NCBI RefSeq assembly: GCF_014230055.1 | Contig: NZ_JACHVA010000082.1 | Span: 62,001 to 126,000, forward strand | Length of the DNA stretch: 64,000 bases | DNA from: Puniceicoccus vermicola | GTDB lineage: Bacteria; Verrucomicrobiota; Verrucomicrobiia; Opitutales; Puniceicoccaceae | Reading direction: 5' to 3' | Part shown: positions 1-64,000 of the stretch, piece after piece | Numbering within the stretch: the first letter of the stretch is position 1 | Layout: the number at the start of each line of letters is the position of its first letter | Position numbers and translations under genes: made by a program | The notes under the pieces: model-generated | The model's input: the letters and a program-made list of their open reading frames with translations, nothing else | What the model was told of the DNA's origin: nothing | Databases searched by the model: none

Positions 1-181
1 TCGGATCAATGAATTCGAATTGCCGGATCTCAGTCTTGTTTTTTTCGGGGAAGAACTGCAGTCCATGCTTGCGGGCCAAAGCCGCTAGAGCTTCGCGTCG
101 CTTTTTCTGCTGGAGCCAACCATAGTAGGCCAGTCCTCCAAAAACGATGACGACGGGGATGATTATGAAAACGGGGTTCAT
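1..181 (-). CDS. Membrane-anchored hypothetical protein, 3' end cut by window edge
   Basis: Sixty codons are visible from an ATG at 181 running off the left edge. The product starts MNPVFIIIPVVIVFGGLAYY, one N-terminal membrane segment, followed by a basic stretch (QQKKRREALAALARKHGL) and then FFPEKNK. This layout, a signal-anchor followed by a soluble domain beginning with an 'ALARKHGL' helix, is common in small uncharacterised bacterial membrane proteins. I do not recognise a function. It reads away from the tandem repeat array that begins about 90 bp upstream. Confidence 0.6.
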   Translation of the reverse strand, partial: MNPVFIIIPVVIVFGGLAYYGWLQQKKRREALAALARKHGLQFFPEKNKTEIRQFEFIDP

Positions 182-267
182 CGGATTAGAGTGTGAGAAA
201 GGATCGAGGAGGGGACCAGTCTCAATTCGCGGAGGAAGACAGGCGAAGGCAAGAACAGGATGTTTGT

Positions 268-1182
268 AGTAGGGGCGCAGCTTCAGCTGCCCCCATCGCG
301 GATTTTTGGGCAGTCTCTCCGTGAGGACCTTTCGTAGCCGCAGGACCGCGCAGCTAAAGCTGAGCGGCTACTTGTTGTAGGACCGGCAGCTAGAGCGGCC
401 GGTCCCAGTGGGGATGTCGAATGTTGGGAATGCCGCCTAGGCGTCGGCGAAGAGTGCGGCTGGTGGGCCGCTTACGGGGAGGTCGCGGACGATTTTAGTA
501 GGGGCGCAGCTTCAGCTGCCCCCATCGCGGATTTTTGGACAGTCTCTCCGTGAGGACCCTTCGTGGCCGCAGGCCCGCGCAGCTAAAGCTGAGCGGCTAC
601 TTGTTGTAGGACCGGCTGCTAGATCGGCCGGTCCCAGTGGGGACAGTGGAATGTTGAGGATACCGCCTGGACGTCGGCGAAGAGTGCGCCTGGTGGGCCG
701 CTTGCGGGGAGTTCGCGCACGATTTTAGTAGGGGGCAGCTTCAGCTGCCCCCATTGCGGATTTTTGGACAGTCTCCCCGTGAGGACCCTTCGTGACCGCA
801 GGACCGCGCAGCTAAAGCTGAGCGGCTACTTGTTGTAGGACCGGCTGCTAGATCGGCCGGTCCCAGTGGGGACAGGGGAATGTTGAGGATACCGCCTGGA
901 CGTCGGCGAAGAGTGCGGCTGGTGGGCCCCTTAGGGGAGGTTGCGGACGATTTTAGTAGGGGCGCAGCTTCAGCTGCCCCCATCGCGGATTTCTCGGACA
1001 GTCTCCCCGTGAGGACCCTTCGTGGCCGCAGGACCGCGCAGCTAAAGCTGAGCGGCTACTTGTTGTAGGAGACCGGCAGCTAAAGCTGCCGGTCCCAGTG
1101 GGGATGGCGAATGTTGGGAATGCCGCCTAGGCGTCGGCGAAGAGTGCGGCTGGTGGGCCGCTTACGGGGAGATCGCGCACGA
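268..1182. repeat. Four-copy tandem array of a ~229-bp unit carrying the 3' end of the neighbouring gene
   Basis: Copies start at 268, 497, 727 and 955, spaced 229, 230 and 228 bp, each beginning AGTAGGGGCGCAGC or a close variant. Each unit contains short inverted repeats (GCAGCTTCAGCTGC near its start; AGCTAAAGCT; a GACCGGC...GCCGGTC hairpin). It ends with a copy of the last ~17 codons of the SMP-30/gluconolactonase-like gene, read on the minus strand. The fourth copy overlaps the real gene's 3' end (1127-1182). Copies 2 and 3 resemble each other most and have lost the TAG stop (now CAG). Copy 1 keeps a tail nearly identical to the true gene. This region of more than 900 bases holds no convincing independent gene. 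Confidence 0.9.
1071..1094. repeat. Perfect palindromic hairpin downstream of the gluconolactonase-like gene
   Basis: An 11-bp arm GACCGGCAGCT, a 2-nt AA spacer and the exact complementary arm, about 33 bp beyond the stop codon at 1127. Degenerate versions occur at the same place in the other three repeat units. No T-run follows on either strand, so it looks more like a REP-type hairpin protecting a transcript end than a classical intrinsic terminator. Confidence 0.6.
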
Positions 1183-1987
1183 CGAAAAGGTTTCCGCCGA
1201 ATTCTTCATCACGGTCTTTGGCTGTGCCGGTGCTGATGTAGAGGTCATTGCCCTTCGGTCCTCCGAAGGCGCACGAGGTGGTTTCGTGGGCGGGGACGTC
1301 GATGCGGCTGACCTCCTTGCCGGTTTCCGGATTGTAGCGGGCGACGTGTCCGCCGTGGCAGAAGGCGATCCAGAGGTTGTCTTCGCTGTCGATGGTCATT
1401 CCATCGGGCGAGGAATCCTTGTTCGAGGTCTCGACCACGACCCGAGGATTGGAAAGGGTCCCGGTTGCAGAATCGTAATCGAAGGCTTTGACTTCCTTGG
1501 AGGGGGTGTCGATGTAGAAGAGGGTCTTGCCGTCGGCTGACCAAGCGAGCCCGTTGGAGTTGGTCACTGGGCCGTAGGCTACGGAGTGCGACAAATCGCT
1601 GTCCAAGCAGTAGAGTTTGGCGGCTCCCGTTACTTTATCGGTGGCAATCGTTCCGCCATAGAGACGACCGTCAGGAGAGCACTTGCCGTCGTTGAAACGA
1701 TTGTTGGGAAGATCGGGCTCGGGATCGTATATCGGGGTGCTCGTGCCCGTTTCGCGATCCAGGAAATAAAAACCGTTGTCTCCGCCCCAGAGGAGGCGTC
1801 CGGACTTGCAGGGAACGACGAAGCCTACTTGTTGGTCGAGTTCCCAGCTCTGTTGCTTGCCGGTCTCGGGATCGAATTCAAGGATGCTCTGGGCGTGAAT
1901 GTCGACGTAGAGGAGGCGGCCGTTGTGCCAAGTCGGGCCCTCGCCCCATTTCGATTGGTAGTTGCCGATCGGTTCCGGTTTATTCAT
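1127..1987 (-). CDS. SMP-30/gluconolactonase/LRE-family lactonase
   Basis: A 286-residue six-bladed beta-propeller of the SMP-30/gluconolactonase family, normal length. Family members hydrolyse sugar lactones to aldonic acids with one divalent metal ion. Visible ligands are Glu16 (in GEGPTW), Asn145 (SNGLAWS) and Asp195 (SPDGMTID), and the RFNDGK motif (97-102) sits where the substrate-loop Asn-Asp is expected. No signal peptide is seen, so it is probably cytoplasmic. It lies downstream of a 2-hydroxyacid dehydrogenase and an aldehyde dehydrogenase on the same strand, compatible with oxidative sugar catabolism, though the substrate is not readable. Its last codons are copied in the tandem array immediately downstream. 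Confidence 0.85.
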   Translation of the reverse strand: MNKPEPIGNYQSKWGEGPTWHNGRLLYVDIHAQSILEFDPETGKQQSWELDQQVGFVVPCKSGRLLWGGDNGFYFLDRETGTSTPIYDPEPDLPNNRFNDGKCSPDGRLYGGTIATDKVTGAAKLYCLDSDLSHSVAYGPVTNSNGLAWSADGKTLFYIDTPSKEVKAFDYDSATGTLSNPRVVVETSNKDSSPDGMTIDSEDNLWIAFCHGGHVARYNPETGKEVSRIDVPAHETTSCAFGGPKGNDLYISTGTAKDRDEEFGGNLFVVRDLPVSGPPAALFADA

Positions 1988-2029
1988 GGAGAAAGGCTTT
2001 CACAGAACCGGAAGCCAAGGCAAGGCGGT

Positions 2030-2137
2030 TTGTCGGTCTGTCAGTGGCCGGTGGTCGGTTTGTCGGTGGTCGGTCTGTCGGTGGTCAGTGGTCAGTGGTC
2101 AGTGGTCAGCGGTCGGTAGTCGGTGGTCGGTGGTCGG
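2030..2137. repeat. Degenerate heptamer tandem repeat tract
   Basis: A run of tandem 7-mers built on GGTCAGT and GGTCGGT variants (for example three consecutive GTCAGTG units around 2090-2110) fills most of the gap between the gluconolactonase-like gene (start 1987) and the end of the dehydrogenase gene (2170). It has no complementary arms and no coding sense. Strand-slippage expansion is the likely origin. Confidence 0.8.
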
Positions 2138-2169
2138 AGAGGCGGTTGCGCGACGGTCGGGACCTTCGA

Positions 2170-3165
2170 CTAGGCGATGAGGGCCATCTTCTCCTTGGTA
2201 ACGGGAGTGATGGGTTCTTTTCCTGCGAGGAAGCGCTCGCACTCCTTAACGACTTCGGCGCCCATGCGGAAGCATTCACGTCCTTTGGAACCGGCGATGT
2301 GGGGAGTGAGGATGGCGTTGGGCAAATCGCGAAGAGGTGAGCTATGACGATTGGCCTCATCCTGAATGACGTCGAGGATGGCGGTAATGTCGGGTCGTTC
2401 GCGGAGGACCTCGATCATCGCAGGTTCGTCGACGACCATCCCGCGGGAGGTGTTGATGAAGGTGGTGCCGTGGCTCATGCTACGGAGGTGGTCTCCGGTG
2501 ATCATTCCCTCCGTCGACGGAAGCCAGGGGGTGTGGAGCGAAACCACATCGCAAGTTTCGAAAATCGCCTCCAGGGTTTCCGATTTCTCAGCTCCGCAGG
2601 CGTAAAAGAGGTCGTTAGTGGCGAAGGGGTCGTAAGCGACGACGTCGAGATCGAGATGTTTCAATTTCTGACAAACGAGTTGACCGATGGCACCGAGCGA
2701 AATGATACCGACGCGGCTACCGTGATACATGCCCTGAATGGTTTGGTGGGAGTCTCCATCTTCTCCCTTCTGGAGAGCCGTCATGTAGTGCCAAAAGCGC
2801 TTGAGCGAAAGAGTGATCGTGGCTTCGGTGAACTCTGCGACGGGAATCGCGTTCATCTGATAGGCACTGGTGAGGAGGATGTCGCGTTCCCAAAATGAAT
2901 CGGTGATGAATCCGCGGGTGCTACCAGCCGCGTAGAAGAGGGCTTTCAGCGAGGGAAGAGCGTTCAGAAGCTCTTCGTCAAAGAGTGGGCAGCCCCAGCT
3001 TGAAAAGACAATATCGACATCCTGGTAGGCGGACGGATTGCTGAGAATCGACTCCCGAGTATGGAGATTCCCGTCATTGTCGGTCATCTCTTTGATCTGT
3101 TGAATGGAGCTCGTGTTGTAGACGAACTTGAGGGAATCCTCCGGAAGTAGGAAAATCGATTTCAC
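2170..3165 (-). CDS. D-isomer-specific 2-hydroxyacid dehydrogenase family protein
   Basis: 331 residues, starting at a GTG at 3165. The family reduces 2-keto acids or oxidises D-2-hydroxy acids with NAD(P)H. The nucleotide-binding segment reads VGIISLGAIGQ, so the first glycine of the usual GxGxxG is serine here; the rest of the fold is intact. The catalytic Arg lies in FINTSRG, the Glu in the IQDEAN segment and the His in LTPHIAGS. The SLHTPWLPSTEGMI segment is typical of the family. No signal peptide. It probably belongs with the neighbouring lactonase and aldehyde dehydrogenase in sugar-acid metabolism; the true substrate is unknown. Confidence 0.85.
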   Translation of the reverse strand: MKSIFLLPEDSLKFVYNTSSIQQIKEMTDNDGNLHTRESILSNPSAYQDVDIVFSSWGCPLFDEELLNALPSLKALFYAAGSTRGFITDSFWERDILLTSAYQMNAIPVAEFTEATITLSLKRFWHYMTALQKGEDGDSHQTIQGMYHGSRVGIISLGAIGQLVCQKLKHLDLDVVAYDPFATNDLFYACGAEKSETLEAIFETCDVVSLHTPWLPSTEGMITGDHLRSMSHGTTFINTSRGMVVDEPAMIEVLRERPDITAILDVIQDEANRHSSPLRDLPNAILTPHIAGSKGRECFRMGAEVVKECERFLAGKEPITPVTKEKMALIA

Positions 3166-3190
3166 TTTGGTTTAATAAAAATGGTATTTT

Positions 3191-3206
3191 TTGCTGTTGG
3201 CAGCAA
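3191..3206. promoter_or_regulatory. Inverted repeat TTGCT-N6-AGCAA upstream of the hydroxyacid dehydrogenase
   Basis: TTGCT-GTTGGC-AGCAA sits 25 bp upstream of the GTG start of the dehydrogenase gene. Similar TTGCT...AGCAA pairs occur near two other promoters in the window (39953 and 49579) with different spacers. An operator role is inference only. Confidence 0.3.
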
Positions 3207-3334
3207 GTCAATGACCTTAGAGCAGACATTATGGGTGGGTCAAGTTTGTGGAGATTCGATCCTTTCGAATCAGAAACCTTTGACTTTTCGCCTCGCAAAG
3301 AAAATTGCGGGGGGCGCCACGGCGGGATGCCGGC

Positions 3335-4777
3335 CTATTCTGCGTTGCGGAAAATGAGGGTCCGTTTCTCGCTCATATCTTCGATCGCGTAGCGTACTCC
3401 CTCGCGGCCAAGACCGCTGTCTTTCACTCCTCCGTAGGGAAGGTTGTCGACCCGCCAGGAGGGGATCTCATTGATGAGCACTCCACCAGCCTCGAGCGTG
3501 TCCCAAGCCCGGAAGGCGTGATCAATCTTGGCGGTGAAGACGCCGGCGTGGATCGCATAGTGGCTCTCGTTGACGGACTCCAGCACCTCATCGAATTCGA
3601 AAAATCGTTCAAGGACGACAATCGGCCCGAAGGCTTCCTCGCAATAGAGCTTCTGATCGCGGGGAACGTCGTAGAGAATGGTTGGCTCGACGAATTGACC
3701 GTCCCGCTTGCCTCCGTGGAGGATTTGGGCCCCGGAGGCCGTTGCTTCGTAGATCCATTCTTCGAGTCGCTGGGCCTGAGCTTCGTCGATGAGAGGGCCG
3801 ATGAAGGTTTCTTGATCCCGAGGATCTCCGGACTTCAGGGCTTGGGTGGCGGCGACAAACTTTTGTACAAACTCTTCGGCGAGGGAATTGTGGAGATAAA
3901 TCCTTTGCACGGAGATGCAGCTCTGGCCCGATTGGTAGAATGCACCAACGATGCAGCGTTTGACGGCATCCTCGACATCGGTGCCCTCATCGAGAACACA
4001 GGCGGCGTTTCCCCCCAGCTCGAGGACGACCTTTTTCTTGCCGGCGCGTTTCTTCAGTTCCCAGCCGACTCTGGGAGAACCGGTGAAGCTGAGGAGCTTG
4101 AGTCGCTTGTCGGTGGTGAACGCATCTGCCTCTGAGACCTCGCAGGGGAGGATCGAAAATGCGCCCTCCGGGAGGTCAGTTTCGGCAAGAATCTCTCCGA
4201 TGATCAACGCTCCGAGAGGTGTGCGGCTGTCCGGCTTGAGGATGAAAGGACAACCGGCGGCGATAGCGGGTGCAACCTTGTGGGCCACTAGGTTGAGAGG
4301 GAAATTAAAAGGGGTGATAAAGGAACAGGGGCCGATCGGAACCCGCTTGACGATGCCGCGATATCCTCGGCAGCGTTCGCTGAGTTGGAGGTTCAGGACC
4401 TCTCCTTCGTCAGCCATGGTCTCGCGGGAGGCGATTTCAAACGTTTCGATGAGGCGTTCAACCTCACCCCGGCAGTCTTTGATCGGCTTTCCGGCTTCGC
4501 TGCAGAGAGCTTCTGCCAATTCCTCCTCCCGTTCACGGAAGCGCTTTATGCAGTGGTCGAGAGCAGCTTTCCGTTCAAACGGAGTTGTTTTGGCCATGGG
4601 CTTTCTTGCCGATACTGCCGATTCGATGGCTCGATCAATATCCTTGCGGTCTGCAAGGGCTACGGAGGCGATGAGCTCTCCACTGAATTTGTCGCAGACC
4701 TTGAGGTCGGTATTTGGCTCTTCGGGTTGGCTCCCGAGGTAGAACGGATAGGTGCCTTTCATGATAGGAGAAAGCAT
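3335..4777 (-). CDS. NAD(P)-dependent aldehyde dehydrogenase
   Basis: About 480 residues from the ATG at 4777 (the reading frame stays open to 4906, but the extra N-terminus is unlike the family; an ATG at 4762 is also possible). Aldehyde dehydrogenases oxidise aldehydes to acids. Hallmarks are visible in order: the ITPFNFPLNL cofactor segment, FILKPDSRTPLGAL, SFTGSPRVGW (Rossmann GxxxG-like), VLELGGNA with the general-base Glu, FYQSGQSCISVQR with the catalytic Cys, EEAFGPIVVLERF, and a C-terminal GGVKDSGLGREG. The KPDSRTPL...LPEGAFSILPC stretch recalls the lactaldehyde-dehydrogenase-like branch (archaeal MJ1411 type), so lactaldehyde or a similar short aldehyde is a reasonable but unproven substrate. 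Soluble. Confidence 0.88.
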   Translation of the reverse strand: MLSPIMKGTYPFYLGSQPEEPNTDLKVCDKFSGELIASVALADRKDIDRAIESAVSARKPMAKTTPFERKAALDHCIKRFREREEELAEALCSEAGKPIKDCRGEVERLIETFEIASRETMADEGEVLNLQLSERCRGYRGIVKRVPIGPCSFITPFNFPLNLVAHKVAPAIAAGCPFILKPDSRTPLGALIIGEILAETDLPEGAFSILPCEVSEADAFTTDKRLKLLSFTGSPRVGWELKKRAGKKKVVLELGGNAACVLDEGTDVEDAVKRCIVGAFYQSGQSCISVQRIYLHNSLAEEFVQKFVAATQALKSGDPRDQETFIGPLIDEAQAQRLEEWIYEATASGAQILHGGKRDGQFVEPTILYDVPRDQKLYCEEAFGPIVVLERFFEFDEVLESVNESHYAIHAGVFTAKIDHAFRAWDTLEAGGVLINEIPSWRVDNLPYGGVKDSGLGREGVRYAIEDMSEKRTLIFRNAE

Positions 4778-4915
4778 AGATTGGGAATCGCTCGGGGTCA
4801 AAGACGGACTGATTGGCTTGGGTCTTGCTATCTTCTTGCCACCAAGGACCCATTCCTTGAGTTTCCAGTCGCGAAAGCACTGGAAACTCGTCCTGAGGGT
4901 TCGCACTGAATCATT

Positions 4916-5713
4916 ATGTGGTTATACGCAGCATCCTCTCTAGAATTTAATGTCGTCGTCGAGACTCCGTTTTTGATGATGTTGCGACCCCGGAGTGGGA
5001 CCCAGCAATGGGTGAGTCGGGAGCAGTATGTCATGTCACCGAATGCTTCGCCCGTTGAGTTCACCGATCCCTTTGGAAATCTTTGCCAGCGATTGGTGGC
5101 ACCACCAGGGCGGTTCTCGGTGAGGACGTCGGTCGATATTGAGGTTGCGGATGCCTATGATGTCGCGCCGGGGGCACCTTTCGTAGAAGTCCAGAATCTC
5201 CCGGATGAGACCTTGCCCTTCCTTTTGCCGAGTCGCTTCTGTGAGGCGGATCGTTTTACTCAGCTGTCCGCCTCTCTCGTGGGCGGGTGTAATCCGGGCT
5301 ATGATCAGTGCATGGCGATCGTCGACTATATCAAGCGGACGGTTATCTATACACCCGGTCAAGGTCAGGAGATCATCAGCGCTTGCGAAGTCAATGGGCG
5401 CAATCAGGGAGTTTGTCGGGACATGGCGCATCTGGGTATTGCCTGTTGCCGGGCTCTTTCGATTCCGGCTCGGTTGGTTGTGGGTTACCTGGACCAGCTC
5501 GAGCCGATGGACCTCCACGCTTGGTTTGAGGCCTATGTCGGTGGTCGTTGGTACACCTTTGACCCGACCCAGAACAATCCAAATGGTGGCCGGGTTGCGA
5601 TCGCCTATGGACGGGACGCGGCGGATGTTGCCGTGTACACCCAGTTCGGTGAACCGGTCGAACTCCTCAGCCTCGATGTTACCGTCGAGCGACGGTCTGC
5701 TCCGCCGAGCTGA
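4916..5713 (+). CDS. Transglutaminase-like cysteine protease family protein
   Basis: 265 residues. An N-terminal beta domain (the bacterial transglutaminase-like N region, about 1-105, including [12 protein letters not shown]) is followed by a transglutaminase-core domain. The papain-like triad is visible: Cys167 in [10 protein letters not shown], His201 in DLHAWFEA and Asp216 in FDPTQ. Bacterial members are thought to act as proteases or amidases; several are cytoplasmic and encoded near peptide or amide metabolism genes. No signal peptide. It is divergent from the aldehyde dehydrogenase and convergent with the FUSC protein gene, overlapping its 3' end by 35 bp. Confidence 0.85.
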
Positions 5714-7877
5714 GAGGCTCTTTGGAGATCGAACCTGCCAAGGTTAGGATCTGTTCGGCGACGTCGGCGATGTTGTAGAAAAGAGTAAACTGTAGCCGAG
5801 TCAGCCCTGCATTTGTCTGTTGGGTCTTTTCGGTGATTGAGGTGAGGATCGGGCGAAGATCTTCTTCCGGTGATGGGCAGGGTTGTTGCAAGCAATGCTG
5901 GCAGGTCTCCAGGGCCGAGAGGATTGAGTTGGAGAAATCGAGAATCTCCTCAGGAGGCCGCCTCTCAGGGCGGCGATGAGCGCCGAAGGCCGATAAATAG
6001 GAGAGTAGGGCGTGATTGAGGTAGGTCAGGTCAAAGGCGAGCTCACGTGACTTTTGGCGCTTGCTGGGTTCGAGATGCATGTCCTGCCAAGCGAGAACGA
6101 GAGCATTGTCGGCGCGGTGGGCTTCGCGCCGGGCAGAGCGGTAGGGGAGGTCGTCTCCGGTGACTGTCCCGGAATACTCGTCGAGGATTGCCCGAAAGTA
6201 GGCCGCATTCTTCGCCAAGGCTTCAGACAGGAGGCTGGGCAGTCGTTTGTACTGCCAGTCAGGCCAGAGTAATCGAACGCTGAGGTAAGCCAACCCCGAA
6301 CCGATCAGCGTGTCGATCAAACGTGGGGCCATAAGGGCTACGCCTTGATGGGAGACCAGATTGAAGGCACAGAGGACGAATGTGGTGATGAAGATGACTG
6401 AGACGGAGTAGTTCTTCTTCAGCCAGAAGAAGAAGGCAAACGCCGAGACGAGCATGAAGAGCAATTGCCCCGGAATCGTGGGAAGCAATTGGACAATGAG
6501 AATTCCACCAACGACTCCGCTGAGGGTTCCGAGAATGCGCTGAAAGAGTCGGCGTCTCGTGCTGCTATAACTCGGTTGGCAGACGAAGAGACTCGTCAGA
6601 ATGATCCATTCGCCCTTGGGCATGGGAAAGATCTGGAAGATCGTAAAACCAGTGAGAAAGCAAAGACTGAGGCGGATTGCGTGACGGAGACGCGGGCTCT
6701 CCCAGTAAAGCTGGTCCTTGATTCGCTGGACCGTGGTTCGTCGGTCACGAGCGAGTTGGGGCGATAGGTCGCGGAAGAGATTGTCGCTGAGATTCCGGAG
6801 CGACTGATTGGAACGGGCGAGGTTGTTGACGAGAAGGACAAGGGGCGAGGTCTGATCGAATTGGTTGTCCTGTAGTTGTTTTTCGAGAACGCCGATGATC
6901 CAGTCGAGGGAGACGGGGTGGCGATAAGGGACTCCGGTGAGAAGGCTTTCAGAGAGCTTTCGGGAGGCTTGCGACAATTGGCTAAGGGTCTGGCTGATGC
7001 CTTCCAGTAACTCCCGGTTTTCGGGTTTTTGGCTCAAAAGGTCGTAACGTTCGTGACTGGAAGCGGCGCGTTCGTGCAGGCTTTGAAGCAGCATGAAAGA
7101 CTGCAGATAGGGCCGGAGTTCTGAGGGGTCCTTCAGGGAGTCGCTGTAGCTGTTGAGGACGTCTTTGCATTGGTCGAGTGCGGTGACGAGGCGAACGTTG
7201 CGAAGAGCGAGCTGGTTGCGCACCTGGCCCTGACTCTTTTCCTCGCTGGGGAAAAGACTCGCTTTGATTTCCAGATAGTCGGCGAGGGCCGCGTAGCCAC
7301 GGGCGAGTTGTTCTTCCAGAAGACGCCATGGATGGAGGAGGAGCAGGCCCAGTGAGATGAGCCCGTAAAACAGGGCCCCAGCGGGGAGGAGGAGCGGCTG
7401 CCAGTACCAGGCTGGGCTGATCGAGGCTCCAATCATGGCATAGATTCCGACCAGAACAGCACCAAAGGTAACTCCGCGATAGCGTTCGCTGATTCCCCCG
7501 ATCAGGAGAAACCCGATTGTAGATAGTGCGAGCCCTAGTCCGAGGAGGATCGGATAGGGGCGAAGGAGTTCTACCGAAAGGCTGGAGATTCCAAAGCTGA
7601 CCACCTTCAGTGCCATTGACTTGACGCGGCCGGCGGGATGATCGTCAGTCTCGGAGAGGGCTCCGGCTAAGGCACCGAGGGAGAGCGATACCGCAAAGAA
7701 AGGAAAGCCAAGCAATACGAGAGGGATGGCAAGAAGAGCAATCGCGACGGTAGCCTTGATCGCCATGAGCCGATCCGGGTTTCGCCAGAAAGATCGGCGG
7801 ATGGGCTCATACCATGAGCATCCTTCGAGCAAGCCTCGCACTCGGGATGTGCCTTCGTGTCCCTTCCTCTCTATCAT
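5679..7877 (-). CDS. FUSC/YccS-type inner-membrane efflux protein
   Basis: 732 residues with the two-block architecture of the YccS/YhfK/AaeB (FUSC) family: a hydrophobic block near 38-190, a long soluble helical region (200-390), a second membrane block (about 400-540) and a C-terminal cytoplasmic helical part. Second-block segments such as [25 protein letters not shown] and [15 protein letters not shown] are clear. Family members export aromatic acids or other amphiphiles, but this one's substrate is not known. The gene reads towards and slightly overlaps the transglutaminase-like gene. Confidence 0.82.
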
Positions 7878-8237
7878 TGGTTTTAAAGATTATCACCCGG
7901 GTTCTTCATTGAGAAGACTGTTTCTTGATCCGTCCCGCGGTAGGGGATGTCCGTTGCGGTTAAATGTCCGGCACTGGGCAAACCCAAAATGGACGCTGAT
8001 CGGCTCCATCAGGGAAATTCAGGAATGGATAGCGTGGGATAAATATCTTTTTTGGGGGAGGGCGAAGCTAAAGTAGTGAGAGCTTCCAGCTCTCTCCTGC
8101 CGATCAGAGGCGAAACGGCGGGGAGCCATGTTGATTACACCCTCCGAGTTTCCACGTTTTCAATATAACCGTCCCAGTGCCCTCAATCCCTCCACTCAGG
8201 CAAGTTAGCCAAGGAATCGCCAACTCACTTGCCCGAT
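7878..8237. other. Intergenic stretch without a recognisable gene
   Basis: 360 bp between the start of the FUSC gene and the stop of the retropepsin-like gene, both on the minus strand. It should hold the FUSC promoter and the end of the rimK operon. I see only a weak hairpin at 8078-8094 (GAGAGCT-TCC-AGCTCTC arms) with no following T-run. The short open frames here have no coding character. Confidence 0.5.
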
Positions 8238-8684
8238 TCATTTTTTCCGCTTCTTGGCGACCTTCCTCTTTCGCGGCGTCACCCAATGATCCACTGAGGA
8301 GTCGACGACGAAGGCTCCGCTCAACGTCTCGCGGCCTAGAAGCATTCGGTGGATCATGTTTTTGCGGCAGACCAGACTGACGAGAATTCGCTGTTTCACC
8401 CCCGATAGTTCCAAAGTCGTTTCGACGAAGAGACGCTCCTGCCCATGACCCGAAGTGCTTCGCACCCGTTTGCGGAGTTTGATGTCTTCTTCGACGGTGA
8501 TGAGTTCGTCCTTTTTTCGGGAGAGGCGTATCTTGAACTGAACCCGATTATTCGGTAGCTCCAGAATCTCCGCGCAGTCGATGGCGCTACTCTTCGCCCC
8601 GGTGTCTGCTTTCGCTCGTAGGTGGAGGTTCCAGTCTGGAAGGTCGATCCACTCCCGCCAGCCGATGACCATGGGGGAACTCAT
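8238..8684 (-). CDS. RimB-like retropepsin-type protease (ATP-dependent zinc protease family)
   Basis: 148 residues, typical of the small family historically named 'putative ATP-dependent zinc protease' and now recognised as retropepsin-like. The aspartic-protease motif DTGAKSSAID puts the catalytic Asp at 27. The tail is strongly basic (RKRKVAKKRKK). In Pseudomonas the related RimB works with RimA and RimK on glutamate tails of ribosomal protein S6. Here the ATG overlaps the stop of the aspartoacylase-like gene as ATGA, and that gene in turn overlaps rimK, so the three should be translated together. A role in trimming or processing poly-glutamate is inferred from this context. Confidence 0.85.
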   Translation of the reverse strand: MSSPMVIGWREWIDLPDWNLHLRAKADTGAKSSAIDCAEILELPNNRVQFKIRLSRKKDELITVEEDIKLRKRVRSTSGHGQERLFVETTLELSGVKQRILVSLVCRKNMIHRMLLGRETLSGAFVVDSSVDHWVTPRKRKVAKKRKK

Positions 8685-9751
8685 TGTTCTTCCTCCTCAC
8701 TCACATCGATGTTGGTCGCCAGTTGGGTTCGCAGATCGGATTCGAGTGAGTTCTTTTCGAGTCCGCCGATACTTTGAGTTAATCGGAGGTGCTGCTGTTT
8801 ACTCTTGGGGAGGGCGATGTGAAATATTGGATCGCCGGCGGCGACGGCCGGCATTGTCGTCATCCCCATGACGATTCCATCGTAGGGGCTTCGAATGGTT
8901 TCATTGGTGCGGCCGAGGAGGGTGGTGTTGGTGGCAAGCACTTGACCCGAGGCGACTGATTGTCCAGGGGCGACGTGGTAGCGTAAGAGGCCAGCCTTTT
9001 CGGCCCGAACCCATTTGGTTTCTTCGACAATGATCTGGTGTGGAGGGAGCTGTTGGAATCCTTCGACGATTCCCAGTTCAATGAGGACGTTGGTAATGCC
9101 TCGTCGGGTGAGATCCAATACGGTGGGCTCCACTTTCCAAACTTCGCCTGCTTCGATGACAATTGTGGGGCATCCGGCATCGACCGCTTCTCTACGAAGT
9201 GAACCTTCGGGGCCTGATCCGTTGACAATCACCTCGCAACCGAAGGCACGCGCGAGGCGTTGACAGTCCGTATTCTCGCAGTCGGCCCGTACGTTGGGAA
9301 AATTGGTTCGCCGCAGGGCGGCTGTGTGAAGGTCGACGATGTAGTCGCAGCGTTTGACGACATCTTCAAACACCTTGCGGGCGAGCCTCGCAGTGAGACT
9401 GCCTTTGGCGGTTCCCGGGAAAGAGCGATTGAGATCGCGGCGGTCCGGCATGTAGCGAGTGTGTCGCTCGAATCCGAGAATGTTGATCACCGGGATGAGG
9501 ATAAGAGTCCCGCGGGCCAAAGAGAAGGGAGGTTCTTGGATGAGGCTGCGGATCGCTCCTGTGCCATTCACTTCATCGCCATGAACGGCGCTGGTGATTC
9601 CCAGGACCGGTCCAGGCTCTTTGGCTCTCCAAACAACGATAGGAAGATTCACCCGGGCACCACTGAGGCTCTTGCCCACTTCGAGGGAGAATCGCTTCAG
9701 CTGTCCTGCCTCGACTCTCACCTTTCCCCATTCTGCGGGCGAGGGTTTCAT
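8681..9751 (-). CDS. Succinylglutamate desuccinylase/aspartoacylase family deacylase
   Basis: 356 residues, a zinc carboxypeptidase-like (M14 clan) fold. Likely zinc ligands are His57 and Glu60 in AVHGDE and His142 in VDLHTA; the RDLNRSFPG loop matches the family's arginine/asparagine substrate site. The C-terminal half (IVEETKWVRAEKAG...VASGQVLA) is a biotinyl-like beta-barrel often present in this branch. Family reactions cleave N-acyl or glutamyl-type amides. It is coupled by 4-bp ATGA overlaps to rimK upstream and the RimB-like gene downstream, so hydrolysis of a RimK-made glutamyl bond or a related N-acyl glutamate is a reasonable guess. Confidence 0.85.
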   Translation of the reverse strand: MKPSPAEWGKVRVEAGQLKRFSLEVGKSLSGARVNLPIVVWRAKEPGPVLGITSAVHGDEVNGTGAIRSLIQEPPFSLARGTLILIPVINILGFERHTRYMPDRRDLNRSFPGTAKGSLTARLARKVFEDVVKRCDYIVDLHTAALRRTNFPNVRADCENTDCQRLARAFGCEVIVNGSGPEGSLRREAVDAGCPTIVIEAGEVWKVEPTVLDLTRRGITNVLIELGIVEGFQQLPPHQIIVEETKWVRAEKAGLLRYHVAPGQSVASGQVLATNTTLLGRTNETIRSPYDGIVMGMTTMPAVAAGDPIFHIALPKSKQQHLRLTQSIGGLEKNSLESDLRTQLATNIDVSEEEEQ

Positions 9752-10947
9752 AGCGTTTTTCCGTTTGTGACCGGAGTCTCGGGAAGCGGTTTAAGCTTCC
9801 GCCGTTTAGGAGATGGATCGGGGATCAGGCCCTTCATCTGATCGACTTGGCCATAGCACATCAGCGAATCGTTCGCCTCGAGCACCCGGCTCCCTTTGGG
9901 ATTGGAAATAACCTTGTCGCCCCGTCGAAGCATCAGGACCACGACGTCGAGGTCGCGAAGACCGGTGTCGGCTACGGTTGATCCGACGAACTTGCTGCCT
10001 TCGGGGATCGAAATGTCGGCGACCCCGTATCCTCGACTGACGGTCAGACGCTGGCGGATATCAATCTCCGGGAATTTGATCTGGTCGGCAATGTAATCGA
10101 TGACCGCCCCGGCGACGTCTAGTCCCGTAGCGTGCTCGATGCCCTCCAGTCCTGGCGAGGAATTGATTTCCATGATCTGGGGGCCGTCCTCTGCCTCCAG
10201 CATATCGACCCCGCAAATCTTGAGTCCCATGATCTGGGCGGCGCGGACCGCAGCTTCCGCGTAGGCAGGATCGAGGTCGATTACCTCGGCCTTGCCCCCT
10301 CGATGGACGTTGCTGCGAAACTCCTGTCCCTGTGCTACGCGCCGAATAGCCGCCACGACGCGATCCCCGATCACAAAGGCGCGCACATCCTTCCCTTTGC
10401 TCTCGGCGACAAACTTCTGCAGCAGCACCTGCTGTTTCGTGCTGTGGAGGGTTTCGATGATCGCCATGGCGATTTCCTTGCGATCAGCGAGGATCACTCC
10501 GACGCCCTGAGTTCCCTCAATCAACTTGATGATGACCGGAGCTCCACCTACGCGGTCCAAAGCCGCGGCGACATCCCTCTTGTCTTGAACATAGGCGGTG
10601 GGAGGAATACCGACATCATGTCGTGAAAGGATTTGCAGACTGCGGAGTTTGTCCCGTGAGTTTACGATCCCCGGTGCGGTATTCGGTGTGTAGACGTCCA
10701 TCTGCTGAAACTGTTGGACAATCGCGGTGCCGTAACGGGTGATCGAGGTGCCGATGCGGGGAAGAATCGCATCGGGGGGAGTGATTTCTCGGTCTTTGTA
10801 AAAGAGGTTCGGGTCTCCGTGAGCGATATCAATGGCCAGCCGGAGGGTGTTGAAGACCTTTACGACGTGACCGCGGTTTTTCGCTGCTTCGATCAATCGG
10901 CGTGACGAGTAGCATTTGGGCGCGCAAGTGAGAATTCCAAGGTTCAT
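9748..10947 (-). CDS. rimK: RimK alpha-L-glutamate ligase fused to a C-terminal RCK_C (TrkA-C) domain
   Basis: 399 residues. Residues 1-295 are a RimK ATP-grasp ligase, which adds glutamates to the C-terminus of ribosomal protein S6 in E. coli and Pseudomonas. Visible are NSRDKLRSLQIL, the ATP-grasp lysine region VIIKLIEGTQGVGV (138-151), DVRAFVIGDRVVAA and the metal site IMEINSSPGLEGI (258-270). E. coli RimK ends near 300; here residues about 302-375 form an extra domain with RCK_C/TrkA-C character (IPEGSKFVGSTVADTGLRD, VVVLMLRRGDKVI, SRVLEANDSLMCYG), then a basic, proline-rich tail. RCK_C domains bind small ligands, including cyclic di-AMP in some transport proteins. First gene of a three-gene coupled operon. 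Confidence 0.88.
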   Translation of the reverse strand: MNLGILTCAPKCYSSRRLIEAAKNRGHVVKVFNTLRLAIDIAHGDPNLFYKDREITPPDAILPRIGTSITRYGTAIVQQFQQMDVYTPNTAPGIVNSRDKLRSLQILSRHDVGIPPTAYVQDKRDVAAALDRVGGAPVIIKLIEGTQGVGVILADRKEIAMAIIETLHSTKQQVLLQKFVAESKGKDVRAFVIGDRVVAAIRRVAQGQEFRSNVHRGGKAEVIDLDPAYAEAAVRAAQIMGLKICGVDMLEAEDGPQIMEINSSPGLEGIEHATGLDVAGAVIDYIADQIKFPEIDIRQRLTVSRGYGVADISIPEGSKFVGSTVADTGLRDLDVVVLMLRRGDKVISNPKGSRVLEANDSLMCYGQVDQMKGLIPDPSPKRRKLKPLPETPVTNGKTL

Positions 10948-11296
10948 TGGAGTATAGGCTAACGATACCTGCCTCGGGTAGCAACGGCTTTTGCCGGATT
11001 GCGTTCAACCGAAAATGTCAAAAGACCTATGACGGAATTCACGCTCGACCGGAAATCTTGAGTAAGATGGTCAAGCAATCCCCGGTGAGCGGAGCTCTTT
11101 GACCTTTTCGAAGTCCAGTGGGCGAGTCGCATACTTCGACCCTTTTTTGCTTCAAAAGTCGCGGCGAATCCCTTGGCTCTGGAATCGGGAGGTTTCGCAT
11201 TCCTCGCACCCAATCCACTTGCTCATGGGGTATCTCACGATTGGGGCGAGGCGTTTTCGGTTTGTTTGTAGAATGGAATTCACTTACGTTTTTTTT
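10948..11296. other. Divergent intergenic region without a recognisable gene
   Basis: 349 bp between the divergent starts of rimK (10947) and the two-TM protein (11297). Both promoters should lie here. I find no palindrome, terminator or conserved small frame I would defend. An upstream in-frame extension of the 11297 gene exists, but its sequence is unlike a real N-terminus. Confidence 0.5.
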
Positions 11297-11914
11297 ATGA
11301 AAGTAAACGCACGGATATCGGTCGAATGGCGGCGCCGCATGCTCATTTTGTTCCTCATGTTTTTTGGGGTTGGGGCGTGGTTTCTCGCGGATGGGTATGT
11401 GAATTGGCCGAATGAGGCGAAGCGATATGAGGCTTTTTCCGAGATCCGTAGCGAGCTGGGCGAATCCGATGAGGTAGAGTCGGCCCACTCGGAAGAGGGT
11501 GAGAGTGCCGAGGTCCAATTGGCTTGGAAGCGCTACACTGAGGAACAGGGGATTTCGAATAAAATCCCGAAAGAACGCACAGAAGATGCGATCCGGGAGC
11601 AGCGGATCATCGGCGGCGTCGTGATGGCCTTCGCCCTCCTTTTCGGGGGTTGGGTGATTTGGAATCACAAGCTGTCCGTTCGCGCTGAGGGAGAGACGAT
11701 TATCGGAGCCTCGGGCCAGCGGGTAGAACTCGACTCCATCGTCGCGACGGATCGCAAGAAGTGGAAAAAGAAGGGGATTGCTTACGCGATCTATGAGGAG
11801 AATGGGAAGCGGAAGCGCCTGACCCTCGACGACCACAAATTTGCCGGCTGTGAAGAGATTCTCCTCGAAGCGGAACGGCGGATCAAGGCGCGTGAAGGCG
11901 ATTCATCCGAATAG
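11297..11914 (+). CDS. Hypothetical inner-membrane protein with two TM helices
   Basis: 205 residues from the ATG at 11297; the open frame extends upstream to 11099, but residues there look like untranslated sequence. Segment MLILFLMFFGVGAWFLADGY (about 15-34) and segment IIGGVVMAFALLFGGWVIW (about 103-121) are membrane helices. Between them is a charged, Glu-rich helical stretch. The C-terminal soluble domain (EGETIIGASGQRVELDSIVA, KKWKKKGIAYAIYEENGKRK) looks like a small beta-rich, PH-like fold. I recognise no characterised family. It stands alone, divergent from rimK. Confidence 0.65.
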   Translation: MKVNARISVEWRRRMLILFLMFFGVGAWFLADGYVNWPNEAKRYEAFSEIRSELGESDEVESAHSEEGESAEVQLAWKRYTEEQGISNKIPKERTEDAIREQRIIGGVVMAFALLFGGWVIWNHKLSVRAEGETIIGASGQRVELDSIVATDRKKWKKKGIAYAIYEENGKRKRLTLDDHKFAGCEEILLEAERRIKAREGDSSE

Positions 11915-12154
11915 TGCTTGTTGAAGGGCTGACTCGGGTTTTACTGCCGGAACGTTTGCTCTGTCATCGATTGACCGCAAGAAGGTTGGATCATCCCAAC
12001 GGGCATTAGGCGGTTCAGTTTGCGGGTCTGCTCGGCTTGCTGAACTGAGATTGCGCGGATCCTGGATCGAAGTGCCGGAAGTCTGCAATACTGCTAGGGG
12101 ATGGCCGGATTTTTGCTTTTGTTCAGGAGTCTCACCAACACCTGAACAGTTCTT

Positions 12155-12799
12155 ATGAAACCAATCCAATACGCTCTCTTGATGATCGATTTTCAGAATG
12201 ATTTTTGTCTGAAGGGAGGATACGGCGATCAGTGCGCGGGGTTGGACTGGGTGAATCCCGTTATTCCGAGGGCAAAGGCCTTACTCGAAGGGGCGCGGGC
12301 CTACGGGGTGCCGGTTATTCATACACGTGAAGGTTATGCATCGGATCTATCGGACTGCCCTCCGCTCCGGATCGAGAGGTCAGAGAAGGCGGGGGCCAAA
12401 TACGGCTCGGAAGGTCCGATGGGCCGATTGATGATTCGGGGCGAATACGGGAATCAGATTATTGAGGAACTCGCTCCGATTGAAGGGGAGTTACAATATG
12501 ACAAGAACTCCTACGGTGCGTTTGCGACGACGACTATCGATGAGGATTTAAAAGCTCTCGGAGTGACCGACCTCGTATTTGCGGGAGTCACAGCGGATAT
12601 TTGCGTGCACACAACGCTGCGTGAAGCCACAGATCGAGGTTACAACTGTCTCTATGTGCGCGATGCGATCAGCACTCTAAATCCCTACATCCGCAAGGCG
12701 GCGGAAGAGATGATCCGCCAAGAAGGCGGAATCTGGGGCGAGGTAGTGGATTCGGAGGCAATTATTGAAATTTGGGCCAAGCTGAAAGCCTCTGAATGA
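12155..12799 (+). CDS. Isochorismatase-family cysteine hydrolase
   Basis: 214 residues, usual length. The cysteine-hydrolase triad is present: Asp12 (MIDFQNDF), Lys117 (YDKNSYGAF) and Cys150 (TADICVHTT). The family includes isochorismatases, nicotinamidases, N-carbamoylsarcosine amidases and ureidoacrylate/biuret hydrolases. The TADICVHTTLREATDRGY segment and the absence of an aryl-carrier domain favour an amidase such as a ureidoacrylate or biuret-type hydrolase, but neighbours give no pathway clue. Cytoplasmic. It starts at ATG after a 240-bp gap and is monocistronic as far as can be seen. Confidence 0.85.
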   Translation: MKPIQYALLMIDFQNDFCLKGGYGDQCAGLDWVNPVIPRAKALLEGARAYGVPVIHTREGYASDLSDCPPLRIERSEKAGAKYGSEGPMGRLMIRGEYGNQIIEELAPIEGELQYDKNSYGAFATTTIDEDLKALGVTDLVFAGVTADICVHTTLREATDRGYNCLYVRDAISTLNPYIRKAAEEMIRQEGGIWGEVVDSEAIIEIWAKLKASE

Positions 12800-12951
12800 C
12801 GCGAGCAAGGGAGACGCCTTGGTCCATCAACGTCGGGATCAATGGAAGAAACTGGCACGGAAGCTGAATTTCTTCAGCCTCGAGTTGGTGAGCTTCAGGG
12901 TATTCCGGGAGGGACGCACCGTTTTCTTGCCAAACGTGGTTATTCGCTGTC

Positions 12952-13614
12952 TCAGATTTCGGGAATATCCAGCGTGAGAGTTGTCCACTCGTGTCGGCGG
13001 TGATAACTGGGCTTCGTTAGGTTTGCTGTCGAAGAAAGGGTGGCTTCCTTTTTACCGGGAGAAGCATCGTAGCGACAGATTGCGATTTCGAACGTTAGGG
13101 AACTTGGATTGGATACGATTCCAATCGATTTCCACGGGAGGAAAATGTGAGTGGACCACCGGTGAGACTCTTCGTCGATGGAGACGGAGCTCGTAATGAA
13201 ATCGGGGTCGGTAATGTGAAACTCCTCGATCTGGCGTTCGGATTTCCGTACGGAGTCAAAATCCGCTGCCGTCCAATTGAGCTGGAGCCGGTGATCATTG
13301 GGGGTGACGTGAATTTCCCAGTAGGTGGGGAATCCGGGGATGCCCGCGAACAACTCGACGACATCGCCGAGTTCCCAAGTCTTTTGATTGAAGCCGGTTG
13401 CCTCCGAGAAGATGGTTTTATCCATTAGGGTGACAATGATGTTGAGCCCCTCGGAGGATGCATAGAGGAGAGCGACACCAGGAAGAAAATCTTCGGAAGG
13501 TTCGGCCAGCCAGAATTGCTTAAGCTCTAGGACTTTATCAGGAGATTGAGTCAATCCTTGTTGGTCGGCAAAGGCCAATGCTTCGGAGGTTAGATCGGAA
13601 ATAGAAGTTCCCAT
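12952..13614 (-). CDS. CBM9-like (DOMON-type) carbohydrate-binding protein, N-terminus possibly frameshifted
   Basis: 220 residues in the intact frame. The sequence resembles the carbohydrate-binding module family 9-like fold found in extracellular glycan-binding proteins: IIVTLMDKTIFSEATGFNQK, WELGDVVELFAGI, YWEIHVTPNDHR, HRWSTHIFLPWKSIGI and the conserved FEIAICRYD. No signal peptide occurs from 13614, but codons upstream in frame encode a hydrophobic IYSLLSLITIS stretch. An ATG at 13690 leads into that stretch if the 7-base T run at 13672-13678 (A7 on the coding strand) were one base shorter, giving MTIIKKLFLPK plus the hydrophobic core, a convincing signal peptide. The real gene may therefore span 12952-13690. 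Divergent from the 13836 gene. Confidence 0.65.
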   Translation of the reverse strand: MGTSISDLTSEALAFADQQGLTQSPDKVLELKQFWLAEPSEDFLPGVALLYASSEGLNIIVTLMDKTIFSEATGFNQKTWELGDVVELFAGIPGFPTYWEIHVTPNDHRLQLNWTAADFDSVRKSERQIEEFHITDPDFITSSVSIDEESHRWSTHIFLPWKSIGIVSNPSSLTFEIAICRYDASPGKKEATLSSTANLTKPSYHRRHEWTTLTLDIPEI

Positions 13615-13835
13615 GGTTGTGGAGATCGTGATTAGGGAAAGAAGAGAATAGATAGTCTTTGGGAGAAAGAGTTTTTTTGATAATTGTCATCTTTTGGAGA
13701 TTGAAGAATGGGCGGCTCGTATGAGGTAGTCTGGGCGAACTCGGTTACGGAAAAATTACCCCGAGATTGTTCTGCGAGGCGACCACCCGGGCGGTTCGGA
13801 ATTGTGCCCGCGGATGGTTCGGTTACTCTCGCAGG

Positions 13836-14387
13836 ATGGTTAAAACCTTTGAAGAGGCCTGCGAGTTCGTTCTGAAGCACAAGGTTTGCACGGTTTTCGG
13901 GAGTAAGGACTCTCCTTACGTTTCTCTCTGGGACCATACGGATTTGTCCGCAAAGAAGCCCGCAGGCGGGGGATGGAGTCCGCGGGTGCAGGCGGTTTGG
14001 GACTGGAAGACGCGGATTCCGCAGACTTTTCCGGATGAGATTTTCTACGGAAAGGTGCCGGGAGGCGACGCGGTGCTAATGGAGATGAACTACCTGAGGG
14101 AGGTGCATTATCCGAAAGCTTATCAACCGATCGAGGAGCTCCCGGAATTGTCGCAGCAGCTCTATGAGCTCATCCAGATGGAGCCGTGGTATACGGGAGA
14201 CCTTCGGCGGGAGGCGATGGAGCGGTTTGGATGCACGAAGAGTCGTTTCGATACTGCTCTGAAAAAGCTGCAAATCAGCCTGAATATCGTTCGCTCGTTG
14301 GATCCGCGCATCGAAAATGATTTCTGGCTTCCCTTTCGTGAGGTCTATTGGGACATCTTCGAGCGGTATCAAGAGAGCGGAGACTGA
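13836..14387 (+). CDS. Uncharacterised protein with likely winged-helix C-terminus (AlkZ-related-like)
   Basis: 183 residues from ATG 13836 (MVKTFEEACEFVLKHK); a longer frame from 13767 adds an unconvincing N-terminus. The pattern CTVFGSKDSPYVSLWDHTDL...VWDWKTRIPQTFPDEIFYGK, followed by a helical segment (WYTGDLRREAMERFGCTKSRFDTALKKLQ) that reads as a winged-helix, recalls uncharacterised 'AlkZ-related' proteins; I hold that link loosely. No signal peptide or membrane segment. It is convergent with the sulfatase gene 33 bp downstream. A DNA- or nucleotide-related role is possible but unproven. Confidence 0.65.
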   Translation: MVKTFEEACEFVLKHKVCTVFGSKDSPYVSLWDHTDLSAKKPAGGGWSPRVQAVWDWKTRIPQTFPDEIFYGKVPGGDAVLMEMNYLREVHYPKAYQPIEELPELSQQLYELIQMEPWYTGDLRREAMERFGCTKSRFDTALKKLQISLNIVRSLDPRIENDFWLPFREVYWDIFERYQESGD

Positions 14388-14420
14388 GATCTTGATCCGG
14401 GATGACGAGATGGCGGAGGT

Positions 14421-15908
14421 TTACCACTCCGGCAATTTTCCGTCCCACCAGCGAGGATCTTGAAAGCCCAGCATCGCATTCGGGTCCTGGGGGACTTTTT
14501 GAATCGGATATTCATGCCAGGTCCCGTCGGGGGCGAGCGCTCCGGGTTGTCCGGTTGTGTGGACCCAGTTCTGGCATGCTTCTCGGAGGCGGAGGAGTTC
14601 GGGGTGTGACTCCGTAGTCGAGGCCAAGTTGTGGTTTTCGCGAGGATCGTTGGTTAGGTCGAAGAGATATTCCTTTTGATCCGGGGCGCTGAAGATGTAT
14701 TTCCAACCCTCCTCGACGGCCATGTAGAGGCCGTTTTCCTGACAGTTGTACTGAGAGAAGACCTGTGTGCGACCGGTGCTTCCGTCGGCAACGGATTGCA
14801 GCGGGATTCCATCGAAATCTTCCGTTTCGAACGGGACGTCCGCGGCGCGGAGAAACGTGGGAGCCAGGTCGATGAGACTGACCGGTGTCCCGGTGCGGGT
14901 GTCGGCGCGGGAGCCGTCCGGCCAGCGGACGATCATCGGAACTCGGGCGGAAACGTCGTGCATCCCCCGCTTTCCGAAGCAGCCGTAGTCGCCGAGGTAT
15001 TCGCCGTGGTCGGCGCTGAAGACGATGAGGGTGTTCTCGAGTTGTCCGGTTTTTTCCAAGGATTGGAGAATGCGCCCGACTTGTTTGTCGATGAAGCTGA
15101 TGCAGGCGAAGTAGTAGGCACGCATTTGCCGGATGAGGTTGAGGTCAAGTCCTCCGTAGTCTCGGTATTTTTGACGGTTTTGGCGGCGATTGATGAAAAA
15201 GGTAAGTTCCTCGAGGTCGCCCGGGAGGTCCGGAAGGGGCATGTCAGGGCCACGGTAGAGTTTGTGCCAGGGGACCGGCGGTGCGAATGGCGGGTGGGGG
15301 TGAATGAAGCTGCTGTAGAGATACCAAGGCTGGCTTTCGGTTTTCTCGCTTTCGATGAAGTCGATGGAGCGGTCGCCGATCCAATGAGTCGGGTGCTTCT
15401 CCTCCGGTAAAAGGCTGGGTTGCGGGACGTAGTACATCTCTCCGCGGATTCCGTGGGGCTCAAGAACCCAGCCGCAATCGGATTCGACGAGGTCTCGTGC
15501 GTAGTCGTCGCGAACCCGGTCCTCGGGGATTTCCTCCTGATAGTCACGGGTTTCGAATCCACGTTTTGAATACGGGTCCGGCGTGAAGTGGCATTTGCCG
15601 ACTCCGTGCGTACGGTATCCGCTTTGGCGAAGGCGTTCCATGAAGGTGGGTTGGTCCTCTGCTGGCATTCTGTTCGCGTTCGAGAAACAGCCAGTGCGGC
15701 CGGGGTATTGGCCGGTGATCATGCAGGCGCGGGCGGGGACGCACTCGGGGCTGGGGGAGTAGGCGCGCTCGAAGGTGGTGCCTTCGGATGTGAGCCGATC
15801 GAGGTTCGGGGTCTTGAGGAACGGGTAGTGGCCGAGGGCGGCGATGGTGTCGAACCGCTGTTGGTCGGTGAAAAGGTGGAGGATGTTCGGGCGTCGGGAT
15901 GAACTCAT
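14421..15908 (-). CDS. Formylglycine-dependent sulfatase (type I)
   Basis: 495 residues, normal for a type I sulfatase. The metal and substrate site begins NILHLFTDQQRFD. The maturation signature is Cys56-Val-Pro-Ala-Arg60 followed by ACMITGQYPGRTG; the Cys must be converted to formylglycine by an enzyme not in this window. Later motifs GVGKCHF and FSADHGEYLGDYG are present. No signal peptide is apparent, so it may act in the cytoplasm on imported sulfated oligosaccharides, or start elsewhere. It is divergent from an IclR-type regulator that probably controls it. Sulfated marine glycans are the likely substrate class. Confidence 0.9.
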   Translation of the reverse strand: MSSSRRPNILHLFTDQQRFDTIAALGHYPFLKTPNLDRLTSEGTTFERAYSPSPECVPARACMITGQYPGRTGCFSNANRMPAEDQPTFMERLRQSGYRTHGVGKCHFTPDPYSKRGFETRDYQEEIPEDRVRDDYARDLVESDCGWVLEPHGIRGEMYYVPQPSLLPEEKHPTHWIGDRSIDFIESEKTESQPWYLYSSFIHPHPPFAPPVPWHKLYRGPDMPLPDLPGDLEELTFFINRRQNRQKYRDYGGLDLNLIRQMRAYYFACISFIDKQVGRILQSLEKTGQLENTLIVFSADHGEYLGDYGCFGKRGMHDVSARVPMIVRWPDGSRADTRTGTPVSLIDLAPTFLRAADVPFETEDFDGIPLQSVADGSTGRTQVFSQYNCQENGLYMAVEEGWKYIFSAPDQKEYLFDLTNDPRENHNLASTTESHPELLRLREACQNWVHTTGQPGALAPDGTWHEYPIQKVPQDPNAMLGFQDPRWWDGKLPEW

Positions 15909-15982
15909 GGGACCAGTGTAGGGGATCGAGTGGTTCAGCGACTAGGATCGGTTGCGGGAAACCGATTTTGCAGGTTGTTTTG

Positions 15983-15998
15983 GTCCAGTATTATGGAC
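15983..15998. promoter_or_regulatory. Candidate operator between sulfatase and IclR-type regulator
   Basis: The perfect inverted repeat GTCCA-GTATTA-TGGAC lies in the 102-bp divergent gap, 13 bp before the GTG start of the regulator. Position and symmetry suit a dimeric regulator controlling both genes. No experiment or database comparison supports it yet. Confidence 0.4.
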
Positions 15999-16010
15999 TA
16001 GATTTGTAAG

Positions 16011-16760
16011 GTGAAACAATTGGATCGAGCCTTGGCGGTGATTCGTTTCCTGCAGCGGGAACGTCGGGCGAGTTTTGGAGAATTGTATGAAGAGCTTGCT
16101 CCTATCTCCCGGACGACGCTCTCGGCGCTGCTCTCCTCTCTAAAGCGGCTGGAGGAGGTAGAGCACGTCGGGCGAGAGTATATGCCGGCGCGTGGAGTGC
16201 TCGGGGCGGGCGATATTCAATTCTACGAACTTCCGCGTAAGGTGCGCGCACGAACCCAGTCTGTCCTGACTCGAGTCGCTCGCGAATCCAGCCACGCGTG
16301 TGCGATTTTTGCCCGGGTTGGCACCATGACAATGAGAATTGTTGACCAGTGTAATCTGCCGGATGGGGATTGGCGCTTTTCACCCGTGGGTTATGAGTGG
16401 CCGTTGGTTCCCTTTCATGGCTTTGCGAAGGTGTTCTTAGCAGACTCGGATCCCGAGCTGGCGCGGTCTTGCTATGGGCGTTGGAATCGTCACTTGCGCC
16501 CGGAGCTAATCCCGGGTTCCTGGGAGGATTTTGCGAAACAATTGGGCCGGATTCGGAAGAAGGGATACGCTTTGGAGTATCAAGAGGAGTCTCGCGAGAT
16601 TCTGCGCCTCGCGGCCCCGATTCATGAGTCTTCACGTAGGGAAGTTCGATTTGTGGTTGGGATCGTGGCTCGAAATGTGTACCTGCTGGAGGCTGATGAG
16701 TGTCTTCGGATTCTCCTCCCGGCGGCGAAGGAATTGTCTTCGGTGTTGGGTGATTTGTAG
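16011..16760 (+). CDS. IclR-family transcriptional regulator
   Basis: 249 residues from a GTG start. An N-terminal winged helix-turn-helix (LDRALAVIRFLQRERRASFGELYEEL...SRTTLSALLSSLKRLEEVEHV, about 3-55) is followed by an IclR-type effector-binding domain (about 75-245) with the usual late YALEYQEESREILRLAAPIHE pattern, where IclR proteins normally have 'G..E...GV..IAAPI'. Divergent from the sulfatase with a short shared promoter, so regulation of the sulfatase is likely. The N-terminal domain is less canonical than in typical IclR proteins. Confidence 0.75.
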   Translation: MKQLDRALAVIRFLQRERRASFGELYEELAPISRTTLSALLSSLKRLEEVEHVGREYMPARGVLGAGDIQFYELPRKVRARTQSVLTRVARESSHACAIFARVGTMTMRIVDQCNLPDGDWRFSPVGYEWPLVPFHGFAKVFLADSDPELARSCYGRWNRHLRPELIPGSWEDFAKQLGRIRKKGYALEYQEESREILRLAAPIHESSRREVRFVVGIVARNVYLLEADECLRILLPAAKELSSVLGDL

Positions 16761-16974
16761 TCCGGCCGAAATACTATTTTGGGGTGCAGCAGGGGGGGGA
16801 GCGCGGCTCTTCACTGTGAGGTAAGTGTCAGCCCTTCGCTTGCATGAATTTTCTGGAGGGGAGGCTCTTGCACTTCCGCTGCGTGGGATGCTGCGCGCGG
16901 GCACTGTCGATTGGTGGGGAGATTCTTCGAAGCGAATGATACTCAAACCAATCTCCCGTAAAATCCGAATTTTC

Positions 16975-17000
16975 GTAGCATCCCGCCGTGAGGCGGATGA
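16975..17000 (+). repeat. Dispersed 26-bp REP-like hairpin, copy 1
   Basis: A 26-bp sequence beginning GTAGCATCCCGCCG and ending GGCGGATGA, identical to 47712-47737. The CATCCCGCC and GGCGGATG arms around GTGA form an imperfect hairpin. It sits in the gap after the LacI gene stop. A diverged relative may lie, reversed, near 3313-3331. Confidence 0.7.
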
Positions 17001-17037
17001 CCGGGGACGGTGAGAATCTATGGGCGACTGACGGTCA

Positions 17038-18018
17038 TCAGGATTTTGGAGAAGCAGTGGATCCGTGATCGTAGAGTTTTCCGGAAATTGTGAGGGTGAA
17101 TTCGCCCTGGTGGCAGAGTTCGGGATCGGAGAGGAGGATTCGGGCCGCGCTGCGTCCCATTTGTTCCCAGTTGGGGCCGTAGGAGGAGATTTTCTGTGAG
17201 TGGGAAATCATCTCATCCGCTAGATTGTCGAAGCCGACGATGCTGATATCTTCTGGGATCGACATCCCAGCGGCTTGCAGGCGATGGGCCACGAAGTAGG
17301 CCATGCTGTCGGAACTGCATGCGATCGCTGTGCATCCCTCCGGGATCCTGATGTCTTTCTGTCCACGCGGGATGAAATGGGATTCTGGAGTGAGTCCGTT
17401 CTCATGCATGGCCAGAAGGTAGCCGTTGGATCGCTCGACAAACAGGCGCGTGTGGGACTCCTTGTATCCGAGGAAGGCGATTTTTCGATGCCCGAGTCGG
17501 ATGAGGTGCTCGGTTGCGAGTTTCATTCCGTTTTGGTTGTCGGCGATTACTCGCGAGATGCCTGTGCCGTCAATATAGCTGCTCACGGCGAGGGAGGGGA
17601 TCCCCGCAAGCGATGTAAGGGAATGGGGAGAGTAGCGCCCGAATATGAAGGCGGCGTCGATGGTCCGGTTTTGAACGATCTGGGGAGTTTCTTCGAGGTC
17701 GACGGTTTCGATCAGCGTTTCCACTTTCATCCGTTTACATTCCTGCTGGAGCGAATAGAAGGTCATGGTTTTCAGTTTCGAAGCGAAGGACATGTGAGCC
17801 TGGTCGGGGGCCTCGAAGAAGATAATGCCCGCTCTTTTGACTTTTTCTGAAGGGGAGGACAGTTGGGCGCGGTTTTTACGGTATCCCAGTTCGTTGGCCT
17901 TTTGGAGCACGCGCTCTCGGGTGTCTGCTGCCAGGTGAGGGTAGTCGCGAAGAGCCCGGGAGACTGTGATGGTGGAGAGGTTGAGCGCGTCTGCGATCTG
18001 TTTTTGACTAACTGACAT
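17038..18018 (-). CDS. LacI-family transcriptional regulator
   Basis: 326 residues from the ATG at 18018. An upstream in-frame ATG at 18072 lies inside the palindromic operator, so it is unlikely to be used. N-terminal LacI helix-turn-helix VSQKQIADALNLSTITVSRALRDYP, hinge region, then a periplasmic-binding-protein-like effector domain (for example MKLATEHLIRLGHRKIAFLGY and IVGFDNLADEMI). Typically a repressor released by a sugar. It is divergent from the PEP-CTERM/beta-helix gene set starting at 18359 and probably controls it. The palindrome at 18047-18072 suggests autoregulation. Confidence 0.9.
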   Translation of the reverse strand: MSVSQKQIADALNLSTITVSRALRDYPHLAADTRERVLQKANELGYRKNRAQLSSPSEKVKRAGIIFFEAPDQAHMSFASKLKTMTFYSLQQECKRMKVETLIETVDLEETPQIVQNRTIDAAFIFGRYSPHSLTSLAGIPSLAVSSYIDGTGISRVIADNQNGMKLATEHLIRLGHRKIAFLGYKESHTRLFVERSNGYLLAMHENGLTPESHFIPRGQKDIRIPEGCTAIACSSDSMAYFVAHRLQAAGMSIPEDISIVGFDNLADEMISHSQKISSYGPNWEQMGRSAARILLSDPELCHQGEFTLTISGKLYDHGSTASPKS

Positions 18019-18046
18019 AGGAATGCATCTAGGATTGTTTCGTTTT

Positions 18047-18072
18047 ATGACACAAAAATCATTTTGTGTCAT
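18047..18072. promoter_or_regulatory. 26-bp perfect palindrome, probable LacI-type operator
   Basis: ATGACACAAAA, a 4-bp ATCA spacer, then TTTTGTGTCAT: an uninterrupted 11-bp inverted repeat 28 bp upstream of the regulator's start codon. Size and symmetry suit a LacI-family dimer, so autoregulation is likely. Inference from sequence alone. Confidence 0.6.
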
Positions 18073-18163
18073 TTTTTAAATTTGAAAAATGAGGCAGTGA
18101 TGAGTTCGAACAAATCTCAAGAGTCCTGAGAATGGTTTATTTTGAAGGATCGGAGGTTACGAC

Positions 18164-18218
18164 TTGACAGTTTTTTGGATTTTGTGTCTGTTAATTGTCA
18201 GACAGAAAATTCTCTGTC
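18164..18218 (+). promoter_or_regulatory. Candidate promoter with overlapping inverted repeats ahead of the PEP-CTERM gene
   Basis: TTGACA at 18164-18169 fits a -35 box, with TCTGTT/TGTTAA 17-19 bp downstream as a weak -10. Just downstream, TGTCTG-N8-CAGACA (18185-18204) and GACAGA-N6-TCTGTC (18201-18218) overlap, a plausible regulator site. The 340-bp gap from 18019 to 18358 otherwise holds only the 18047 palindrome. Confidence 0.35.
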
Positions 18219-18358
18219 ATTGATAGCCGTTCCCTCTCTTCCGGTTCTTCGGATTTCCCCACAATGAAGAAATACAATGAAAGGTTTAGTCTTCTCTGTG
18301 GATCGCGATCCGGGAATGGGAATGCCTCCACTCAGATGAACCCTCAATCCAACTATCC

Positions 18359-19189
18359 ATGTTAAATAATCAAGTGTCCCCCTCTTCTTTGTTTGTCGCA
18401 ATGATCCTATCGGTTCCAGTGATCTCGTCAGGAGCGATCTATGAATGGGATTTTCAGGATCCTTCGTATGTGCCCGGTGAACCGGTCTCCGGAACCGGAA
18501 TCGATACGGGCGGAATGACATTGGGCAACGAGGCCATCATTGTCGACGGCTCGACGACTCCTCCGGATATTTTCGGTGGTGACGGCAATCAGAGCACGTA
18601 CTTTCATTTTGAATTCACCTCGGGCGCGACTCCCATCCTTCAGTTCAATATCCCCGGGTATGATCCCGGGTCGCCACTCACGAAGGGATCCGTATCCTTC
18701 GACATTCAGTTGGAGACGGCTGGCTACATGAGGGGGGCAATCGAAGTCGATCTCGGGACGATGTTTACGGCCGGAAGCACGGGCCGAGCGGCATCGCTCG
18801 CAGCCTTGCAATTTAACTATTCGAATTCCGGAAGTTCGCCCGTTGGACAGGTAAACTATTTCGAAAATACGACGTCGGGTGGATCAATTTCTTCCAGTGC
18901 TTATACTTTGAACAGCGGGAGTGCGACGAATGTCGAGATTTCCTGGGATGTTGAAACTGGATCGTATTCAGTTTTTCTCGACGATAATTTGATCATCACT
19001 TCCGATTTTACGGTGGATACGGTCACTGGTGTGAACGCAATTCGGTTCTCCAGCGTAAATGGACCGAGCGATATCGGGTTCTTCATCGACAATATCCAGG
19101 CGATTCCGGAGCCGGGCGCGGCTGGGATTTTCATAGCTCTCGTGGGCGGACTCGCGGTCCTCGGCCTGCGTCGTCGAAATCGTCGATAG
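18359..19189 (+). CDS. PEP-CTERM sorted, lectin-like exported protein
   Basis: 276 residues with a signal peptide (SLFVAMILSVPVISSGA) and a classic PEP-CTERM tail: AIPEPGAAG, a hydrophobic helix and RRRNRR. PEP-CTERM proteins are processed by exosortase and linked to the cell surface or exopolysaccharide matrix in Gram-negative bacteria. The body is a beta-rich, concanavalin-like domain (YEWDFQDP near the N-terminus; VSFDIQLETAGYMRGAIEVDL; VEISWDVETGSYSVFLDD). It probably binds or displays glycan. It leads a set with a paralog at 19256, a beta-helix protein and a pseudopilin, opposite the LacI regulator. The exosortase gene is not in this window. Confidence 0.88.
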   Translation: MLNNQVSPSSLFVAMILSVPVISSGAIYEWDFQDPSYVPGEPVSGTGIDTGGMTLGNEAIIVDGSTTPPDIFGGDGNQSTYFHFEFTSGATPILQFNIPGYDPGSPLTKGSVSFDIQLETAGYMRGAIEVDLGTMFTAGSTGRAASLAALQFNYSNSGSSPVGQVNYFENTTSGGSISSSAYTLNSGSATNVEISWDVETGSYSVFLDDNLIITSDFTVDTVTGVNAIRFSSVNGPSDIGFFIDNIQAIPEPGAAGIFIALVGGLAVLGLRRRNRR

Positions 19190-19255
19190 GCAAATCGGTT
19201 TTGGTTCTAAGTCGAACTTCCCTCAATTGGTTCACCCGTTTCCCCTTTATTTGTC

Positions 19256-20008
19256 ATGTCTCGAAAACTCAAAATTTTGACCTTGTTGATCTCGAACTTT
19301 TGCCTGGCGTTCCAGTTGGGAGCGTCGGAGTTCCTCTGGGATTTTCAGGATTCCGATCCGGGTTCTGCGCCCGAAGGAACCGGGGTTTCGGTCTTCGGAG
19401 TCTCGGAAGGAACGACTCAGGTCGTTGTTACTGGAGGTGAGTTGGAACTGCATGATCCGTTTGGCGAACCAGGCAACAGAAGTGTTTATCTTTCCCGCGA
19501 GGAATCAGCCGCCAAACACCCAATTTTGCAGTTGCAGTTATCCTCTCCCCTGCGTGATGGCAGACTGGAGTTTGATTTGTTTCTCCCGGGCGATATGGGG
19601 ACCGGATTGATGGAGGTCGATCTGGGCGATTTTGGTGGAGAGCGCGATCAGGCTCGGGCAAAATCGCTTGCGGCGGTTCAATTCACGACTCGAGCCTCGG
19701 GTGCGAGTCAGGGAAAAGTGTCCTGCTTTTCCGGCAGTTCCAAGGGGTCGGACATCGTCTCGACACGTGGTGAGTCTCGTCTGGACAAGAACAAGGTCAT
19801 TATTTCATGGTCCGGGATCGATGGCACCTATCGAATCATCCTCAATGGTGAGACGGTTACCTCGGAGAAGCATCCGGATGGAGTCTTTCCGGCCACAAAC
19901 CCGGAACTGGCCGAGGTTTCTACCATTCGCTTCACCACGGCTGCTTCGGCGGCCAGTCCATCTTATTATATCGACAATGTTCGGGTGAACGGGGAGTCGG
20001 CACAATGA
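19256..20008 (+). CDS. Exported lectin-like protein, paralog of the preceding gene without PEP-CTERM tail
   Basis: 250 residues, signal peptide ILTLLISNFCLAFQLGAS. It shares the plan of the previous protein: FLWDFQDSD against YEWDFQDPS at the start, a MGTGLMEVDLGDF segment against MRGAIEVDLGTMF, VIISWSGIDGTYRIILNG against VEISWDVETGSYSVFLDD, and YYIDNVRVN against FFIDNIQAI at the end. It stops exactly where the PEP-CTERM motif would begin, so it should be released or remain periplasmic. Its stop overlaps the next gene's start as ATGA (20005-20008). Confidence 0.8.
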   Translation: MSRKLKILTLLISNFCLAFQLGASEFLWDFQDSDPGSAPEGTGVSVFGVSEGTTQVVVTGGELELHDPFGEPGNRSVYLSREESAAKHPILQLQLSSPLRDGRLEFDLFLPGDMGTGLMEVDLGDFGGERDQARAKSLAAVQFTTRASGASQGKVSCFSGSSKGSDIVSTRGESRLDKNKVIISWSGIDGTYRIILNGETVTSEKHPDGVFPATNPELAEVSTIRFTTAASAASPSYYIDNVRVNGESAQ

Positions 20009-21849
20009 GGGGATTTGCGGGAATAAATATTCTTTCCTTTGCAATTTTTCTGTCGGCGGCGGCGGTCTCGGGAGAGGCTCGTGAGCTCTGGGTAGGACAA
20101 GAGAATGTCGAGCACTCCTCTTATTCCACGATTCAGGAGGCGTTGAACGAGGCTGAGTCCGGAGATTTGATTCGAGTAGCACCGGGAGTGTATCACGAAC
20201 GGATCGTATTCCGGAACGGGGGTGCCTACGGCGAACCTATCATTCTGCAGGGAGAACCGGGAGCGATTCTGGACGGAAGTACTCCGGTCGAGTTCGAATG
20301 GGAGGCCCTGCCCGAAGTGGGCGAAGGGGTTTACGGCACTCCACTGGGATTTTTCCCATTCACAGTGACGGCAGAAGGGAAGACCGTGACGACGTTGAAC
20401 GAGAAGCGGGTCCAACCGGATGCGAAGAAGCATCATTTTTTTGATCCGATCATTTGGACCGAAGCATTTCGCGATGGAGTGGGTCCATCTGGATGGGATG
20501 GGGTGAAAGCGCTCGCGATGTATCGCCACGCGGAGAAACAGCTGGTCGTTCGGTTTCGAGGAGAGAAGAACCCCGGGAAGATGGCGATCACAGCCTCTCC
20601 CCAGGAGCCGATCATCTTGATTGCCGGAGTCGACCGGTGTGTGGTGAGAGGACTCGTTTTGCGTAATGGCTATGTCGGTGTGGAAATGGATGATACCCTC
20701 GGGTCGGTGGTGGAGGATTGTGTGATTCAGGCGATTGATTATGGGGTCATGATCAAGAATGGCGCAGACCGGTGCACCGTGCGCAGTAACGAGATCTCTC
20801 TCGATCCCTATGCCGGGGCGGATCCTTATGGGGAGGGCTCATGGGACAATTGGTTGGCAATGAAAGTCGGAGGCTATTATGACCGCAGGGCAGTCACTAT
20901 CCTGGAGACGCTCGGCGGGCATCGTATCCATGATAACTGGATTCATGACCATTGGGATGGCATCAGTGATGTTGGAAATCCTCCTTGGGATAAGCGCGAG
21001 GATCCGCCGATTGATAACCCAAACCTGAGGATTCATCATAACTATTTCAGTGTCATGGCCGATGACGCAATGGAGACGATGGGAGCCAGTGTAAACGGGC
21101 GTTGGCACGACAATGTCGTCGAGCGGAGTCGTTGCGGCTTTCGGATCAAAGCGCCTCAGATGGGTCCTTTGTATCTCTATGGAAATATCTTCTTCGACAA
21201 TAAGGAGGACTATCGAAACTGGGGGCAGGGGACTCAACTCTTCCCGGAAGCCGAAGTCTGGGTTTATCACAACACCAGCACTTCCGATGCGGCGGTGACG
21301 ATGAACTACAGCAAGGATCTTCCCGTAACGACCCCGAACTACCACTATTACAATAATTTGTTCTGGTGTAAGGAGGCAGTGATGAAGCATCCGGCCTTGC
21401 CGGAGCCTGATTGGAGAGGAAATTTCAACGTATATGTTCGGGCTTCGCTGGAGCATCCGCGCCCCTGGGATCCCCCTGGCATCCCCCGGTTTGCGGAGAA
21501 GTTTCTGCGGGAATGGCAGGAAGGAAAGGAATTGGTTCAGTCGAATGGCATCGATCTCGACGGGACCTGGGTGGCAGACGGATTTCCAGGATTTCGGGAT
21601 GCGGAGAACCGTGATGTCTCCTTAACTGAAAACAGTGTGGCGAGAGGTCGCGGTATTCCCCGGTCAGATTTGAGGGATGAACCTCTGCCGGGTTTTCCGG
21701 CTACGGATGGAAAGAGGCCGGATGCAGGCGCTCTGCAATACGGCGTGTCTATGCCCGTGGTGCCGCGCTCGGCTGACAAGGCCAACCAACCGCAGGCGGG
21801 TCTTTGGCCGCCGAAGCGTCAAGCACATGTTGCACAGCAAACTGAATAG
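20005..21849 (+). CDS. Secreted right-handed parallel beta-helix protein (lyase/hydrolase-like)
   Basis: 614 residues with a signal peptide (LSFAIFLSAAAVSGEA). The start of the coil region (YSTIQEALNEAESGDLIRVAPGVYHERI) is typical of pectate-lyase-like beta-helices, and coils follow with repeated asparagine-rich turns (IHDNWIHDHWDGI, LRIHHNYFSVM, RWHDNVVERSRCG, LYLYGNIFFDN). Such proteins are polysaccharide lyases, hydrolases or epimerases; the catalytic class cannot be read from sequence here. ATGA-coupled to the lectin-like gene upstream; a pseudopilin gene begins immediately after its stop. Confidence 0.82.
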   Translation: MRGFAGINILSFAIFLSAAAVSGEARELWVGQENVEHSSYSTIQEALNEAESGDLIRVAPGVYHERIVFRNGGAYGEPIILQGEPGAILDGSTPVEFEWEALPEVGEGVYGTPLGFFPFTVTAEGKTVTTLNEKRVQPDAKKHHFFDPIIWTEAFRDGVGPSGWDGVKALAMYRHAEKQLVVRFRGEKNPGKMAITASPQEPIILIAGVDRCVVRGLVLRNGYVGVEMDDTLGSVVEDCVIQAIDYGVMIKNGADRCTVRSNEISLDPYAGADPYGEGSWDNWLAMKVGGYYDRRAVTILETLGGHRIHDNWIHDHWDGISDVGNPPWDKREDPPIDNPNLRIHHNYFSVMADDAMETMGASVNGRWHDNVVERSRCGFRIKAPQMGPLYLYGNIFFDNKEDYRNWGQGTQLFPEAEVWVYHNTSTSDAAVTMNYSKDLPVTTPNYHYYNNLFWCKEAVMKHPALPEPDWRGNFNVYVRASLEHPRPWDPPGIPRFAEKFLREWQEGKELVQSNGIDLDGTWVADGFPGFRDAENRDVSLTENSVARGRGIPRSDLRDEPLPGFPATDGKRPDAGALQYGVSMPVVPRSADKANQPQAGLWPPKRQAHVAQQTE

Positions 21850-22506
21850 ATGCGGGGAGTTGCGATGAGAAAAATTACCCCGATTACTTCTTTCAGGAAT
21901 GGGTTCACATTGATCGAACTGCTCGTGGTTCTGGCGATTCTTTCCATCCTGGCCGCCATCCTGATTCCTGTCGCTGGTTCGATGCGCAACAGTGCCCGGC
22001 TTGCGGAGTGCACGAGCAACCTTCGGCAGATCGGAGCGGCGGGAATGTTGTTTTCCAACGAGCATGGTGGCCGCTTGCCCAGTTCCCGGCTCTATAACTC
22101 TTCTGAGGATGAGGAAGATCCTGGTCTTCGGGAATACTTCGACGATGATGAACGCCACTCGGTGTTCAGTTGTCCTTCTCTTGAGGGATACGGTAAATCT
22201 CAAACTTACACGTTTCCGTTGGCCAGCACGTCAAACGATTGGGGCCCGACCGTGTGGTTGCCGATGAACAAGCGTCAGAACGTGGAGTTTCCGGTTGAGA
22301 CCGCGTGGGTCATGGACGGGCGTTGGCTTTCAAGTGGTCCTTGGTTCTCGACTTCAATTGTTCCGAGTCGCGACGATTTGAATAATCTCCTCTATCCTCA
22401 TGATGATCGTCAGAACGTCCTTTTCCTGGATGGTCACGTCGAAGCTGTTTTCCTTGACGAATTGGCAAACCCACGGGCGAAAATCTGGACCGGTCGGGAG
22501 TTGTGA
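21850..22506 (+). CDS. Type II secretion-type pseudopilin with H-X9-DG domain
   Basis: 218 residues. A prepilin peptidase site and hydrophobic helix ([19 protein letters not shown]) lie near the N-terminus, followed by SARLAECTSNLRQIGAAGMLF, as in the DUF1559/H-X9-DG proteins abundant in Planctomycetes, Verrucomicrobia and Lentisphaerae. The C-terminal signature H-X9-DG is present (His in PHDDRQ, then LFLDGHVEAVF). Start at 21850 abuts the preceding stop; the ATG at 21865 is also possible. Function of these expanded pseudopilins is unknown; location in a glycan locus suggests a role in surface handling or secretion of the neighbouring enzymes. Confidence 0.88.
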   Translation: MRGVAMRKITPITSFRNGFTLIELLVVLAILSILAAILIPVAGSMRNSARLAECTSNLRQIGAAGMLFSNEHGGRLPSSRLYNSSEDEEDPGLREYFDDDERHSVFSCPSLEGYGKSQTYTFPLASTSNDWGPTVWLPMNKRQNVEFPVETAWVMDGRWLSSGPWFSTSIVPSRDDLNNLLYPHDDRQNVLFLDGHVEAVFLDELANPRAKIWTGREL

Positions 22507-22552
22507 CAGTTCTTTGAATCGCTGGAGATGCTGGGAGTGATGGGGAAATGCG

Positions 22553-23797
22553 TTGATTGGGAAAGGGATTGGGTTCGGTCGGATGACTAAGGAATTAGGT
22601 GGAGCTGAATTGTCCCTTCCCCTTCGTGTCGGATTGATCGGTGTCTCGGGGTATGGTCGCTGCCATTATGAGGCCATCAGGTCGCTGGAAGAAGAGGGGC
22701 TGGTCTCTCTCGTTGCCGCGACGGTCATCAACCCGGACGAAGAGGTGGAATGCTGCCGGGAAATGAGAGCCAATGGCTGTCGAATCTACGATGACTATCA
22801 AACGATGATCCGATGCGAGTCGGGGCGAACGGATCTCTATTGCATCCCGACTGGAATCGAATGGCATTGCCAAATGACCCTGGACGCCCTCGAAGCGGGC
22901 TGTCATGTCCTCGTCGAGAAGCCGGTGGCGGGATCCGCCGAGGAGGCGCAAGCGATGAGGGAGGCCGAGAAACACAGTGGATTGCGGGTGTTTGTTGGAT
23001 TCCAGAATCTGTTCGCGGACGACCTTTGGAAAACGAAGCAGTTGCTGGTGAATGGGACGATTGGAACTCTGCGGCGCGTCCGAGTGAGTGCTCTCTGGCC
23101 GCGAGGCATTCGCTATTATGAGCGAACCCGCTGGGCGGGTCGGTTGATGCATCGGGGAAAGGCTGTCTTTGATTCTCCCGTAAACAATGCCATGGCCCAC
23201 TTCATCATGATGGCATTGTTTTTTAGTGGGACTCGTGTTTCGGAAGCGTCTCGCGTTCGACAGATTCGAGCTCACTTGATGAGGGTTCAATCGATCGAGA
23301 GTTTCGACACGTGCTCGATGGAGCTGATTACCGAAAGTGGTGTGACGGTGCTGGTGAATATGAGCCATTCGACCCGGGAGTATCGTCCGGCCGAGTTGGT
23401 TCTGGAAGGGACTGAGGGTGAGTGTAGATGGGGAGAGAAGACTGGGGTCCAATTCGAGTCGGGGGAATTTGGGAAACCGAAGGCCAATCATTTTCCGCCC
23501 TTTTCAAACACTCGGATCGTGATGTTGCGTCACATCGTCGATCAGCTTTGCGGAGGGAACAGTCCCGTTTGTTCTTTGGAGCTCGCGAAGGTCCACACGG
23601 AATTCGTCGACAAACTGCATCGCAGTGCATCGATTTGGGATATGGATCCAAGCTTGGCGGTCGAAGAAGAGCGCGATGGCGAACCCTACCGCGTGGTCGA
23701 GAGGTTGGGAGAAGCTCTCTTGTCTGCCCATGATCAGGGACAGTTGTGGGAGGCGGGTCCGTGGTGTGCTGCCTCGTCCACGAGTCTGCTCGGTTGA
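22553..23797 (+). CDS. Gfo/Idh/MocA-family oxidoreductase
   Basis: 414 residues (an internal ATG at 22583 may be the real start). N-terminal Rossmann fold with RVGLIGVSGYGRCH, then the family motif VEKPVAGSAEEAQAM containing the catalytic lysine, and a C-terminal alpha/beta domain. Members oxidise or reduce sugars and cyclitols with NAD(P). It follows the pseudopilin gene by 46 bp and so may be part of the 18.4-23.8 kb transcript. A sugar released by the neighbouring exported enzyme is a natural candidate substrate. Convergent with the AraC regulator. Confidence 0.85.
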   Translation: MIGKGIGFGRMTKELGGAELSLPLRVGLIGVSGYGRCHYEAIRSLEEEGLVSLVAATVINPDEEVECCREMRANGCRIYDDYQTMIRCESGRTDLYCIPTGIEWHCQMTLDALEAGCHVLVEKPVAGSAEEAQAMREAEKHSGLRVFVGFQNLFADDLWKTKQLLVNGTIGTLRRVRVSALWPRGIRYYERTRWAGRLMHRGKAVFDSPVNNAMAHFIMMALFFSGTRVSEASRVRQIRAHLMRVQSIESFDTCSMELITESGVTVLVNMSHSTREYRPAELVLEGTEGECRWGEKTGVQFESGEFGKPKANHFPPFSNTRIVMLRHIVDQLCGGNSPVCSLELAKVHTEFVDKLHRSASIWDMDPSLAVEEERDGEPYRVVERLGEALLSAHDQGQLWEAGPWCAASSTSLLG

Positions 23798-23801
23798 GAG
23801 G

Positions 23802-24650
23802 CTACGCTTTCCGGTTGCGCCATTTCTTGGGTGAGATGCCTGTGCGTTGCCGGAATTGTTTGGAGAAAGTGTAGGGGTCGGGGTAGCCCAGTTCGTCGGC
23901 AATCTCTTTGATGGTGAGAGAGCTGGCTTCGAGGAGTGCGCAGGCGTTCTCGATGCGAACCTGGATGCGATAGTTTCCCGGAGTGATGCCGAATCGCTTC
24001 TGGAAGAGGGATCGAATTCGCGAGTAGCTAAGACCGATCGGTTCGACAATCGTGGCGAGGTCGGCTGGTTCGGTGGCTCTCGTGCGGATCAGTTCGCGAC
24101 ATTTTTCCAATTCTTCCCGATGAGCCTGACGATCGGCTTGACTCTCCAAGTTGCGGCGTAGGACTTGCCGGATGAGAGCGATGATCTCGAACTCGTGATC
24201 GCTGTTGGCGAGGACGGTGTCGGAAGATTCCATTTGTCGAATGAGGCGGGCGATGCGTTCGGGGATTTCGGGACGCGTTCCGAGGCGGATCACCGGGTCC
24301 CCGGGAGTCATCAGTCCCAGGTCGCAGAGGAGGGTATACCACTCTTGGCGGACGGATACGAAGCACTCGAGCCATTGGCTTTGTGGGTCAACGGAATTGG
24401 TGTGATGGCGGTCCGGACAACGAAAAATGATGTCGCCGGCAGCGAGGGGGGAATGGATGCCGTGGGAATCGTGGTAGTGGCCGGTTCCGCGAAGCAGATA
24501 AACCATGGCGAGGCGGTCATAGTGCTCGTTCTCGATATCGTTGGAAATCCCCGACTTGTTGAGAAATCCGCAGCTGAGGGCCGATCCTAGGCGGCTTCCG
24601 GTAATGTTGCGATAGACGGTCCGGTTGTTTTCGTAGTTTTTGAGATTCAT
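23802..24650 (-). CDS. AraC-family transcriptional regulator
   Basis: 282 residues. An N-terminal cupin-like sensor (MVYLLRGTGHYHDSHGIHSPLAAGDIIFRCPDRHHTN, about 48-85) is followed by two C-terminal helix-turn-helix motifs, the second being TIKEIADELGYPDPYTFSKQFRQRTGISPKKW. It is divergent from the GH2 beta-galactosidase gene (77-bp gap), so activation of that gene in response to a sugar is likely. Confidence 0.9.
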   Translation of the reverse strand: MNLKNYENNRTVYRNITGSRLGSALSCGFLNKSGISNDIENEHYDRLAMVYLLRGTGHYHDSHGIHSPLAAGDIIFRCPDRHHTNSVDPQSQWLECFVSVRQEWYTLLCDLGLMTPGDPVIRLGTRPEIPERIARLIRQMESSDTVLANSDHEFEIIALIRQVLRRNLESQADRQAHREELEKCRELIRTRATEPADLATIVEPIGLSYSRIRSLFQKRFGITPGNYRIQVRIENACALLEASSLTIKEIADELGYPDPYTFSKQFRQRTGISPKKWRNRKA

Positions 24651-24718
24651 TCGGGATGAGCAAATATGACATGTTTTTGGGCACTTTGTCTATTCGGATT
24701 TGGGCTGCGGCCGGATAG

Positions 24719-27841
<3,123 letters not shown>

Positions 27842-27886
27842 TGCTCAAGACTTGAGCGGCGCGAAAATCGGGCTAGTCTTCTCCGA

Positions 27887-28846
27887 ATGCCCCGAATCCA
27901 GTCTCTTTTCATTCTTCGCAGTTTGTGCGGTTGCCTCCTTCTTCTGACCCTGTGGGGACAGAGTCGGGGAGAGGAAATTGTTCTCGGAAACGGAAAGATC
28001 GAAGTCGCCGTCGATCCGGCAAAAGGGCGAATCATGCATCTTTCGCTGCCGGGACTGGAGAACCTGCTATGGATCAATCCGGATGCCGAGAAGCACTTCG
28101 AGGAACATGGTTGGCAACAGTGGGGAGGAGACCGGATGCTCGTCACACCGATTGCTCTCTGGCCTCAAATTTACGGCTCAAGTCGCCCGGATCCAGAGGT
28201 GAATGATCTGCCGTGGGAGGTTCTGGAAAAGGGAGATGCCTACGTTAGACTTCGCAGTGCTCAGAGCGAGGTTTTGGGCGTTCAGGTCGAGAGAATGATT
28301 CAACTGGTCGAAGGAGAGGCGGTTGTTCGGCAATCCTACGTGGTGCGAAAAATCGCGGAAAGTCCGATACCCGTTCATGTCTGGACTCTGACCCATTTCC
28401 CGGTGCAGGGAACGATATGGATGAATATCGCGGAAGATACTTTACATAACGGAATCCGACCGCTCCGAAACTTTTTCATCGGCCGGCAATATGTCGAAGG
28501 GCGGTTGACTTATCCGGAAGCGGATCGGGTTGAGATCAGCATGCCGGATGAACATCCGATTAAGGTGGGAACTTTCGGAGGATGGATCGCTTGGAAGAAT
28601 GATGGCTTCCTCTTCTGGATCGAGGCGGAATGGAATCGGGATGGACTTTATTTTGATGGATCCAATTTGCAGATTTACATCAATCCTCGCCCCGGAGGTT
28701 TTATCGAAGTGGAAAGCCAGAGCCCGACCCGCTATCTCGAGGTTGGGGAGAGCGTAGAGTTCGAGACGCGAATGGGAATCGAAGATGTTTCAGCAGAGGA
28801 AAGAGCGTCGGTGAAGAAAGTCCTCCAAGGTTTGCAGGGGGAATAG
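27887..28846 (+). CDS. Exported DUF4380-like protein
   Basis: 319 residues with a signal peptide (LRSLCGCLLLLTLWGQSRG). The body resembles DUF4380, a beta-sandwich related to galactose mutarotase and lyase C-terminal domains: VLGNGKIEVAVDPAKGRIMHL, WGGDRMLVTPIALWP, VWTLTHFP and FGGWIAWKNDGFLFWIE. The fold suggests a glycan-binding or epimerase-like activity in the periplasm. It follows the beta-galactosidase gene by 45 bp, so co-transcription is plausible. Confidence 0.7.
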   Translation: MPRIQSLFILRSLCGCLLLLTLWGQSRGEEIVLGNGKIEVAVDPAKGRIMHLSLPGLENLLWINPDAEKHFEEHGWQQWGGDRMLVTPIALWPQIYGSSRPDPEVNDLPWEVLEKGDAYVRLRSAQSEVLGVQVERMIQLVEGEAVVRQSYVVRKIAESPIPVHVWTLTHFPVQGTIWMNIAEDTLHNGIRPLRNFFIGRQYVEGRLTYPEADRVEISMPDEHPIKVGTFGGWIAWKNDGFLFWIEAEWNRDGLYFDGSNLQIYINPRPGGFIEVESQSPTRYLEVGESVEFETRMGIEDVSAEERASVKKVLQGLQGE

Positions 28847-29103
28847 TCAGGCCGATCGCGTGAATCGTGAAGGATTCATCGGTGGAAGCTCCGTGCCGTG
28901 CCGCTTGAACAAATGTCCGAGTCGAGTAGAGCTCCCTGGCCCATGTCACATGGATACAGCGGAGTGGCAGGATTCGTTTGCTGAAGCGGCACGGTACGGG
29001 ATGCAGGCTCTCTCCAGCTTCTCTGCGGCAGCGAATGAGATGGATGTCGGTCAGAGTGTTCGTGTAAGGTTACTCTTCTTCCGTCAAAATCCCTTGTTTC
29101 CGG

Positions 29104-29424
29104 ATGTTTCGAAAATATAGTCGCAGAATTGCCAGCGTGCTCCTTTCCGTTGGGGTGCTTCCTTTGGGGTATTGTCTAATCTCTCATTGGTGTATGTGCG
29201 GCCATCGGGCTCACGAATCAAATAGTCAGATTCGCGACGTTCTGATCGACTACGCAGCATTTGGCATCGTTAGCATCGGAATGGTTGCATCTCTTTGGGT
29301 GAAGGGGAATAAGAGCGCTTCCTATTTTCTCATTCTGTTCGCAGAGTTTTTGATGTTGGCGCAATTTTCGGTTTTCGCGCTGATTCCCTATCTCTTTGGA
29401 GTCGTGGGAATTGTCCGGAAATAG
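29104..29424 (+). CDS. Small hypothetical membrane protein
   Basis: 106 residues with hydrophobic segments at about 8-28 (IASVLLSVGVLPLGYCLISHW), 49-65 and 72-103. Three membrane helices are likely. The CMCGHRAHES loop contains cysteines and histidines that could bind metal, but no family is recognised. It is isolated between the glycan genes. An overlapping frame at 28860-29120 is not convincing. Confidence 0.5.
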   Translation: MFRKYSRRIASVLLSVGVLPLGYCLISHWCMCGHRAHESNSQIRDVLIDYAAFGIVSIGMVASLWVKGNKSASYFLILFAEFLMLAQFSVFALIPYLFGVVGIVRK

Positions 29425-29527
29425 GGGAGTTAATAGGTTCAATTGAAAACCATTTCGGTCGGAATGAAATCTCCGTTGGGTTGAGGGTGCAGCTTTTGCA
29501 GCGTTCAACCTCAACCCCCTCTGCCTT

Positions 29528-31753
29528 ATGATTCGAAATCCCCGTTTTGTTCTTGGTCTCGTCGTATTGGGTCTGTCGACTTCTACTTCTTGGGCCGCCG
29601 ACTATTGGATCTCTCCGGGAGGGAGTGGTTCGATGGATGGGAGCTCGGAAGCAAACGCCCTTCCGAGTTCGGCGATGGAGACGGTTTTGAACACTACGAT
29701 GGGGGCAGGGGATACGCTCTATGTCCTTTCCGGTGATTACGGTGCCACGCAGATGCGGATCGAATCCGATGGGACCGTCAGCCAACCGAAGCGGATCGTC
29801 GGTGTGGACATTGGTGGCGGAGTTCCGCATTTCAGCGGCAATGGAGTTTGGAAGAGATCCGAGCCGGAGTCCGGTCAGTGGCGCATCATCATACTCGACG
29901 GGAGTCATTGGGAAATCGAAAATCTGGAGCTCAGCGGAGTTCGCCAGGCGATCAGCAACGAGGAAGGCGATTTTGCGAGCCACATTCGGTTTCGTGACCT
30001 TCATGTTCACGACGTTCGATACGGAATCTACCTTTCGGATATGGACGATTCCACTTTTGAGAATGTCGCGGTGACGCATTATACGAAGCATGGATTCCGT
30101 TTGGAGAAAGGATGCGACAACATTGTTTTCCAATCCTGTCTGGCGGACATGACACGGGGGGATCATTCTTGGTGGGAGCACTCCGAATTGTATCCCTTCG
30201 GATTTGTTTCCTACGGTCGGAGTGCGGGGAATACGAACGTCTCCTACATCGATTGCGTCTCGAAGAATAACCGGAAAAACCTGCAGGCTCGGAGTTATTG
30301 GAACGGGGATGGGTTTGTCATCGAAGGAGATACGACGGGAGTTTCGTTCCAGAATTGCATTGCCCTGAATAACGAGGATGCGGGTTTTGATGTGAAGGCG
30401 GATGTTTCGATCGAGAACTGCGTCTCGTTTCAAAATTTCCGGGGCTATCGGATTTGGGGGACTGGTACGATCTACAACTCGGTGGCAGGCTTTCCGTTTC
30501 GGCGGGCCAATCACGTTCCCAACGGGGTGGAAACAACGGGTGGAAGCGGAGTTTGGACAAAGAATGGGACCGCGACGGTGGACTATTTTACATTTTACGG
30601 AAACAAGGGGAGAGGAGCCCATGAGGAGGGCAGTGGTTCGATTACATTGACCAACAGCATTCTCGCATTCTCGGGAGCGGAGGGGCAGTTCACGGTGGGA
30701 TCGATTAGTCTGAGCACGGGAACTGTAACCTATCGACCCGGATCCGGAACGGCCCCCGATTTTGTCGATGCAGATCCGAATTGGGACGGAATCGGTTCCC
30801 ATATGAACAGCCAGACCTATGGAGAGAGCAAAGGGTATTTTCAAGGCACTGTCGGGGTTCAATTTGATCCGGCCCAGGTTGACGGCTACGGAAGCCAGTC
30901 GCAATCGGGGAGCACTGTCACTGTAGGATCTTCGGGGACGGCTTTGACTCTTGCGGGTAATATTTGGCGGAAGTATCCGTTCTCTTATGATGTGACCTCC
31001 AGCACGGTGCTCGAGGTCACTGTGAGTGCAAGCGATGTCGGAGAGATCTTGGCGGTTGGCTTGGATGACGACAATGACTTCGATGACACCAAATCGAATT
31101 TCCAGTTGGGAGGTTCGCAGCCGAATACGGATAACTTCTACCCGGTCACACCTGATTATTCCCCTGTGAGTGGCGCGGTAACCTATCGGATTCCGGTGGG
31201 GAGCTATTTTACTGGCAGTAGGAACTATTTGACCTTTGTCGCGGACGACGACGCTGATGCGAGTGCGAATGTGACATTTTCTGGGATACAGGTGTTTGAG
31301 TCGCCCGATTTCTCACTCGCAGGCTTCAGCGATTACTCGATCCAGTCGGGCGCTGGAAATGTGAGTCTCGAGTCGGGGAACACCGCCGTACATCTGACTG
31401 GAAACCTTTGGCAGAAATTCCCATTCAACTACACCTTCACCCCGGCCACGGTGGTTGAGGTAACGATTGATGCGATCGATGCGGGAGAAGTCCTAGGAAT
31501 CGGGTTTGATAGCGACAATAGCTACTCCAACGCCTCAACGACCTTTCGCTTGGGCGGGAGTCAGAGTCCTCCCAGTCGCTTCATCGTGCTTTCTCCCTCC
31601 TATACCGATGGAGAGGGCGCGGTGACCTATGTGATTCCTGTGGGCGAGTACATTTCAGGTCCAAAAGCCTACGTTACGTTTGTCGCGGATGATGACGATG
31701 ACTCGAGCGTCGACGCGACTTTTGCTGATCTGCGGATCTACGAGAAGAATTAA
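29528..31753 (+). CDS. Secreted right-handed beta-helix protein with two C-terminal carbohydrate-binding-like modules
   Basis: 741 residues with a signal peptide (FVLGLVVLGLSTSTSWA). The first ~430 residues are a parallel beta-helix (DYWISPGGSGSMDGSSEANA..., FRDLHVHDVRYGIYLSD, VSFQNCIALNNEDAGFDVKAD). Two tandem beta-sandwich modules follow, about 450-595 and 600-741, sharing ALTLAGNIWRKYPFSY / AVHLTGNLWQKFPFNY, VGLDDDNDF / IGFDSDNSY, RLGGSQ, IPVG and LTFVADDD / VTFVADDD. This pattern resembles modules at the ends of marine agarases and other polysaccharide enzymes. Likely a secreted lyase or hydrolase; the catalytic class is not readable. Confidence 0.82.
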   Translation: MIRNPRFVLGLVVLGLSTSTSWAADYWISPGGSGSMDGSSEANALPSSAMETVLNTTMGAGDTLYVLSGDYGATQMRIESDGTVSQPKRIVGVDIGGGVPHFSGNGVWKRSEPESGQWRIIILDGSHWEIENLELSGVRQAISNEEGDFASHIRFRDLHVHDVRYGIYLSDMDDSTFENVAVTHYTKHGFRLEKGCDNIVFQSCLADMTRGDHSWWEHSELYPFGFVSYGRSAGNTNVSYIDCVSKNNRKNLQARSYWNGDGFVIEGDTTGVSFQNCIALNNEDAGFDVKADVSIENCVSFQNFRGYRIWGTGTIYNSVAGFPFRRANHVPNGVETTGGSGVWTKNGTATVDYFTFYGNKGRGAHEEGSGSITLTNSILAFSGAEGQFTVGSISLSTGTVTYRPGSGTAPDFVDADPNWDGIGSHMNSQTYGESKGYFQGTVGVQFDPAQVDGYGSQSQSGSTVTVGSSGTALTLAGNIWRKYPFSYDVTSSTVLEVTVSASDVGEILAVGLDDDNDFDDTKSNFQLGGSQPNTDNFYPVTPDYSPVSGAVTYRIPVGSYFTGSRNYLTFVADDDADASANVTFSGIQVFESPDFSLAGFSDYSIQSGAGNVSLESGNTAVHLTGNLWQKFPFNYTFTPATVVEVTIDAIDAGEVLGIGFDSDNSYSNASTTFRLGGSQSPPSRFIVLSPSYTDGEGAVTYVIPVGEYISGPKAYVTFVADDDDDSSVDATFADLRIYEKN

Positions 31754-32009
31754 GGAAGGTATTTCGATTTTTTGGTATTGTTAGCCGGTTCTCCCGGAAA
31801 CCTTCGGTCGTTGACGCTCAGTTCACCGGCTTGGATGCTGTAAACCCAGCCATTTTTTTGAACCTGGGTATCTTCGAAATCCCCTATTATTTCTTTTGCG
31901 GAGCAGATCTGGACTGGTTCTATTATCGGCGCAGAAACAGGTCTCGATCAAAATGTCCCGGACGGTTTTTTCTGGCTGGTTTTTCGGGGTTTAGGGAGAT
32001 CTTGTTGCG

Positions 32010-34208
32010 ATGTATATGAATCTTCCTGTAGACCTATCCGATCTTATGGAAACCTCAATTGATACCGAAGTTACGTTAAACGGTCTCGTCGTGAATCGTG
32101 TGCCCACTCCGCATGGAGGGATGGAGCTGCGAATCTGCCCTTCGTCTAAAAGTAAGGACCGAGTGGCTCATCGGGAGGAGATTTCCGGTCGCCCTGAGTC
32201 CGTGAAGATCACCCCCTCGGCGACAAAGCCGGACAGCATGGTTCAGGTGAAGCTGGCTCAGGATGCGATGGATTTCGGGTTTTTGTCCGGGACAACCATG
32301 CAGGACAGCCGGACGACGTCGGGGCTGTGTGTCGTTCCCGTCGAGGAATCGGATCGTGTCGGTCTGGGGGACGACGTATTGGTGACCGCGTTGCTGAACG
32401 AAGTCTCGAAGGTGCGGGTTTGCCATTTTCTGAAGCCGACGCCGGTCGAGGGGACTTTGTTGTCCTGGACCCGGGTGACGAATATCGGTGATGAACCGTT
32501 CGAGTTAGAACACTTGTCGAGCTTCGTCCTCTCCGGTTTGACTCCCTTCGCCCCGGAGGATGCTCCTGGGCGGCTGAAAATGCATCGTTTTCGGAGCTGG
32601 TGGAGCAATGAGGGACAGCACGAAAGTAGGTCACTGGAAGATCTGCATCTGGTTCGGAACTGGGGTGGTTGGATGCTTCCGAATGAGCGGTTTGGCCAAG
32701 TCGGGACACAGCCGGTGCGGAAGTTTTTCCCATTTGTCGCGCTGGAAGATACGGAAGCCGGGGTTCTTTGGGGGGCTCAACTCGCTTGGGCTGGCTCTTG
32801 GCAGATGGAAGTGACACGGCGTGCGGACCAGGTGTCACTCTCGGGAGGCCTGGCTGACTACGAGTTTGGTCACTGGAAAAAGGCGATCCAGCCCGGAGAG
32901 TCTTTTGTGAGTCCAATCGCGCATCTGGCGAGTGTCGCCGGTGAGATCGATGAACTGACGGATCGGCTGGTCTCGCTGCAGGAGGCGCTTCTTCCGGAAC
33001 CGCCGGAAGCGGAGAAGGAACTGCCGGTGATGTTTAACGAGTGGTGCACCAATTGGGGGTCGCCTAGTCACGACAAGACGATTGCTTTGGCCAAGCGTTT
33101 ACAGGGGTCCGGAGTGAAGTATTTAGTGATCGATGACGGATGGGCGAAGCGTCCGCCGGAAGCGAAAGCGCAGTCCAATGGAGACTGGATCGTCGATCAG
33201 GAAAAGTTTCCTCATGGGATGAAGGCGACTTGTGACGAGTTGAAAGCCATGGGCTTCGTGCCCGGCGTATGGTTCGAGTTCGAGGTCTGTAATCCCGGGT
33301 CCAAGGCATTTGAGGAGACCGATCACTTGCTTCATCGCAACGGGCGGGTACTGGACGTTGGTTCCCGTCGATTCTGGAACTTAAATGATCCGTGGGTCGT
33401 CGATTATTTGGATCAGAAGCTTGTCCGGTTCCTCCGGGAGAACGGCTTTGGCTACCTGAAGGTCGACTACAACGATAACATCGGGATCGGATGCGATCAT
33501 CCGGATTCTTTCGGAGAAGGCCTGCGCCAGCATGTCGAGGGCGTTTATCGCTCCTTCGAGCGCATTCATGAAGGTGTCGAGGACATCATTATCGAAAACT
33601 GTGCTTCGGGAGGACATCGACTCGAGCCTTCGATGATGGCGTTGACGGAGATGAGCTCGTTCTCCGATGCCCACGAGTCGACCAATATCCCGATTGTCGC
33701 TCGGCAGCTCCATCATTTGATGCCGCCCCGCCAATCACAGATCTGGGCGGTGCTTTACCCTGAGGATTCTCCGGAGCGGTTTGTCTATTCGCTGGCGGCC
33801 ACTTTCTACGGACGCATGTGTCTTTCGGGCCCGATCCATGATATCGGTGACGAACAGATGGATGTGATCCGCCGAAGCATTGCACTCTATGGGGAAGTCG
33901 CTCCTATCATTCGGGAGGGAAGAACATGGTTTGTCGGAGAAACGCCTTGGAACTGGCGCGATCCTGAGGGCTGGTGCGGTGTTTGCCGGGTCAGTAGCGA
34001 GGGTGACCGTGCGGTCGTGGTTGTCCACGAATTCGATCGGAAAGATTCAGAGGAGATTATTTGCGACCTGCCAATGGAGGGCGACTGGAAGGTCTCTGGG
34101 TCACTGACCGACGAGACTACCGGGGAGCCGGTCTTGCGCGGAAGCTCACTGCATTTCCCTGCTGGAAAGTCTTTCCGCGGATACGTGATCTCGCTGGTTC
34201 GTCAGTAG
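32010..34208 (+). CDS. GH36-family alpha-galactosidase
   Basis: 732 residues, normal for bacterial GH36. N-terminal beta-supersandwich, central TIM barrel, C-terminal beta domain. The barrel begins MFNEWCTNWGSPSHDKTIALA. The nucleophile is Asp486 in YLKVDYNDN; CASGGHRLEPSMM and the acid/base Asp553 in SFSDAHEST follow. The family hydrolyses alpha-1,6-galactosides and related alpha-linked galactose. No signal peptide, so cytoplasmic, acting on imported oligosaccharides together with the GH2 enzyme upstream. It is preceded by a 256-bp gap with no clear gene. Confidence 0.88.
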   Translation: MYMNLPVDLSDLMETSIDTEVTLNGLVVNRVPTPHGGMELRICPSSKSKDRVAHREEISGRPESVKITPSATKPDSMVQVKLAQDAMDFGFLSGTTMQDSRTTSGLCVVPVEESDRVGLGDDVLVTALLNEVSKVRVCHFLKPTPVEGTLLSWTRVTNIGDEPFELEHLSSFVLSGLTPFAPEDAPGRLKMHRFRSWWSNEGQHESRSLEDLHLVRNWGGWMLPNERFGQVGTQPVRKFFPFVALEDTEAGVLWGAQLAWAGSWQMEVTRRADQVSLSGGLADYEFGHWKKAIQPGESFVSPIAHLASVAGEIDELTDRLVSLQEALLPEPPEAEKELPVMFNEWCTNWGSPSHDKTIALAKRLQGSGVKYLVIDDGWAKRPPEAKAQSNGDWIVDQEKFPHGMKATCDELKAMGFVPGVWFEFEVCNPGSKAFEETDHLLHRNGRVLDVGSRRFWNLNDPWVVDYLDQKLVRFLRENGFGYLKVDYNDNIGIGCDHPDSFGEGLRQHVEGVYRSFERIHEGVEDIIIENCASGGHRLEPSMMALTEMSSFSDAHESTNIPIVARQLHHLMPPRQSQIWAVLYPEDSPERFVYSLAATFYGRMCLSGPIHDIGDEQMDVIRRSIALYGEVAPIIREGRTWFVGETPWNWRDPEGWCGVCRVSSEGDRAVVVVHEFDRKDSEEIICDLPMEGDWKVSGSLTDETTGEPVLRGSSLHFPAGKSFRGYVISLVRQ

Positions 34209-34355
34209 GGCTCCGAAAGTTCGGCGGCAGGACTTTCAGGACGGAGTTGATCCCGAAGGCGAGACGCTGCCGTTTGGCTTCGGTCTACACCTCGATTTTG
34301 CTTTTCGGAGATTTTTTTCTTTTCTCGGGGAACGCTTAGGGGTGATATTTGGAGC

Positions 34356-35861
34356 ATGGCGAAACCCCTCGTAAAATCAGCCGTATTCTTATCCATTTTC
34401 GGTCTGGGACTAATCTCTCAGGCTGACGTAAGCCTCCCGGGCTTGTTCGGAGACCACATGGTTTTCCAGCGGGAGCAGTCCAACCCGGTTTGGGGATGGG
34501 CGGACGCCGGCGAGGAGGTGACCGTCTCGATCAACGGCCAATCTCAATCTACGACAGCCGATGAGGATGGAAATTGGCAGGTGGAGCTGGATCCTCTTCC
34601 GGTCGGGGGCCCCTACACATTGCAGGTGGAAGGCAACAACTCGCTGACCGTCGAAGATGTTTTGTCCGGGGAGGTCTGGATCTGCTCGGGGCAGTCGAAC
34701 ATGGAGTGGCCCATTTCAAGGGTCAATAATGCCGATGTTGAGATCGTTTCGGCGAACTATCCGGAAATTCGTTTGATGACCGTGCCCCGAATTGGGACCC
34801 AGGAGCCACAATTGACATTCAATGGAAAGTGGGTGCTTTGTTCTCCCGAAACGGTTGGAAACTTTTCGGCAGTTGGATATCTCTTCGGTCGACGTATTCA
34901 CAATACCCTCGGAGTGCCGGTCGGTTTGATCGACAATTCGTGGGGAGGTTCAGCCGCTGAGGCCTGGGTGCCCCGGGAAAAGCTGGAAGCTTCTGAAACC
35001 TTCTCAAAATATTTGGCGGATTGGGAAAAGAAAACTTCGGAATATACGGACGAGATCCACGCCGAGAAAGTTGCGGAATACAATGAGTGGAAAGCCGCTG
35101 GAAAACCGGATCCCAAAATGCGCTGGCCACGTGATCCCCGAACAGGGCAGCACCGCCCGGCCAACCTCTACAATGGTGTTCTTTATCCGTTGATTGGTTA
35201 CGGCATTCGAGGGGTAATTTGGTATCAGGGGGAGACCAATGGTGGACGCGCCGAAGCTTATCGGGAGCTTTTCCCTCTCATGATTTCGACATGGCGCGAA
35301 GACTGGGGGCAGGGCGATTTCCCATTCTATTGGGTGCAGTTAGCTGATTTCCAGGCAGAGAAGGAAGAGCCGGGTGACAGTAGCTGGGCGAATCTTCGGG
35401 AAGCACAAACAATGACTCTGTCTCTTCCCAACACCGGTGAGGCGGTGATCATCGATGCCGGGGAAGGTCGCGATATTCACCCTCGCGACAAGCAGACAGT
35501 AGCGAGTCGATTGGTGCGTCACGCTCTTGCGAATGATTACGGCTTCGACATGGTGCCTGCCAGTCCGATCTTTGAATCAATGGATGTGGAAGGCAATGTC
35601 GCCACAATTACGTTTTCGAGCATCGACGAAGGTCTTTATTCCTTCGATACGAAGGATGTCGTTGGATTCGCGGTTGCCGGAGAAGATGGTAACTTTGTGT
35701 GGGCCGACGCGAAAATCGTTGGCAAAGACAAGGTCGAGGTTTCGGCAGAAGGAGTCGAGACACCCGTAGCCGTGAGGTACGCTTGGGCGATGAACCCGAT
35801 TGCCAATCTCTACGATCGCAACGGCCTTCCCGTGACTCCGTTCCGCACCGACAGCGAGTAG
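34356..35861 (+). CDS. Sialate O-acetylesterase-type SGNH hydrolase
   Basis: 501 residues with a signal peptide (SAVFLSIFGLGLISQA). An N-terminal beta domain (LPGLFGDHMVFQREQSNPVWGWA) is followed by an SGNH esterase: GEVWICSGQSNMEW with nucleophile Ser114, GVIWYQGETNGGRA, and the C-terminal Asp/His pair in GRDIHPRDK. Family members remove acetyl groups from sialic acids, or from xylan and other acetylated glycans. Exported, so it probably deacetylates polysaccharide before enzymes nearby act. Convergent with the DHDPS-family gene. Confidence 0.88.
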   Translation: MAKPLVKSAVFLSIFGLGLISQADVSLPGLFGDHMVFQREQSNPVWGWADAGEEVTVSINGQSQSTTADEDGNWQVELDPLPVGGPYTLQVEGNNSLTVEDVLSGEVWICSGQSNMEWPISRVNNADVEIVSANYPEIRLMTVPRIGTQEPQLTFNGKWVLCSPETVGNFSAVGYLFGRRIHNTLGVPVGLIDNSWGGSAAEAWVPREKLEASETFSKYLADWEKKTSEYTDEIHAEKVAEYNEWKAAGKPDPKMRWPRDPRTGQHRPANLYNGVLYPLIGYGIRGVIWYQGETNGGRAEAYRELFPLMISTWREDWGQGDFPFYWVQLADFQAEKEEPGDSSWANLREAQTMTLSLPNTGEAVIIDAGEGRDIHPRDKQTVASRLVRHALANDYGFDMVPASPIFESMDVEGNVATITFSSIDEGLYSFDTKDVVGFAVAGEDGNFVWADAKIVGKDKVEVSAEGVETPVAVRYAWAMNPIANLYDRNGLPVTPFRTDSE

Positions 35862-35923
35862 GAGCCCAACAGTTCTGCGATAACTTTTTACTCCATTCCT
35901 CTCCAGTTCAAGTCAACTGGGGG

Positions 35924-35941
35924 GGAGGACTGTTCTCCTCC
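35924..35941. terminator. Possible bidirectional hairpin between convergent genes
   Basis: GGAGGA-CTGTTC-TCCTCC forms a 6-bp stem with a 6-nt loop in the 86-bp gap between the convergent esterase and DHDPS-family genes. No strong T-run flanks it. Confidence 0.3.
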
Positions 35942-35947
35942 TAGGTT

Positions 35948-36868
35948 CTAGGCCAGATAGGGCGCTAGAACCGGGCGGGCTTCCAAGGCTTGAACCGTTT
36001 TCTCGACTCTTTGCAGGTCCTCATCCTTAAATCCGGAAAATGGGGAAGCGAGGTGTCGTCCGGCGATCCCGCGGACTTCCAGCGCCCCTTTCAGGCCTTT
36101 GATGATGCTGGAACCGTGTTTCCCGATCGTGAAGAGACGGCTTGAGATCTCCATAACCTCTCGTTGCAGGGTTTCGGCTGTGCGGAAATCCCCCGCCTCC
36201 ATGAGTTCGTAGATCTTGACGTAGAGTTTGGGAAATACGTTGGCGCCGCCATTGATGCCCCCGTTTCCTCCGGCCAAGAGAGACTCGGCCAAGAGTTCCT
36301 CGGGGCCGATTAGGAGGGTTAGGTCGCGGTCGCCGATGAGACGCTTGATTTTCTTGAAGTAAAAGAGATCGCCGGAGCTGTCTTTGAGCCCGAGGCAGTT
36401 CTCCATGGTAAACGCCAGCTCCACGACATCGAGTGGCAGTGACACCTTGGTCAGGGCGGGCATGTTGTAGAGAAAGAACGGGAGACTCACTTTGTCGCCC
36501 ATCCGTTGCACGAAATCGTGCAACTCCGGTGCGCCGGGGATGAAATAGTAGGGCGGGGTAAAGGCGACGGCGTCGGCTCCCGCTTTCTGCGAATAATCGG
36601 CCAGCGAGAGAGATTCGGCGTAGGCGGTGTCGCTGATGCTGACGATGACCGGAATGCGGGCATCCACTTTTTCGGTGACAAAGTCGATGTATTGACGTCG
36701 GAGGTCGTAGCTCAAATTGGGACCTTCCCCGGTCGTTCCGAGGATGAATAGACCGTGGACTCCGCCGGCGATTACATGTTCGATGAGGCGTGAGGTTGCC
36801 TCCAGGTCCAAGGTTTCGTCCGCCTTGAGCGGAGTGACGAGCGGAGGGATGATGCCGTGAATCTTCAT
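35948..36868 (-). CDS. Dihydrodipicolinate synthase/N-acetylneuraminate lyase family aldolase
   Basis: 306 residues, a class I (beta/alpha)8 aldolase. Diagnostic features: LFILGTTGEGPNLSYD (residues 41-56), Tyr134 in FFLYNMP and Schiff-base Lys162 in CLGLKDSSGD. The family contains dihydrodipicolinate synthase, sialic acid lyase and 2-keto-3-deoxy sugar-acid aldolases. Its position downstream of a sugar kinase (57-bp gap, same strand) favours a catabolic sugar-acid aldolase over lysine synthesis. The exact substrate cannot be deduced. Confidence 0.85.
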   Translation of the reverse strand: MKIHGIIPPLVTPLKADETLDLEATSRLIEHVIAGGVHGLFILGTTGEGPNLSYDLRRQYIDFVTEKVDARIPVIVSISDTAYAESLSLADYSQKAGADAVAFTPPYYFIPGAPELHDFVQRMGDKVSLPFFLYNMPALTKVSLPLDVVELAFTMENCLGLKDSSGDLFYFKKIKRLIGDRDLTLLIGPEELLAESLLAGGNGGINGGANVFPKLYVKIYELMEAGDFRTAETLQREVMEISSRLFTIGKHGSSIIKGLKGALEVRGIAGRHLASPFSGFKDEDLQRVEKTVQALEARPVLAPYLA

Positions 36869-36925
36869 AGGAATTATTGGTAGGTTATAAAAGGTATGGG
36901 TGCTGTCGAATGGCCGGGAGTATCT

Positions 36926-38596
36926 TTAATTTTCCGTTTTCCGGGCCACGGAATCCTTTATGAGGGATTGGTAGGCGAGCTGATCTTCGTAGAGACGGTG
37001 AAATACCCGGTACTTGGCGTCATGGTAGGTAGAGGATTCCGTCTGCGGGTCGATGATTTTCCCGGGTCGGGACATTTGGGCCATGGCTTCCTGGACACTG
37101 GAACAGTTCCCTGAGGCCACAGCTCCGAGCATCGCCGATCCCAGAATTACGGCTTCGGGCTCTGCCGGGAGAATCAATTTGCACTGGGTAATGTCGGCGT
37201 GCTGCTGGAGGAAGACCGGATTTTTAGTTCCTCCGCCACAGCAGACAAGAGTGTCGATCGCATATCCGCTCGCATTCATCGCTTCGACGATATGGCGAGT
37301 GCCATAGGCGATGGCTTGGATCGTAGCCAGATAAAGAAGGGCGAGGTCGGTGAGTTCTGCCGAAAGATGCAGTCCGGAGATCATTCCGACCAAGTGGGGG
37401 TTGGCCCTTGGGGAGCGGTTGCCGTGGAAATAGGGACAGACATGGAGGTCGGCGGTCAACTCTTCCAAGGGGCCACCAACGGCGAGCTCCGCAAGCTTGT
37501 CGTTCAATACCTCATACGGAGTGATCCCCGCCTCCTTGGATGCCTGAATCATGGCCTCGGTAGCGCCGTGGTTGAAGATGATGTGATCGACCAGAGCGCC
37601 AGTGGCGGATTGGCCTCCCTCGTTGAGCCAGAGGCCGGGGATCATCGAGGAAAAGTAGGGGCCCCAGACGCCGGGAATTGGGCGCATTTCCGGCGAGGCG
37701 ACCATGTGGCAGGAGGAGGTTCCGCCGATGAGGGCGAGGCGATTCTCCAAGTCGGCGGGGGTGGGACCTTCGCTCTTGTCCGGCATCCCGATCATCCCAA
37801 TGCCTCCCGCATGGGCGTCGATGATGGAAACTCCGACAGCCGTTCCGGGAACCAGACCGAGTTCGGACGCAGCCGTTTCCGTCAATCCTTGACCGACAGG
37901 TTCTCCCATGGGCAGGATTTCAGTGCCGATCCGGGCAAAGTCTTCTTCCGCGAGGTCTTTGAGGCCGATGGCCCGAAAAAAGTCTTCCTGCCAACCGCTT
38001 CGTCCTTCAGCGGCCTCATGGGCCAGATAGGTCCACTTGCAAGTGGTCGAGCAGAGGGAGCGCGTCGTTGAGCCAGTGGCGCGGAAGGTCAGGAAGTCGG
38101 GCAAGTCGAAGAAATGCCGAGTGCGTCGCCAGGACTCGGGAAGGTGATTTTTCAACCAAAGGAGTTTGGGCGTCTGCATCTCCGGAGAGATCTTGCCTCC
38201 CACGAACGAGAAGACCGAAAAGTCCCCCGAACTATTGATGCGTTCCGTTTCGGCAAGAGCACGGTGGTCCATCCAAACGATGATGTTTTGTCGGTCGTCA
38301 CCGTCAGGGCTCGCAGTAACGGGTTTCCCGTCGGCGTCGACTAGGACAAGCGAGCAGGTGGCGTCGAATCCGATGCCCTTGATCTCTGTCGGATTCACTG
38401 AGGATTCCGCAACTACCTCGCGCGTGCAGGTGCAGATTGCTTCCCAAATATCGTCGGACGATTGTTCGACAAAGTTGGGCCCGGGCCGCCATGTTTGGAT
38501 GGAGCGGCTTTGATTCGCGATCAAACGACCATTTTCGTCAAAGAGACCGGCACGGGCACTGCCGGTTCCCACATCAATTCCAATAAAGTAGTCCAC
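36926..38596 (-). CDS. FGGY-family carbohydrate kinase (ribulokinase-like)
   Basis: 556 residues from a GTG at 38596. The N-terminal phosphate-binding loop reads [20 protein letters not shown]; the C-terminal FGGY half includes [21 protein letters not shown] and [15 protein letters not shown]. Sequence style and length point to the pentulose-kinase (ribulokinase) branch, which phosphorylates ketopentoses such as ribulose. With the aldolase gene downstream and the XylR-type regulator diverging upstream (53 bp), it forms a small sugar-catabolic unit. Soluble. Confidence 0.87.
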
Positions 38597-38649
38597 CCTT
38601 GAATTGTAGTTGAGTTGGACGCTTTACGATATACGATTTTGCGGCAAAA

Positions 38650-39806
38650 GTGAGTCATAAAACGCCAAAAAGGGTCGCGCTTCTTCTCGGACAGGATCTT
38701 GGGTATTCCCGACGGGTTCTCTCTGGAGTTCTCGGCTACTCGGAGTCTCATCGGCTCGACTGGATCTACCACAACGCGCCTCCGGATATCCGTATCCTCC
38801 CGGCTCTGGAACGGTGGCGACCGCATGGAGTGGTGGTTCACCTTGCGGACCGGACTCTTGCCGAAGGTCTTTCCCGGTTGTCTGTCCCCATGATCTCGGT
38901 GACCAATACCATTGAGGATGCAACCATCCCTTTTGTGGATGTGGATAGCGAAGCAGTGGGGCGAATGGCGGCCGAGTACTTTCTGGGTCGCGGCTTTCGG
39001 TCCTTCGCTTACTTCGGTAGCCGACGAGTGTCTTTCTCTCAAAACCGGGAGAAGGGGTTTCGTACCGTTCTCGAAAAAAGGGTTACCGGGTTTCCAATTT
39101 TCACGCAAATTTCCTCCCTTATCCTCCGCTCTCGCAGGATTGGAGTCGCTATGATCGGCAGACCGAGCGTTGGCTCAAACAACTGCCGAAGCCGGTGGGG
39201 GTTCTAGCCTCCAATGACATCCCCGGCCGTTCTCTTTGCGAGCTTTGCCGCAATGCCGGGATCCGAGTCCCGGAGGCAGTGGCGGTGCTGGGTGTGGACA
39301 ACGATGAATCGGAGTGTCGGATGAGTTTTCCGACCCTTTCCAGCATTGATATTCCGGCCGAGGCGGTGGGCAGGACCGCAATGGAATCGCTGGCCAAGCT
39401 TATGAAAGGGGGGCAACCTCCACCGGCGGCGACATTTCTGCCACCGGTCGGCCTGATCGCTCGCAGTTCGACCGATTGGCTGGCACCCCGCGATCCGATT
39501 CTCGGAAAAGCCCTTCAAATCATCGAGGAAGAATCCGACCGTGGGATAGGCGTGGAGGCGGTTTGCGAATCACTGGGCGTCTCCCGGAGAAACCTCGAAC
39601 GACGCTTCCGCTCGGAACTCGGCATCGGCGTTCATGAGCGGATCCAGACGGTTCAGGTGGCTCGGGCAAAACGATTGTTGCTGGAATCCAATCTGAGGAT
39701 CAGCGAGGTCGCGGAGCGCACGGGGTTCGGGAATTTGAGACGCTTCGATCGAGTCTTCCGTCAGGTCGAGGGATGTCAGCCTTCGGAGTATCGACGGCTG
39801 CGCTGA
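38650..39806 (+). pseudogene. XylR-type (LacI/AraC hybrid) transcriptional regulator, frameshifted at a poly-A run
   Basis: The N-terminal effector domain (MSHKTPKRVALLLGQDLGYSRRV..., from GTG 38650) is in frame up to about residue 143. The rest continues in another frame: joined at the A6 run (39074-39079) it would read KKGYRVSNFHANF then WLKQLPKPVGVLASNDIPGR without a gap. The second frame then gives the LacI-like domain end (VLGVDNDESECRMSFPTLSSIDIPAE) and a C-terminal AraC helix-turn-helix (GVEAVCESLGVSRRNLERRF; LRISEVAERTGFGNLRRFDRVFR). One more A restores a normal ~386-residue XylR-like activator. Whether this is a sequencing error, an inactive gene or slippage is undecided. Divergent from the kinase gene. 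Confidence 0.8.
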
Positions 39807-39952
39807 TCGGGGAGCGGAGGAGCGGGGGAGAAAAAAACTACTTCGTAGTTCCTCTACGCAGGAGGGGATGGTGGCGGACGTGCGAAGCACTTTCGCAATC
39901 CATTTTCGGAAATTTCCCGAAGAGAATCCGGTAAAAAAGGAGAGGAATTTTC

Positions 39953-39985
39953 TTGCTAGAAAGCAATAAATTGCAATTATAGCAA
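39953..39985. promoter_or_regulatory. TTGCT...AGCAA inverted repeats upstream of the pseudopilin gene
   Basis: TTGCT-AGAA-AGCAA (39953-39966) is followed closely by a related TTGC-AATTAT-AGCAA (39971-39985), which ends 4 bp before the GTG start. The symmetry suggests a regulator site; TTGCT/AGCAA pairs also occur at 3191 and 49579. The differing spacers weaken the case for one shared protein. Confidence 0.35.
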
Positions 39986-39989
39986 CATT

Positions 39990-40646
39990 GTGAAGGCGAA
40001 GACACCCCCCTTTAACGGATTTACCCTGATTGAATTGTTGACGGTTATCGCGATTGTTGGGCTGCTGGCGGCGATTGTAGTTCCCACTGTCGGCTCTCTC
40101 CGCGAGAACGCGCGCAACACGCAGTGTTTGAACAATCTGCGTCAGCTCGGCGTAGCGACCAAGCTTTATGCCAACGACCACGGCAATCGATTGCCGACGT
40201 TGAATTACACCTACGTTTCCGATCTCTGGCCCTATCTGGATGCCGGGGAGGGCGAGGCTCCGGCATTGTCGGGGGCCGGGTTTCCGGAGCGACTGCGGGG
40301 GACGGCTTTCGAGTGCCCTGCCATGGATTTCGACGAGGGCGTGACGAGTTTGCGCAGCTACGGAGTAAACTCGTTTCTCCGGTCCTACTATCTGAAAGGG
40401 GGAGATGACAACAAAGACTATTCTGATTCGCCCCTTCTGCTGGTCCGACAGCCCGAGAAAGTCGTTCTCTTTGCCGACACTTATGGCAGTAGCAATCTAT
40501 CCCACGCTCGCTGGAAAGCGGCCTCCGAACGTCATGGCGGCCATGTGAATTCCGTATTTGCCGACGGCCATGTCGAACAAGTTGCCGGGGACGATCCCGA
40601 GCCGAACACTTACAACAGCGTCTTCTGGCGGGGGAAGGATATTTAG
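39990..40646 (+). CDS. Type II secretion-type pseudopilin with H-X9-DG domain
   Basis: 218 residues from a GTG start. The prepilin site [19 protein letters not shown] is near the N-terminus, followed by [22 protein letters not shown]. The C-terminal H-X9-DG signature is clear (first His of RHGGHV, then [11 protein letters not shown]). Same length and plan as the pseudopilin at 21850, in an equivalent position next to a PEP-CTERM gene and a regulator. Its function is unknown; a role in secretion or in building a surface structure is the common guess for the family. Confidence 0.88.
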
Positions 40647-40710
40647 AATTTCCCCGACTTCGCGGACTCTATCCCTCTACAAACAAACTCCAACCCAACC
40701 CAATATCGTT

Positions 40711-41568
40711 ATGAAAAAATCATCCATCTTCTCAGTTGGCCTCTTGGCGGTGATGACCTCCGGAGCGGGCCTTCAAGCCATCGTCCTTTCAAATTTTGAC
40801 TTTGAAAACGCGACATCCGGAGCGAGCCTGGGCGGTGCTGTCGGGACGGCTCGCAGCACCGGAGGGGTCGGAGATGGTTTCGATTTCACGAGTTCTGTTT
40901 CCGGAGGCACCTATACGGTTTCGACGCTGTCTCATTCCGGGCCCGGCGATATGAATGCCGTTGGAGCGAACGTTCGCAGTGATACACTAGCTCTCTCCAC
41001 GTCCGGAGGTTTTTCCGGCAACTTTCTGGAGATTTCCCCGCATCGGCTCACGAACACTGGCGCGGGAGATAAGAATCCAGGTAGCTTCGGCGGAGACTAT
41101 TTCCGCTTTTCGGTCCAAGCCGATGCCGGAAGTAGTTTAAGCCTGAACTCGTTTTCTTATGACAAAGGAACGGGCGATGGAGCGACCGACGGAGGCACGA
41201 TTTCGTTCCAGTCGCAGGCCTGGTATTCGCTGGACGGTGGATCGACCTGGGTGAAAATGCAGGAAGACCAGAATCTTTCCCATACGGCTGAGGGAAAGTT
41301 TAGCTCGTCGAGTTCGTTCATCGATCTTACCGAAGTCGCTGCGTTGCAGGAGGTCACCGGGGAGATTCAGATCGCTCTTTCCCTCGGGGATAACAGCGGT
41401 CGGAGTGCCTACAGTTCGAGTTCGACCAACCCCGCAGCGTTCTATTTGGACAATATCCAGTTGGCCGGGGACATTTCCGCGATTCCTGAGCCGGGACAGG
41501 CCGGACTTCTCTTCGGTGTCGTTGGATTATTCCTACTCGGAACACGCCGTCGGTTGCGCAAAGACTAG
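40711..41568 (+). CDS. PEP-CTERM sorted exported protein
   Basis: 285 residues from the ATG at 40711 (the frame is open upstream to 40558, but the MKKSSIFSVGLLAVMTSGAGL signal peptide fixes the start). The body is beta-rich with repeated Gly/Ser motifs (SNFDFENATSGASLGGAVG, WYSLDGGSTWVKM). The C-terminus is a PEP-CTERM motif: AIPEPGQAG, hydrophobic helix, RRRLRKD. It probably becomes a surface or matrix-associated protein processed by an exosortase encoded elsewhere. It lies 64 bp downstream of the pseudopilin gene and upstream of the symporter. Confidence 0.85.
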   Translation: MKKSSIFSVGLLAVMTSGAGLQAIVLSNFDFENATSGASLGGAVGTARSTGGVGDGFDFTSSVSGGTYTVSTLSHSGPGDMNAVGANVRSDTLALSTSGGFSGNFLEISPHRLTNTGAGDKNPGSFGGDYFRFSVQADAGSSLSLNSFSYDKGTGDGATDGGTISFQSQAWYSLDGGSTWVKMQEDQNLSHTAEGKFSSSSSFIDLTEVAALQEVTGEIQIALSLGDNSGRSAYSSSSTNPAAFYLDNIQLAGDISAIPEPGQAGLLFGVVGLFLLGTRRRLRKD

Positions 41569-41795
41569 GAGGGGAAAGAGCGTATTCGTTGAGCCGCGCA
41601 AAGTGTCCGGTTCTCGACCGGATTCGTTTATGCCGTTGGCCTACGACAGTCGTGGATGGGAGTGTGCCCGCAGTTTCTTTTGGATTGGTCGCATCCATCC
41701 GAGATCTTCTCGAATGAAGTTCGGCCTTTCCCTCTCGGTGATCTCGAAATCACAGTCAATCGCTCAGGCTTCCGGATTCTAGCCGAAAACTCTCT

Positions 41796-43850
41796 ATGAA
41801 ATTATCCCTATTGGACTGGTCCATTGTCGTGGGTTTTGTCGCTTTCTTGATCGGCATGGCTTACGCGGCGCAGCGCTACACTCGATCGGTCTCCGGCTTC
41901 CTCGCGGCGGACCGTTCGGCGGGCCGATATCTGCTGACCTTGGCGGATGGCATGGCCGGATTGGGGGCGATCGCGGTGATCGCGAATTTCGAGAAGTTCT
42001 ACCAAGCCGGTTTTGCGGCGAGTTGGTGGGGGTTGATGATGGGGCCGCTGGGTATGATCGCGGCTCTCTCGGGCTGGGTTGCTTATCGTTATCGGGAGAC
42101 GAGGGCGATGACCATGGCACAGTATTTCGAAATGAGATACAGTCGGAAGTTTCGAGTTTATGCCGGAATCCTCGCTTGGTTCAGCGGTGTTTTGAACTAC
42201 GGAGTATTTCCGGGGATTACCGCTCTCTTCCTTATCCATTTCTGCGGCTTGCCCGAATCTTTCGAGTGGCTCGGGGTTACCTTCAGCACTTTTCCCTTCC
42301 TCATGGCGGTGATGCTGACCATTGCCGCCTGCTTTACGCTTTTTGGCGGTATGATCACGGTGATGATCACGGACTTCTTCCAAGGCCAGTTCGTGAACAT
42401 TGTGTTTCTTTTGATTATGGGCCTGCTTCTCTGGAAAATCAGTTGGAGCGACATCATCGCGACCTTGGAAACTGCTCCGGAGGGAAAGAGTCTGCTCAAC
42501 CCCTTCGATCAGGGGGAGATCAAGGACTTCAACTTTTGGTTTTTCGCGATATTCGGCTTCAAGATCTTTTACAACCGTTTGGGTTGGCAGGGGGCGCAGG
42601 GATACTTCTGCGCGGCGAAGTCCCCCCACGAGCAAAAGATGGCAGGAGTATTGGCCGAATGGAGAAACGGCGTGACCTACCTAATGTTTTTGATCATGCC
42701 GATTTGCGCTTATGTGGTGATGCACAACGCTTCGTTTGCCGGAGTGGCAGAGTCGACGCAAGTGGCTCTGAGCGGGATTAATGATCCGCAAGTGCAAAAG
42801 CAAATGCTCACCCCGATGGTGATGAACCAGCTTTTTCCCATTGGCTTGGTGGGGTTGTTTGCTGCCGCCATGATCGCTGCGGCAATCTCGACGGACGATA
42901 CCCAGCTGCATTCTTGGGGGAGTATTTTCATTCAGGACGTGGTTTTGCCATTCCGAGAGAAACCCTTCACGCCGAAGCAACAATTGGTGCTCTTGCGATT
43001 TTCGGTGATCGGTGTGGCCCTTTTCGCATTTTTCTGGAGTTGGTTTTTTCCGCTCAAAGACTACCTCTTCATGTATATGCTCCTCACCGGAACCATTTAT
43101 CTGGGAGGATCGGGGGCGGTGATCATTGGCGGACTTTACTGGAGAAAGGCGACGACGCAAGGTGCATGGACCGCAATGACCGTCGGTATGCTGATCGGTA
43201 TAACCGGGATTGGATTACAAGCCATATGGCCCTCGGTTCCATTCTTGGTCGAGATTGCGCCGAAGTTTCCGCTGAATGGGGCCTGGCTGGCCATGATTGC
43301 CTACATCTGCTCGATCGTGAGTTTTGTTGGGGTTTCCTTGCTCACGTGCAAAGAGCCTTTCGAACTCGAAAAGATGCTCCATCGCGGAAAGTACGCGCTT
43401 CCGGACTCGCGGGTGAAGGGGGATCAATATCAGGGCAAAGGTTTCTGGGATCGCTTGTTGGGATTTTCGGATGAGTTTACCCGGGGGGACCGAATCATTT
43501 ATCGACTCAAAGTCAGTTGGACCTCTTTCTGGTTCGTTTGTTTTGTCGTTGGGACCGTTCTGGGGCTGACGATTGGGATTCCTGACCGTATCTGGGGGCA
43601 TTGGTGGCTGTTCACGGTTTTACTCGGTGGAATGGTGGGGCTTATCACCGTAGTGTGGTTTCTCACCGGCGGCATCAAGGATCTCTTCTCGTTGTTCCGA
43701 CACCTGAAGCAGGCTCGCGACGAGTCTTCGGAGGAAGAGGATGACGGATCTGTGCACGAATTCGACGAACATCGGAACGATCAAGGAGTCCCGCCGGAGA
43801 CCGAGACGGTGGCGGCTCGGTCTCCCGCCTCGAAACCTTCGGTTCCATGA
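41796..43850 (+). CDS. Sodium:solute symporter (SSS family)
   Basis: 684 residues. The SSS-family core shows many membrane helices from WSIVVGFVAFLIGMAYA through VCFVVGTVLGLTIGIP, including GMAGLGAIAVIANFEKF and AAAISTDDTQLHSWGSIFIQDV, where the Ser/Asp pattern of helix 8 (sodium site) is expected. The C-terminal ~55 residues are hydrophilic and acidic. Members import sugars, amino acids or carboxylates with Na+. The stop overlaps the start of the beta-helix gene as ATGA, so uptake of its product is likely. Confidence 0.9.
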   Translation: MKLSLLDWSIVVGFVAFLIGMAYAAQRYTRSVSGFLAADRSAGRYLLTLADGMAGLGAIAVIANFEKFYQAGFAASWWGLMMGPLGMIAALSGWVAYRYRETRAMTMAQYFEMRYSRKFRVYAGILAWFSGVLNYGVFPGITALFLIHFCGLPESFEWLGVTFSTFPFLMAVMLTIAACFTLFGGMITVMITDFFQGQFVNIVFLLIMGLLLWKISWSDIIATLETAPEGKSLLNPFDQGEIKDFNFWFFAIFGFKIFYNRLGWQGAQGYFCAAKSPHEQKMAGVLAEWRNGVTYLMFLIMPICAYVVMHNASFAGVAESTQVALSGINDPQVQKQMLTPMVMNQLFPIGLVGLFAAAMIAAAISTDDTQLHSWGSIFIQDVVLPFREKPFTPKQQLVLLRFSVIGVALFAFFWSWFFPLKDYLFMYMLLTGTIYLGGSGAVIIGGLYWRKATTQGAWTAMTVGMLIGITGIGLQAIWPSVPFLVEIAPKFPLNGAWLAMIAYICSIVSFVGVSLLTCKEPFELEKMLHRGKYALPDSRVKGDQYQGKGFWDRLLGFSDEFTRGDRIIYRLKVSWTSFWFVCFVVGTVLGLTIGIPDRIWGHWWLFTVLLGGMVGLITVVWFLTGGIKDLFSLFRHLKQARDESSEEEDDGSVHEFDEHRNDQGVPPETETVAARSPASKPSVP

Positions 43851-45925
43851 AAATTTTGAATTCATTCTTACTGGTTGGATTGCTTTTGCCCGTTGCAGCC
43901 TTTTGCGAGGGCGCGCCAACGATGCCAGACCGTGGATTGCCGCAGGTCTTGCCGGTAGATCATTCGGTCCTCTACACGCCCTTTCCCACTTTGTTGTGGG
44001 AAGAAATCCGAGGGGCCGCTTCCTATTCGGTCGAGATTTCTCTTGATCCCGATTTTGAAGAGATCGTCGATCGCGACCAGATCTCGATTCCCCACTATGT
44101 GCCGTCTCACCCGCTGGAAGCGAGGGAGTATTACTGGCGGGCAACTCCAGTCGGGGACGAGATCGCAAAAGGGGGCTCAACGACGGTACATCGGTTCGAG
44201 GTCCGATATCCGGAACGGATCTTCGACATTCCATCGGGCGCGGAAATCTCCACGATCGAGCGCACCATTGCCGAAGCCGCGAAACAAACTCCCGCAGTCG
44301 TTCGGTTTCCCAAAAACGGGAAGCTTCGCTTGGTGCCGAGTTCTTCCGACCTGATTCGATTGCAGGGTGTCTCCGATCTGATCATCGAAGGGCGAGGGTG
44401 CGAAGTGATTTTTGAGAACCCGGCGAGCGGTTTCGCCAGATTCGTCGATTGCGAAAGGATTACCGTGCGAGACCTTACGATCCGATTCGATCCGTTGCCA
44501 TATGCGATCGGGAAAATTCGGTCGGTCGATCCGTCGACCGGGCAATTCGAGGTCGTGATGGATCACGAGGAGTTGCTGCCGTTCGATGATCCGCTGCTGG
44601 CCAAGCATTGGACCTGGGGAGTTGTTCTCGATGGGAAGGTTCCGGGAAAAATGGCCGACGATACTCCCTTGGTTGTATCCACCGAGGAAGGGTGGGTTGA
44701 GAAAACGATCGGAGACGACGGTGTCGCGATCTACACCTTGAAACTGAAGGCTGTTCACCTTGGCAAATTTCTGGTTCCGGGAAACAAGTTCATTGTCTTC
44801 GCCCGGAAAAAAGGAAGAGGCCTCGTTCGGATCGAGAGAGGTTCCGATTTCACTTTTTATGGTCTTACGAACTTTGGGGCATCCGCCGGGCACTACACCA
44901 GTTTTGGCAGTTCGGGGTTGAAAGTGATTGGTTGCCAGTCGCTCATTCCGGACGGGCAGTGGGCCGGAGGGAATGCGGATGGGCTGCACGTTCGATCCAA
45001 CCTCATTGGTCCCTGGGTCCAGGATTGTCGCTTCGAGGGGCTGGGAGACGATGCCATTGCAATCTACGCTAAAGGACTCTTTATCTTAAGCCAGGATTCC
45101 GAAACCCGGATTCGGGTAGACGGATATCTCTTCGATCTGAACGAGGGACAGCGCCTCCGGATCTTTGATCCGAGGACGGGAAAGATTCTCGTTTCGGAGA
45201 TCGGAATCGCGGACATTGAAAAAATGCCCGCCGGCAGTGGAGGATTTCCGGAAGAGCACTTCCTCCTGACCTTAACAGAACCCCTCTCGGTTGACCTGGA
45301 GACGGGAAATGAAGATCCGCTTTTAAATGATCAGGTCTTCAATCAGACTATGGCAAACCATCGCTTCGTGGTCAGAAACAATTTTTTCGAGCGTATTCGA
45401 CGGTTCGGGACCGTCGTGCGTGCAGTCGACGGTTTGATCGAGGGCAATCGATATGACCGGATCTCCAATATTCCTATCGTGCTTCGCAACGAGCCCGATC
45501 TGTGGAGAAATGGACTCAACAGCGAAAATATCCGGATCCTCAACAACACGATCACCAACTCCGGATACGTTCGGGGACGTGAAGAAATGGGGCAGATCCA
45601 TGTAGCCTTTTACAAAATGGGGCACGAACTCGCCGATTCCCGCAGTCACCGGAACCTGACGATTTCTGGAAATACGATTGAGAACTGGCAGGACTATGGA
45701 ATCGCGATTCGAAATGCGTCCGGAGTGACGATCACGGATAATCTCCTGCGTAGCGATGAGGAGAATTTCGACAATGGCCGCCGACACTCCGCGATCTTTA
45801 TTGACGATTCCGAGGGCGTGTTCATCCAAGGAAATCAAATCGAGGACAGACGTCCCTTGGACGCAGAAGTTGAGATCACCGCAAACACCGATTCGGTAGT
45901 TTGGGTAGACGAGTCGAAAAATTAG
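43847..45925 (+). CDS. Secreted right-handed beta-helix protein, putative glycan hydrolase
   Basis: 692 residues with a signal peptide (ILNSFLLVGLLLPVAAFCEG). A fibronectin III-like domain comes first (about 30-125: LPVDHSVLYTPFPTLLWEEI, YYWRATPVGDEIAKGG), then a parallel beta-helix. The segment ADGLHVRSNLIGPWVQDCRFEGLGDDAIAIY has the layout 'D.xHx...DC.F.G..DD' seen around the active site of beta-helix sugar hydrolases such as GH110. I offer that as a resemblance, not an assignment. Coupled by ATGA to the symporter gene and followed by another beta-helix gene after 13 bp. Confidence 0.78.
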   Translation: MKILNSFLLVGLLLPVAAFCEGAPTMPDRGLPQVLPVDHSVLYTPFPTLLWEEIRGAASYSVEISLDPDFEEIVDRDQISIPHYVPSHPLEAREYYWRATPVGDEIAKGGSTTVHRFEVRYPERIFDIPSGAEISTIERTIAEAAKQTPAVVRFPKNGKLRLVPSSSDLIRLQGVSDLIIEGRGCEVIFENPASGFARFVDCERITVRDLTIRFDPLPYAIGKIRSVDPSTGQFEVVMDHEELLPFDDPLLAKHWTWGVVLDGKVPGKMADDTPLVVSTEEGWVEKTIGDDGVAIYTLKLKAVHLGKFLVPGNKFIVFARKKGRGLVRIERGSDFTFYGLTNFGASAGHYTSFGSSGLKVIGCQSLIPDGQWAGGNADGLHVRSNLIGPWVQDCRFEGLGDDAIAIYAKGLFILSQDSETRIRVDGYLFDLNEGQRLRIFDPRTGKILVSEIGIADIEKMPAGSGGFPEEHFLLTLTEPLSVDLETGNEDPLLNDQVFNQTMANHRFVVRNNFFERIRRFGTVVRAVDGLIEGNRYDRISNIPIVLRNEPDLWRNGLNSENIRILNNTITNSGYVRGREEMGQIHVAFYKMGHELADSRSHRNLTISGNTIENWQDYGIAIRNASGVTITDNLLRSDEENFDNGRRHSAIFIDDSEGVFIQGNQIEDRRPLDAEVEITANTDSVVWVDESKN

Positions 45926-45938
45926 AAGCTAATCCCTT

Positions 45939-47669
45939 ATGCAGATGATGCCTTTCCTTTCATTCTTATCGAAAATTTCGCTTGGCTTGCTCGGTCTCGT
46001 GGCCGTCTCCGTGCCCGCGGTGGCAGAGGAGGGGAATCGCGTCCTCCACGTGCGGGAATTCGGGGCGATCCCCGATGACGGATTGGATGACATGCCCGCG
46101 ATCAATGAGGCCATCCGGACGGCAACTAGGCTGGGGGCTTCCGAGGTTCGCTTCGACTCGGGGACCTATCGCTTGCAAGAAACGGTGACGGTGGGTGGTT
46201 TCGGGCACGACAATTACATGATCGTCGACCATGCGAAGAACATGGCCCTCGTAGGGGAAGTCGACGAAGACGGAAAGCCGACGACCCGGATCGTTCGGGA
46301 TTACGAATTGAACAATGAGGCCAAGCCGCCGATCCAACTGAGAATCTGGAATTCCGATTCGGTGTCGGTTCGCAACTTCGTCTTTACGAATGATCCCCCA
46401 ATGGGCTCGACCGCAAAGGTGGTCTCGGTTGACCGGGAAAACGATGTGGTTGTCGTCGAGGTGCTACCCGGGTTGCCGGCGTATGACGGGATGCGCGCTG
46501 CCTCCGCCCATGCGTGGAATCTGGAAACGACGAAGTTGAAACGTTTCGGGAGTACGCCCGGCTCCGCCACTCTGACAATCGGTTTGAACGTGAACGATTA
46601 TTGGGAAGTGGTCCCGGACTCTGGGGGGCGCCTGCTGAAAATGGAGGGGGCCGGCTTCGCGAACCGCCTCGCAGTGGGCGATGGGGTGAGCTGGCATCAT
46701 AAGTCCACCGATTCCCATAACCAGATCGAGGTGATGTATTGTCGCGATACGGTTTTCGAAAACGTTTCGCTGCCGAATCTGAGCAACGCGGGAATGTTGG
46801 CGGGCTATAATCACAATTTTACCTTGAGAAGAATTCGGTTCGAACCTGAAAACGGAAATCTGGCGGTCGGAGGCCGGGACGGAATTCACCTCAGCAATAC
46901 CTCTGGAACGGTGCTCGTGGAGGATTCGGTTTTTCGGGGCTTGAGGATGGATCCGTTGGTTCTCCGTAAGAGTTTCGGATTCATCCGGGAGATTGGCGAT
47001 GACGGATCGATCGTGGTGAAGACGAATCTGCGCACGGCCGCGGAGATTCCATCCGGGGATTCTTTGCGATTCTGGGTGGGAGAGGTGCCCTTCGATCTTA
47101 CCGTCGAGTCGGCCGAGGATCTCGGCGACAGTCTCTATCGCTATCGATTGGTCGAGGATTTGCCCGACACGGTCAAGAGCGATTCGGTTGTGAGCTTCCA
47201 AACCTATTCTCTCGACGAGGCGATCATTCGAAACTGTGTCTTTGCGGGGAATTTCGGCAGTGCCATTGTCAACTTTGTCGAGAATGTGATCATCGAGGAC
47301 TGTGTCTTCTCCGATAATGCCTATCAGATCAAAATGGGCGCGAATTTTGTTTCCGGTGCGTTCGCCCGAAATGTCATTTTCCGCAATAATCTCTGCGAGG
47401 ATGTGAGTTGGGTAGACATCGCTCGTCGGGCACAACCGTCAATCCTCATGATTCATTCCCTGAATCGATTCTTCGAGGATCCCCGGTACAACCGGAACAT
47501 CGAGATCTATGGAAACACTTTTCGGAATCCTGATGGCCCGGACAACGCGGTGGCGATCGATGTCCGCAACGCAACGGATGTCCGGATACACGATAATGTC
47601 TACGAGGGGTTTGAGCGGAAGGTGAGCATCGATCCCGAGACGACGGCCGATATTGAGGTGGAGGATTGA
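45939..47669 (+). CDS. Secreted right-handed beta-helix protein, putative glycan hydrolase
   Basis: 576 residues with a signal peptide (ISLGLLGLVAVSVPAVA). The first coil region, VREFGAIPDDGLDDMPAINEAI, is the classic start of polysaccharide-degrading beta-helix enzymes (polygalacturonase/pectate-lyase-3 style). The middle motif GGRDGIHLSNTSGTVLVEDSVFRGLRMDPLVL parallels the corresponding 'D.xH' region in the neighbouring gene. The late segment VRIHDNVYEGFERKVSIDP closely matches the end of the cytoplasmic paralog at 47854. Substrate and catalytic residues are unknown. Confidence 0.78.
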   Translation: MQMMPFLSFLSKISLGLLGLVAVSVPAVAEEGNRVLHVREFGAIPDDGLDDMPAINEAIRTATRLGASEVRFDSGTYRLQETVTVGGFGHDNYMIVDHAKNMALVGEVDEDGKPTTRIVRDYELNNEAKPPIQLRIWNSDSVSVRNFVFTNDPPMGSTAKVVSVDRENDVVVVEVLPGLPAYDGMRAASAHAWNLETTKLKRFGSTPGSATLTIGLNVNDYWEVVPDSGGRLLKMEGAGFANRLAVGDGVSWHHKSTDSHNQIEVMYCRDTVFENVSLPNLSNAGMLAGYNHNFTLRRIRFEPENGNLAVGGRDGIHLSNTSGTVLVEDSVFRGLRMDPLVLRKSFGFIREIGDDGSIVVKTNLRTAAEIPSGDSLRFWVGEVPFDLTVESAEDLGDSLYRYRLVEDLPDTVKSDSVVSFQTYSLDEAIIRNCVFAGNFGSAIVNFVENVIIEDCVFSDNAYQIKMGANFVSGAFARNVIFRNNLCEDVSWVDIARRAQPSILMIHSLNRFFEDPRYNRNIEIYGNTFRNPDGPDNAVAIDVRNATDVRIHDNVYEGFERKVSIDPETTADIEVED

Positions 47670-47711
47670 GGTAAACCTGCGGCGGGTGCCGGGCCGATCG
47701 CCTCCCAATCT

Positions 47712-47737
47712 GTAGCATCCCGCCGTGAGGCGGATGA
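47712..47737 (+). repeat. Dispersed 26-bp REP-like hairpin, copy 2
   Basis: Identical over 26 bp to 16975-17000. It lies between two convergent beta-helix genes and could act as a 3'-end hairpin. Confidence 0.7.
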
Positions 47738-47853
47738 GTGTGGGGCACCAGGAGTTGAAGAATACCCGGTCCCTATCGCGTCTCTCCCCCGAGATCGGAG
47801 TCTATTCCTGCTTCAAATTCCTGCGGGCAATCTTTGCCCCGCGAGTTTTGGGG

Positions 47854-49536
47854 TCAGGAATCTCGGAGATTGATGGAAGTGGTGCTGGAGGCGTCGACCC
47901 GGACAGGCTCCCGAATCCCGTCGTAGCGGTTGCGGGATATTTCGACATTTCGGGCGGTCATGAGATGAATGCCCACCTCGGAATTTCGGAATGTGTTCTC
48001 GGTAATTAGAATATCTCGATTCAGCGGAAGATCGAATCCAGCGGAATGAATCCCCACGCATCCGACCGTGTCGTAGCGCGGATAGAAACCGCAATTATCG
48101 AACTCGCATTGTCGAATCAGAACATCGGTCGCATGGCCGCCCTCGGCATGGGTTGGCATCTCTGCGCCCAGAAGAATTCCCGGGTTCATGATGTTTTCGT
48201 ATCGATTGTTATGGAGAGTGAGGTGGTCATAGCGGACAAGATGGCCCGCCCCGGCGATGTTGGAAAAGCGAGAGTTCCGGCACTGATAGGATTCGGCCTC
48301 CCAGCAATTGAAGGCGCAGAGCGTACCGGTTCCGGCGAAATCCGGAAACCCTTCGGTGAACCGGACCCGGTAGAGATAGCCGAGATGTTCGTCTTTTGCT
48401 TGGTCTTCCAGTCGTGCCGATTCAACGACGCGTGACTCTGTCCGTGGGCCCCGGTGAAAATCGACGACCGACCCTATCGTGATCGGGGCGTAGGTGTAGC
48501 GGCAGAAAAAGAGGGCTTCCCTTTCCCCTTCGAGTTTGCGGAGGGTCGCCCAGTTGGAGTGCATGTTCTGCCCGTCCATTCTTACTCCGCGGACCGATAG
48601 CCCGTCGATTGCGATATGTCCCCCGCATTTGAAAATCTTCCACGCGTCTCGCGGTCCGGTGAAGAGTCGGTCTCCGTCGGGGCGAAAGGACACATTTCGC
48701 GCGACGATCCCCCGGCAGCTCTCCGTGAGGAAACAAAAACCGTTGCTGTTAGCGGTCCTCAGATTTTCGAAAGAAAGGTTGTCGCAATGTCCAAAATACA
48801 CCTGAAAATCGGTACGTGCTCCTTGATGCCAGGAGAGGAGGTTTCCGCGTTGGGTCATCTTGGCTGCGCGGGGATCGACCAAGCGGTATTCGTGGGCGCC
48901 GATTTTCTTCCAGGTTGATTGGGCGCCGTTTCCATAGCTGATGCTCTCGCCGAGGAGAGTTTCTCCATCCGGGGAGAATTGGTTCGCGCAATAGGCTCCC
49001 ATTCCGTCCCAGATCGGGCATCCCGTAAATGGACGTACCGTAACCCCGGTGTCGTCGCCTTCGATGACTTCTCCCGCCGAGGTGAATGTCGGAGCCCGCG
49101 TAAAGGCAAGATTCTCGATGCGAAGATTTGTGCAGTGTTCACTCCAGAGAATCGCGGGGAGCAGCGGATGGTTCTTTTCCTCGTTCCATCCCACGAGGGT
49201 CGTCAGAGGAGTGCCTTGCGCATCCGCGATTCCGGAAAGAGTCAGATTCGGGATCCGTTGCAGGAGAAGATGACACTCTTTCCGGGGAGGAGTGCCGCGG
49301 CTGCCCGCGTCGTGTACGATTCCTTCGGTTTCGTGCTCTACGTGGGAGATGAGTCGGTAGTGGCCCTTTTCGAATTGAATCCGCCGGGCACCGATGCGGA
49401 TCGCCTCTTGGATCGCTTTCCGAATGCCTGCCGCCGAATCGCTATCTCCCGGGTGAGTGAAATCCCGGATGAAGACAGTCGGGCGTTCTTCTCGTGGAGA
49501 GGTTGGATTCAATAAAGAGCTTGGGGTCGGTTCCAT
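47854..49536 (-). CDS. Cytoplasmic beta-helix protein, paralog of the preceding enzyme
   Basis: 560 residues from the ATG at 49536 (a TTG at 49545 is in frame but less likely). No signal peptide. It shares a parallel beta-helix plan with the 45939 protein: IRDFTHPGDSDSAAGIRKAI near the start, SGIADAQGTPLTTLVGW, GARTDFQVYFGHCDNLSFEN, and a C-terminus VEISRNRYDGIREPVRVDA like VRIHDNVYEGFERKVSIDP in the paralog. The segment RDAWKIFKCGGHIAIDG...RMDGQNMHSN sits where beta-helix glycosidases place their active site. Likely acts on imported oligosaccharide. Divergent from an IclR regulator. Confidence 0.72.
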   Translation of the reverse strand: MEPTPSSLLNPTSPREERPTVFIRDFTHPGDSDSAAGIRKAIQEAIRIGARRIQFEKGHYRLISHVEHETEGIVHDAGSRGTPPRKECHLLLQRIPNLTLSGIADAQGTPLTTLVGWNEEKNHPLLPAILWSEHCTNLRIENLAFTRAPTFTSAGEVIEGDDTGVTVRPFTGCPIWDGMGAYCANQFSPDGETLLGESISYGNGAQSTWKKIGAHEYRLVDPRAAKMTQRGNLLSWHQGARTDFQVYFGHCDNLSFENLRTANSNGFCFLTESCRGIVARNVSFRPDGDRLFTGPRDAWKIFKCGGHIAIDGLSVRGVRMDGQNMHSNWATLRKLEGEREALFFCRYTYAPITIGSVVDFHRGPRTESRVVESARLEDQAKDEHLGYLYRVRFTEGFPDFAGTGTLCAFNCWEAESYQCRNSRFSNIAGAGHLVRYDHLTLHNNRYENIMNPGILLGAEMPTHAEGGHATDVLIRQCEFDNCGFYPRYDTVGCVGIHSAGFDLPLNRDILITENTFRNSEVGIHLMTARNVEISRNRYDGIREPVRVDASSTTSINLRDS

Positions 49537-49578
49537 GCGGATCAAAGGATTTGAGACGGTTTGTCAGATGGCTTAATA

Positions 49579-49699
49579 ATTGCTTTATTAGCAAATATAG
49601 TCAACTCGATATTTTTCCTCGAACTGGAGCAATGGCGATCGCTAGGTTCTGTGGAGTCTCTGCAATTATCCTCGTGTCCCTCCCGTTATTTGCTATAGC
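49579..49699. promoter_or_regulatory. Palindromes in the divergent promoter between beta-helix gene and IclR regulator
   Basis: TTGCT-TTATT-AGCAA at 49579-49593 and the perfect octamer palindrome GCTATAGC at 49692-49699, which lies 12 bp upstream of the regulator start. Both fit regulator binding in the 175-bp divergent gap. No direct support beyond symmetry. Confidence 0.35.
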
Positions 49700-49711
49700 T
49701 AAAAAAGTCAT

Positions 49712-50425
49712 ATGGTCGCGTTTCCAAAACAACCGAACAAGAGTTTGATCGATGGCATTCGCTGCCTGCAGGAGGTGCTGAGCCGGACTGAGCCGGTGGG
49801 GGTGGCTCAGGTGGCGGCGGAGCTGGATTTGGAGACCACGCGGGTGCACCGGATTCTCCGGACACTGGCGGCGTCCGGGATGCTGCGTTGGACGGAGAAG
49901 CGCAAGTACGCTGCCGGACCGGCGGTTCCGGTTCTGGCGACGCAGACGATGCACGCTTCGGGGTTTTACAAAGCGATTGGTCCGATGGCTCGTCTACACG
50001 AGGAGCTGAACATGATCACGGCCTTGGGGTTGCTCTGGAACCGTTCGGTTTCTTACTTGTATCACGCGGAGCCCGACGAACCGCTGACCCGAACGATCGG
50101 TAGCTTCGATGTTTGGCCGGCAACGGTCTCGGGATTGGGGGTGGCCTTGCTCTCCCTGCAGTCGGATCAGGAGATTCGTGAACTGTATGAGGGCAGGGAG
50201 ATTCCTTCCTTCGATTCGCTGGAGCACTTGCTCGATACGCTGGCCCAGGTGCGGGAGCAGGGCTACGCTCTTCAAGATCACACCTTGGCCATCACTCTCG
50301 ACGAAACCTTCCAGGCCGCCATCGGATTCAGCATGCCGGAGGTGAAGGACGACAGCGTTTCGAAATTTCTCCCGCGTCTCTTGAAGTGTCGTGAGGAGAT
50401 TCTTCTCGAACTAAACGAGTCCTAG
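49712..50425 (+). CDS. IclR-family transcriptional regulator
   Basis: 237 residues. N-terminal winged helix (SLIDGIRCLQEVLSRTEPVGVAQVAAELDLETTRVHRILRTLAASGMLRW, about 11-60), then an IclR effector domain (about 75-230) including SYLYHAEPDE, VSGLGVALLSLQ and YALQDHTLAITLDETFQAAIGF. It likely controls the divergent beta-helix gene at 47854-49536. It converges on draG with an 8-bp gap between stops. Confidence 0.85.
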   Translation: MVAFPKQPNKSLIDGIRCLQEVLSRTEPVGVAQVAAELDLETTRVHRILRTLAASGMLRWTEKRKYAAGPAVPVLATQTMHASGFYKAIGPMARLHEELNMITALGLLWNRSVSYLYHAEPDEPLTRTIGSFDVWPATVSGLGVALLSLQSDQEIRELYEGREIPSFDSLEHLLDTLAQVREQGYALQDHTLAITLDETFQAAIGFSMPEVKDDSVSKFLPRLLKCREEILLELNES

Positions 50426-50433
50426 ATTCGGAT

Positions 50434-51387
50434 TCATTGTTCCCAGAGGCTTTTCAACCCCTCTGCCAGCGGCGCCACTTCTTCTTTGGCGCGGAGAGCG
50501 TCAAGCCACTCGGTGGGGATTGAGGAAAACCCGTGCCGAATGCCAGCGATCCCTCCCGCAACACAGGCGGTTGTATCGGTGTCGTTGCCGAAGGAAACGG
50601 CGGTGCGAACCACCGACGGGTAGTCGGATTCCTCACACGCGGTGCGGGCACTGCTGAGACAATCGACGACATAGCCTCCACCGTTGGGCGCATTCTCCAT
50701 CGCTGGGAGGATCTTTCTCTCCAGCTCAATGCGATAGGCATTGTCCTCGCCGTAGAGAAGGCGGAGGGCGTCAACGGCTTCGTCCCAGGGATTTTCGGTT
50801 CCATGCAGTTCTCGGATGGCCCAGAGGCAGTACAGGGCGCAGCAGGCCTGGGAGCGATAGTGACGGTGGGTGACGCAGGATTGCTCGTGGGCGCGGAGGA
50901 CGAGGTCCATCTCGGAACCCTTGTGGGTGAGCACGAGCGGGAGGCAACGCATGAGGGAGCCGTTGCCGTTGTTGCGCTCGCTGCGGAGGCCGGACATCAC
51001 CGGGGATTTGCCCCGTTGGAGGTTGTCGAGGGCCTGGCCAGTCTGGATGCCGACATCGAAGACAAAATGGTCGACGGCCATGTACCCGCGTTCATACCAC
51101 GCGAGTAAGCGAAGAGCGAAGTCTCGGAGCCCCCAGTCGGGTCGGTCGAGGAGGGAGGCGAGCAGGCAGAGAGCCTGGGCCCCGTCGTCGGACCAAGTCC
51201 CTGGGGGAACTTGCTGGTAGCTGCGGATCCACCCTTTGTGGGGGATCATATGGATCTGCTCTTTCGGGGGCAGCTCCTGGGCTGTCCGGAATTCGTAGGA
51301 GACTCCGACGGCATCGCCGACCAGAAGCCCATAAAGTCCTCCTTGGATTCTATCGATAGGTTTGATCACAACTCTGCTGGAATGCAT
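50434..51387 (-). CDS. draG: ADP-ribosyl-[dinitrogen reductase] hydrolase (DraG)
   Basis: 317 residues of the ADP-ribosylglycohydrolase family. DraG removes ADP-ribose from NifH and so reactivates nitrogenase. The dinuclear metal motif is present as SDD (66-68, in GTWSDDG; the usual reading is TDDT-like) and NDTDTT (268-273). NNGNGSLMR (139-147) and GLLVGDAVGVSYEF near the N-terminus also fit. Assignment as DraG rather than a generic ADP-ribosylglycohydrolase rests on its position directly after draT (30-bp gap). It is the last gene of the modABC-draT-draG run. Confidence 0.85.
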   Translation of the reverse strand: MHSSRVVIKPIDRIQGGLYGLLVGDAVGVSYEFRTAQELPPKEQIHMIPHKGWIRSYQQVPPGTWSDDGAQALCLLASLLDRPDWGLRDFALRLLAWYERGYMAVDHFVFDVGIQTGQALDNLQRGKSPVMSGLRSERNNGNGSLMRCLPLVLTHKGSEMDLVLRAHEQSCVTHRHYRSQACCALYCLWAIRELHGTENPWDEAVDALRLLYGEDNAYRIELERKILPAMENAPNGGGYVVDCLSSARTACEESDYPSVVRTAVSFGNDTDTTACVAGGIAGIRHGFSSIPTEWLDALRAKEEVAPLAEGLKSLWEQ

Positions 51388-51417
51388 TCATTTCTTTTCG
51401 GTATAGCAGGGTTGGGT

Positions 51418-52257
51418 TCAATAGAGCAGCTCGCGAAGGCGGTAGTCGCCTCCAACGACTAGAAATTCGGATTCTCCTTGAAGAATACTACCGGAAAGGA
51501 TCTCCCCATGGAAGAAAATCTTCGAAAGGGGGACTTGAGCCTCCCAGACAGTCGATCCGAATTCCCAGGCGCGTTCCCGGTCGGAGGTGAAGGAGCTGAG
51601 GTTGTTCAGTCGGGCGGTCAGGACTCGTTTCCGAGAGGGCTCGATGATGTTGTATTCGTCGGGATCGCACGTTCCCCGGTAGAGCGTGAGATGGGTCTCG
51701 CCGAGGTGACGACGGGTGAGTTCGTATTGGCAAAACTCGAAGAGGAGGTCGAGTTGAGAGTCGATGGCGTTGGTTCGGGCGTGTCCCTTCATCCGGTCTA
51801 TGGCATATCGCGGCTCATCGTCGGTATGCTCCTCGGTCAGGCGACCCCGGTGATAGGTGGGAGGGATTCCGAAACGGCTTTCAACCCAACCTTTTAGAAC
51901 GGCTCCTTCGACGCTGTTGGAGTCAACGCCCCAGCCTCGAATGAAGCGAAGGTAGCTGTTGCGAAGGCTGCGTCGGGCGTTGCTCTCGTATTGTTCCCAG
52001 TCGTGCAGTCGAAATTTCACCGAAAGGTATCCGTGGAAAACTTTTCCTCGTTCTTCCGGATCGTCAATCGTGTCGAGTCGCGTGAAGAGGTTTCGATTCG
52101 AGGACCGGACTCCGTCGAGCTCCACAGGGACGGGGTGCTCATTGAAGTTCAAGGAAGCCAGAGCCCAGGGAGGAACATTACAGTGATTGACGCGAATGGG
52201 ACCCGACTTTCGGGGGAGCGGAGAGACTTCCGAAATTTTGGAGAGAGTATCAGCCAT
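51418..52257 (-). CDS. draT: NAD+-dinitrogen-reductase ADP-D-ribosyltransferase (DraT)
   Basis: 279 residues, the length of known DraT. DraT transfers ADP-ribose from NAD+ to an arginine of NifH and switches nitrogenase off in response to ammonium or darkness. The N-terminal CNVPPWALASLNFNEHP and ELDGVRSSNRNLFTRLD blocks are highly characteristic of DraT. The R-S-E triad of arginine-specific transferases is visible: Arg194 (LYRG), Ser222 in the SSFTSD stretch and Glu262/Glu264 (GESEF). Its start overlaps the end of modC by 8 bp, so translation is coupled to molybdate uptake genes. No nif gene lies in this window. Confidence 0.92.
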   Translation of the reverse strand: MADTLSKISEVSPLPRKSGPIRVNHCNVPPWALASLNFNEHPVPVELDGVRSSNRNLFTRLDTIDDPEERGKVFHGYLSVKFRLHDWEQYESNARRSLRNSYLRFIRGWGVDSNSVEGAVLKGWVESRFGIPPTYHRGRLTEEHTDDEPRYAIDRMKGHARTNAIDSQLDLLFEFCQYELTRRHLGETHLTLYRGTCDPDEYNIIEPSRKRVLTARLNNLSSFTSDRERAWEFGSTVWEAQVPLSKIFFHGEILSGSILQGESEFLVVGGDYRLRELLY

Positions 52258-53353
52258 AGACGCGGAGGGAACTGGTCTTGAAGAATAGGACGATCGTCAT
52301 CCCGGGTTCGAGCCTAAGCTCTTCGATGGCGTCCGAAGTCAGCTCAGCTACTAGGCTTCCGGAATCTTCCTTCTCGGCAAGCCGTGCGACAAGGAGGTGT
52401 TTGTCGCCGGATTTTCGGATGGTTTCAATCTTTCCACAGAGACGGTTGCGGGCCGAAACGCGACCGGGCGATGCCAGGCCAATGAGGATGTCGGTTGCGG
52501 AAATTCCGAAATGGACGGAATCGCCGAGTTGGCAGGGGGATGAGGGCATGTGCAGCATCTGGCCGCTGGGGAGGCGGCCGATCACGTGTTGGGCGGAGGC
52601 TTCGACGATGGTGGCTTTGAGGATGTTTTCGAATCCTCCGTCCTCGATGCCGGCGTAGACCCGGGAATCGGTTAGCACTTCTACGGGTGGACCTTGGGCA
52701 ATTGCTTTTCCGTTGGCTAGAGCGACAACCTCGTCGCATATTCCCAGAACCTCGACCGGGTTGTGGGAGACCAAGAGAATCGGGAGGTCGAAGTTTTCCC
52801 GGATCCGGAGGAGAAAGGGAAGAATCCGGGAGCGCAAGCGAATGTCCAATGAGGCGAGGGGTTCGTCGAGAAGGAGTAGCCGAGGACCGGAACACAGGGC
52901 TCGGCCGAGGGCGACCCGTTGACGTTCACCTCCCGAGAGGGTAGGTACTTTACGCTTAAGAAGGGGATCCAGCTCCAGAGTTTGGATGACTTTCGTAAAG
53001 TGCTGGGCGTCGTATCGACCGCTGGACTGGGCCCGTTTTTCGCCAAAGCGGAGGTTCTGCTCCACGGTTTTGTGAGGAAAGAGAAGATGATCTTGGGGGA
53101 CATAGCCAATTCCCCGTTTTTCAGGGCGGGTTTGCTGTCGCTTCGAATGATCGAGCCAGACGGCGCCTTGAAATCGAAGGATTCCTTTCGTCTCGGGACC
53201 GAGCCCACAGATGCAATTCAGAAGGGTGCTCTTCCCACTTCCCGAGGGGCCGAAAATACCGGTCACCCGTTTCGAAAGGGTCAGGTTTAGGTCGAGATCA
53301 AATCGGTCGAGGGGGACCCGGATCCCTATATCAAGGAGGGAAGGAGCACTCAT
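52250..53353 (-). CDS. modC: Molybdate ABC transporter ATP-binding protein (ModC)
   Basis: 367 residues from the ATG at 53353, which overlaps the modB stop as ATGA; the longer frame to 53398 is unlikely. ABC ATPase with Walker [12 protein letters not shown], signature [12 protein letters not shown] and Walker [14 protein letters not shown]. The C-terminal ~70 residues ([35 protein letters not shown]) form a molybdate-binding MOP/TOBE domain, which distinguishes ModC from related transporters. It energises molybdate import. Confidence 0.9.
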
Positions 53354-54033
53354 AACGCTCGCCTCCGGCTGGATAGGCTCGGATCCCGTCCGAGCCATTC
53401 GGTGATGAAGATCGCAATGAAGCCAATGACCAGAGCCACTGCGACGAGAACATTTGCCCTGCCATCATTCCCAGCCTGTTGCGCACTGTAGATCGCCGAA
53501 GACAGCGTCTGCGTGTGCCCAGGGATATTGCCGGCGACGATGACGGTCGCTCCAAACTCTCCCATGGCCCGGGTGAATCCAAGAATAGCCGCGGCAATCA
53601 GTCCTCGATGGGCGAGAGGAAGGGTCACCGTCATGAAGGTGCGAATACGGCCGATCCCGAGGGTCAGTGACATCTTCTCCAGTCTTGGATCGACTTCTTC
53701 AAAACTCACCCGAGTGGTCCGGATCACGAGGGGAAGACTCATGACGGTACAAGCGAGAATCACCGCTTTCCAAGTCAGAAGGATTTGCAGGTCGAGCCCG
53801 AGGAAATCCCGCCCGAGAGGTCCGTGGTCGGCGAGTAGGCAGAGGAGTAGATAGCCCACTGCCGTCGGCGGTAGGACTAACGGGAGGCTGGTGAGCGTCG
53901 CGAGGATCCGTTTGCCCGGAAACGAGAAGCGGGCGAGGGCATATCCGAGAGGCAAGGAGAGAGAGAAGGCGAAAAGAGTGCTCAACGAAGCCCAGAGAAC
54001 GGTATGGATGAGAGTCTGGAGAATGCTGGACAC
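53350..54033 (-). CDS. modB: Molybdate ABC transporter permease (ModB)
   Basis: 227 residues from a GTG at 54033, 3 bp after the modA stop codon. Five or six membrane helices and the BPD_transp_1 loop [21 protein letters not shown], containing the conserved EAA/G cytoplasmic motif, are visible. It forms the channel of the molybdate importer with ModA and ModC, and overlaps modC by 4 bp. Confidence 0.9.
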
Positions 54034-54036
54034 TGA

Positions 54037-54837
54037 TTAATGCGGCGAGGATTGGACAACAAATCCAAGATTCCCGAATACCTTACGCGCTTTGTCTCCT
54101 TGAAGGAAAGTGAGAAACTCTCGCGCCAACTCGGGGTGGTCAGTATGCCCGAGGATCGCGGCGGGGTAGGAGATCTTCGGTCCCTCTTCAATTGGGACAG
54201 TGAAAAGTATCTTAACGGCTTCCGGGTAAGCTTTGGCGTCGGTTTGATAGACGATCCCGACGACGTCATGGTTGGATCGAACCTGAAATAGGGCCGAACG
54301 CACGTCGGTCGCCGGGGAAATGCGGTTTTGTAGCAGGTCCCACAGAGTATCTCCGGGACCGGCGGAAAGCCCTTCCAGCCATTGCTGGGCATAACGCCCG
54401 GCCGGGACGGAGGCCGGATCACCAATCGAAAGGTAGCGGAAGGGTTGATCGATAAATACGGAGGGCGATCCCCATCGGTAGTTGGCATTGGGGTTCTGGA
54501 TTACGACAAGTTGATTGGAGAGGAGGGAAATGCGAGATCCAGCAAGGAGGAGATTGGCGGATTCGACTTCGTTCATCCACTTTCGGTTGGCACTGAGGAA
54601 CACGTCGGCTCGTGGAGCCGCGAGAATCTGGCGCGCCAAGGCACCCGAACCCGCGAAATTGAACACGAGTGAACAATCGGTTTCTTCTTCGAACAACTCT
54701 CCGATCTCCGTCATGGCATCGGTTAGGCTGGCTGCGGCAAAAACGGTCAATTCCTGTGAGGAGGAAGCTTCTTGTCGGTGGCAAGAAACCAAAGAGACGC
54801 TCACAATCGTGAGGAGAAGAACTCTCAGGAGGGTCAT
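54037..54837 (-). CDS. modA: Molybdate-binding lipoprotein (ModA)
   Basis: 266 residues. A lipoprotein signal ends with the lipobox LVSC (Cys19), so it is probably anchored in a membrane facing the periplasm. The body starts ELTVFAAASLTDAMTEIGELFEEET, the standard ModA opening, with FNFAGSGALARQI and the anion-site serines as expected; VFLSANRKWMNEVE and YPAAILGHTDHPELAREFLTFL complete the pattern. First gene of the mod-dra operon. The 222 bp upstream contain no convincing ModE or sigma-54 site. Confidence 0.9.
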   Translation of the reverse strand: MTLLRVLLLTIVSVSLVSCHRQEASSSQELTVFAAASLTDAMTEIGELFEEETDCSLVFNFAGSGALARQILAAPRADVFLSANRKWMNEVESANLLLAGSRISLLSNQLVVIQNPNANYRWGSPSVFIDQPFRYLSIGDPASVPAGRYAQQWLEGLSAGPGDTLWDLLQNRISPATDVRSALFQVRSNHDVVGIVYQTDAKAYPEAVKILFTVPIEEGPKISYPAAILGHTDHPELAREFLTFLQGDKARKVFGNLGFVVQSSPH

Positions 54838-55060
54838 GGCTGGCTATGTGCAGATTTCAGACCAGCCATGAGGTTTGGCGGGCAAATTCACGAAGGAGAT
54901 TGAGAAGAACTCGCTCGAGAGGTTTCTGATCGGTTCGACTCGCTGACCAATTTTCATGGAAGACGTTCATGTGCAAAGGGATTCTCGTGGGTGAGAATAA
55001 CTAATTTTCCCGATTAGAGAAATTTCTATCGAAAGTCGGAAACGCTGGTTTCACGAAGTT

Positions 55061-55331
55061 ATACCGAATTTAGTAAGTTTTGACTGTTATGGTGCAGCGC
55101 AGAATCGAAGCAGCGCAAGGCGCAGGGATCGGATTCGTATCGAGATACGCTCCGATCCCTGCAACGCCGCGACCTTCGATTCTAGGCGCATCCCCTTGGG
55201 ACGGGCGGGAAATGAGCCTGAGCAGCGTTGGCCCAAATGGCACGGGTCGCAGACCCGCCTCCAATTGGGCCGCCTCGCTCAGGCTCATTTCCCATCCCGC
55301 CATAACTATCAAAACTTCCTAAATTCGGTAT
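55061..55331. mobile_element. 271-bp structured element with terminal inverted repeats
   Basis: The ends are imperfect inverted repeats of about 31 bp: the left begins ATACCGAATTTAG (55061) and the right ends with its complement CTAAATTCGGTAT (55319-55331). Inside are two long hairpins. One pairs the AGAATCGAAG...GCAGGGATCGGA side (about 55099-55133) with TCCGATCCCTGC...CTTCGATTCT (about 55151-55182). The other pairs GGCGGGAAATGAGCCTGAGC (55203-) with GCTCAGGCTCATTTCCC (55277-). No coding sequence fits. It is MITE-like in plan, lying between modA and the REC-kinase gene. A clear target-site duplication is not seen. Confidence 0.6.
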
Positions 55332-55459
55332 TAGTTTTTCCGTGTGCAAATTCTGCCCACTTCCAACCTTCGTCGTTCGTTTCAGAATGTTATCGAGCTC
55401 GGCTCAATCGTTTTGGGAATCATCCTTCTGGCTGGACTGCTCGGTTGAGAGTTTGACCA

Positions 55460-56554
55460 CTAGGGGATCCGTAGGGTTGTCGAGACTCCGGCGTCGTCGT
55501 TCTGGTGGATCGTTAAGGTGCCATTCAGGTGCTCACAGATTTCCCGAGCGAGGGCTAGTCCGAGTCCGATGCCTTGCTGCTCCTTTTTCTTCCGGCCAAA
55601 CTGGACCATGGCTCCGACTTTTCGGATCTGCTCGGGAGTCATCCCTTCACCCTGATCGACAATCTCGATGAGAGACTCTTCGTTATCCCGGGAAAGGGTG
55701 ACGGTCACGTGAGTACCAGCTTTTGAGAACTTGAATGCATTGTCGATCAGCTCGCAAAAGGCTTTTCCAATTAAGCCACAGTGTTGGGAGGTCGCGATGC
55801 CTCTCGGTAGGTTTAGCTTGAGGTCTTCACTACGGTGATGATGGGTAGCGATCGAATTTGCCAGAGGGAGGAGGTAGAGGTGGAGATCTTCGGGGTCGGA
55901 GTTCGAAGGCGATTCTTCGCTCGAGCTTTCGCGAAGGGACCGGAGGCGGGAGTAGAGACTGAGGTTCTCCGCAACATGGCGGAGCCGGTCTCCACTCTCG
56001 CTCATTAGGTCGAGATACTCTTGGATCTCGGCGGCCTCCAATTCTTGCCAATGGTCACGGAGGAGTTCCGTAAGAGTGCAGATGCTATTGAGAGGAGTCT
56101 TGAGCTCGTGCGGGATCATGGACGAGATCTCATCGCTCAACTGGTTCCATTCGCGGCGGGAGACCTCCTCGCGTTTGCGGAGTTTTTCGAGCCGCGTCTC
56201 CACGGCGCCAATGAGTTCTGCTGCCCTGAAAGGCTTGGCTAGGTAATCGTCGGCCCCGAGCTCCATTCCCTTGCGCACCTCGCTCTTTTCATCATGGGCG
56301 GTCAGGAAGATGAAAGGTGTGGTGTTCAGGCCCGGATCGTTGCGGAGTTCGGCAAGAACCTTATAGCCATCTTTTCCAGGCATGTTGATGTCGCACAAAA
56401 TGAGGTCGGGGCGAAGGGTCGAAGCCATCTCCAAGCCTGCAATTCCGTTTTCAGCGGCAGCGACCTCGTATTCTTCATATTCGAGAATGTCCCGGATATT
56501 CTCCCGAATGCTTTCGTTGTCTTCAATGATGAGAATCTTTTCTTTCGGATTCAT
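55460..56554 (-). CDS. Response-regulator/histidine-kinase hybrid (REC-HisKA-HATPase)
   Basis: 364 residues from the ATG at 56554 (a longer frame to 56656 lacks family-like sequence). A receiver domain comes first: ILIIEDNESIRENI, phosphoacceptor Asp55 in LILCDINMPGKDGYKVL, LTAHDEK and the conserved Lys in YLAKPFRAAEL. A short linker precedes HisKA (His149 in IPHELKTPLNSI) and an ATPase domain with SLIEIVDQGEGMTPEQI and GIGLGLALAREICEHL. No membrane segment and no DNA-binding domain. It sits 28 bp downstream of the GAF-PAS kinase gene, whose phosphoryl group it may receive. Confidence 0.88.
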   Translation of the reverse strand: MNPKEKILIIEDNESIRENIRDILEYEEYEVAAAENGIAGLEMASTLRPDLILCDINMPGKDGYKVLAELRNDPGLNTTPFIFLTAHDEKSEVRKGMELGADDYLAKPFRAAELIGAVETRLEKLRKREEVSRREWNQLSDEISSMIPHELKTPLNSICTLTELLRDHWQELEAAEIQEYLDLMSESGDRLRHVAENLSLYSRLRSLRESSSEESPSNSDPEDLHLYLLPLANSIATHHHRSEDLKLNLPRGIATSQHCGLIGKAFCELIDNAFKFSKAGTHVTVTLSRDNEESLIEIVDQGEGMTPEQIRKVGAMVQFGRKKKEQQGIGLGLALAREICEHLNGTLTIHQNDDAGVSTTLRIP

Positions 56555-56582
56555 GACGTCGGTCTTCAGATTTCGGCAATAA

Positions 56583-58115
56583 TTAGGCGGCCGGTAGCCT
56601 GAACGAGAACATCGTTCCTTGTCCGGGTTCACTTTCGACCCGAACTGCGCCCCCATGGGAATCGATGATCTTTTTTACGATGGTGAGCCCCAAGCCCGTA
56701 CCGGGAATATTGCGGTGATCGGTGTCTTCCGAGCGGAAAAATCGTTCGAAGAGTCGGGGGATATCGGTTGCGGGAATCCCGATGCCCTGGTCTTCGACGA
56801 AGACATAAATCGACGGGTCGGGCTGCTCCTCTGACGAGGCGAGTGGGTTGGTTGAATCTTTATCAACGTCTGCGAGGGTGATGGTAACGGTGCCTCCTCC
56901 GGGTGAATACTTTAGGGAATTGCTCAGGAGGTTGTTGAACACCTGCTCGATTTGCCCTGGATCGCCGACTGTCTGGGTGTGAGGAGTTTCGATCTTTAGG
57001 TCTACGCGGGATCTCTCGTTTTCCGAATCCAAATTCTCGATCGATCTTTTGGCTAGCTCGACAAGGTCAATGGTATGTCGATTGTGCTCTTGGCCAGCTT
57101 CCAATCTGCCGAGATCGAGGAGGTTTTCGACAAGCCGTTTCATATCGTCCATGGTTCGCTCCATCCGCGCGAGTTGCCGTTTTTGTTTGGCAGTCAGATT
57201 CTGTCCGCGGTGCACCAATTCGATTCCCAGCATGAGGGAACCTATCGGGCCTTTTAGGTCGTGCGAGACCGTGTGAACAAACTCACTCTTTATCGCGTCG
57301 AGCTCCTTCAGGGAGGTTACATCCCGGAAGACCGCGGCCCAGCCGAGGATCTCGCCATATTCGGATTGGACAGGGAAGAGAGTTGCCTGGGCCACTCGTT
57401 TCTCGCCGAAACAGACTTCTGCCGCATCTCTCCGGTCTCGAAACAGATTGGCCGTTTCGGGGGAGGCTACGACCTCTTCGATGGGGGAGCCCGGTGCAGA
57501 ATCGACGTCCGTCGAGAGCAGTGGGGCCGCCGCAGGATTGGCCATGAGGAGAATATTGTCCGGATTTACGAGAAGAAACGCGTCCTTCGAAGCTTGGAGA
57601 ACGGCTCGCAGGGTGAGTCGCTCGTCAGACAGTTCCTGATACAGCCGGGAATTTTGGAGAGAGCTCCCGACCGCAGCGCTAAGGGCCTGGGCCAAAGCCT
57701 CATCGTCCTCGGTAAATGCAGCGGAAGTTCGTGATCCAAAGGCGAGCGCTCCTATGATCTCTTCTCCTTGCCGGATAGGTGTGACCAGCGTCGATTCGAT
57801 TTTGGCTTCGTGCCAGAAGGTCTCAGCGCTAACTCCTTCTAGGCGATCATTGCGCTGAGTTCCGTCACCATTCAATACGGAGCCACAAATGCCTCCGGAA
57901 ACAGGGAACTCGGATCCTTCGGTGGTTTGGTTTCCCGCGAGAACATGAGTTCGAAAATAGTCGGGTTTCTCGGATCGGAGGCATATCGCCAGAAAGTCAT
58001 GAGAGATCAGGGCGGGGGAGAAATCAGCAACCACCTGAAAAATGTGACTGGGGATAGGGGAAGTGGCGAACTCCTCGAGAACCGTTGTCAGGGTTTTGAG
58101 CTTGTGGAGAATCAT
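56583..58115 (-). CDS. Soluble GAF-PAS sensor histidine kinase
   Basis: 510 residues. A GAF domain (about 10-155: SPALISHDFLAICLRS, VSGGICGSVLNGDG, IRQGEEIIGALAFGSR) is followed by PAS (about 165-270), HisKA with His285 in VSHDLKGPIGSL, and a HATPase domain (VFVEDQGIGIPATDIPRLF; GTGLGLTIVKKIIDSHGG). No membrane helices, so it senses an internal signal. Its start overlaps the stop of the redoxin gene upstream by 4 bp (58112-58115), and the REC-kinase gene follows. Redox sensing is a reasonable but unproven idea. Confidence 0.88.
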   Translation of the reverse strand: MILHKLKTLTTVLEEFATSPIPSHIFQVVADFSPALISHDFLAICLRSEKPDYFRTHVLAGNQTTEGSEFPVSGGICGSVLNGDGTQRNDRLEGVSAETFWHEAKIESTLVTPIRQGEEIIGALAFGSRTSAAFTEDDEALAQALSAAVGSSLQNSRLYQELSDERLTLRAVLQASKDAFLLVNPDNILLMANPAAAPLLSTDVDSAPGSPIEEVVASPETANLFRDRRDAAEVCFGEKRVAQATLFPVQSEYGEILGWAAVFRDVTSLKELDAIKSEFVHTVSHDLKGPIGSLMLGIELVHRGQNLTAKQKRQLARMERTMDDMKRLVENLLDLGRLEAGQEHNRHTIDLVELAKRSIENLDSENERSRVDLKIETPHTQTVGDPGQIEQVFNNLLSNSLKYSPGGGTVTITLADVDKDSTNPLASSEEQPDPSIYVFVEDQGIGIPATDIPRLFERFFRSEDTDHRNIPGTGLGLTIVKKIIDSHGGAVRVESEPGQGTMFSFRLPAA

Positions 58116-58753
58116 GCCAGGCAGCGTTCGCGAATGATGGACATCATCTCTTCGATCTGGGGAATGGGATCAATCGGGCCGACGACGGTTTTGTGTTGAA
58201 TGATGCGTCCTCGATCGATGAGGAATAGCCCGTGCTCAACAGCAGTAGCTGCGTGGTGGTGAAGTCGCCGGAAGAAATTCCGATTGGCGACGTCGAGATA
58301 GACGCCTCGGGCGGTGGTTCCAATCTCGCCGGTTTTTATGGAAGTGGCGAGGGTCACTACTGCGTTTTTGGCGGCGTCGAGAGCTCCCCGATCCCCGAGC
58401 CCATAAACAGCGTAGAGTCGCTTGTCAGGGTCGCAGACAAAGGGAAACGGGGGGATGTCCGATCCGAAGAAGCGTTGGGCGGAGGAAGAGAGATTGGGGG
58501 CAACTTGAATCAATTCAGCTCCGACCTGCTTTACCTGATCGTATCCCCCGATGAACTCCATCATGTGGCTGCGGCAAAAATTGCACTGAAAGCCTCGGGA
58601 AAACCAGAGGAGGACATTCTGGCTTTGGCAAATTCTTTCGAGATCGATCCGCTGCCCATCCAAACTGGAGAGGGAGAAGGTCGGGGCCTCTGAACCGATG
58701 TCCCCAGGATCGGGGCTGTTGCCGGCGTTCGGAGAGTGAGTGGAGTCGGGCAT
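58112..58753 (-). CDS. Peroxiredoxin-like (AhpC/TSA family) protein with CxxC
   Basis: 213 residues with a thioredoxin-like fold: IGSEAPTFSLSSLDGQRIDL opens it, and FSRGFQCNFCRSHMMEF holds a CxxC pair (Cys57, Cys60), placed like the peroxiredoxin-like family 2 proteins. The function is presumably reduction of peroxides or transfer of disulfides; the absence of a signal peptide suggests cytoplasm. It is the first gene of a three-gene operon, ATGA-coupled to a GAF-PAS histidine kinase. That pairing may let the redoxin report redox state to the kinase. Confidence 0.82.
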   Translation of the reverse strand: MPDSTHSPNAGNSPDPGDIGSEAPTFSLSSLDGQRIDLERICQSQNVLLWFSRGFQCNFCRSHMMEFIGGYDQVKQVGAELIQVAPNLSSSAQRFFGSDIPPFPFVCDPDKRLYAVYGLGDRGALDAAKNAVVTLATSIKTGEIGTTARGVYLDVANRNFFRRLHHHAATAVEHGLFLIDRGRIIQHKTVVGPIDPIPQIEEMMSIIRERCLA

Positions 58754-58921
58754 AACGAAGAAAGCAGTTCTAGTGATTAAGGGGGTAAATATTCCTCAGA
58801 TTGCAAATCATGGGGGAGAATGGTTGCCCGGAAATACCCCGATCGAATCGGGGGTTCCGCGCTTTCGGTGCACCCGGCTACGGAATGGCGCTAGGCTAGA
58901 GTCGAAGGCCATCGGAATCTG

Positions 58922-61876
58922 TTAATCCTTGAGAGCTGCGTGGAGGATCTCCACAGGATGCAAAGCGGTGCGTCCAGTGCCGTCGTGGATTTGGTGTCGG
59001 CAGGAAGTTCCCGGAGCGGCGATCACCGTTTCCTCCGGGGTATTGCGGACGGTCGGGAAGAGAACGAGATTGCCGACCTTTTGGGAGAGTTCGTAATGCT
59101 CCTTCTCATACCCGAAGGATCCCGCCATACCGCAACAGCCGCTGGGAATGACCTCGACGGAATAGTTTTGCGGAAGCCGGAGAGCTTCGACGCTGCCGGA
59201 TGTCCCGACCAGAGCCTTCTGAAAGCAGTGGCCATGAAGCTTGATGGCTTGGTGGCGGTCGGTAAACGAATCGCTATGGATCCGCCCAGCGGCGGCTTCA
59301 CTGGCTAGGAAGGTTTCCATCATCATGCAATGAGGAGCCATTTCGCGAGCGGTCTCCTTGAGGTCCGCTTCGGCGAGATCCAGGGCCTCGTCGCGGAAGG
59401 TAAGGATGCCGGAGGGTTCCACGCCGACCATCGGTTGCTCGGCCGTGACTTTACCCTGCAGCGCCCGCAGGTTCCCATTGATCAGCTTCTTGGCTTCGTG
59501 GACCAAGCCTTTTGAGAGCCAGGTGCGTCCGCTCTCTCCGTGTTCTGGCAATTCCACTGCGTAACCCAATCGCTCCAGCAGTTCAACGGCCTTGATGCCG
59601 ACATGGACGTCGTTAAAGTTCGTGAACTCGTCGTTGAAGAACCAGACCTTGCCGACCTTGCCCGCGTTGGCGTGCAGTTCATGCTTTTTGAACCAAAAAG
59701 AAAAGGTGTGCTTCGGGAGGAGTGGAATTGTGCGGTCAGGATGAAATCCCACCATCGGGTTGAGAATTCGGCGAATCCAAGAAGTCCCGAACAACAGGTT
59801 CCAGGCCCAAGGGGCTTTGGCGGCAAGCTTTTGAGAACGGGCAAAGGAGGCAATCATCTTGGATCGCAGGGGAACTCCGTTGATCTCGTAATAATGCTGC
59901 ATGAACTCGGCTTTGAGTTTCGCCATGTCCACTGTGGAAGGGCACTCCTTTTTGCAGCCTTTACAGGAGAGGCAGAGGTCTAGGACCTCTTTTACATCGG
60001 GATTGTCAAAGACGCTTTTCCGGGCCTCCTTCGGGCCTCCAGTGAGAGCGTTACGCAGGGTATTGGCGCGGGCTCGGGTCGTATCCTTCTCTTCGCGGCT
60101 AGCCATATAACTTGGGCACATGGTGCCTCCGGCTAGTTGAGTTTTGCGACAGTCGCCGGAACCATTGCACATTTCGGCGGCACCCAGCATGCCCTTTGTC
60201 TCCGACCAATCAAAGATCGTCGCTGGCTCTTTTGTGACCTGTCCCGGCTTAAACCGGAGAGAGCTGTTCATCGGAGGCGTTCCGACGATCTTGTTTGGAT
60301 TGAAGATTCCTTTTGGATCCCAGCTCTTTTTTACGGCTTGTACCAGCGCGTAGTTCTTTGCACCGATCATTGTTTCGAGGAATTCTCCCCGCAGCCGACC
60401 GTCACCATGTTCGCCGGAGAGGGAGCCGCGGTATTCGCGCACGAGTTCGGCAACCGTCTGGGCGACTTCGCGGAACATTCGATTTCCGTCCTCGGTCTTC
60501 AGGTCAATGATCGGGCGGAGGTGGATCTCTCCCGATCCGGCATGGGCGTAGTGAACGCAGCCCAGGCCAAAGCGTTCTTTGAGCCGACGGTTAAACTCGG
60601 CGATGTACTCAGGCAGATCCTCGACACGTACGCAGGTATCTTCGACGACGGGCACCGGCTTGGCGTCTCCGGGCATGTTCGAAAGCAGTCCGAGGCCCGC
60701 CTTGCGAAGATTCCAGATCTTTACGGTGTCTTCGCCGAAGAGAACTGGGTAGGCATAGCCGAGCCCGGCTTCCCGCATTTCCGCCTCCAATTTTTTCGTG
60801 ACTTCCAGAACCTGTTCTTGGCTGTCCTTCCGAAACTCAGTGACCAGAACTGCACCCGGTTTGCTCTCGATGAAAAAGCGATTTTCCCTGTGCTCGATGC
60901 TCCTCTCGGTGCACTCGAGGATATAGTGGTCGATGAGCTCGCAGGCGAAGCACTCGTGGCGGATGGCCAGTTGCGTCGCCCGGAGGGCTTCGTCAACGGT
61001 GGCAAATTGGGCACAGAGAAGTCCGTCCACCTTCGGCGGTAAGGGATCGCAGTGGAGCTTTACCTCAAGAACGAAACAGAGTGTTCCCTCGCTTCCGGCA
61101 ATCAACTTGCCGAAATGAAAGAGTTTTTCGGAATTTGGATCGAAGCACCCCGCATCCATCAGCAAATCGAGGGCATACCCGGTATTTCGCCGGGGAATGT
61201 CTGGATGGGGGAAGTTCTTGCGAATCTCTTCTTGGTTTGCGGTGTCGCCAAGAAGGTCCCGGATCTCTCGGTATATCCGAGTCTCCAGAGTTTCGGGACC
61301 ATCGCATTTGGCCGCAAACTCATCCGGAGTGAGAGATCCAAACACTACTTTGGATCCGTCGGAGAGAAGGGCAGTTACTTCCAGAACGTGGTCTCGGGTG
61401 CTGCCATATTTAATCGAGTTGGATCCACAGGAATTGTTCCCGAGCATTCCTCCGATCATGGCGCGGTTCTGGGTCGAGGTTTCCGGGCCGAAGAGAATGC
61501 CGTGTGGGCGGAGGGCGTCGTTGAGTTCGTTGCGGATGACGCCCGGTTGGCAGCGCACCCAGCCTTCCTCTCCGTTGATCTCTAGGATGTCTGTGAAATG
61601 TCGGGATACGTCGACGACAATGCCGTGACCCACTACCTGTCCTGCCAATGAGGTTCCGGCTGTGCGGGGGATGATTCCTACCCCTTGCTCATGAGCGTAG
61701 CGAATAATTTCGATCAGATCGTCTTCTGACCGCGGTATCGCCACGGCGAGCGGCATTTCCTGATAGGCGGAAGCGTCAGTGGAATAGATCCGACGTATGA
61801 ATTCGCCTGTGTGGAATTCGCCTTCGAGTTGCTGGGCCAATGTTCCAAGTCCTTCGACCGAGGGGGAAACTGTCAT
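58922..61876 (-). CDS. FAD-binding and Fe-S-binding oxidoreductase (D-lactate dehydrogenase-like)
   Basis: 984 residues. An N-terminal FAD PCMH-type domain (VAIPRSEDDLIEIIRYAHEQGVGIIPRTAGTSLAGQ, GMLGNNSCGSNSIKYG), an FAD-linked C-terminal domain (SGEHGDGRLRGEF) and an Fe-S part: first cysteine set CNGSGDCRKTQLAGGTMCPSY (around 570-590), second CLSCKGCKKECPS, then cysteine-rich domain motifs ending SGCCGMAGSFGYEKEHYELS. This GlcD-GlpC fusion is like YdiJ/D-lactate dehydrogenases, which oxidise D-2-hydroxy acids and pass electrons to the membrane pool. The exact hydroxy acid is unknown. Divergent from elbB. Confidence 0.87.
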   Translation of the reverse strand: MTVSPSVEGLGTLAQQLEGEFHTGEFIRRIYSTDASAYQEMPLAVAIPRSEDDLIEIIRYAHEQGVGIIPRTAGTSLAGQVVGHGIVVDVSRHFTDILEINGEEGWVRCQPGVIRNELNDALRPHGILFGPETSTQNRAMIGGMLGNNSCGSNSIKYGSTRDHVLEVTALLSDGSKVVFGSLTPDEFAAKCDGPETLETRIYREIRDLLGDTANQEEIRKNFPHPDIPRRNTGYALDLLMDAGCFDPNSEKLFHFGKLIAGSEGTLCFVLEVKLHCDPLPPKVDGLLCAQFATVDEALRATQLAIRHECFACELIDHYILECTERSIEHRENRFFIESKPGAVLVTEFRKDSQEQVLEVTKKLEAEMREAGLGYAYPVLFGEDTVKIWNLRKAGLGLLSNMPGDAKPVPVVEDTCVRVEDLPEYIAEFNRRLKERFGLGCVHYAHAGSGEIHLRPIIDLKTEDGNRMFREVAQTVAELVREYRGSLSGEHGDGRLRGEFLETMIGAKNYALVQAVKKSWDPKGIFNPNKIVGTPPMNSSLRFKPGQVTKEPATIFDWSETKGMLGAAEMCNGSGDCRKTQLAGGTMCPSYMASREEKDTTRARANTLRNALTGGPKEARKSVFDNPDVKEVLDLCLSCKGCKKECPSTVDMAKLKAEFMQHYYEINGVPLRSKMIASFARSQKLAAKAPWAWNLLFGTSWIRRILNPMVGFHPDRTIPLLPKHTFSFWFKKHELHANAGKVGKVWFFNDEFTNFNDVHVGIKAVELLERLGYAVELPEHGESGRTWLSKGLVHEAKKLINGNLRALQGKVTAEQPMVGVEPSGILTFRDEALDLAEADLKETAREMAPHCMMMETFLASEAAAGRIHSDSFTDRHQAIKLHGHCFQKALVGTSGSVEALRLPQNYSVEVIPSGCCGMAGSFGYEKEHYELSQKVGNLVLFPTVRNTPEETVIAAPGTSCRHQIHDGTGRTALHPVEILHAALKD

Positions 61877-62046
61877 GAAGAACTTTCTGACGGATTCGTC
61901 TCTTAATGGCGAGACTTTGGATGAAAAATTATGAGAGAAAGGGCGTTCTAAACGACAGGGACAATTCCCCGGAGGGCGATTCTTCTCAATCGCCGCAGGT
62001 ATTTTTCCATTGGATAGCGGAGGCGAGGGTTGCTAGGATTCTTTCC

Positions 62047-62703
62047 ATGAAAAAAGTAGCAGTCCTTCTCTCTGGCAGTGGGGTTTATGACGGTAGTGAA
62101 ATCTACGAGGCGACATTTACTCTGCTGGCGTTGGAAGAGGCCGGGGTGGACGTGACCTGTTGCGCTCCGGATATACCGCAGATGCACGTCATCAATCATG
62201 TCACGGGCGATGTTGCGGAAGGCGAGTCGCGCTCTGTGCTTGTCGAGGCGGCTCGGCTGGCTCGCGGAGAGGTGACAGATTTGGCCAAATTGAGTGAGGC
62301 GGAGTTTGACGCCCTGATTCTTCCTGGAGGATTTGGGGCCGCCAAGAATCTTTGCGATTTTGCAGTGAAGGGCCCCGACTGTCAGGTCGAGCCGCAGGTT
62401 GCGGGGGTCGTTGAAGCGTTCCACGCCGCTGGTAAACCGATCGGGCTCATGTGTATTGCACCCGCGATCGGGGCGGCTCTTTTCGGAGGCAAGGGCATTC
62501 GGCTCACGATCGGAAACGACGCCGATACCGCCAGCGGGCTTCAAGCGTTGGGTGCCGAGCATGTCGATTGCCCGGTGGACGAGATTGTCGTGGATGAGAA
62601 CAACAAGGTAGTCACGACTCCCGCCTATATGCTCGGGCCGAAGATGGCCGATGTGAAAGCGGGCATTGATAAGCTCGTGGCCAAAGTTTTGGAAATGGCC
62701 TGA
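62047..62703 (+). CDS. elbB: Isoprenoid biosynthesis glyoxalase ElbB
   Basis: 218 residues from the ATG at 62047 (the frame is open to 61906 but the added N-terminus is unlike the family). It belongs to the DJ-1/PfpI-like glutamine amidotransferase superfamily and matches ElbB ('enhancing lycopene biosynthesis protein 2'): [50 protein letters not shown], and [12 protein letters not shown] with the nucleophile cysteine. ElbB acts as a glyoxalase-type enzyme. It is 5 bp upstream of trmD and probably co-transcribed. Confidence 0.9.
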
Positions 62704-62708
62704 CGGCG

Positions 62709-63374
62709 ATGCGCTTCGATGTTTTGACCCTTTTCCCGGCCATGCTGGAAGGTTTTTTGGCCGAGAGTATGGTCGGGAAATCCATCCAGCGAGGTATCGT
62801 GGAGGCCGCTGTCCACAATCTGCGTGATTGGACCACGGACAAGCACCAGATAACCGATGACCGCCCCTTCGGGGGAGGTGCAGGAATGGTCATGAAGCCG
62901 GAACCGATTTTCTCGGCCATTGAGGAGCTTCGGAGTGAGCAGAGCACCGTCATTTATCTCGCCCCGGATGGAGAACAACTCAGTCACTCTCTGGTCATGG
63001 AACTGGCGGCCAAGCCGCATTTGATCCTCCTGAGTGGCCACTATGAGGGGATCGACGAGCGGGTGCGGGAGAATCTCATCGATCGGGAGATCAGTATTGG
63101 CGACTACGTTCTCACCAATGGAACTCTGCCAGCCGCAGTTTTGATTGACGCAGTGGCCCGGCAACTCCCCGGAGTCCTGGGGGAGGCCCAATCGCTGGAG
63201 CAGGATAGCTTCTCGGACGGATTGTTGGGGCTTCCACAATACACCCGTCCCGCCGAATTTCGCGGGATGAAGATTCCGGAAGTTTTGCTTTCCGGCAATC
63301 ACGCCAAGATCGAGGCTTGGCGGCAAGAGCAGCGAAGAGCGCGGACGGCGAAGCGACGGCCGGATTTGTTGTAG
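62709..63374 (+). CDS. trmD: tRNA (guanine-37-N1)-methyltransferase TrmD
   Basis: 221 residues, slightly shorter than E. coli TrmD (255). It methylates G37 of tRNAs reading CNN codons and prevents frameshifting. The SPOUT knot motifs are clear: [67 protein letters not shown] (usually SGGE), and [10 protein letters not shown]. Unusually, it is not next to rpsP, rimM or rplS. It follows elbB by 5 bp and is convergent with hemE. Confidence 0.93.
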
Positions 63375-63420
63375 AGATGGCTGTGGCCATTCCTCTCCCT
63401 GCAAAAAGAAAATAGGTTCC

Positions 63421-63471
63421 TAACGCGAATCCCATGTGGGGTGGTCGCTTCAGCGCCACCCTTCGCGATTA
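63421..63471. terminator. Hairpin between convergent trmD and hemE, candidate bidirectional terminator
   Basis: A nested inverted repeat: outer TAACGCGAA and TTCGCGATTA, inner GGGTGG...CCACCC around CGCTTCAGCG. It lies between the two convergent stops. The CGCTTCAGCG core resembles the GCAGCTTCAGCTGC core of the repeat array at 268-1182. No strong T-run follows, so read it as a structured terminator or REP-type element. Confidence 0.45.
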
Positions 63472-63593
63472 GAAACGGCTCTCTCCAAGGCGCAGGAGAG
63501 GCGGAGCGGAAGCGCGATAAGCGATTTCGATTAGCCCCCGGCGAGTGCCGGAAGACTCTGCCACATCGCAAGGAAGGGCGATCTTCCTTTCTT

Positions 63594-64000
63594 CTACGGA
63601 GCGATGGTATCGAGAAGGGCTTGGACGCAGTCTATCCGGGTCTTCGGGCTGAGGCCGTGGCCGCCATTGAAGATGAAGCCGGGATCGCCTTTGCGGTTTT
63701 CGAGAATATTGGCAGCGGCCGCCCGGACATATTCGGGATCTGTTTCGAGAAGAATCGGGTCGAGATTTCCCTGGATGGCGATGTTGGGTCCGATAGTGGC
63801 TCGGGCTTGGGAGAGGGAGGTAGCCCAGTCGATCGCGATGGCTTCGGTCCCGACCGTCACTTGATCCGTGAGGCGGTTGGCCGCGCCTCGTGAGAAAAGG
63901 ATCATCGGCTTGTCGCAGGCTTCCTTGATCTTACGGATGGGATCCAGACACCATTCTTCGTAAAACTCGCTGGGACAAAGTGCTGCCCAGGAATCGAATA
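63594..64000 (-). CDS. hemE: Uroporphyrinogen decarboxylase (HemE), 5' end beyond the window
   Basis: Only the last ~135 codons are present; the frame runs in from the right edge. The visible part reads SWAALCPSEFYEEWCLDPIRKIKE..., GAANRLTDQVTVGTEAIAID, GNLDPILLETDPEYVRA, and GFIFNGGHGLSPKTRID, which match the C-terminal half of HemE including the HG motif near the end. HemE converts uroporphyrinogen III to coproporphyrinogen III in tetrapyrrole synthesis. Confidence 0.9.
   Translation of the reverse strand, partial: FDSWAALCPSEFYEEWCLDPIRKIKEACDKPMILFSRGAANRLTDQVTVGTEAIAIDWATSLSQARATIGPNIAIQGNLDPILLETDPEYVRAAAANILENRKGDPGFIFNGGHGLSPKTRIDCVQALLDTIAP

Follow-up and report, generated by a model that had tools for sequence, protein, structure and literature searches.

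The array and its surroundings

The window analysed in this work is a stretch of 64,000 nucleotides from Puniceicoccus vermicola. At its left end lie two genes on the minus strand: an SMP-30/gluconolactonase-like gene coding for 286 aa (1127-1987; Pfam PF08450, E = 2.9e-79), and the start of the next downstream gene (2-181), recognised as an ORF. The gap between them measures 945 nt (182-1126) and is nearly all occupied by a tandem array, the sole long-period one that TRF detects at this end of the window. TRF places it at 267-1182 and describes it as 4.0 copies with a period of 229, 92% matches and a score of 1500, while 20 Markov-shuffled windows gave 6 rows in total with a score of at least 50. 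The units lie at about 267-495, 496-724, 725-953 and 954-1182, with start-to-start distances of 229, 229 and 229-230 in the repeat finder. The total length is exactly 4 x 229, and a terminal partial copy is absent. No known RNA family was found in window 1-2500 at E values up to 1.

Alignment of the four units showed that the copies diverge by 7-14%, which is unlike a false duplication. The genome is a draft of 143 contigs and the copy number of such arrays is easily misassembled, but given this divergence we regard an assembly artefact, in the array itself or in its copy number, as very improbable. Beyond the lactonase-like gene, the 182-bp gap that separates it from a 2-hydroxyacid dehydrogenase gene contains an imperfect 7-bp tandem repeat (GTCGGTG, about 14 copies, window 2040-2137).

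REP palindromes within the units

Each unit bears three REP palindromes, all consisting of a GTAG and an imperfect hairpin, in the order GTAG plus GGGCGCAGCTTCAGCTGCCCCC, inverted GTAG plus CCGCTCAGCTTTAGCTGCGCGG, and a third GTAG plus GACCGGCAGCTAAAGCTGCCGGTC or a degraded version of it. In unit 1, REP 1 occupies 269-294 on the plus strand (GTAG and the hairpin GGGCGCAGCTTCAGCTGCCCCC; also at 498, 728 and 956), and its inverted partner REP 2 lies at 346-371 on the minus strand (GTAGCCGCTCAGCTTTAGCTGCGCGG; pattern matches also at 575-600, 804-829 and 1034-1059). This head-to-head pair is present in four of four units. REP 3, on the plus strand, is a degraded palindrome in unit 1 (377-404, GTAG and GACCGGCAGCTAGAGCGGCCGGTC; copies at about 606, 835 and 1065) and has a perfect 10-bp stem in unit 4 (1065-1094, GACCGGCAGCTAAAGCTGCCGGTC). 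Folding as single-stranded DNA gave -9.1 kcal/mol for the hairpin of REP 1 (z -3.6), -7.7 kcal/mol for that of REP 2 (z -2.1) and -14 kcal/mol for REP 3 of unit 4 (z -6.9).

GTAG-REPs are defined by a GTAG followed by an imperfect palindrome (PMC3733652), and two REPs in head-to-head order form a REPIN or BIME (PMC3733652, PMC3116915). The array shows the features of this class: the tagged imperfect palindromes, the head-to-head pair, and a high copy number at mostly extragenic positions. Across the 5.2-Mb genome, the initial ~131 nt of the unit occur about 96 times, and a search for the REP 2 arm gave 111 matches with at most two mismatches, against 0 for a reversed control pattern. A simple VNTR, with a unit unrelated to any dispersed family, was rejected because of these ~96 occurrences of the first part of the unit. 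An IS200/IS605 element, with its own transposase between subterminal hairpins, was likewise rejected, the 229-bp units being too short and devoid of a transposase ORF. A lone REP of another family (GTAGTGAGAGCTTCCAGCTCTC) lies at window 8073.

The REP 2 arm gave 0 matches in the five relatives searched (two same-genus, one same-family and two same-order genomes), and a DNA search with the three-REP stretch found nothing in 34 relatives. In one of the same-genus genomes (G002) the same two genes lie in the same order, separated by 39 nt from stop to next start, with a lactonase 68% identical to the protein of the window and neither a REP nor an array in this 39-nt gap.

The initial annotation of this DNA had reported four units of 228-230 bp at 268-1182, in agreement with the positions, period and spacings given above, and had called them a hairpin-rich intergenic repeat expanded with the gene end. 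That description stands, the hairpins being the three folding REP palindromes, and one check that it proposed, a search for the hairpin units elsewhere in the genome, yielded the counts of the REP 2 arm and of the unit start. It overlooked the REPIN/BIME identity of the repeat, its genome-wide family and the likely RAYT, as well as tens of sister arrays in the genome and the published examples of tandem REP clusters with flanking DNA.

The duplicated gene tail

The coding part of each unit is the last 56 bp of the lactonase-like gene (17-18 codons plus stop), read on the minus strand. Unit 4 contains the genuine 3' end of the gene (1127-1182). Copy 1 of the tail (437-492) has kept the stop codon, copy 2 (667-722) has lost it, and copy 3 (896-950) has lost it and also carries a 1-nt deletion. 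Written on the plus strand, the aligned stop position reads CTA for copies 1 and 4 but CTG for copies 2 and 3. Over alignment columns 161-233, which hold the tail, copy 1 is 93% identical to copy 4, copy 2 86% and copy 3 82%.

Ten sites unite copies 1 and 4 against copies 2 and 3, and all of them fall in columns 125-179 of 233, a tract of ~55 bp (permutation p = 5.5e-5). Since these sites are confined to one sharp tract, the pattern points to gene conversion or unequal exchange among the copies rather than to a plain series of duplications. Copies 1 and 4 probably hold the older state in this tract, because copy 4 has a working stop. The initial annotation had noticed that every unit ends with the last ~17 codons of the gene, that copies 2 and 3 lack the stop while copy 1 stays close to the gene tail, and that the repeat had expanded together with coding sequence; all of this is borne out by the alignment. 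Its suggestion of a copy history that was not simple, with two rounds of expansion or gene conversion, agrees with the clustered tract.

Such mosaic tails, with a clustered tract common to copies 1 and 4, would also be expected if they were silent cassettes that diversify the C-terminus of the gene by gene conversion. We consider this extremely improbable: copies 2 and 3 are stop-less, copy 3 is frameshifted, and tens of intergenic sites have like arrays that include no coding sequence. The tails of copies 1-3 lie downstream of the gene and are probably untranslated; they have no visible coding role and look like decaying by-products.

Sister arrays in the genome

We surveyed 1.48 of the 5.2 Mb of the genome for tandem arrays with a period of at least 60. 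The genome is very dense in REP clusters: 67 tandem arrays, almost all intergenic, were found in the 1.48 Mb sampled, a density that is likely an overestimate because the sample was partly picked for family matches. Four long contigs, nearly complete, held 25 arrays in 893 kb. For comparison, the sampled parts of two same-genus genomes contained 0 arrays in 400 kb (G001) and 2 in 354 kb (G002), and 80 loci from other genomes contained 3 arrays in 647 kb. One of the five palindrome families looked for is present in 52 of the 67 arrays. Arrays are enriched in the gaps of convergent gene pairs, with 23/61 against 179/1176 gene pairs (p = 4e-5, odds ratio 3.4), and placement of REPs between convergent genes has already been reported (PMC3733652).

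At least 17 bp of the 3' end of a neighbouring gene is included in 4/67 arrays, as counted with a hexamer-scored gene caller, plain ORF-based counts being inflated by spurious frames. One of the four is the array of the window, with its 56 bp. The second, at C82:58842-59536 (= L021:3843-4537), lies outside the window, with about 3 kb between it and the array described here, and has a different palindrome (GTAGCGCGGGTTGG family); its three 233-bp units carry 163 bp from the end of a gene for a 3'-5' exonuclease (PF01612, E = 1.2e-23). The third, C36:26704-27600, is built of 461-bp units, each holding three palindrome families and the final 173 bp of a gene of 2031 bp, and a further partial copy seemingly lies in its right flank. 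The fourth, C76:16292-16953, holds 17 bp of a gene 3' end, the stop being supplied by the TAG of a GTAG. Capture of a gene tail is therefore a recurrent but minority outcome, with three clear cases of co-amplified coding sequence.

Proposed identity: a REPIN cluster duplicated with a gene end

We propose that the array is a REPIN/BIME cluster that was duplicated together with the end of the lactonase-like gene, a reading to which we give a probability of about 0.9. It is supported by the REP structure of the units, the abundance of the family, REPINs of the same family that flank a RAYT gene, the array-free relative and the mosaic copies. The RAYT lies at C127:8020-8703 and has a tandem array of REPINs from the window's family on each side, at 7816-8028 and at 8751-8959. 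It has the H-x-H motif MPNHLHL, and matches the NCBIfam model REP_Tyr_transpos with E = 5.9e-19 and 68 bits, which is below the curated cut-off of 80, and the solved E. coli TnpA_REP 4er8 with E = 5.4e-5 at the sequence level. This Y1 HUH transposase, flanked by REPs of the same family, is likely the cognate enzyme of the window's REPs, as judged from sequence and gene neighbourhood.

Clusters of tandem REPs together with flanking DNA have been described before, and the array of the window belongs among them. In Pseudomonas fluorescens SBW25, REPINs are repeated in tandem with the sequence flanking them on either side, and each RAYT adjoins a REPIN cluster (PMC3116915). The window's array shares with these clusters the head-to-head REP pair repeated with its flank and the presence of RAYT genes in the same genome, but its REP sequence differs and its flank holds a 3' coding end. 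GTAG repeats are abundant in the verrucomicrobium Opitutus terrae, and GTAG-REP clusters occur in many other bacteria (PMC3733652). The GTAG-tagged palindromes and the position of REPs near gene 3' ends are common to those clusters and to the window's array, whereas the window's family was found in no other genome searched. With the E. coli system, the array has in common the alternating tandem REPs and the enzyme family, as indicated by the match to 4er8; it differs in the REP sequence and in its coding tail, which is not reported in the E. coli literature examined. A limited literature search found no earlier report of coding tails in REP arrays. An anonymous repeat can now be named as a REPIN cluster, the single array being otherwise ordinary.

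Regarding its origin, a REPIN and a third REP would have been inserted just behind the lactonase-like gene, brought to the site, we infer, by the RAYT of the family. A 229-bp piece, with one end near the outer GTAG of REP 1 and the other 56 bp into the gene, would then have been duplicated in tandem. This first duplication was probably, though far from certainly, illegitimate, and it may have occurred during replication or repair at a fork stalled by the palindromes. It could also have arisen through unequal homologous recombination between a pair of directly repeated REPINs, and some other arrays do start and end with a REPIN, as at C45:42508-43787 (7.6 copies). In the window's array, four exact units with no terminal partial copy leave no second direct REPIN at the gene-side boundary, and we consider recombination between REPINs an improbable source of the first duplication. 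Because the array is exactly 4 x 229, no outer-end direct repeat able to seed the duplication is left.

A more active part of the RAYT can also be envisaged, in which the enzyme nicks a REP in single-stranded DNA, and the 3' end thus freed serves as the primer for several rounds of copying of the REP and the adjoining gene end, giving rise to tandem units. A likely cognate RAYT is present at C127, the 3'-OH that TnpA_REP leaves behind has been noted as a possible primer of replication (PMC8266576), and the left unit boundary lies at most 3 nt from a GTAG. However, the other boundary lies inside the gene, where there is no REP, a CT dinucleotide is not visible at the inferred break, and the gene-tail cases in which boundaries can be compared number only four; in two arrays read by eye, no clear CT site was seen at the unit boundaries. 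Since the copies have diverged as described, the original breakpoints can be located only approximately, which limits what the array can reveal about microhomology or a RAYT cut site. We consider it unlikely that the RAYT made the array in this way. The broader proposal, that nicking by a RAYT followed by local re-copying makes the REP arrays of this genome grow, with occasional capture and multiplication of gene ends, also appears improbable to us; if true, the arrays would be a record of an unproven step in REP amplification.

Under the preferred reading, a cluster duplicated with the gene end, amplification to four copies would have followed the first duplication, with exchange of tracts among the copies, and later gain or loss of copies may have taken place by unequal recombination. 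In E. coli, tandem REPIN copies can be lost in the laboratory, and five tandem copies of one cluster were deleted once in a mutation-accumulation line (PMC8049555). The intact gene would retain the nearest unit, and the remaining tails would be left downstream to decay. The arrays of this genome offer a natural test set for the expansion of REP arrays, a point that the examined literature leaves open.

Other RAYT and Y1 transposase genes

The RAYT on C127 was detected only by a protein search with another RAYT, from C16, as query, and nine RAYTs were found in this way. The stretch C127:7816-8959, likely a REPtron, was missed by the PF01797 search. The genome contains 50 Y1_Tnp matches, against 15 and 13 in the same-genus genomes. 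A link between these matches and the window's REP family was rejected, the family adjoining 0 of the 42 loci inspected. The matches are mostly open frames of ~320 aa that align only to about model positions 5-67, with no clear REPs beside them at the inspected loci, and they are probably a separate, expanded transposase group.

Other RAYTs, on C16, C92 and C9, adjoin REPs of other families. At C16:1-1600, a RAYT has regular GTAGYGAGAGC REP arrays on both sides, six before and nine after, and this locus is likely the REPtron of a second family. At C9:20121-20693, a RAYT frame with one in-frame TGA is flanked by GTAGAACAGGC/GTACCACAGGC palindromes.

Follow-up and report, generated by a model that had tools for sequence, protein, structure and literature searches.

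A MITE of Puniceicoccus vermicola appears to contain an inverted pair of hairpin modules that recurs across bacterial phyla under unrelated terminal repeats

Analysis of a 64,000-nucleotide window of the Puniceicoccus vermicola genome (contig NZ_JACHVA010000082.1) supports the identification of the element at positions 55062-55330 as a MITE, a small non-autonomous transposable element. Judged from sequence and covariance models, its two hairpins represent a single module of ~103 nt in inverted orientation, and what is conserved in elements of this kind appears to be the body, not the ends, since the module is seen across phyla under unrelated terminal repeats. The window element itself qualifies as a member of the putative module superfamily, with full-length modules, a bulged core, and an inverted pair. 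The initial annotation had described a 271-bp element. The observation of a hairpin-bearing element is real and far from chance, and the hairpins were confirmed; the exact unit, however, is 269 bp, starts with TACC and ends with GGTA, and the flanking TTA lies outside it. Two covariance models are used below. R1 was built from hairpin 1 only (15 sequences), and R2 was built from 48 sequences, with the window's own genome (G000), the congener G003, G211, and G243 among the contributors. The features of the element are as follows.

55059-55061, no strand: left TTA target duplication, with TTA on both sides
55062-55087, plus strand: left terminal inverted repeat (TIR), TACCGAATTTAGTAAGTTTTGA..., from inverted-arm and TIR-pattern searches
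55089-55191, plus strand: predicted hairpin module 1 (R2, 108.9 bits; R1, 123.5 bits in locus L001)
55116-55121, plus strand: 5' side of the conserved core, CAAGGC, with the AA bulge before GGC (columns 91-100% conserved in 76 distinct modules)
55163-55167, plus strand: 3' side of the conserved core, AACGC (columns 93-100% conserved)
55201-55303, minus strand: predicted hairpin module 2, the inferred inverted copy of module 1 (R1, 53.7 bits, E 1.2e-12; R2, 77.0 bits)
55225-55229, minus strand: core AACGC of module 2, GCGTT on the plus strand, from the sequence and the R2 match
55305-55330, minus strand: right terminal inverted repeat, from inverted-arm and TIR-pattern searches
55331-55333, no strand: right TTA target duplication, with TTA on both sides

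The match of module 1 to both models is by construction, because both include its sequence. Module 2, which corresponds to L001 1646-1748 (minus strand) in the R1 search, is likewise included in R2, whereas R1 contains only hairpin 1. The core of module 2 reads CGAGGC instead of CAAGGC. Elsewhere in the window, a weak R2 match at 49141-49245 on the minus strand (20.1 bits, E 0.0016) falls inside a 563-aa open reading frame (ORF) and is probably chance.

The proposed hairpins and terminal inverted repeats were confirmed by an inverted-arm search and by single-stranded DNA folding. The outer inverted arms (55056-55092 and 55300-55336) are 37 nt long and 86% complementary, and there are perfect internal arms of 17 nt (55207-55223 and 55277-55293) and 12 nt (55122-55133 and 55151-55162). 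Folding of 55061-55331 gave -101.1 kcal/mol, versus -42.2 ± 3.8 kcal/mol for 200 dinucleotide shuffles (z -15.4), and none of the 200 shuffles folded as well. The element contains no credible gene, consistent with the lack of coding content inferred initially; two 80-aa ORFs within it cross palindromes and were given no weight. A gene for a solute-binding protein (SBP_bac_11) on the minus strand starts at 54837, so that the element lies 224 bp upstream, and is followed by a permease gene and then by an ABC gene with a TOBE domain. At the family level, these three genes are compatible with modABC and with the placement of the element upstream of modA. A response regulator/histidine kinase gene (55460-56656, minus strand) has its stop 129 bp from the element. 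Nothing here favored the further suggestion that the element could be an attachment site or a regulatory region for modA: a simple scan of the element gave no match to a sigma-70-type promoter or a terminator, and there are many copies at other sites.

In the G000 genome (5.2 Mb, 143 contigs), 24 loci align with most of the query at 79-100% identity, and there are also fragments; ten copies at 83-90% identity are present in G003. No match to the element was found in G002, of the same genus, or in G001, of the same family. The initial annotation had proposed a search for further copies, which these loci provide, and had held that one conserved copy at this syntenic location in all relatives would refute mobility, which is not the pattern observed. 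The MITE reading is instead borne out by dispersed copies, by the presence of carriers and noncarriers among the congeners, by paired TIRs, and by 3-bp direct repeats. The TIR pattern gave 74 matches, versus 8 for a reversed control. Flanks were counted at 32 of 37 loci tried, namely, those whose TIRs passed the filter (22 in G000, 7 in G003, and 3 of subfamily 2). Identical 3-mers flanked 25 of these 32 copies (TTA/TTA in 13 and TAA/TAA in 12), and TTA/TAA was seen in 1 (Fisher P = 2.7e-6). Because TTA and TAA pairs are both present with the copies set in one orientation, the repeat is a duplication of 3 bp rather than an invariant end of the element. No empty site was seen: the flanks of the window copy had no DNA match in three relatives, and none of the fetched loci contained a spanning empty site. 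Plasmid records had no match for the window element, L168, L219, or L235; a 31-nt terminal repeat had one match in them, at E 7, which we took as chance.

Some loci have structural peculiarities of their own. In L022 (G000:C118:58047-58321), the center of hairpin 2 is inverted with respect to other copies (query 152-238, 98%, minus strand). Hairpin 2 of L068 and L070, both in G003, has a self-complementary insert and is 10 nt longer. L159 (G000:C47) is a MITE fragment near another repeat-like stretch, which begins TACCACAGGCTGCCAGCCTGTG.

The mover of the element is inferred to be an IS630-type DDE transposase like that of G000. The G000 gene encodes 357 aa with DDE_3 and HTH_29/32/33 domains (C100:3830-4900), and a second copy at C75 is cut by the contig end. 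The right TIR of this insertion sequence (IS), TACCTAATCTAAAAAGGTTTGA, shares 18 of 22 positions with the MITE TIR variant TACCGAATTTAGTAAGGTTTGA and, by our own count, 17 of 22 with the window left TIR. The left TIR agrees more poorly, and the IS TIRs are thus similar, not identical, to those of the MITE. Relatives with 65-69% identity, some of them partial, are present in G210, G006, G057, G116, and G048, which together with G000 makes 6 of 273 genomes (E <= 1e-60). IS630 elements usually duplicate a TA dinucleotide. The MITE has a 3-bp TWA duplication instead of the TA expected for an IS630-derived MITE; flanks of TTA (L137), TGA (L145), and TAA (L147, with a weak inverted repeat of 18 of 26) indicate that this IS630 clade seems to duplicate TNA, not the usual TA. 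Only these three related loci were readable at both ends. A 3-bp TNA or TWA duplication is also made by the IS1031 group of the IS5 family and by eukaryotic Tourist/PIF elements, which are alike in this respect, whereas the IS in G000 is of the IS630/DDE_3 type. Because G003, with its ten element copies, lacks such an IS630 gene, the partner of the element can only be inferred. A search of GTDB with the IS630 protein gave 71 pattern stretches, none of which was confirmed, and records from the own genome were possibly excluded.

DDE_Tnp_1 (PF01609), with 27 matches in G000, was rejected as a partner: none of 30 loci from three of the four genomes searched showed a flanking inverted repeat like TACC...TTTGA, and a further comparison covered copies of five groups. 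A longer element with the MITE TIR was also rejected, as the TIR-pattern matches, inspected by eye, show no pair at IS distance. In G000, several transposase groups in near-identical copies (the 27 DDE_Tnp_1 matches) are located at many contig ends, and the assembly seems to be broken by them. G210, which carries an IS630 relative, is also host to a separate family of ~150-bp elements (L117-L133, e.g., L121) with the TIR TACCAAATTCAGTAAAGTTTGATCC and other internal hairpins. In the same genome, L130/L116 (G210:C29:45739-45785) is a bare TIR-to-TIR palindrome of ~47 bp with TAA on each side, a minimal element without a body.

A second subfamily, present in G003 and G000, has the TIR TACCACTTCGAAAAAATTCTGGCG and the same two hairpins, whose arms are rewritten yet complementary. 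On the opposite strand of the same elements, R1 detects their hairpin 2 (L001, 53.7 bits; L151, 60.9 bits), which implies an element composed of a TIR, a module, a short linker, an inverted module, and a TIR. The initial annotation was right that there are two separate long hairpins and missed both this inverted-copy relation and the recurrence across bacteria. Rfam 15 gave no match to the element (window 53000-57500, E up to 1), and for modules in six loci (E up to 0.1) it returned only tRNAs and one weak tRNA-overlapping match in L183. In the open-access literature, no description of the module was found in titles and the starts of abstracts among the matches listed.

In a MAFFT alignment of 33 copies, two-sided changes were found in 45 of 97 RNAalifold pairs and, by our own count, in 31 of 73 pairs outside the TIRs. 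This alignment was not fitted to a structure, but the structure was predicted from the same alignment. In alignment A7, which holds 76 distinct modules, 90.0% of cells are paired and 35 of 38 pairs show two-sided changes, with a covariation score of 0.806 versus 0.197 when shuffled and at most 0.144 when slid. Alignment A6 has 91.4% paired cells, 32 two-sided pairs, and a score of 0.692. Both A6 and A7 were fitted to the structure model and are biased toward it. The bulged core, C-AA-GGC ... AA-C-GC, is 91 to 100% conserved per column across the 76 distinct modules, and in the twelve most distant rows whole-module identity to window hairpin 1 is only 32-43%; searches that hold the core favor sequences that keep it. 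The complementarity of the arms could in principle arise without selection, by mutational copying from one arm to the other (template switching in quasi-palindromes). Arm-to-arm correction is known for palindromes, and the arms are near-perfect in many members. Such copying should nevertheless erase the asymmetric AA bulges, which are kept in the strongly conserved columns just described (with the same caveat of a core-favoring search), and just 4 of 46 variant states are compensated among 22 copies in G000. We consider this explanation quite improbable.

At E <= 1e-4, R1 had matches in 19 of the 273 genomes of the order; these come from several families, nearly all cover the full length, and the best match beyond the genus (G226) is full-length with E 6.0e-19. 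At E <= 1e-5, R2 had matches in 34 of the 387 genomes of the phylum. Of these genomes, which fall in 26 of 197 genera, 30 had not been used to build it; a full-length match in one genome not used for the model (G078) reached E 1.8e-19. The other 353 genomes of the phylum had no R2 match at E <= 1e-5. Copy counts per genome from the R1 and R2 scans are lower bounds, because only 14 or 10 candidates were scored per genome, and the E-values of the models are rough owing to a short calibration. An exact core-region pattern occurred at seven loci in GTDB r220. R1, which was built without proteobacterial sequence, matched five of them at E 1e-11 to 1e-8 (two in Pseudorhodoferax aquiterrae and one each in Variovorax boronicumulans, Pseudorhodoferax sp. 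Leaf274, and a Proteobacteria MAG) and had no match at the Alistipes locus or the Betaproteobacteria MAG locus. The six genomes behind these loci were chosen by the pattern, and four contributed sequences to R2; with R2, P. aquiterrae had 13 matches, V. boronicumulans 3, Leaf274 and the Betaproteobacteria MAG 2 each, and the Proteobacteria MAG 1, and the Alistipes genome had none. Viral contigs contained one exact core pattern, without a model match at E <= 0.01.

TIR-like ends bounded the module at 50 of 57 loci, with at least 17 of 20 terminal bases paired at 41 and 15-16 of 20 at 9, in a search limited to 90 bp on the upstream side of the module and 230 bp on the downstream side. The weakest boundaries may be chance, not every one of the 57 loci is a match, and the loci are not independent (13 are from one genome). 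Elements with two detected modules (n = 20) all measure 264-278 bp; those with one detected module (n = 30) are 166-190 bp (10 elements), 216-239 bp (12 elements), or 263-294 bp (8 elements). The terminal repeats vary and include TACC.., GAACCTATCTCAAATTAG, GAGGGCGTCTAAAAAG, TAGAGCATGTTCGC, GGGCGTGTCTGGG, GAGGGTGTTTCCGAAAT, GGAACCTCTGATTGGG, GGAGCCTGTCGGGCTTAA, and others. TNA direct repeats at the matching offset were found at 22 of the 47 loci used for this comparison (6 of the 22 are of the TACC type), whereas 2000 shuffles of the flanks gave 5.1 on average and never more than 11. Some of the remaining loci resemble TA by eye. The module fell within a large ORF at 16 of 57 loci, a count that we distrust because palindromic GC-rich DNA yields long open frames. 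These data also bear on whether this is simply an ordinary MITE family in which hairpins are incidental and the distant matches reflect chance or convergence. Bacterial MITEs generally fold well, according to the accessible part of one source (PMC2229807), and the distant model matches stand without a scrambled-model control. Against this are the full-length matches outside the genus at the E-values given for G226 (R1) and G078 (R2), the TIR-like ends at most loci, the narrow length range of two-module elements, and the absence of matches from 353 of 387 genomes and from the Alistipes genome. Such an account can hardly be right.

Covariation together with conserved bulges is typical of RNA, and the module could be a functional RNA (regulatory, stabilizing, or guide-like) that is spread by MITEs, with the inverted pair ensuring one sense copy in either orientation. 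In the module orientation, G-U cells outnumber A-C cells (40 versus 18 in 24 rows of module 1 and 19 versus 5 in 8 rows of module 2), and of the two strands the module strand gives the more stable fold in 41 of 53 rows, which are partly redundant and include at least one antisense row that passed the filter. The alignment behind the cell counts, however, was fitted with an RNA model and is biased toward G-U; counted as distinct states, the figures are 26 versus 17, and the G-U and A-C states internal to the TIRs in the MAFFT alignment are even (21 versus 19). The short, mostly single-module elements have no sense orientation to genes (12 same and 21 opposite, from 23 loci with crude ORF calls), Rfam has no match, and the two modules of an element lie on opposite strands. 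The strand tests, by G-U/A-C and by stability, leave DNA versus RNA undecided, and we regard a functional RNA as unlikely without dismissing it.

At consensus pairs, the 22 family-1 copies in G000 have 46 variant states, comprising 30 one-sided mismatches, 11 G-U pairs, 1 two-sided mismatch, and 4 two-sided Watson-Crick changes; in six G003 copies, 2 of 15 variant states are two-sided Watson-Crick. Compensated changes make up a larger share in comparisons between subfamilies: 16/22 (L151), 15/20 (L158), and 19/22 (L151 versus L158). The share is lower against L024 (8/16) and between the G000 and G003 consensus sequences (4/7). The comparison of 4/46 among G000 copies with 16/22 against subfamily 2 (L151) gives P = 1.5e-7, although the states are not independent. 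Private changes, counted without L021 and L022 (deletion, rearrangement), occur at 0.167 per paired site versus 0.200 per unpaired site (P = 0.61) and number 2 in 40 core sites (0.050) versus 38 in the 186 other sites (0.204; P = 0.035). We take these data to mean that the fold is required in source copies, whereas landed copies are largely free of fold constraint. The smaller number of private changes in the core leaves room for some constraint on landed copies, and the low compensation in recent copies may alternatively reflect too little time.

The account that we favor, with some reserve, is that of a MITE at TWA/TNA sites that depends on a transposase in trans and needs its fold for spreading. 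The noncoding element would insert at TWA, or more widely TNA, sites, with the transposase acting in trans. The fold would be needed for the spread of the element and not for the action of a copy at its landing site, which is an inference. Each end, made up of a TIR and its own inward-facing module, could form a hairpin in DNA unwound during replication or transposition, and a host factor independent of the transposase might bind the bulged core; this last step is a proposal without direct evidence, and no such binder is known. Because the modules face inward from the ends on opposite strands, we prefer a role at DNA ends, with modest confidence. The recurrence of the hairpin shape and core under unrelated ends suggests that the hairpin helps elements spread. 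A broader interpretation, tentative and on balance doubtful, is that this undescribed module, conserved across phyla, is the propagating heart of a long-lived non-autonomous transposon lineage that has kept its fold and core, has exchanged TIRs to suit successive unrelated transposases, and is recognized by a host factor or the transposition machinery as a DNA hairpin or RNA.

The nearest described systems are RUP, CIR, REP doublets, and NEMIS. As far as the accessible part of the source describes it, RUP of Streptococcus pneumoniae (the IS630-Spn1 MITE) resembles the window element in being small and noncoding, in having TIRs, and in its presumed mobilization by an IS630 transposase (PMC2229807). 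RUP is 107 bp with a TA target, whereas the window element is 269 bp with a 3-bp TWA duplication and a two-module body. CIR (CerM-associated intergenic repeats) of Caulobacter and Brucella, as covered in the same portion of that source, consists of two hairpin arms and a linker with a structure kept between genera, and in its linked hairpins and conserved structure it is like the window element; in contrast, it is listed there without a TIR and has a conserved GANTC at the loop (PMC2229807). The available section of a second source describes REP doublets and GTAG and CGTC REPs as single hairpins or inverted pairs found across phyla, including Verrucomicrobia, with units of 20-40 bp, GTAG or CGTC tags, and a tie of the GTAG ones to RAYT genes (PMC3733652). 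The window element shares the hairpins, single or in inverted pairs, and the wide spread over phyla, but has 103-nt modules inside TIRs and a TNA duplication. Correia/NEMIS and ERIC elements are likewise MITEs with strong hairpins, in what could be consulted of the first source (PMC2229807). On that partial description, their two ends pair as a stem-loop, while the window element has separate internal modules under unrelated TIRs.

These results draw attention to an IS630 clade whose target duplication is a 3-bp TNA, and the covariance model can be used to find and compare elements of this kind. Bacterial MITEs are commonly seen as transient deletion derivatives of a single IS whose ends define them. 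Conservation of the body instead of the ends, which we infer from sequence comparison, would imply a function for the internal hairpins, and such a function can now be tested.
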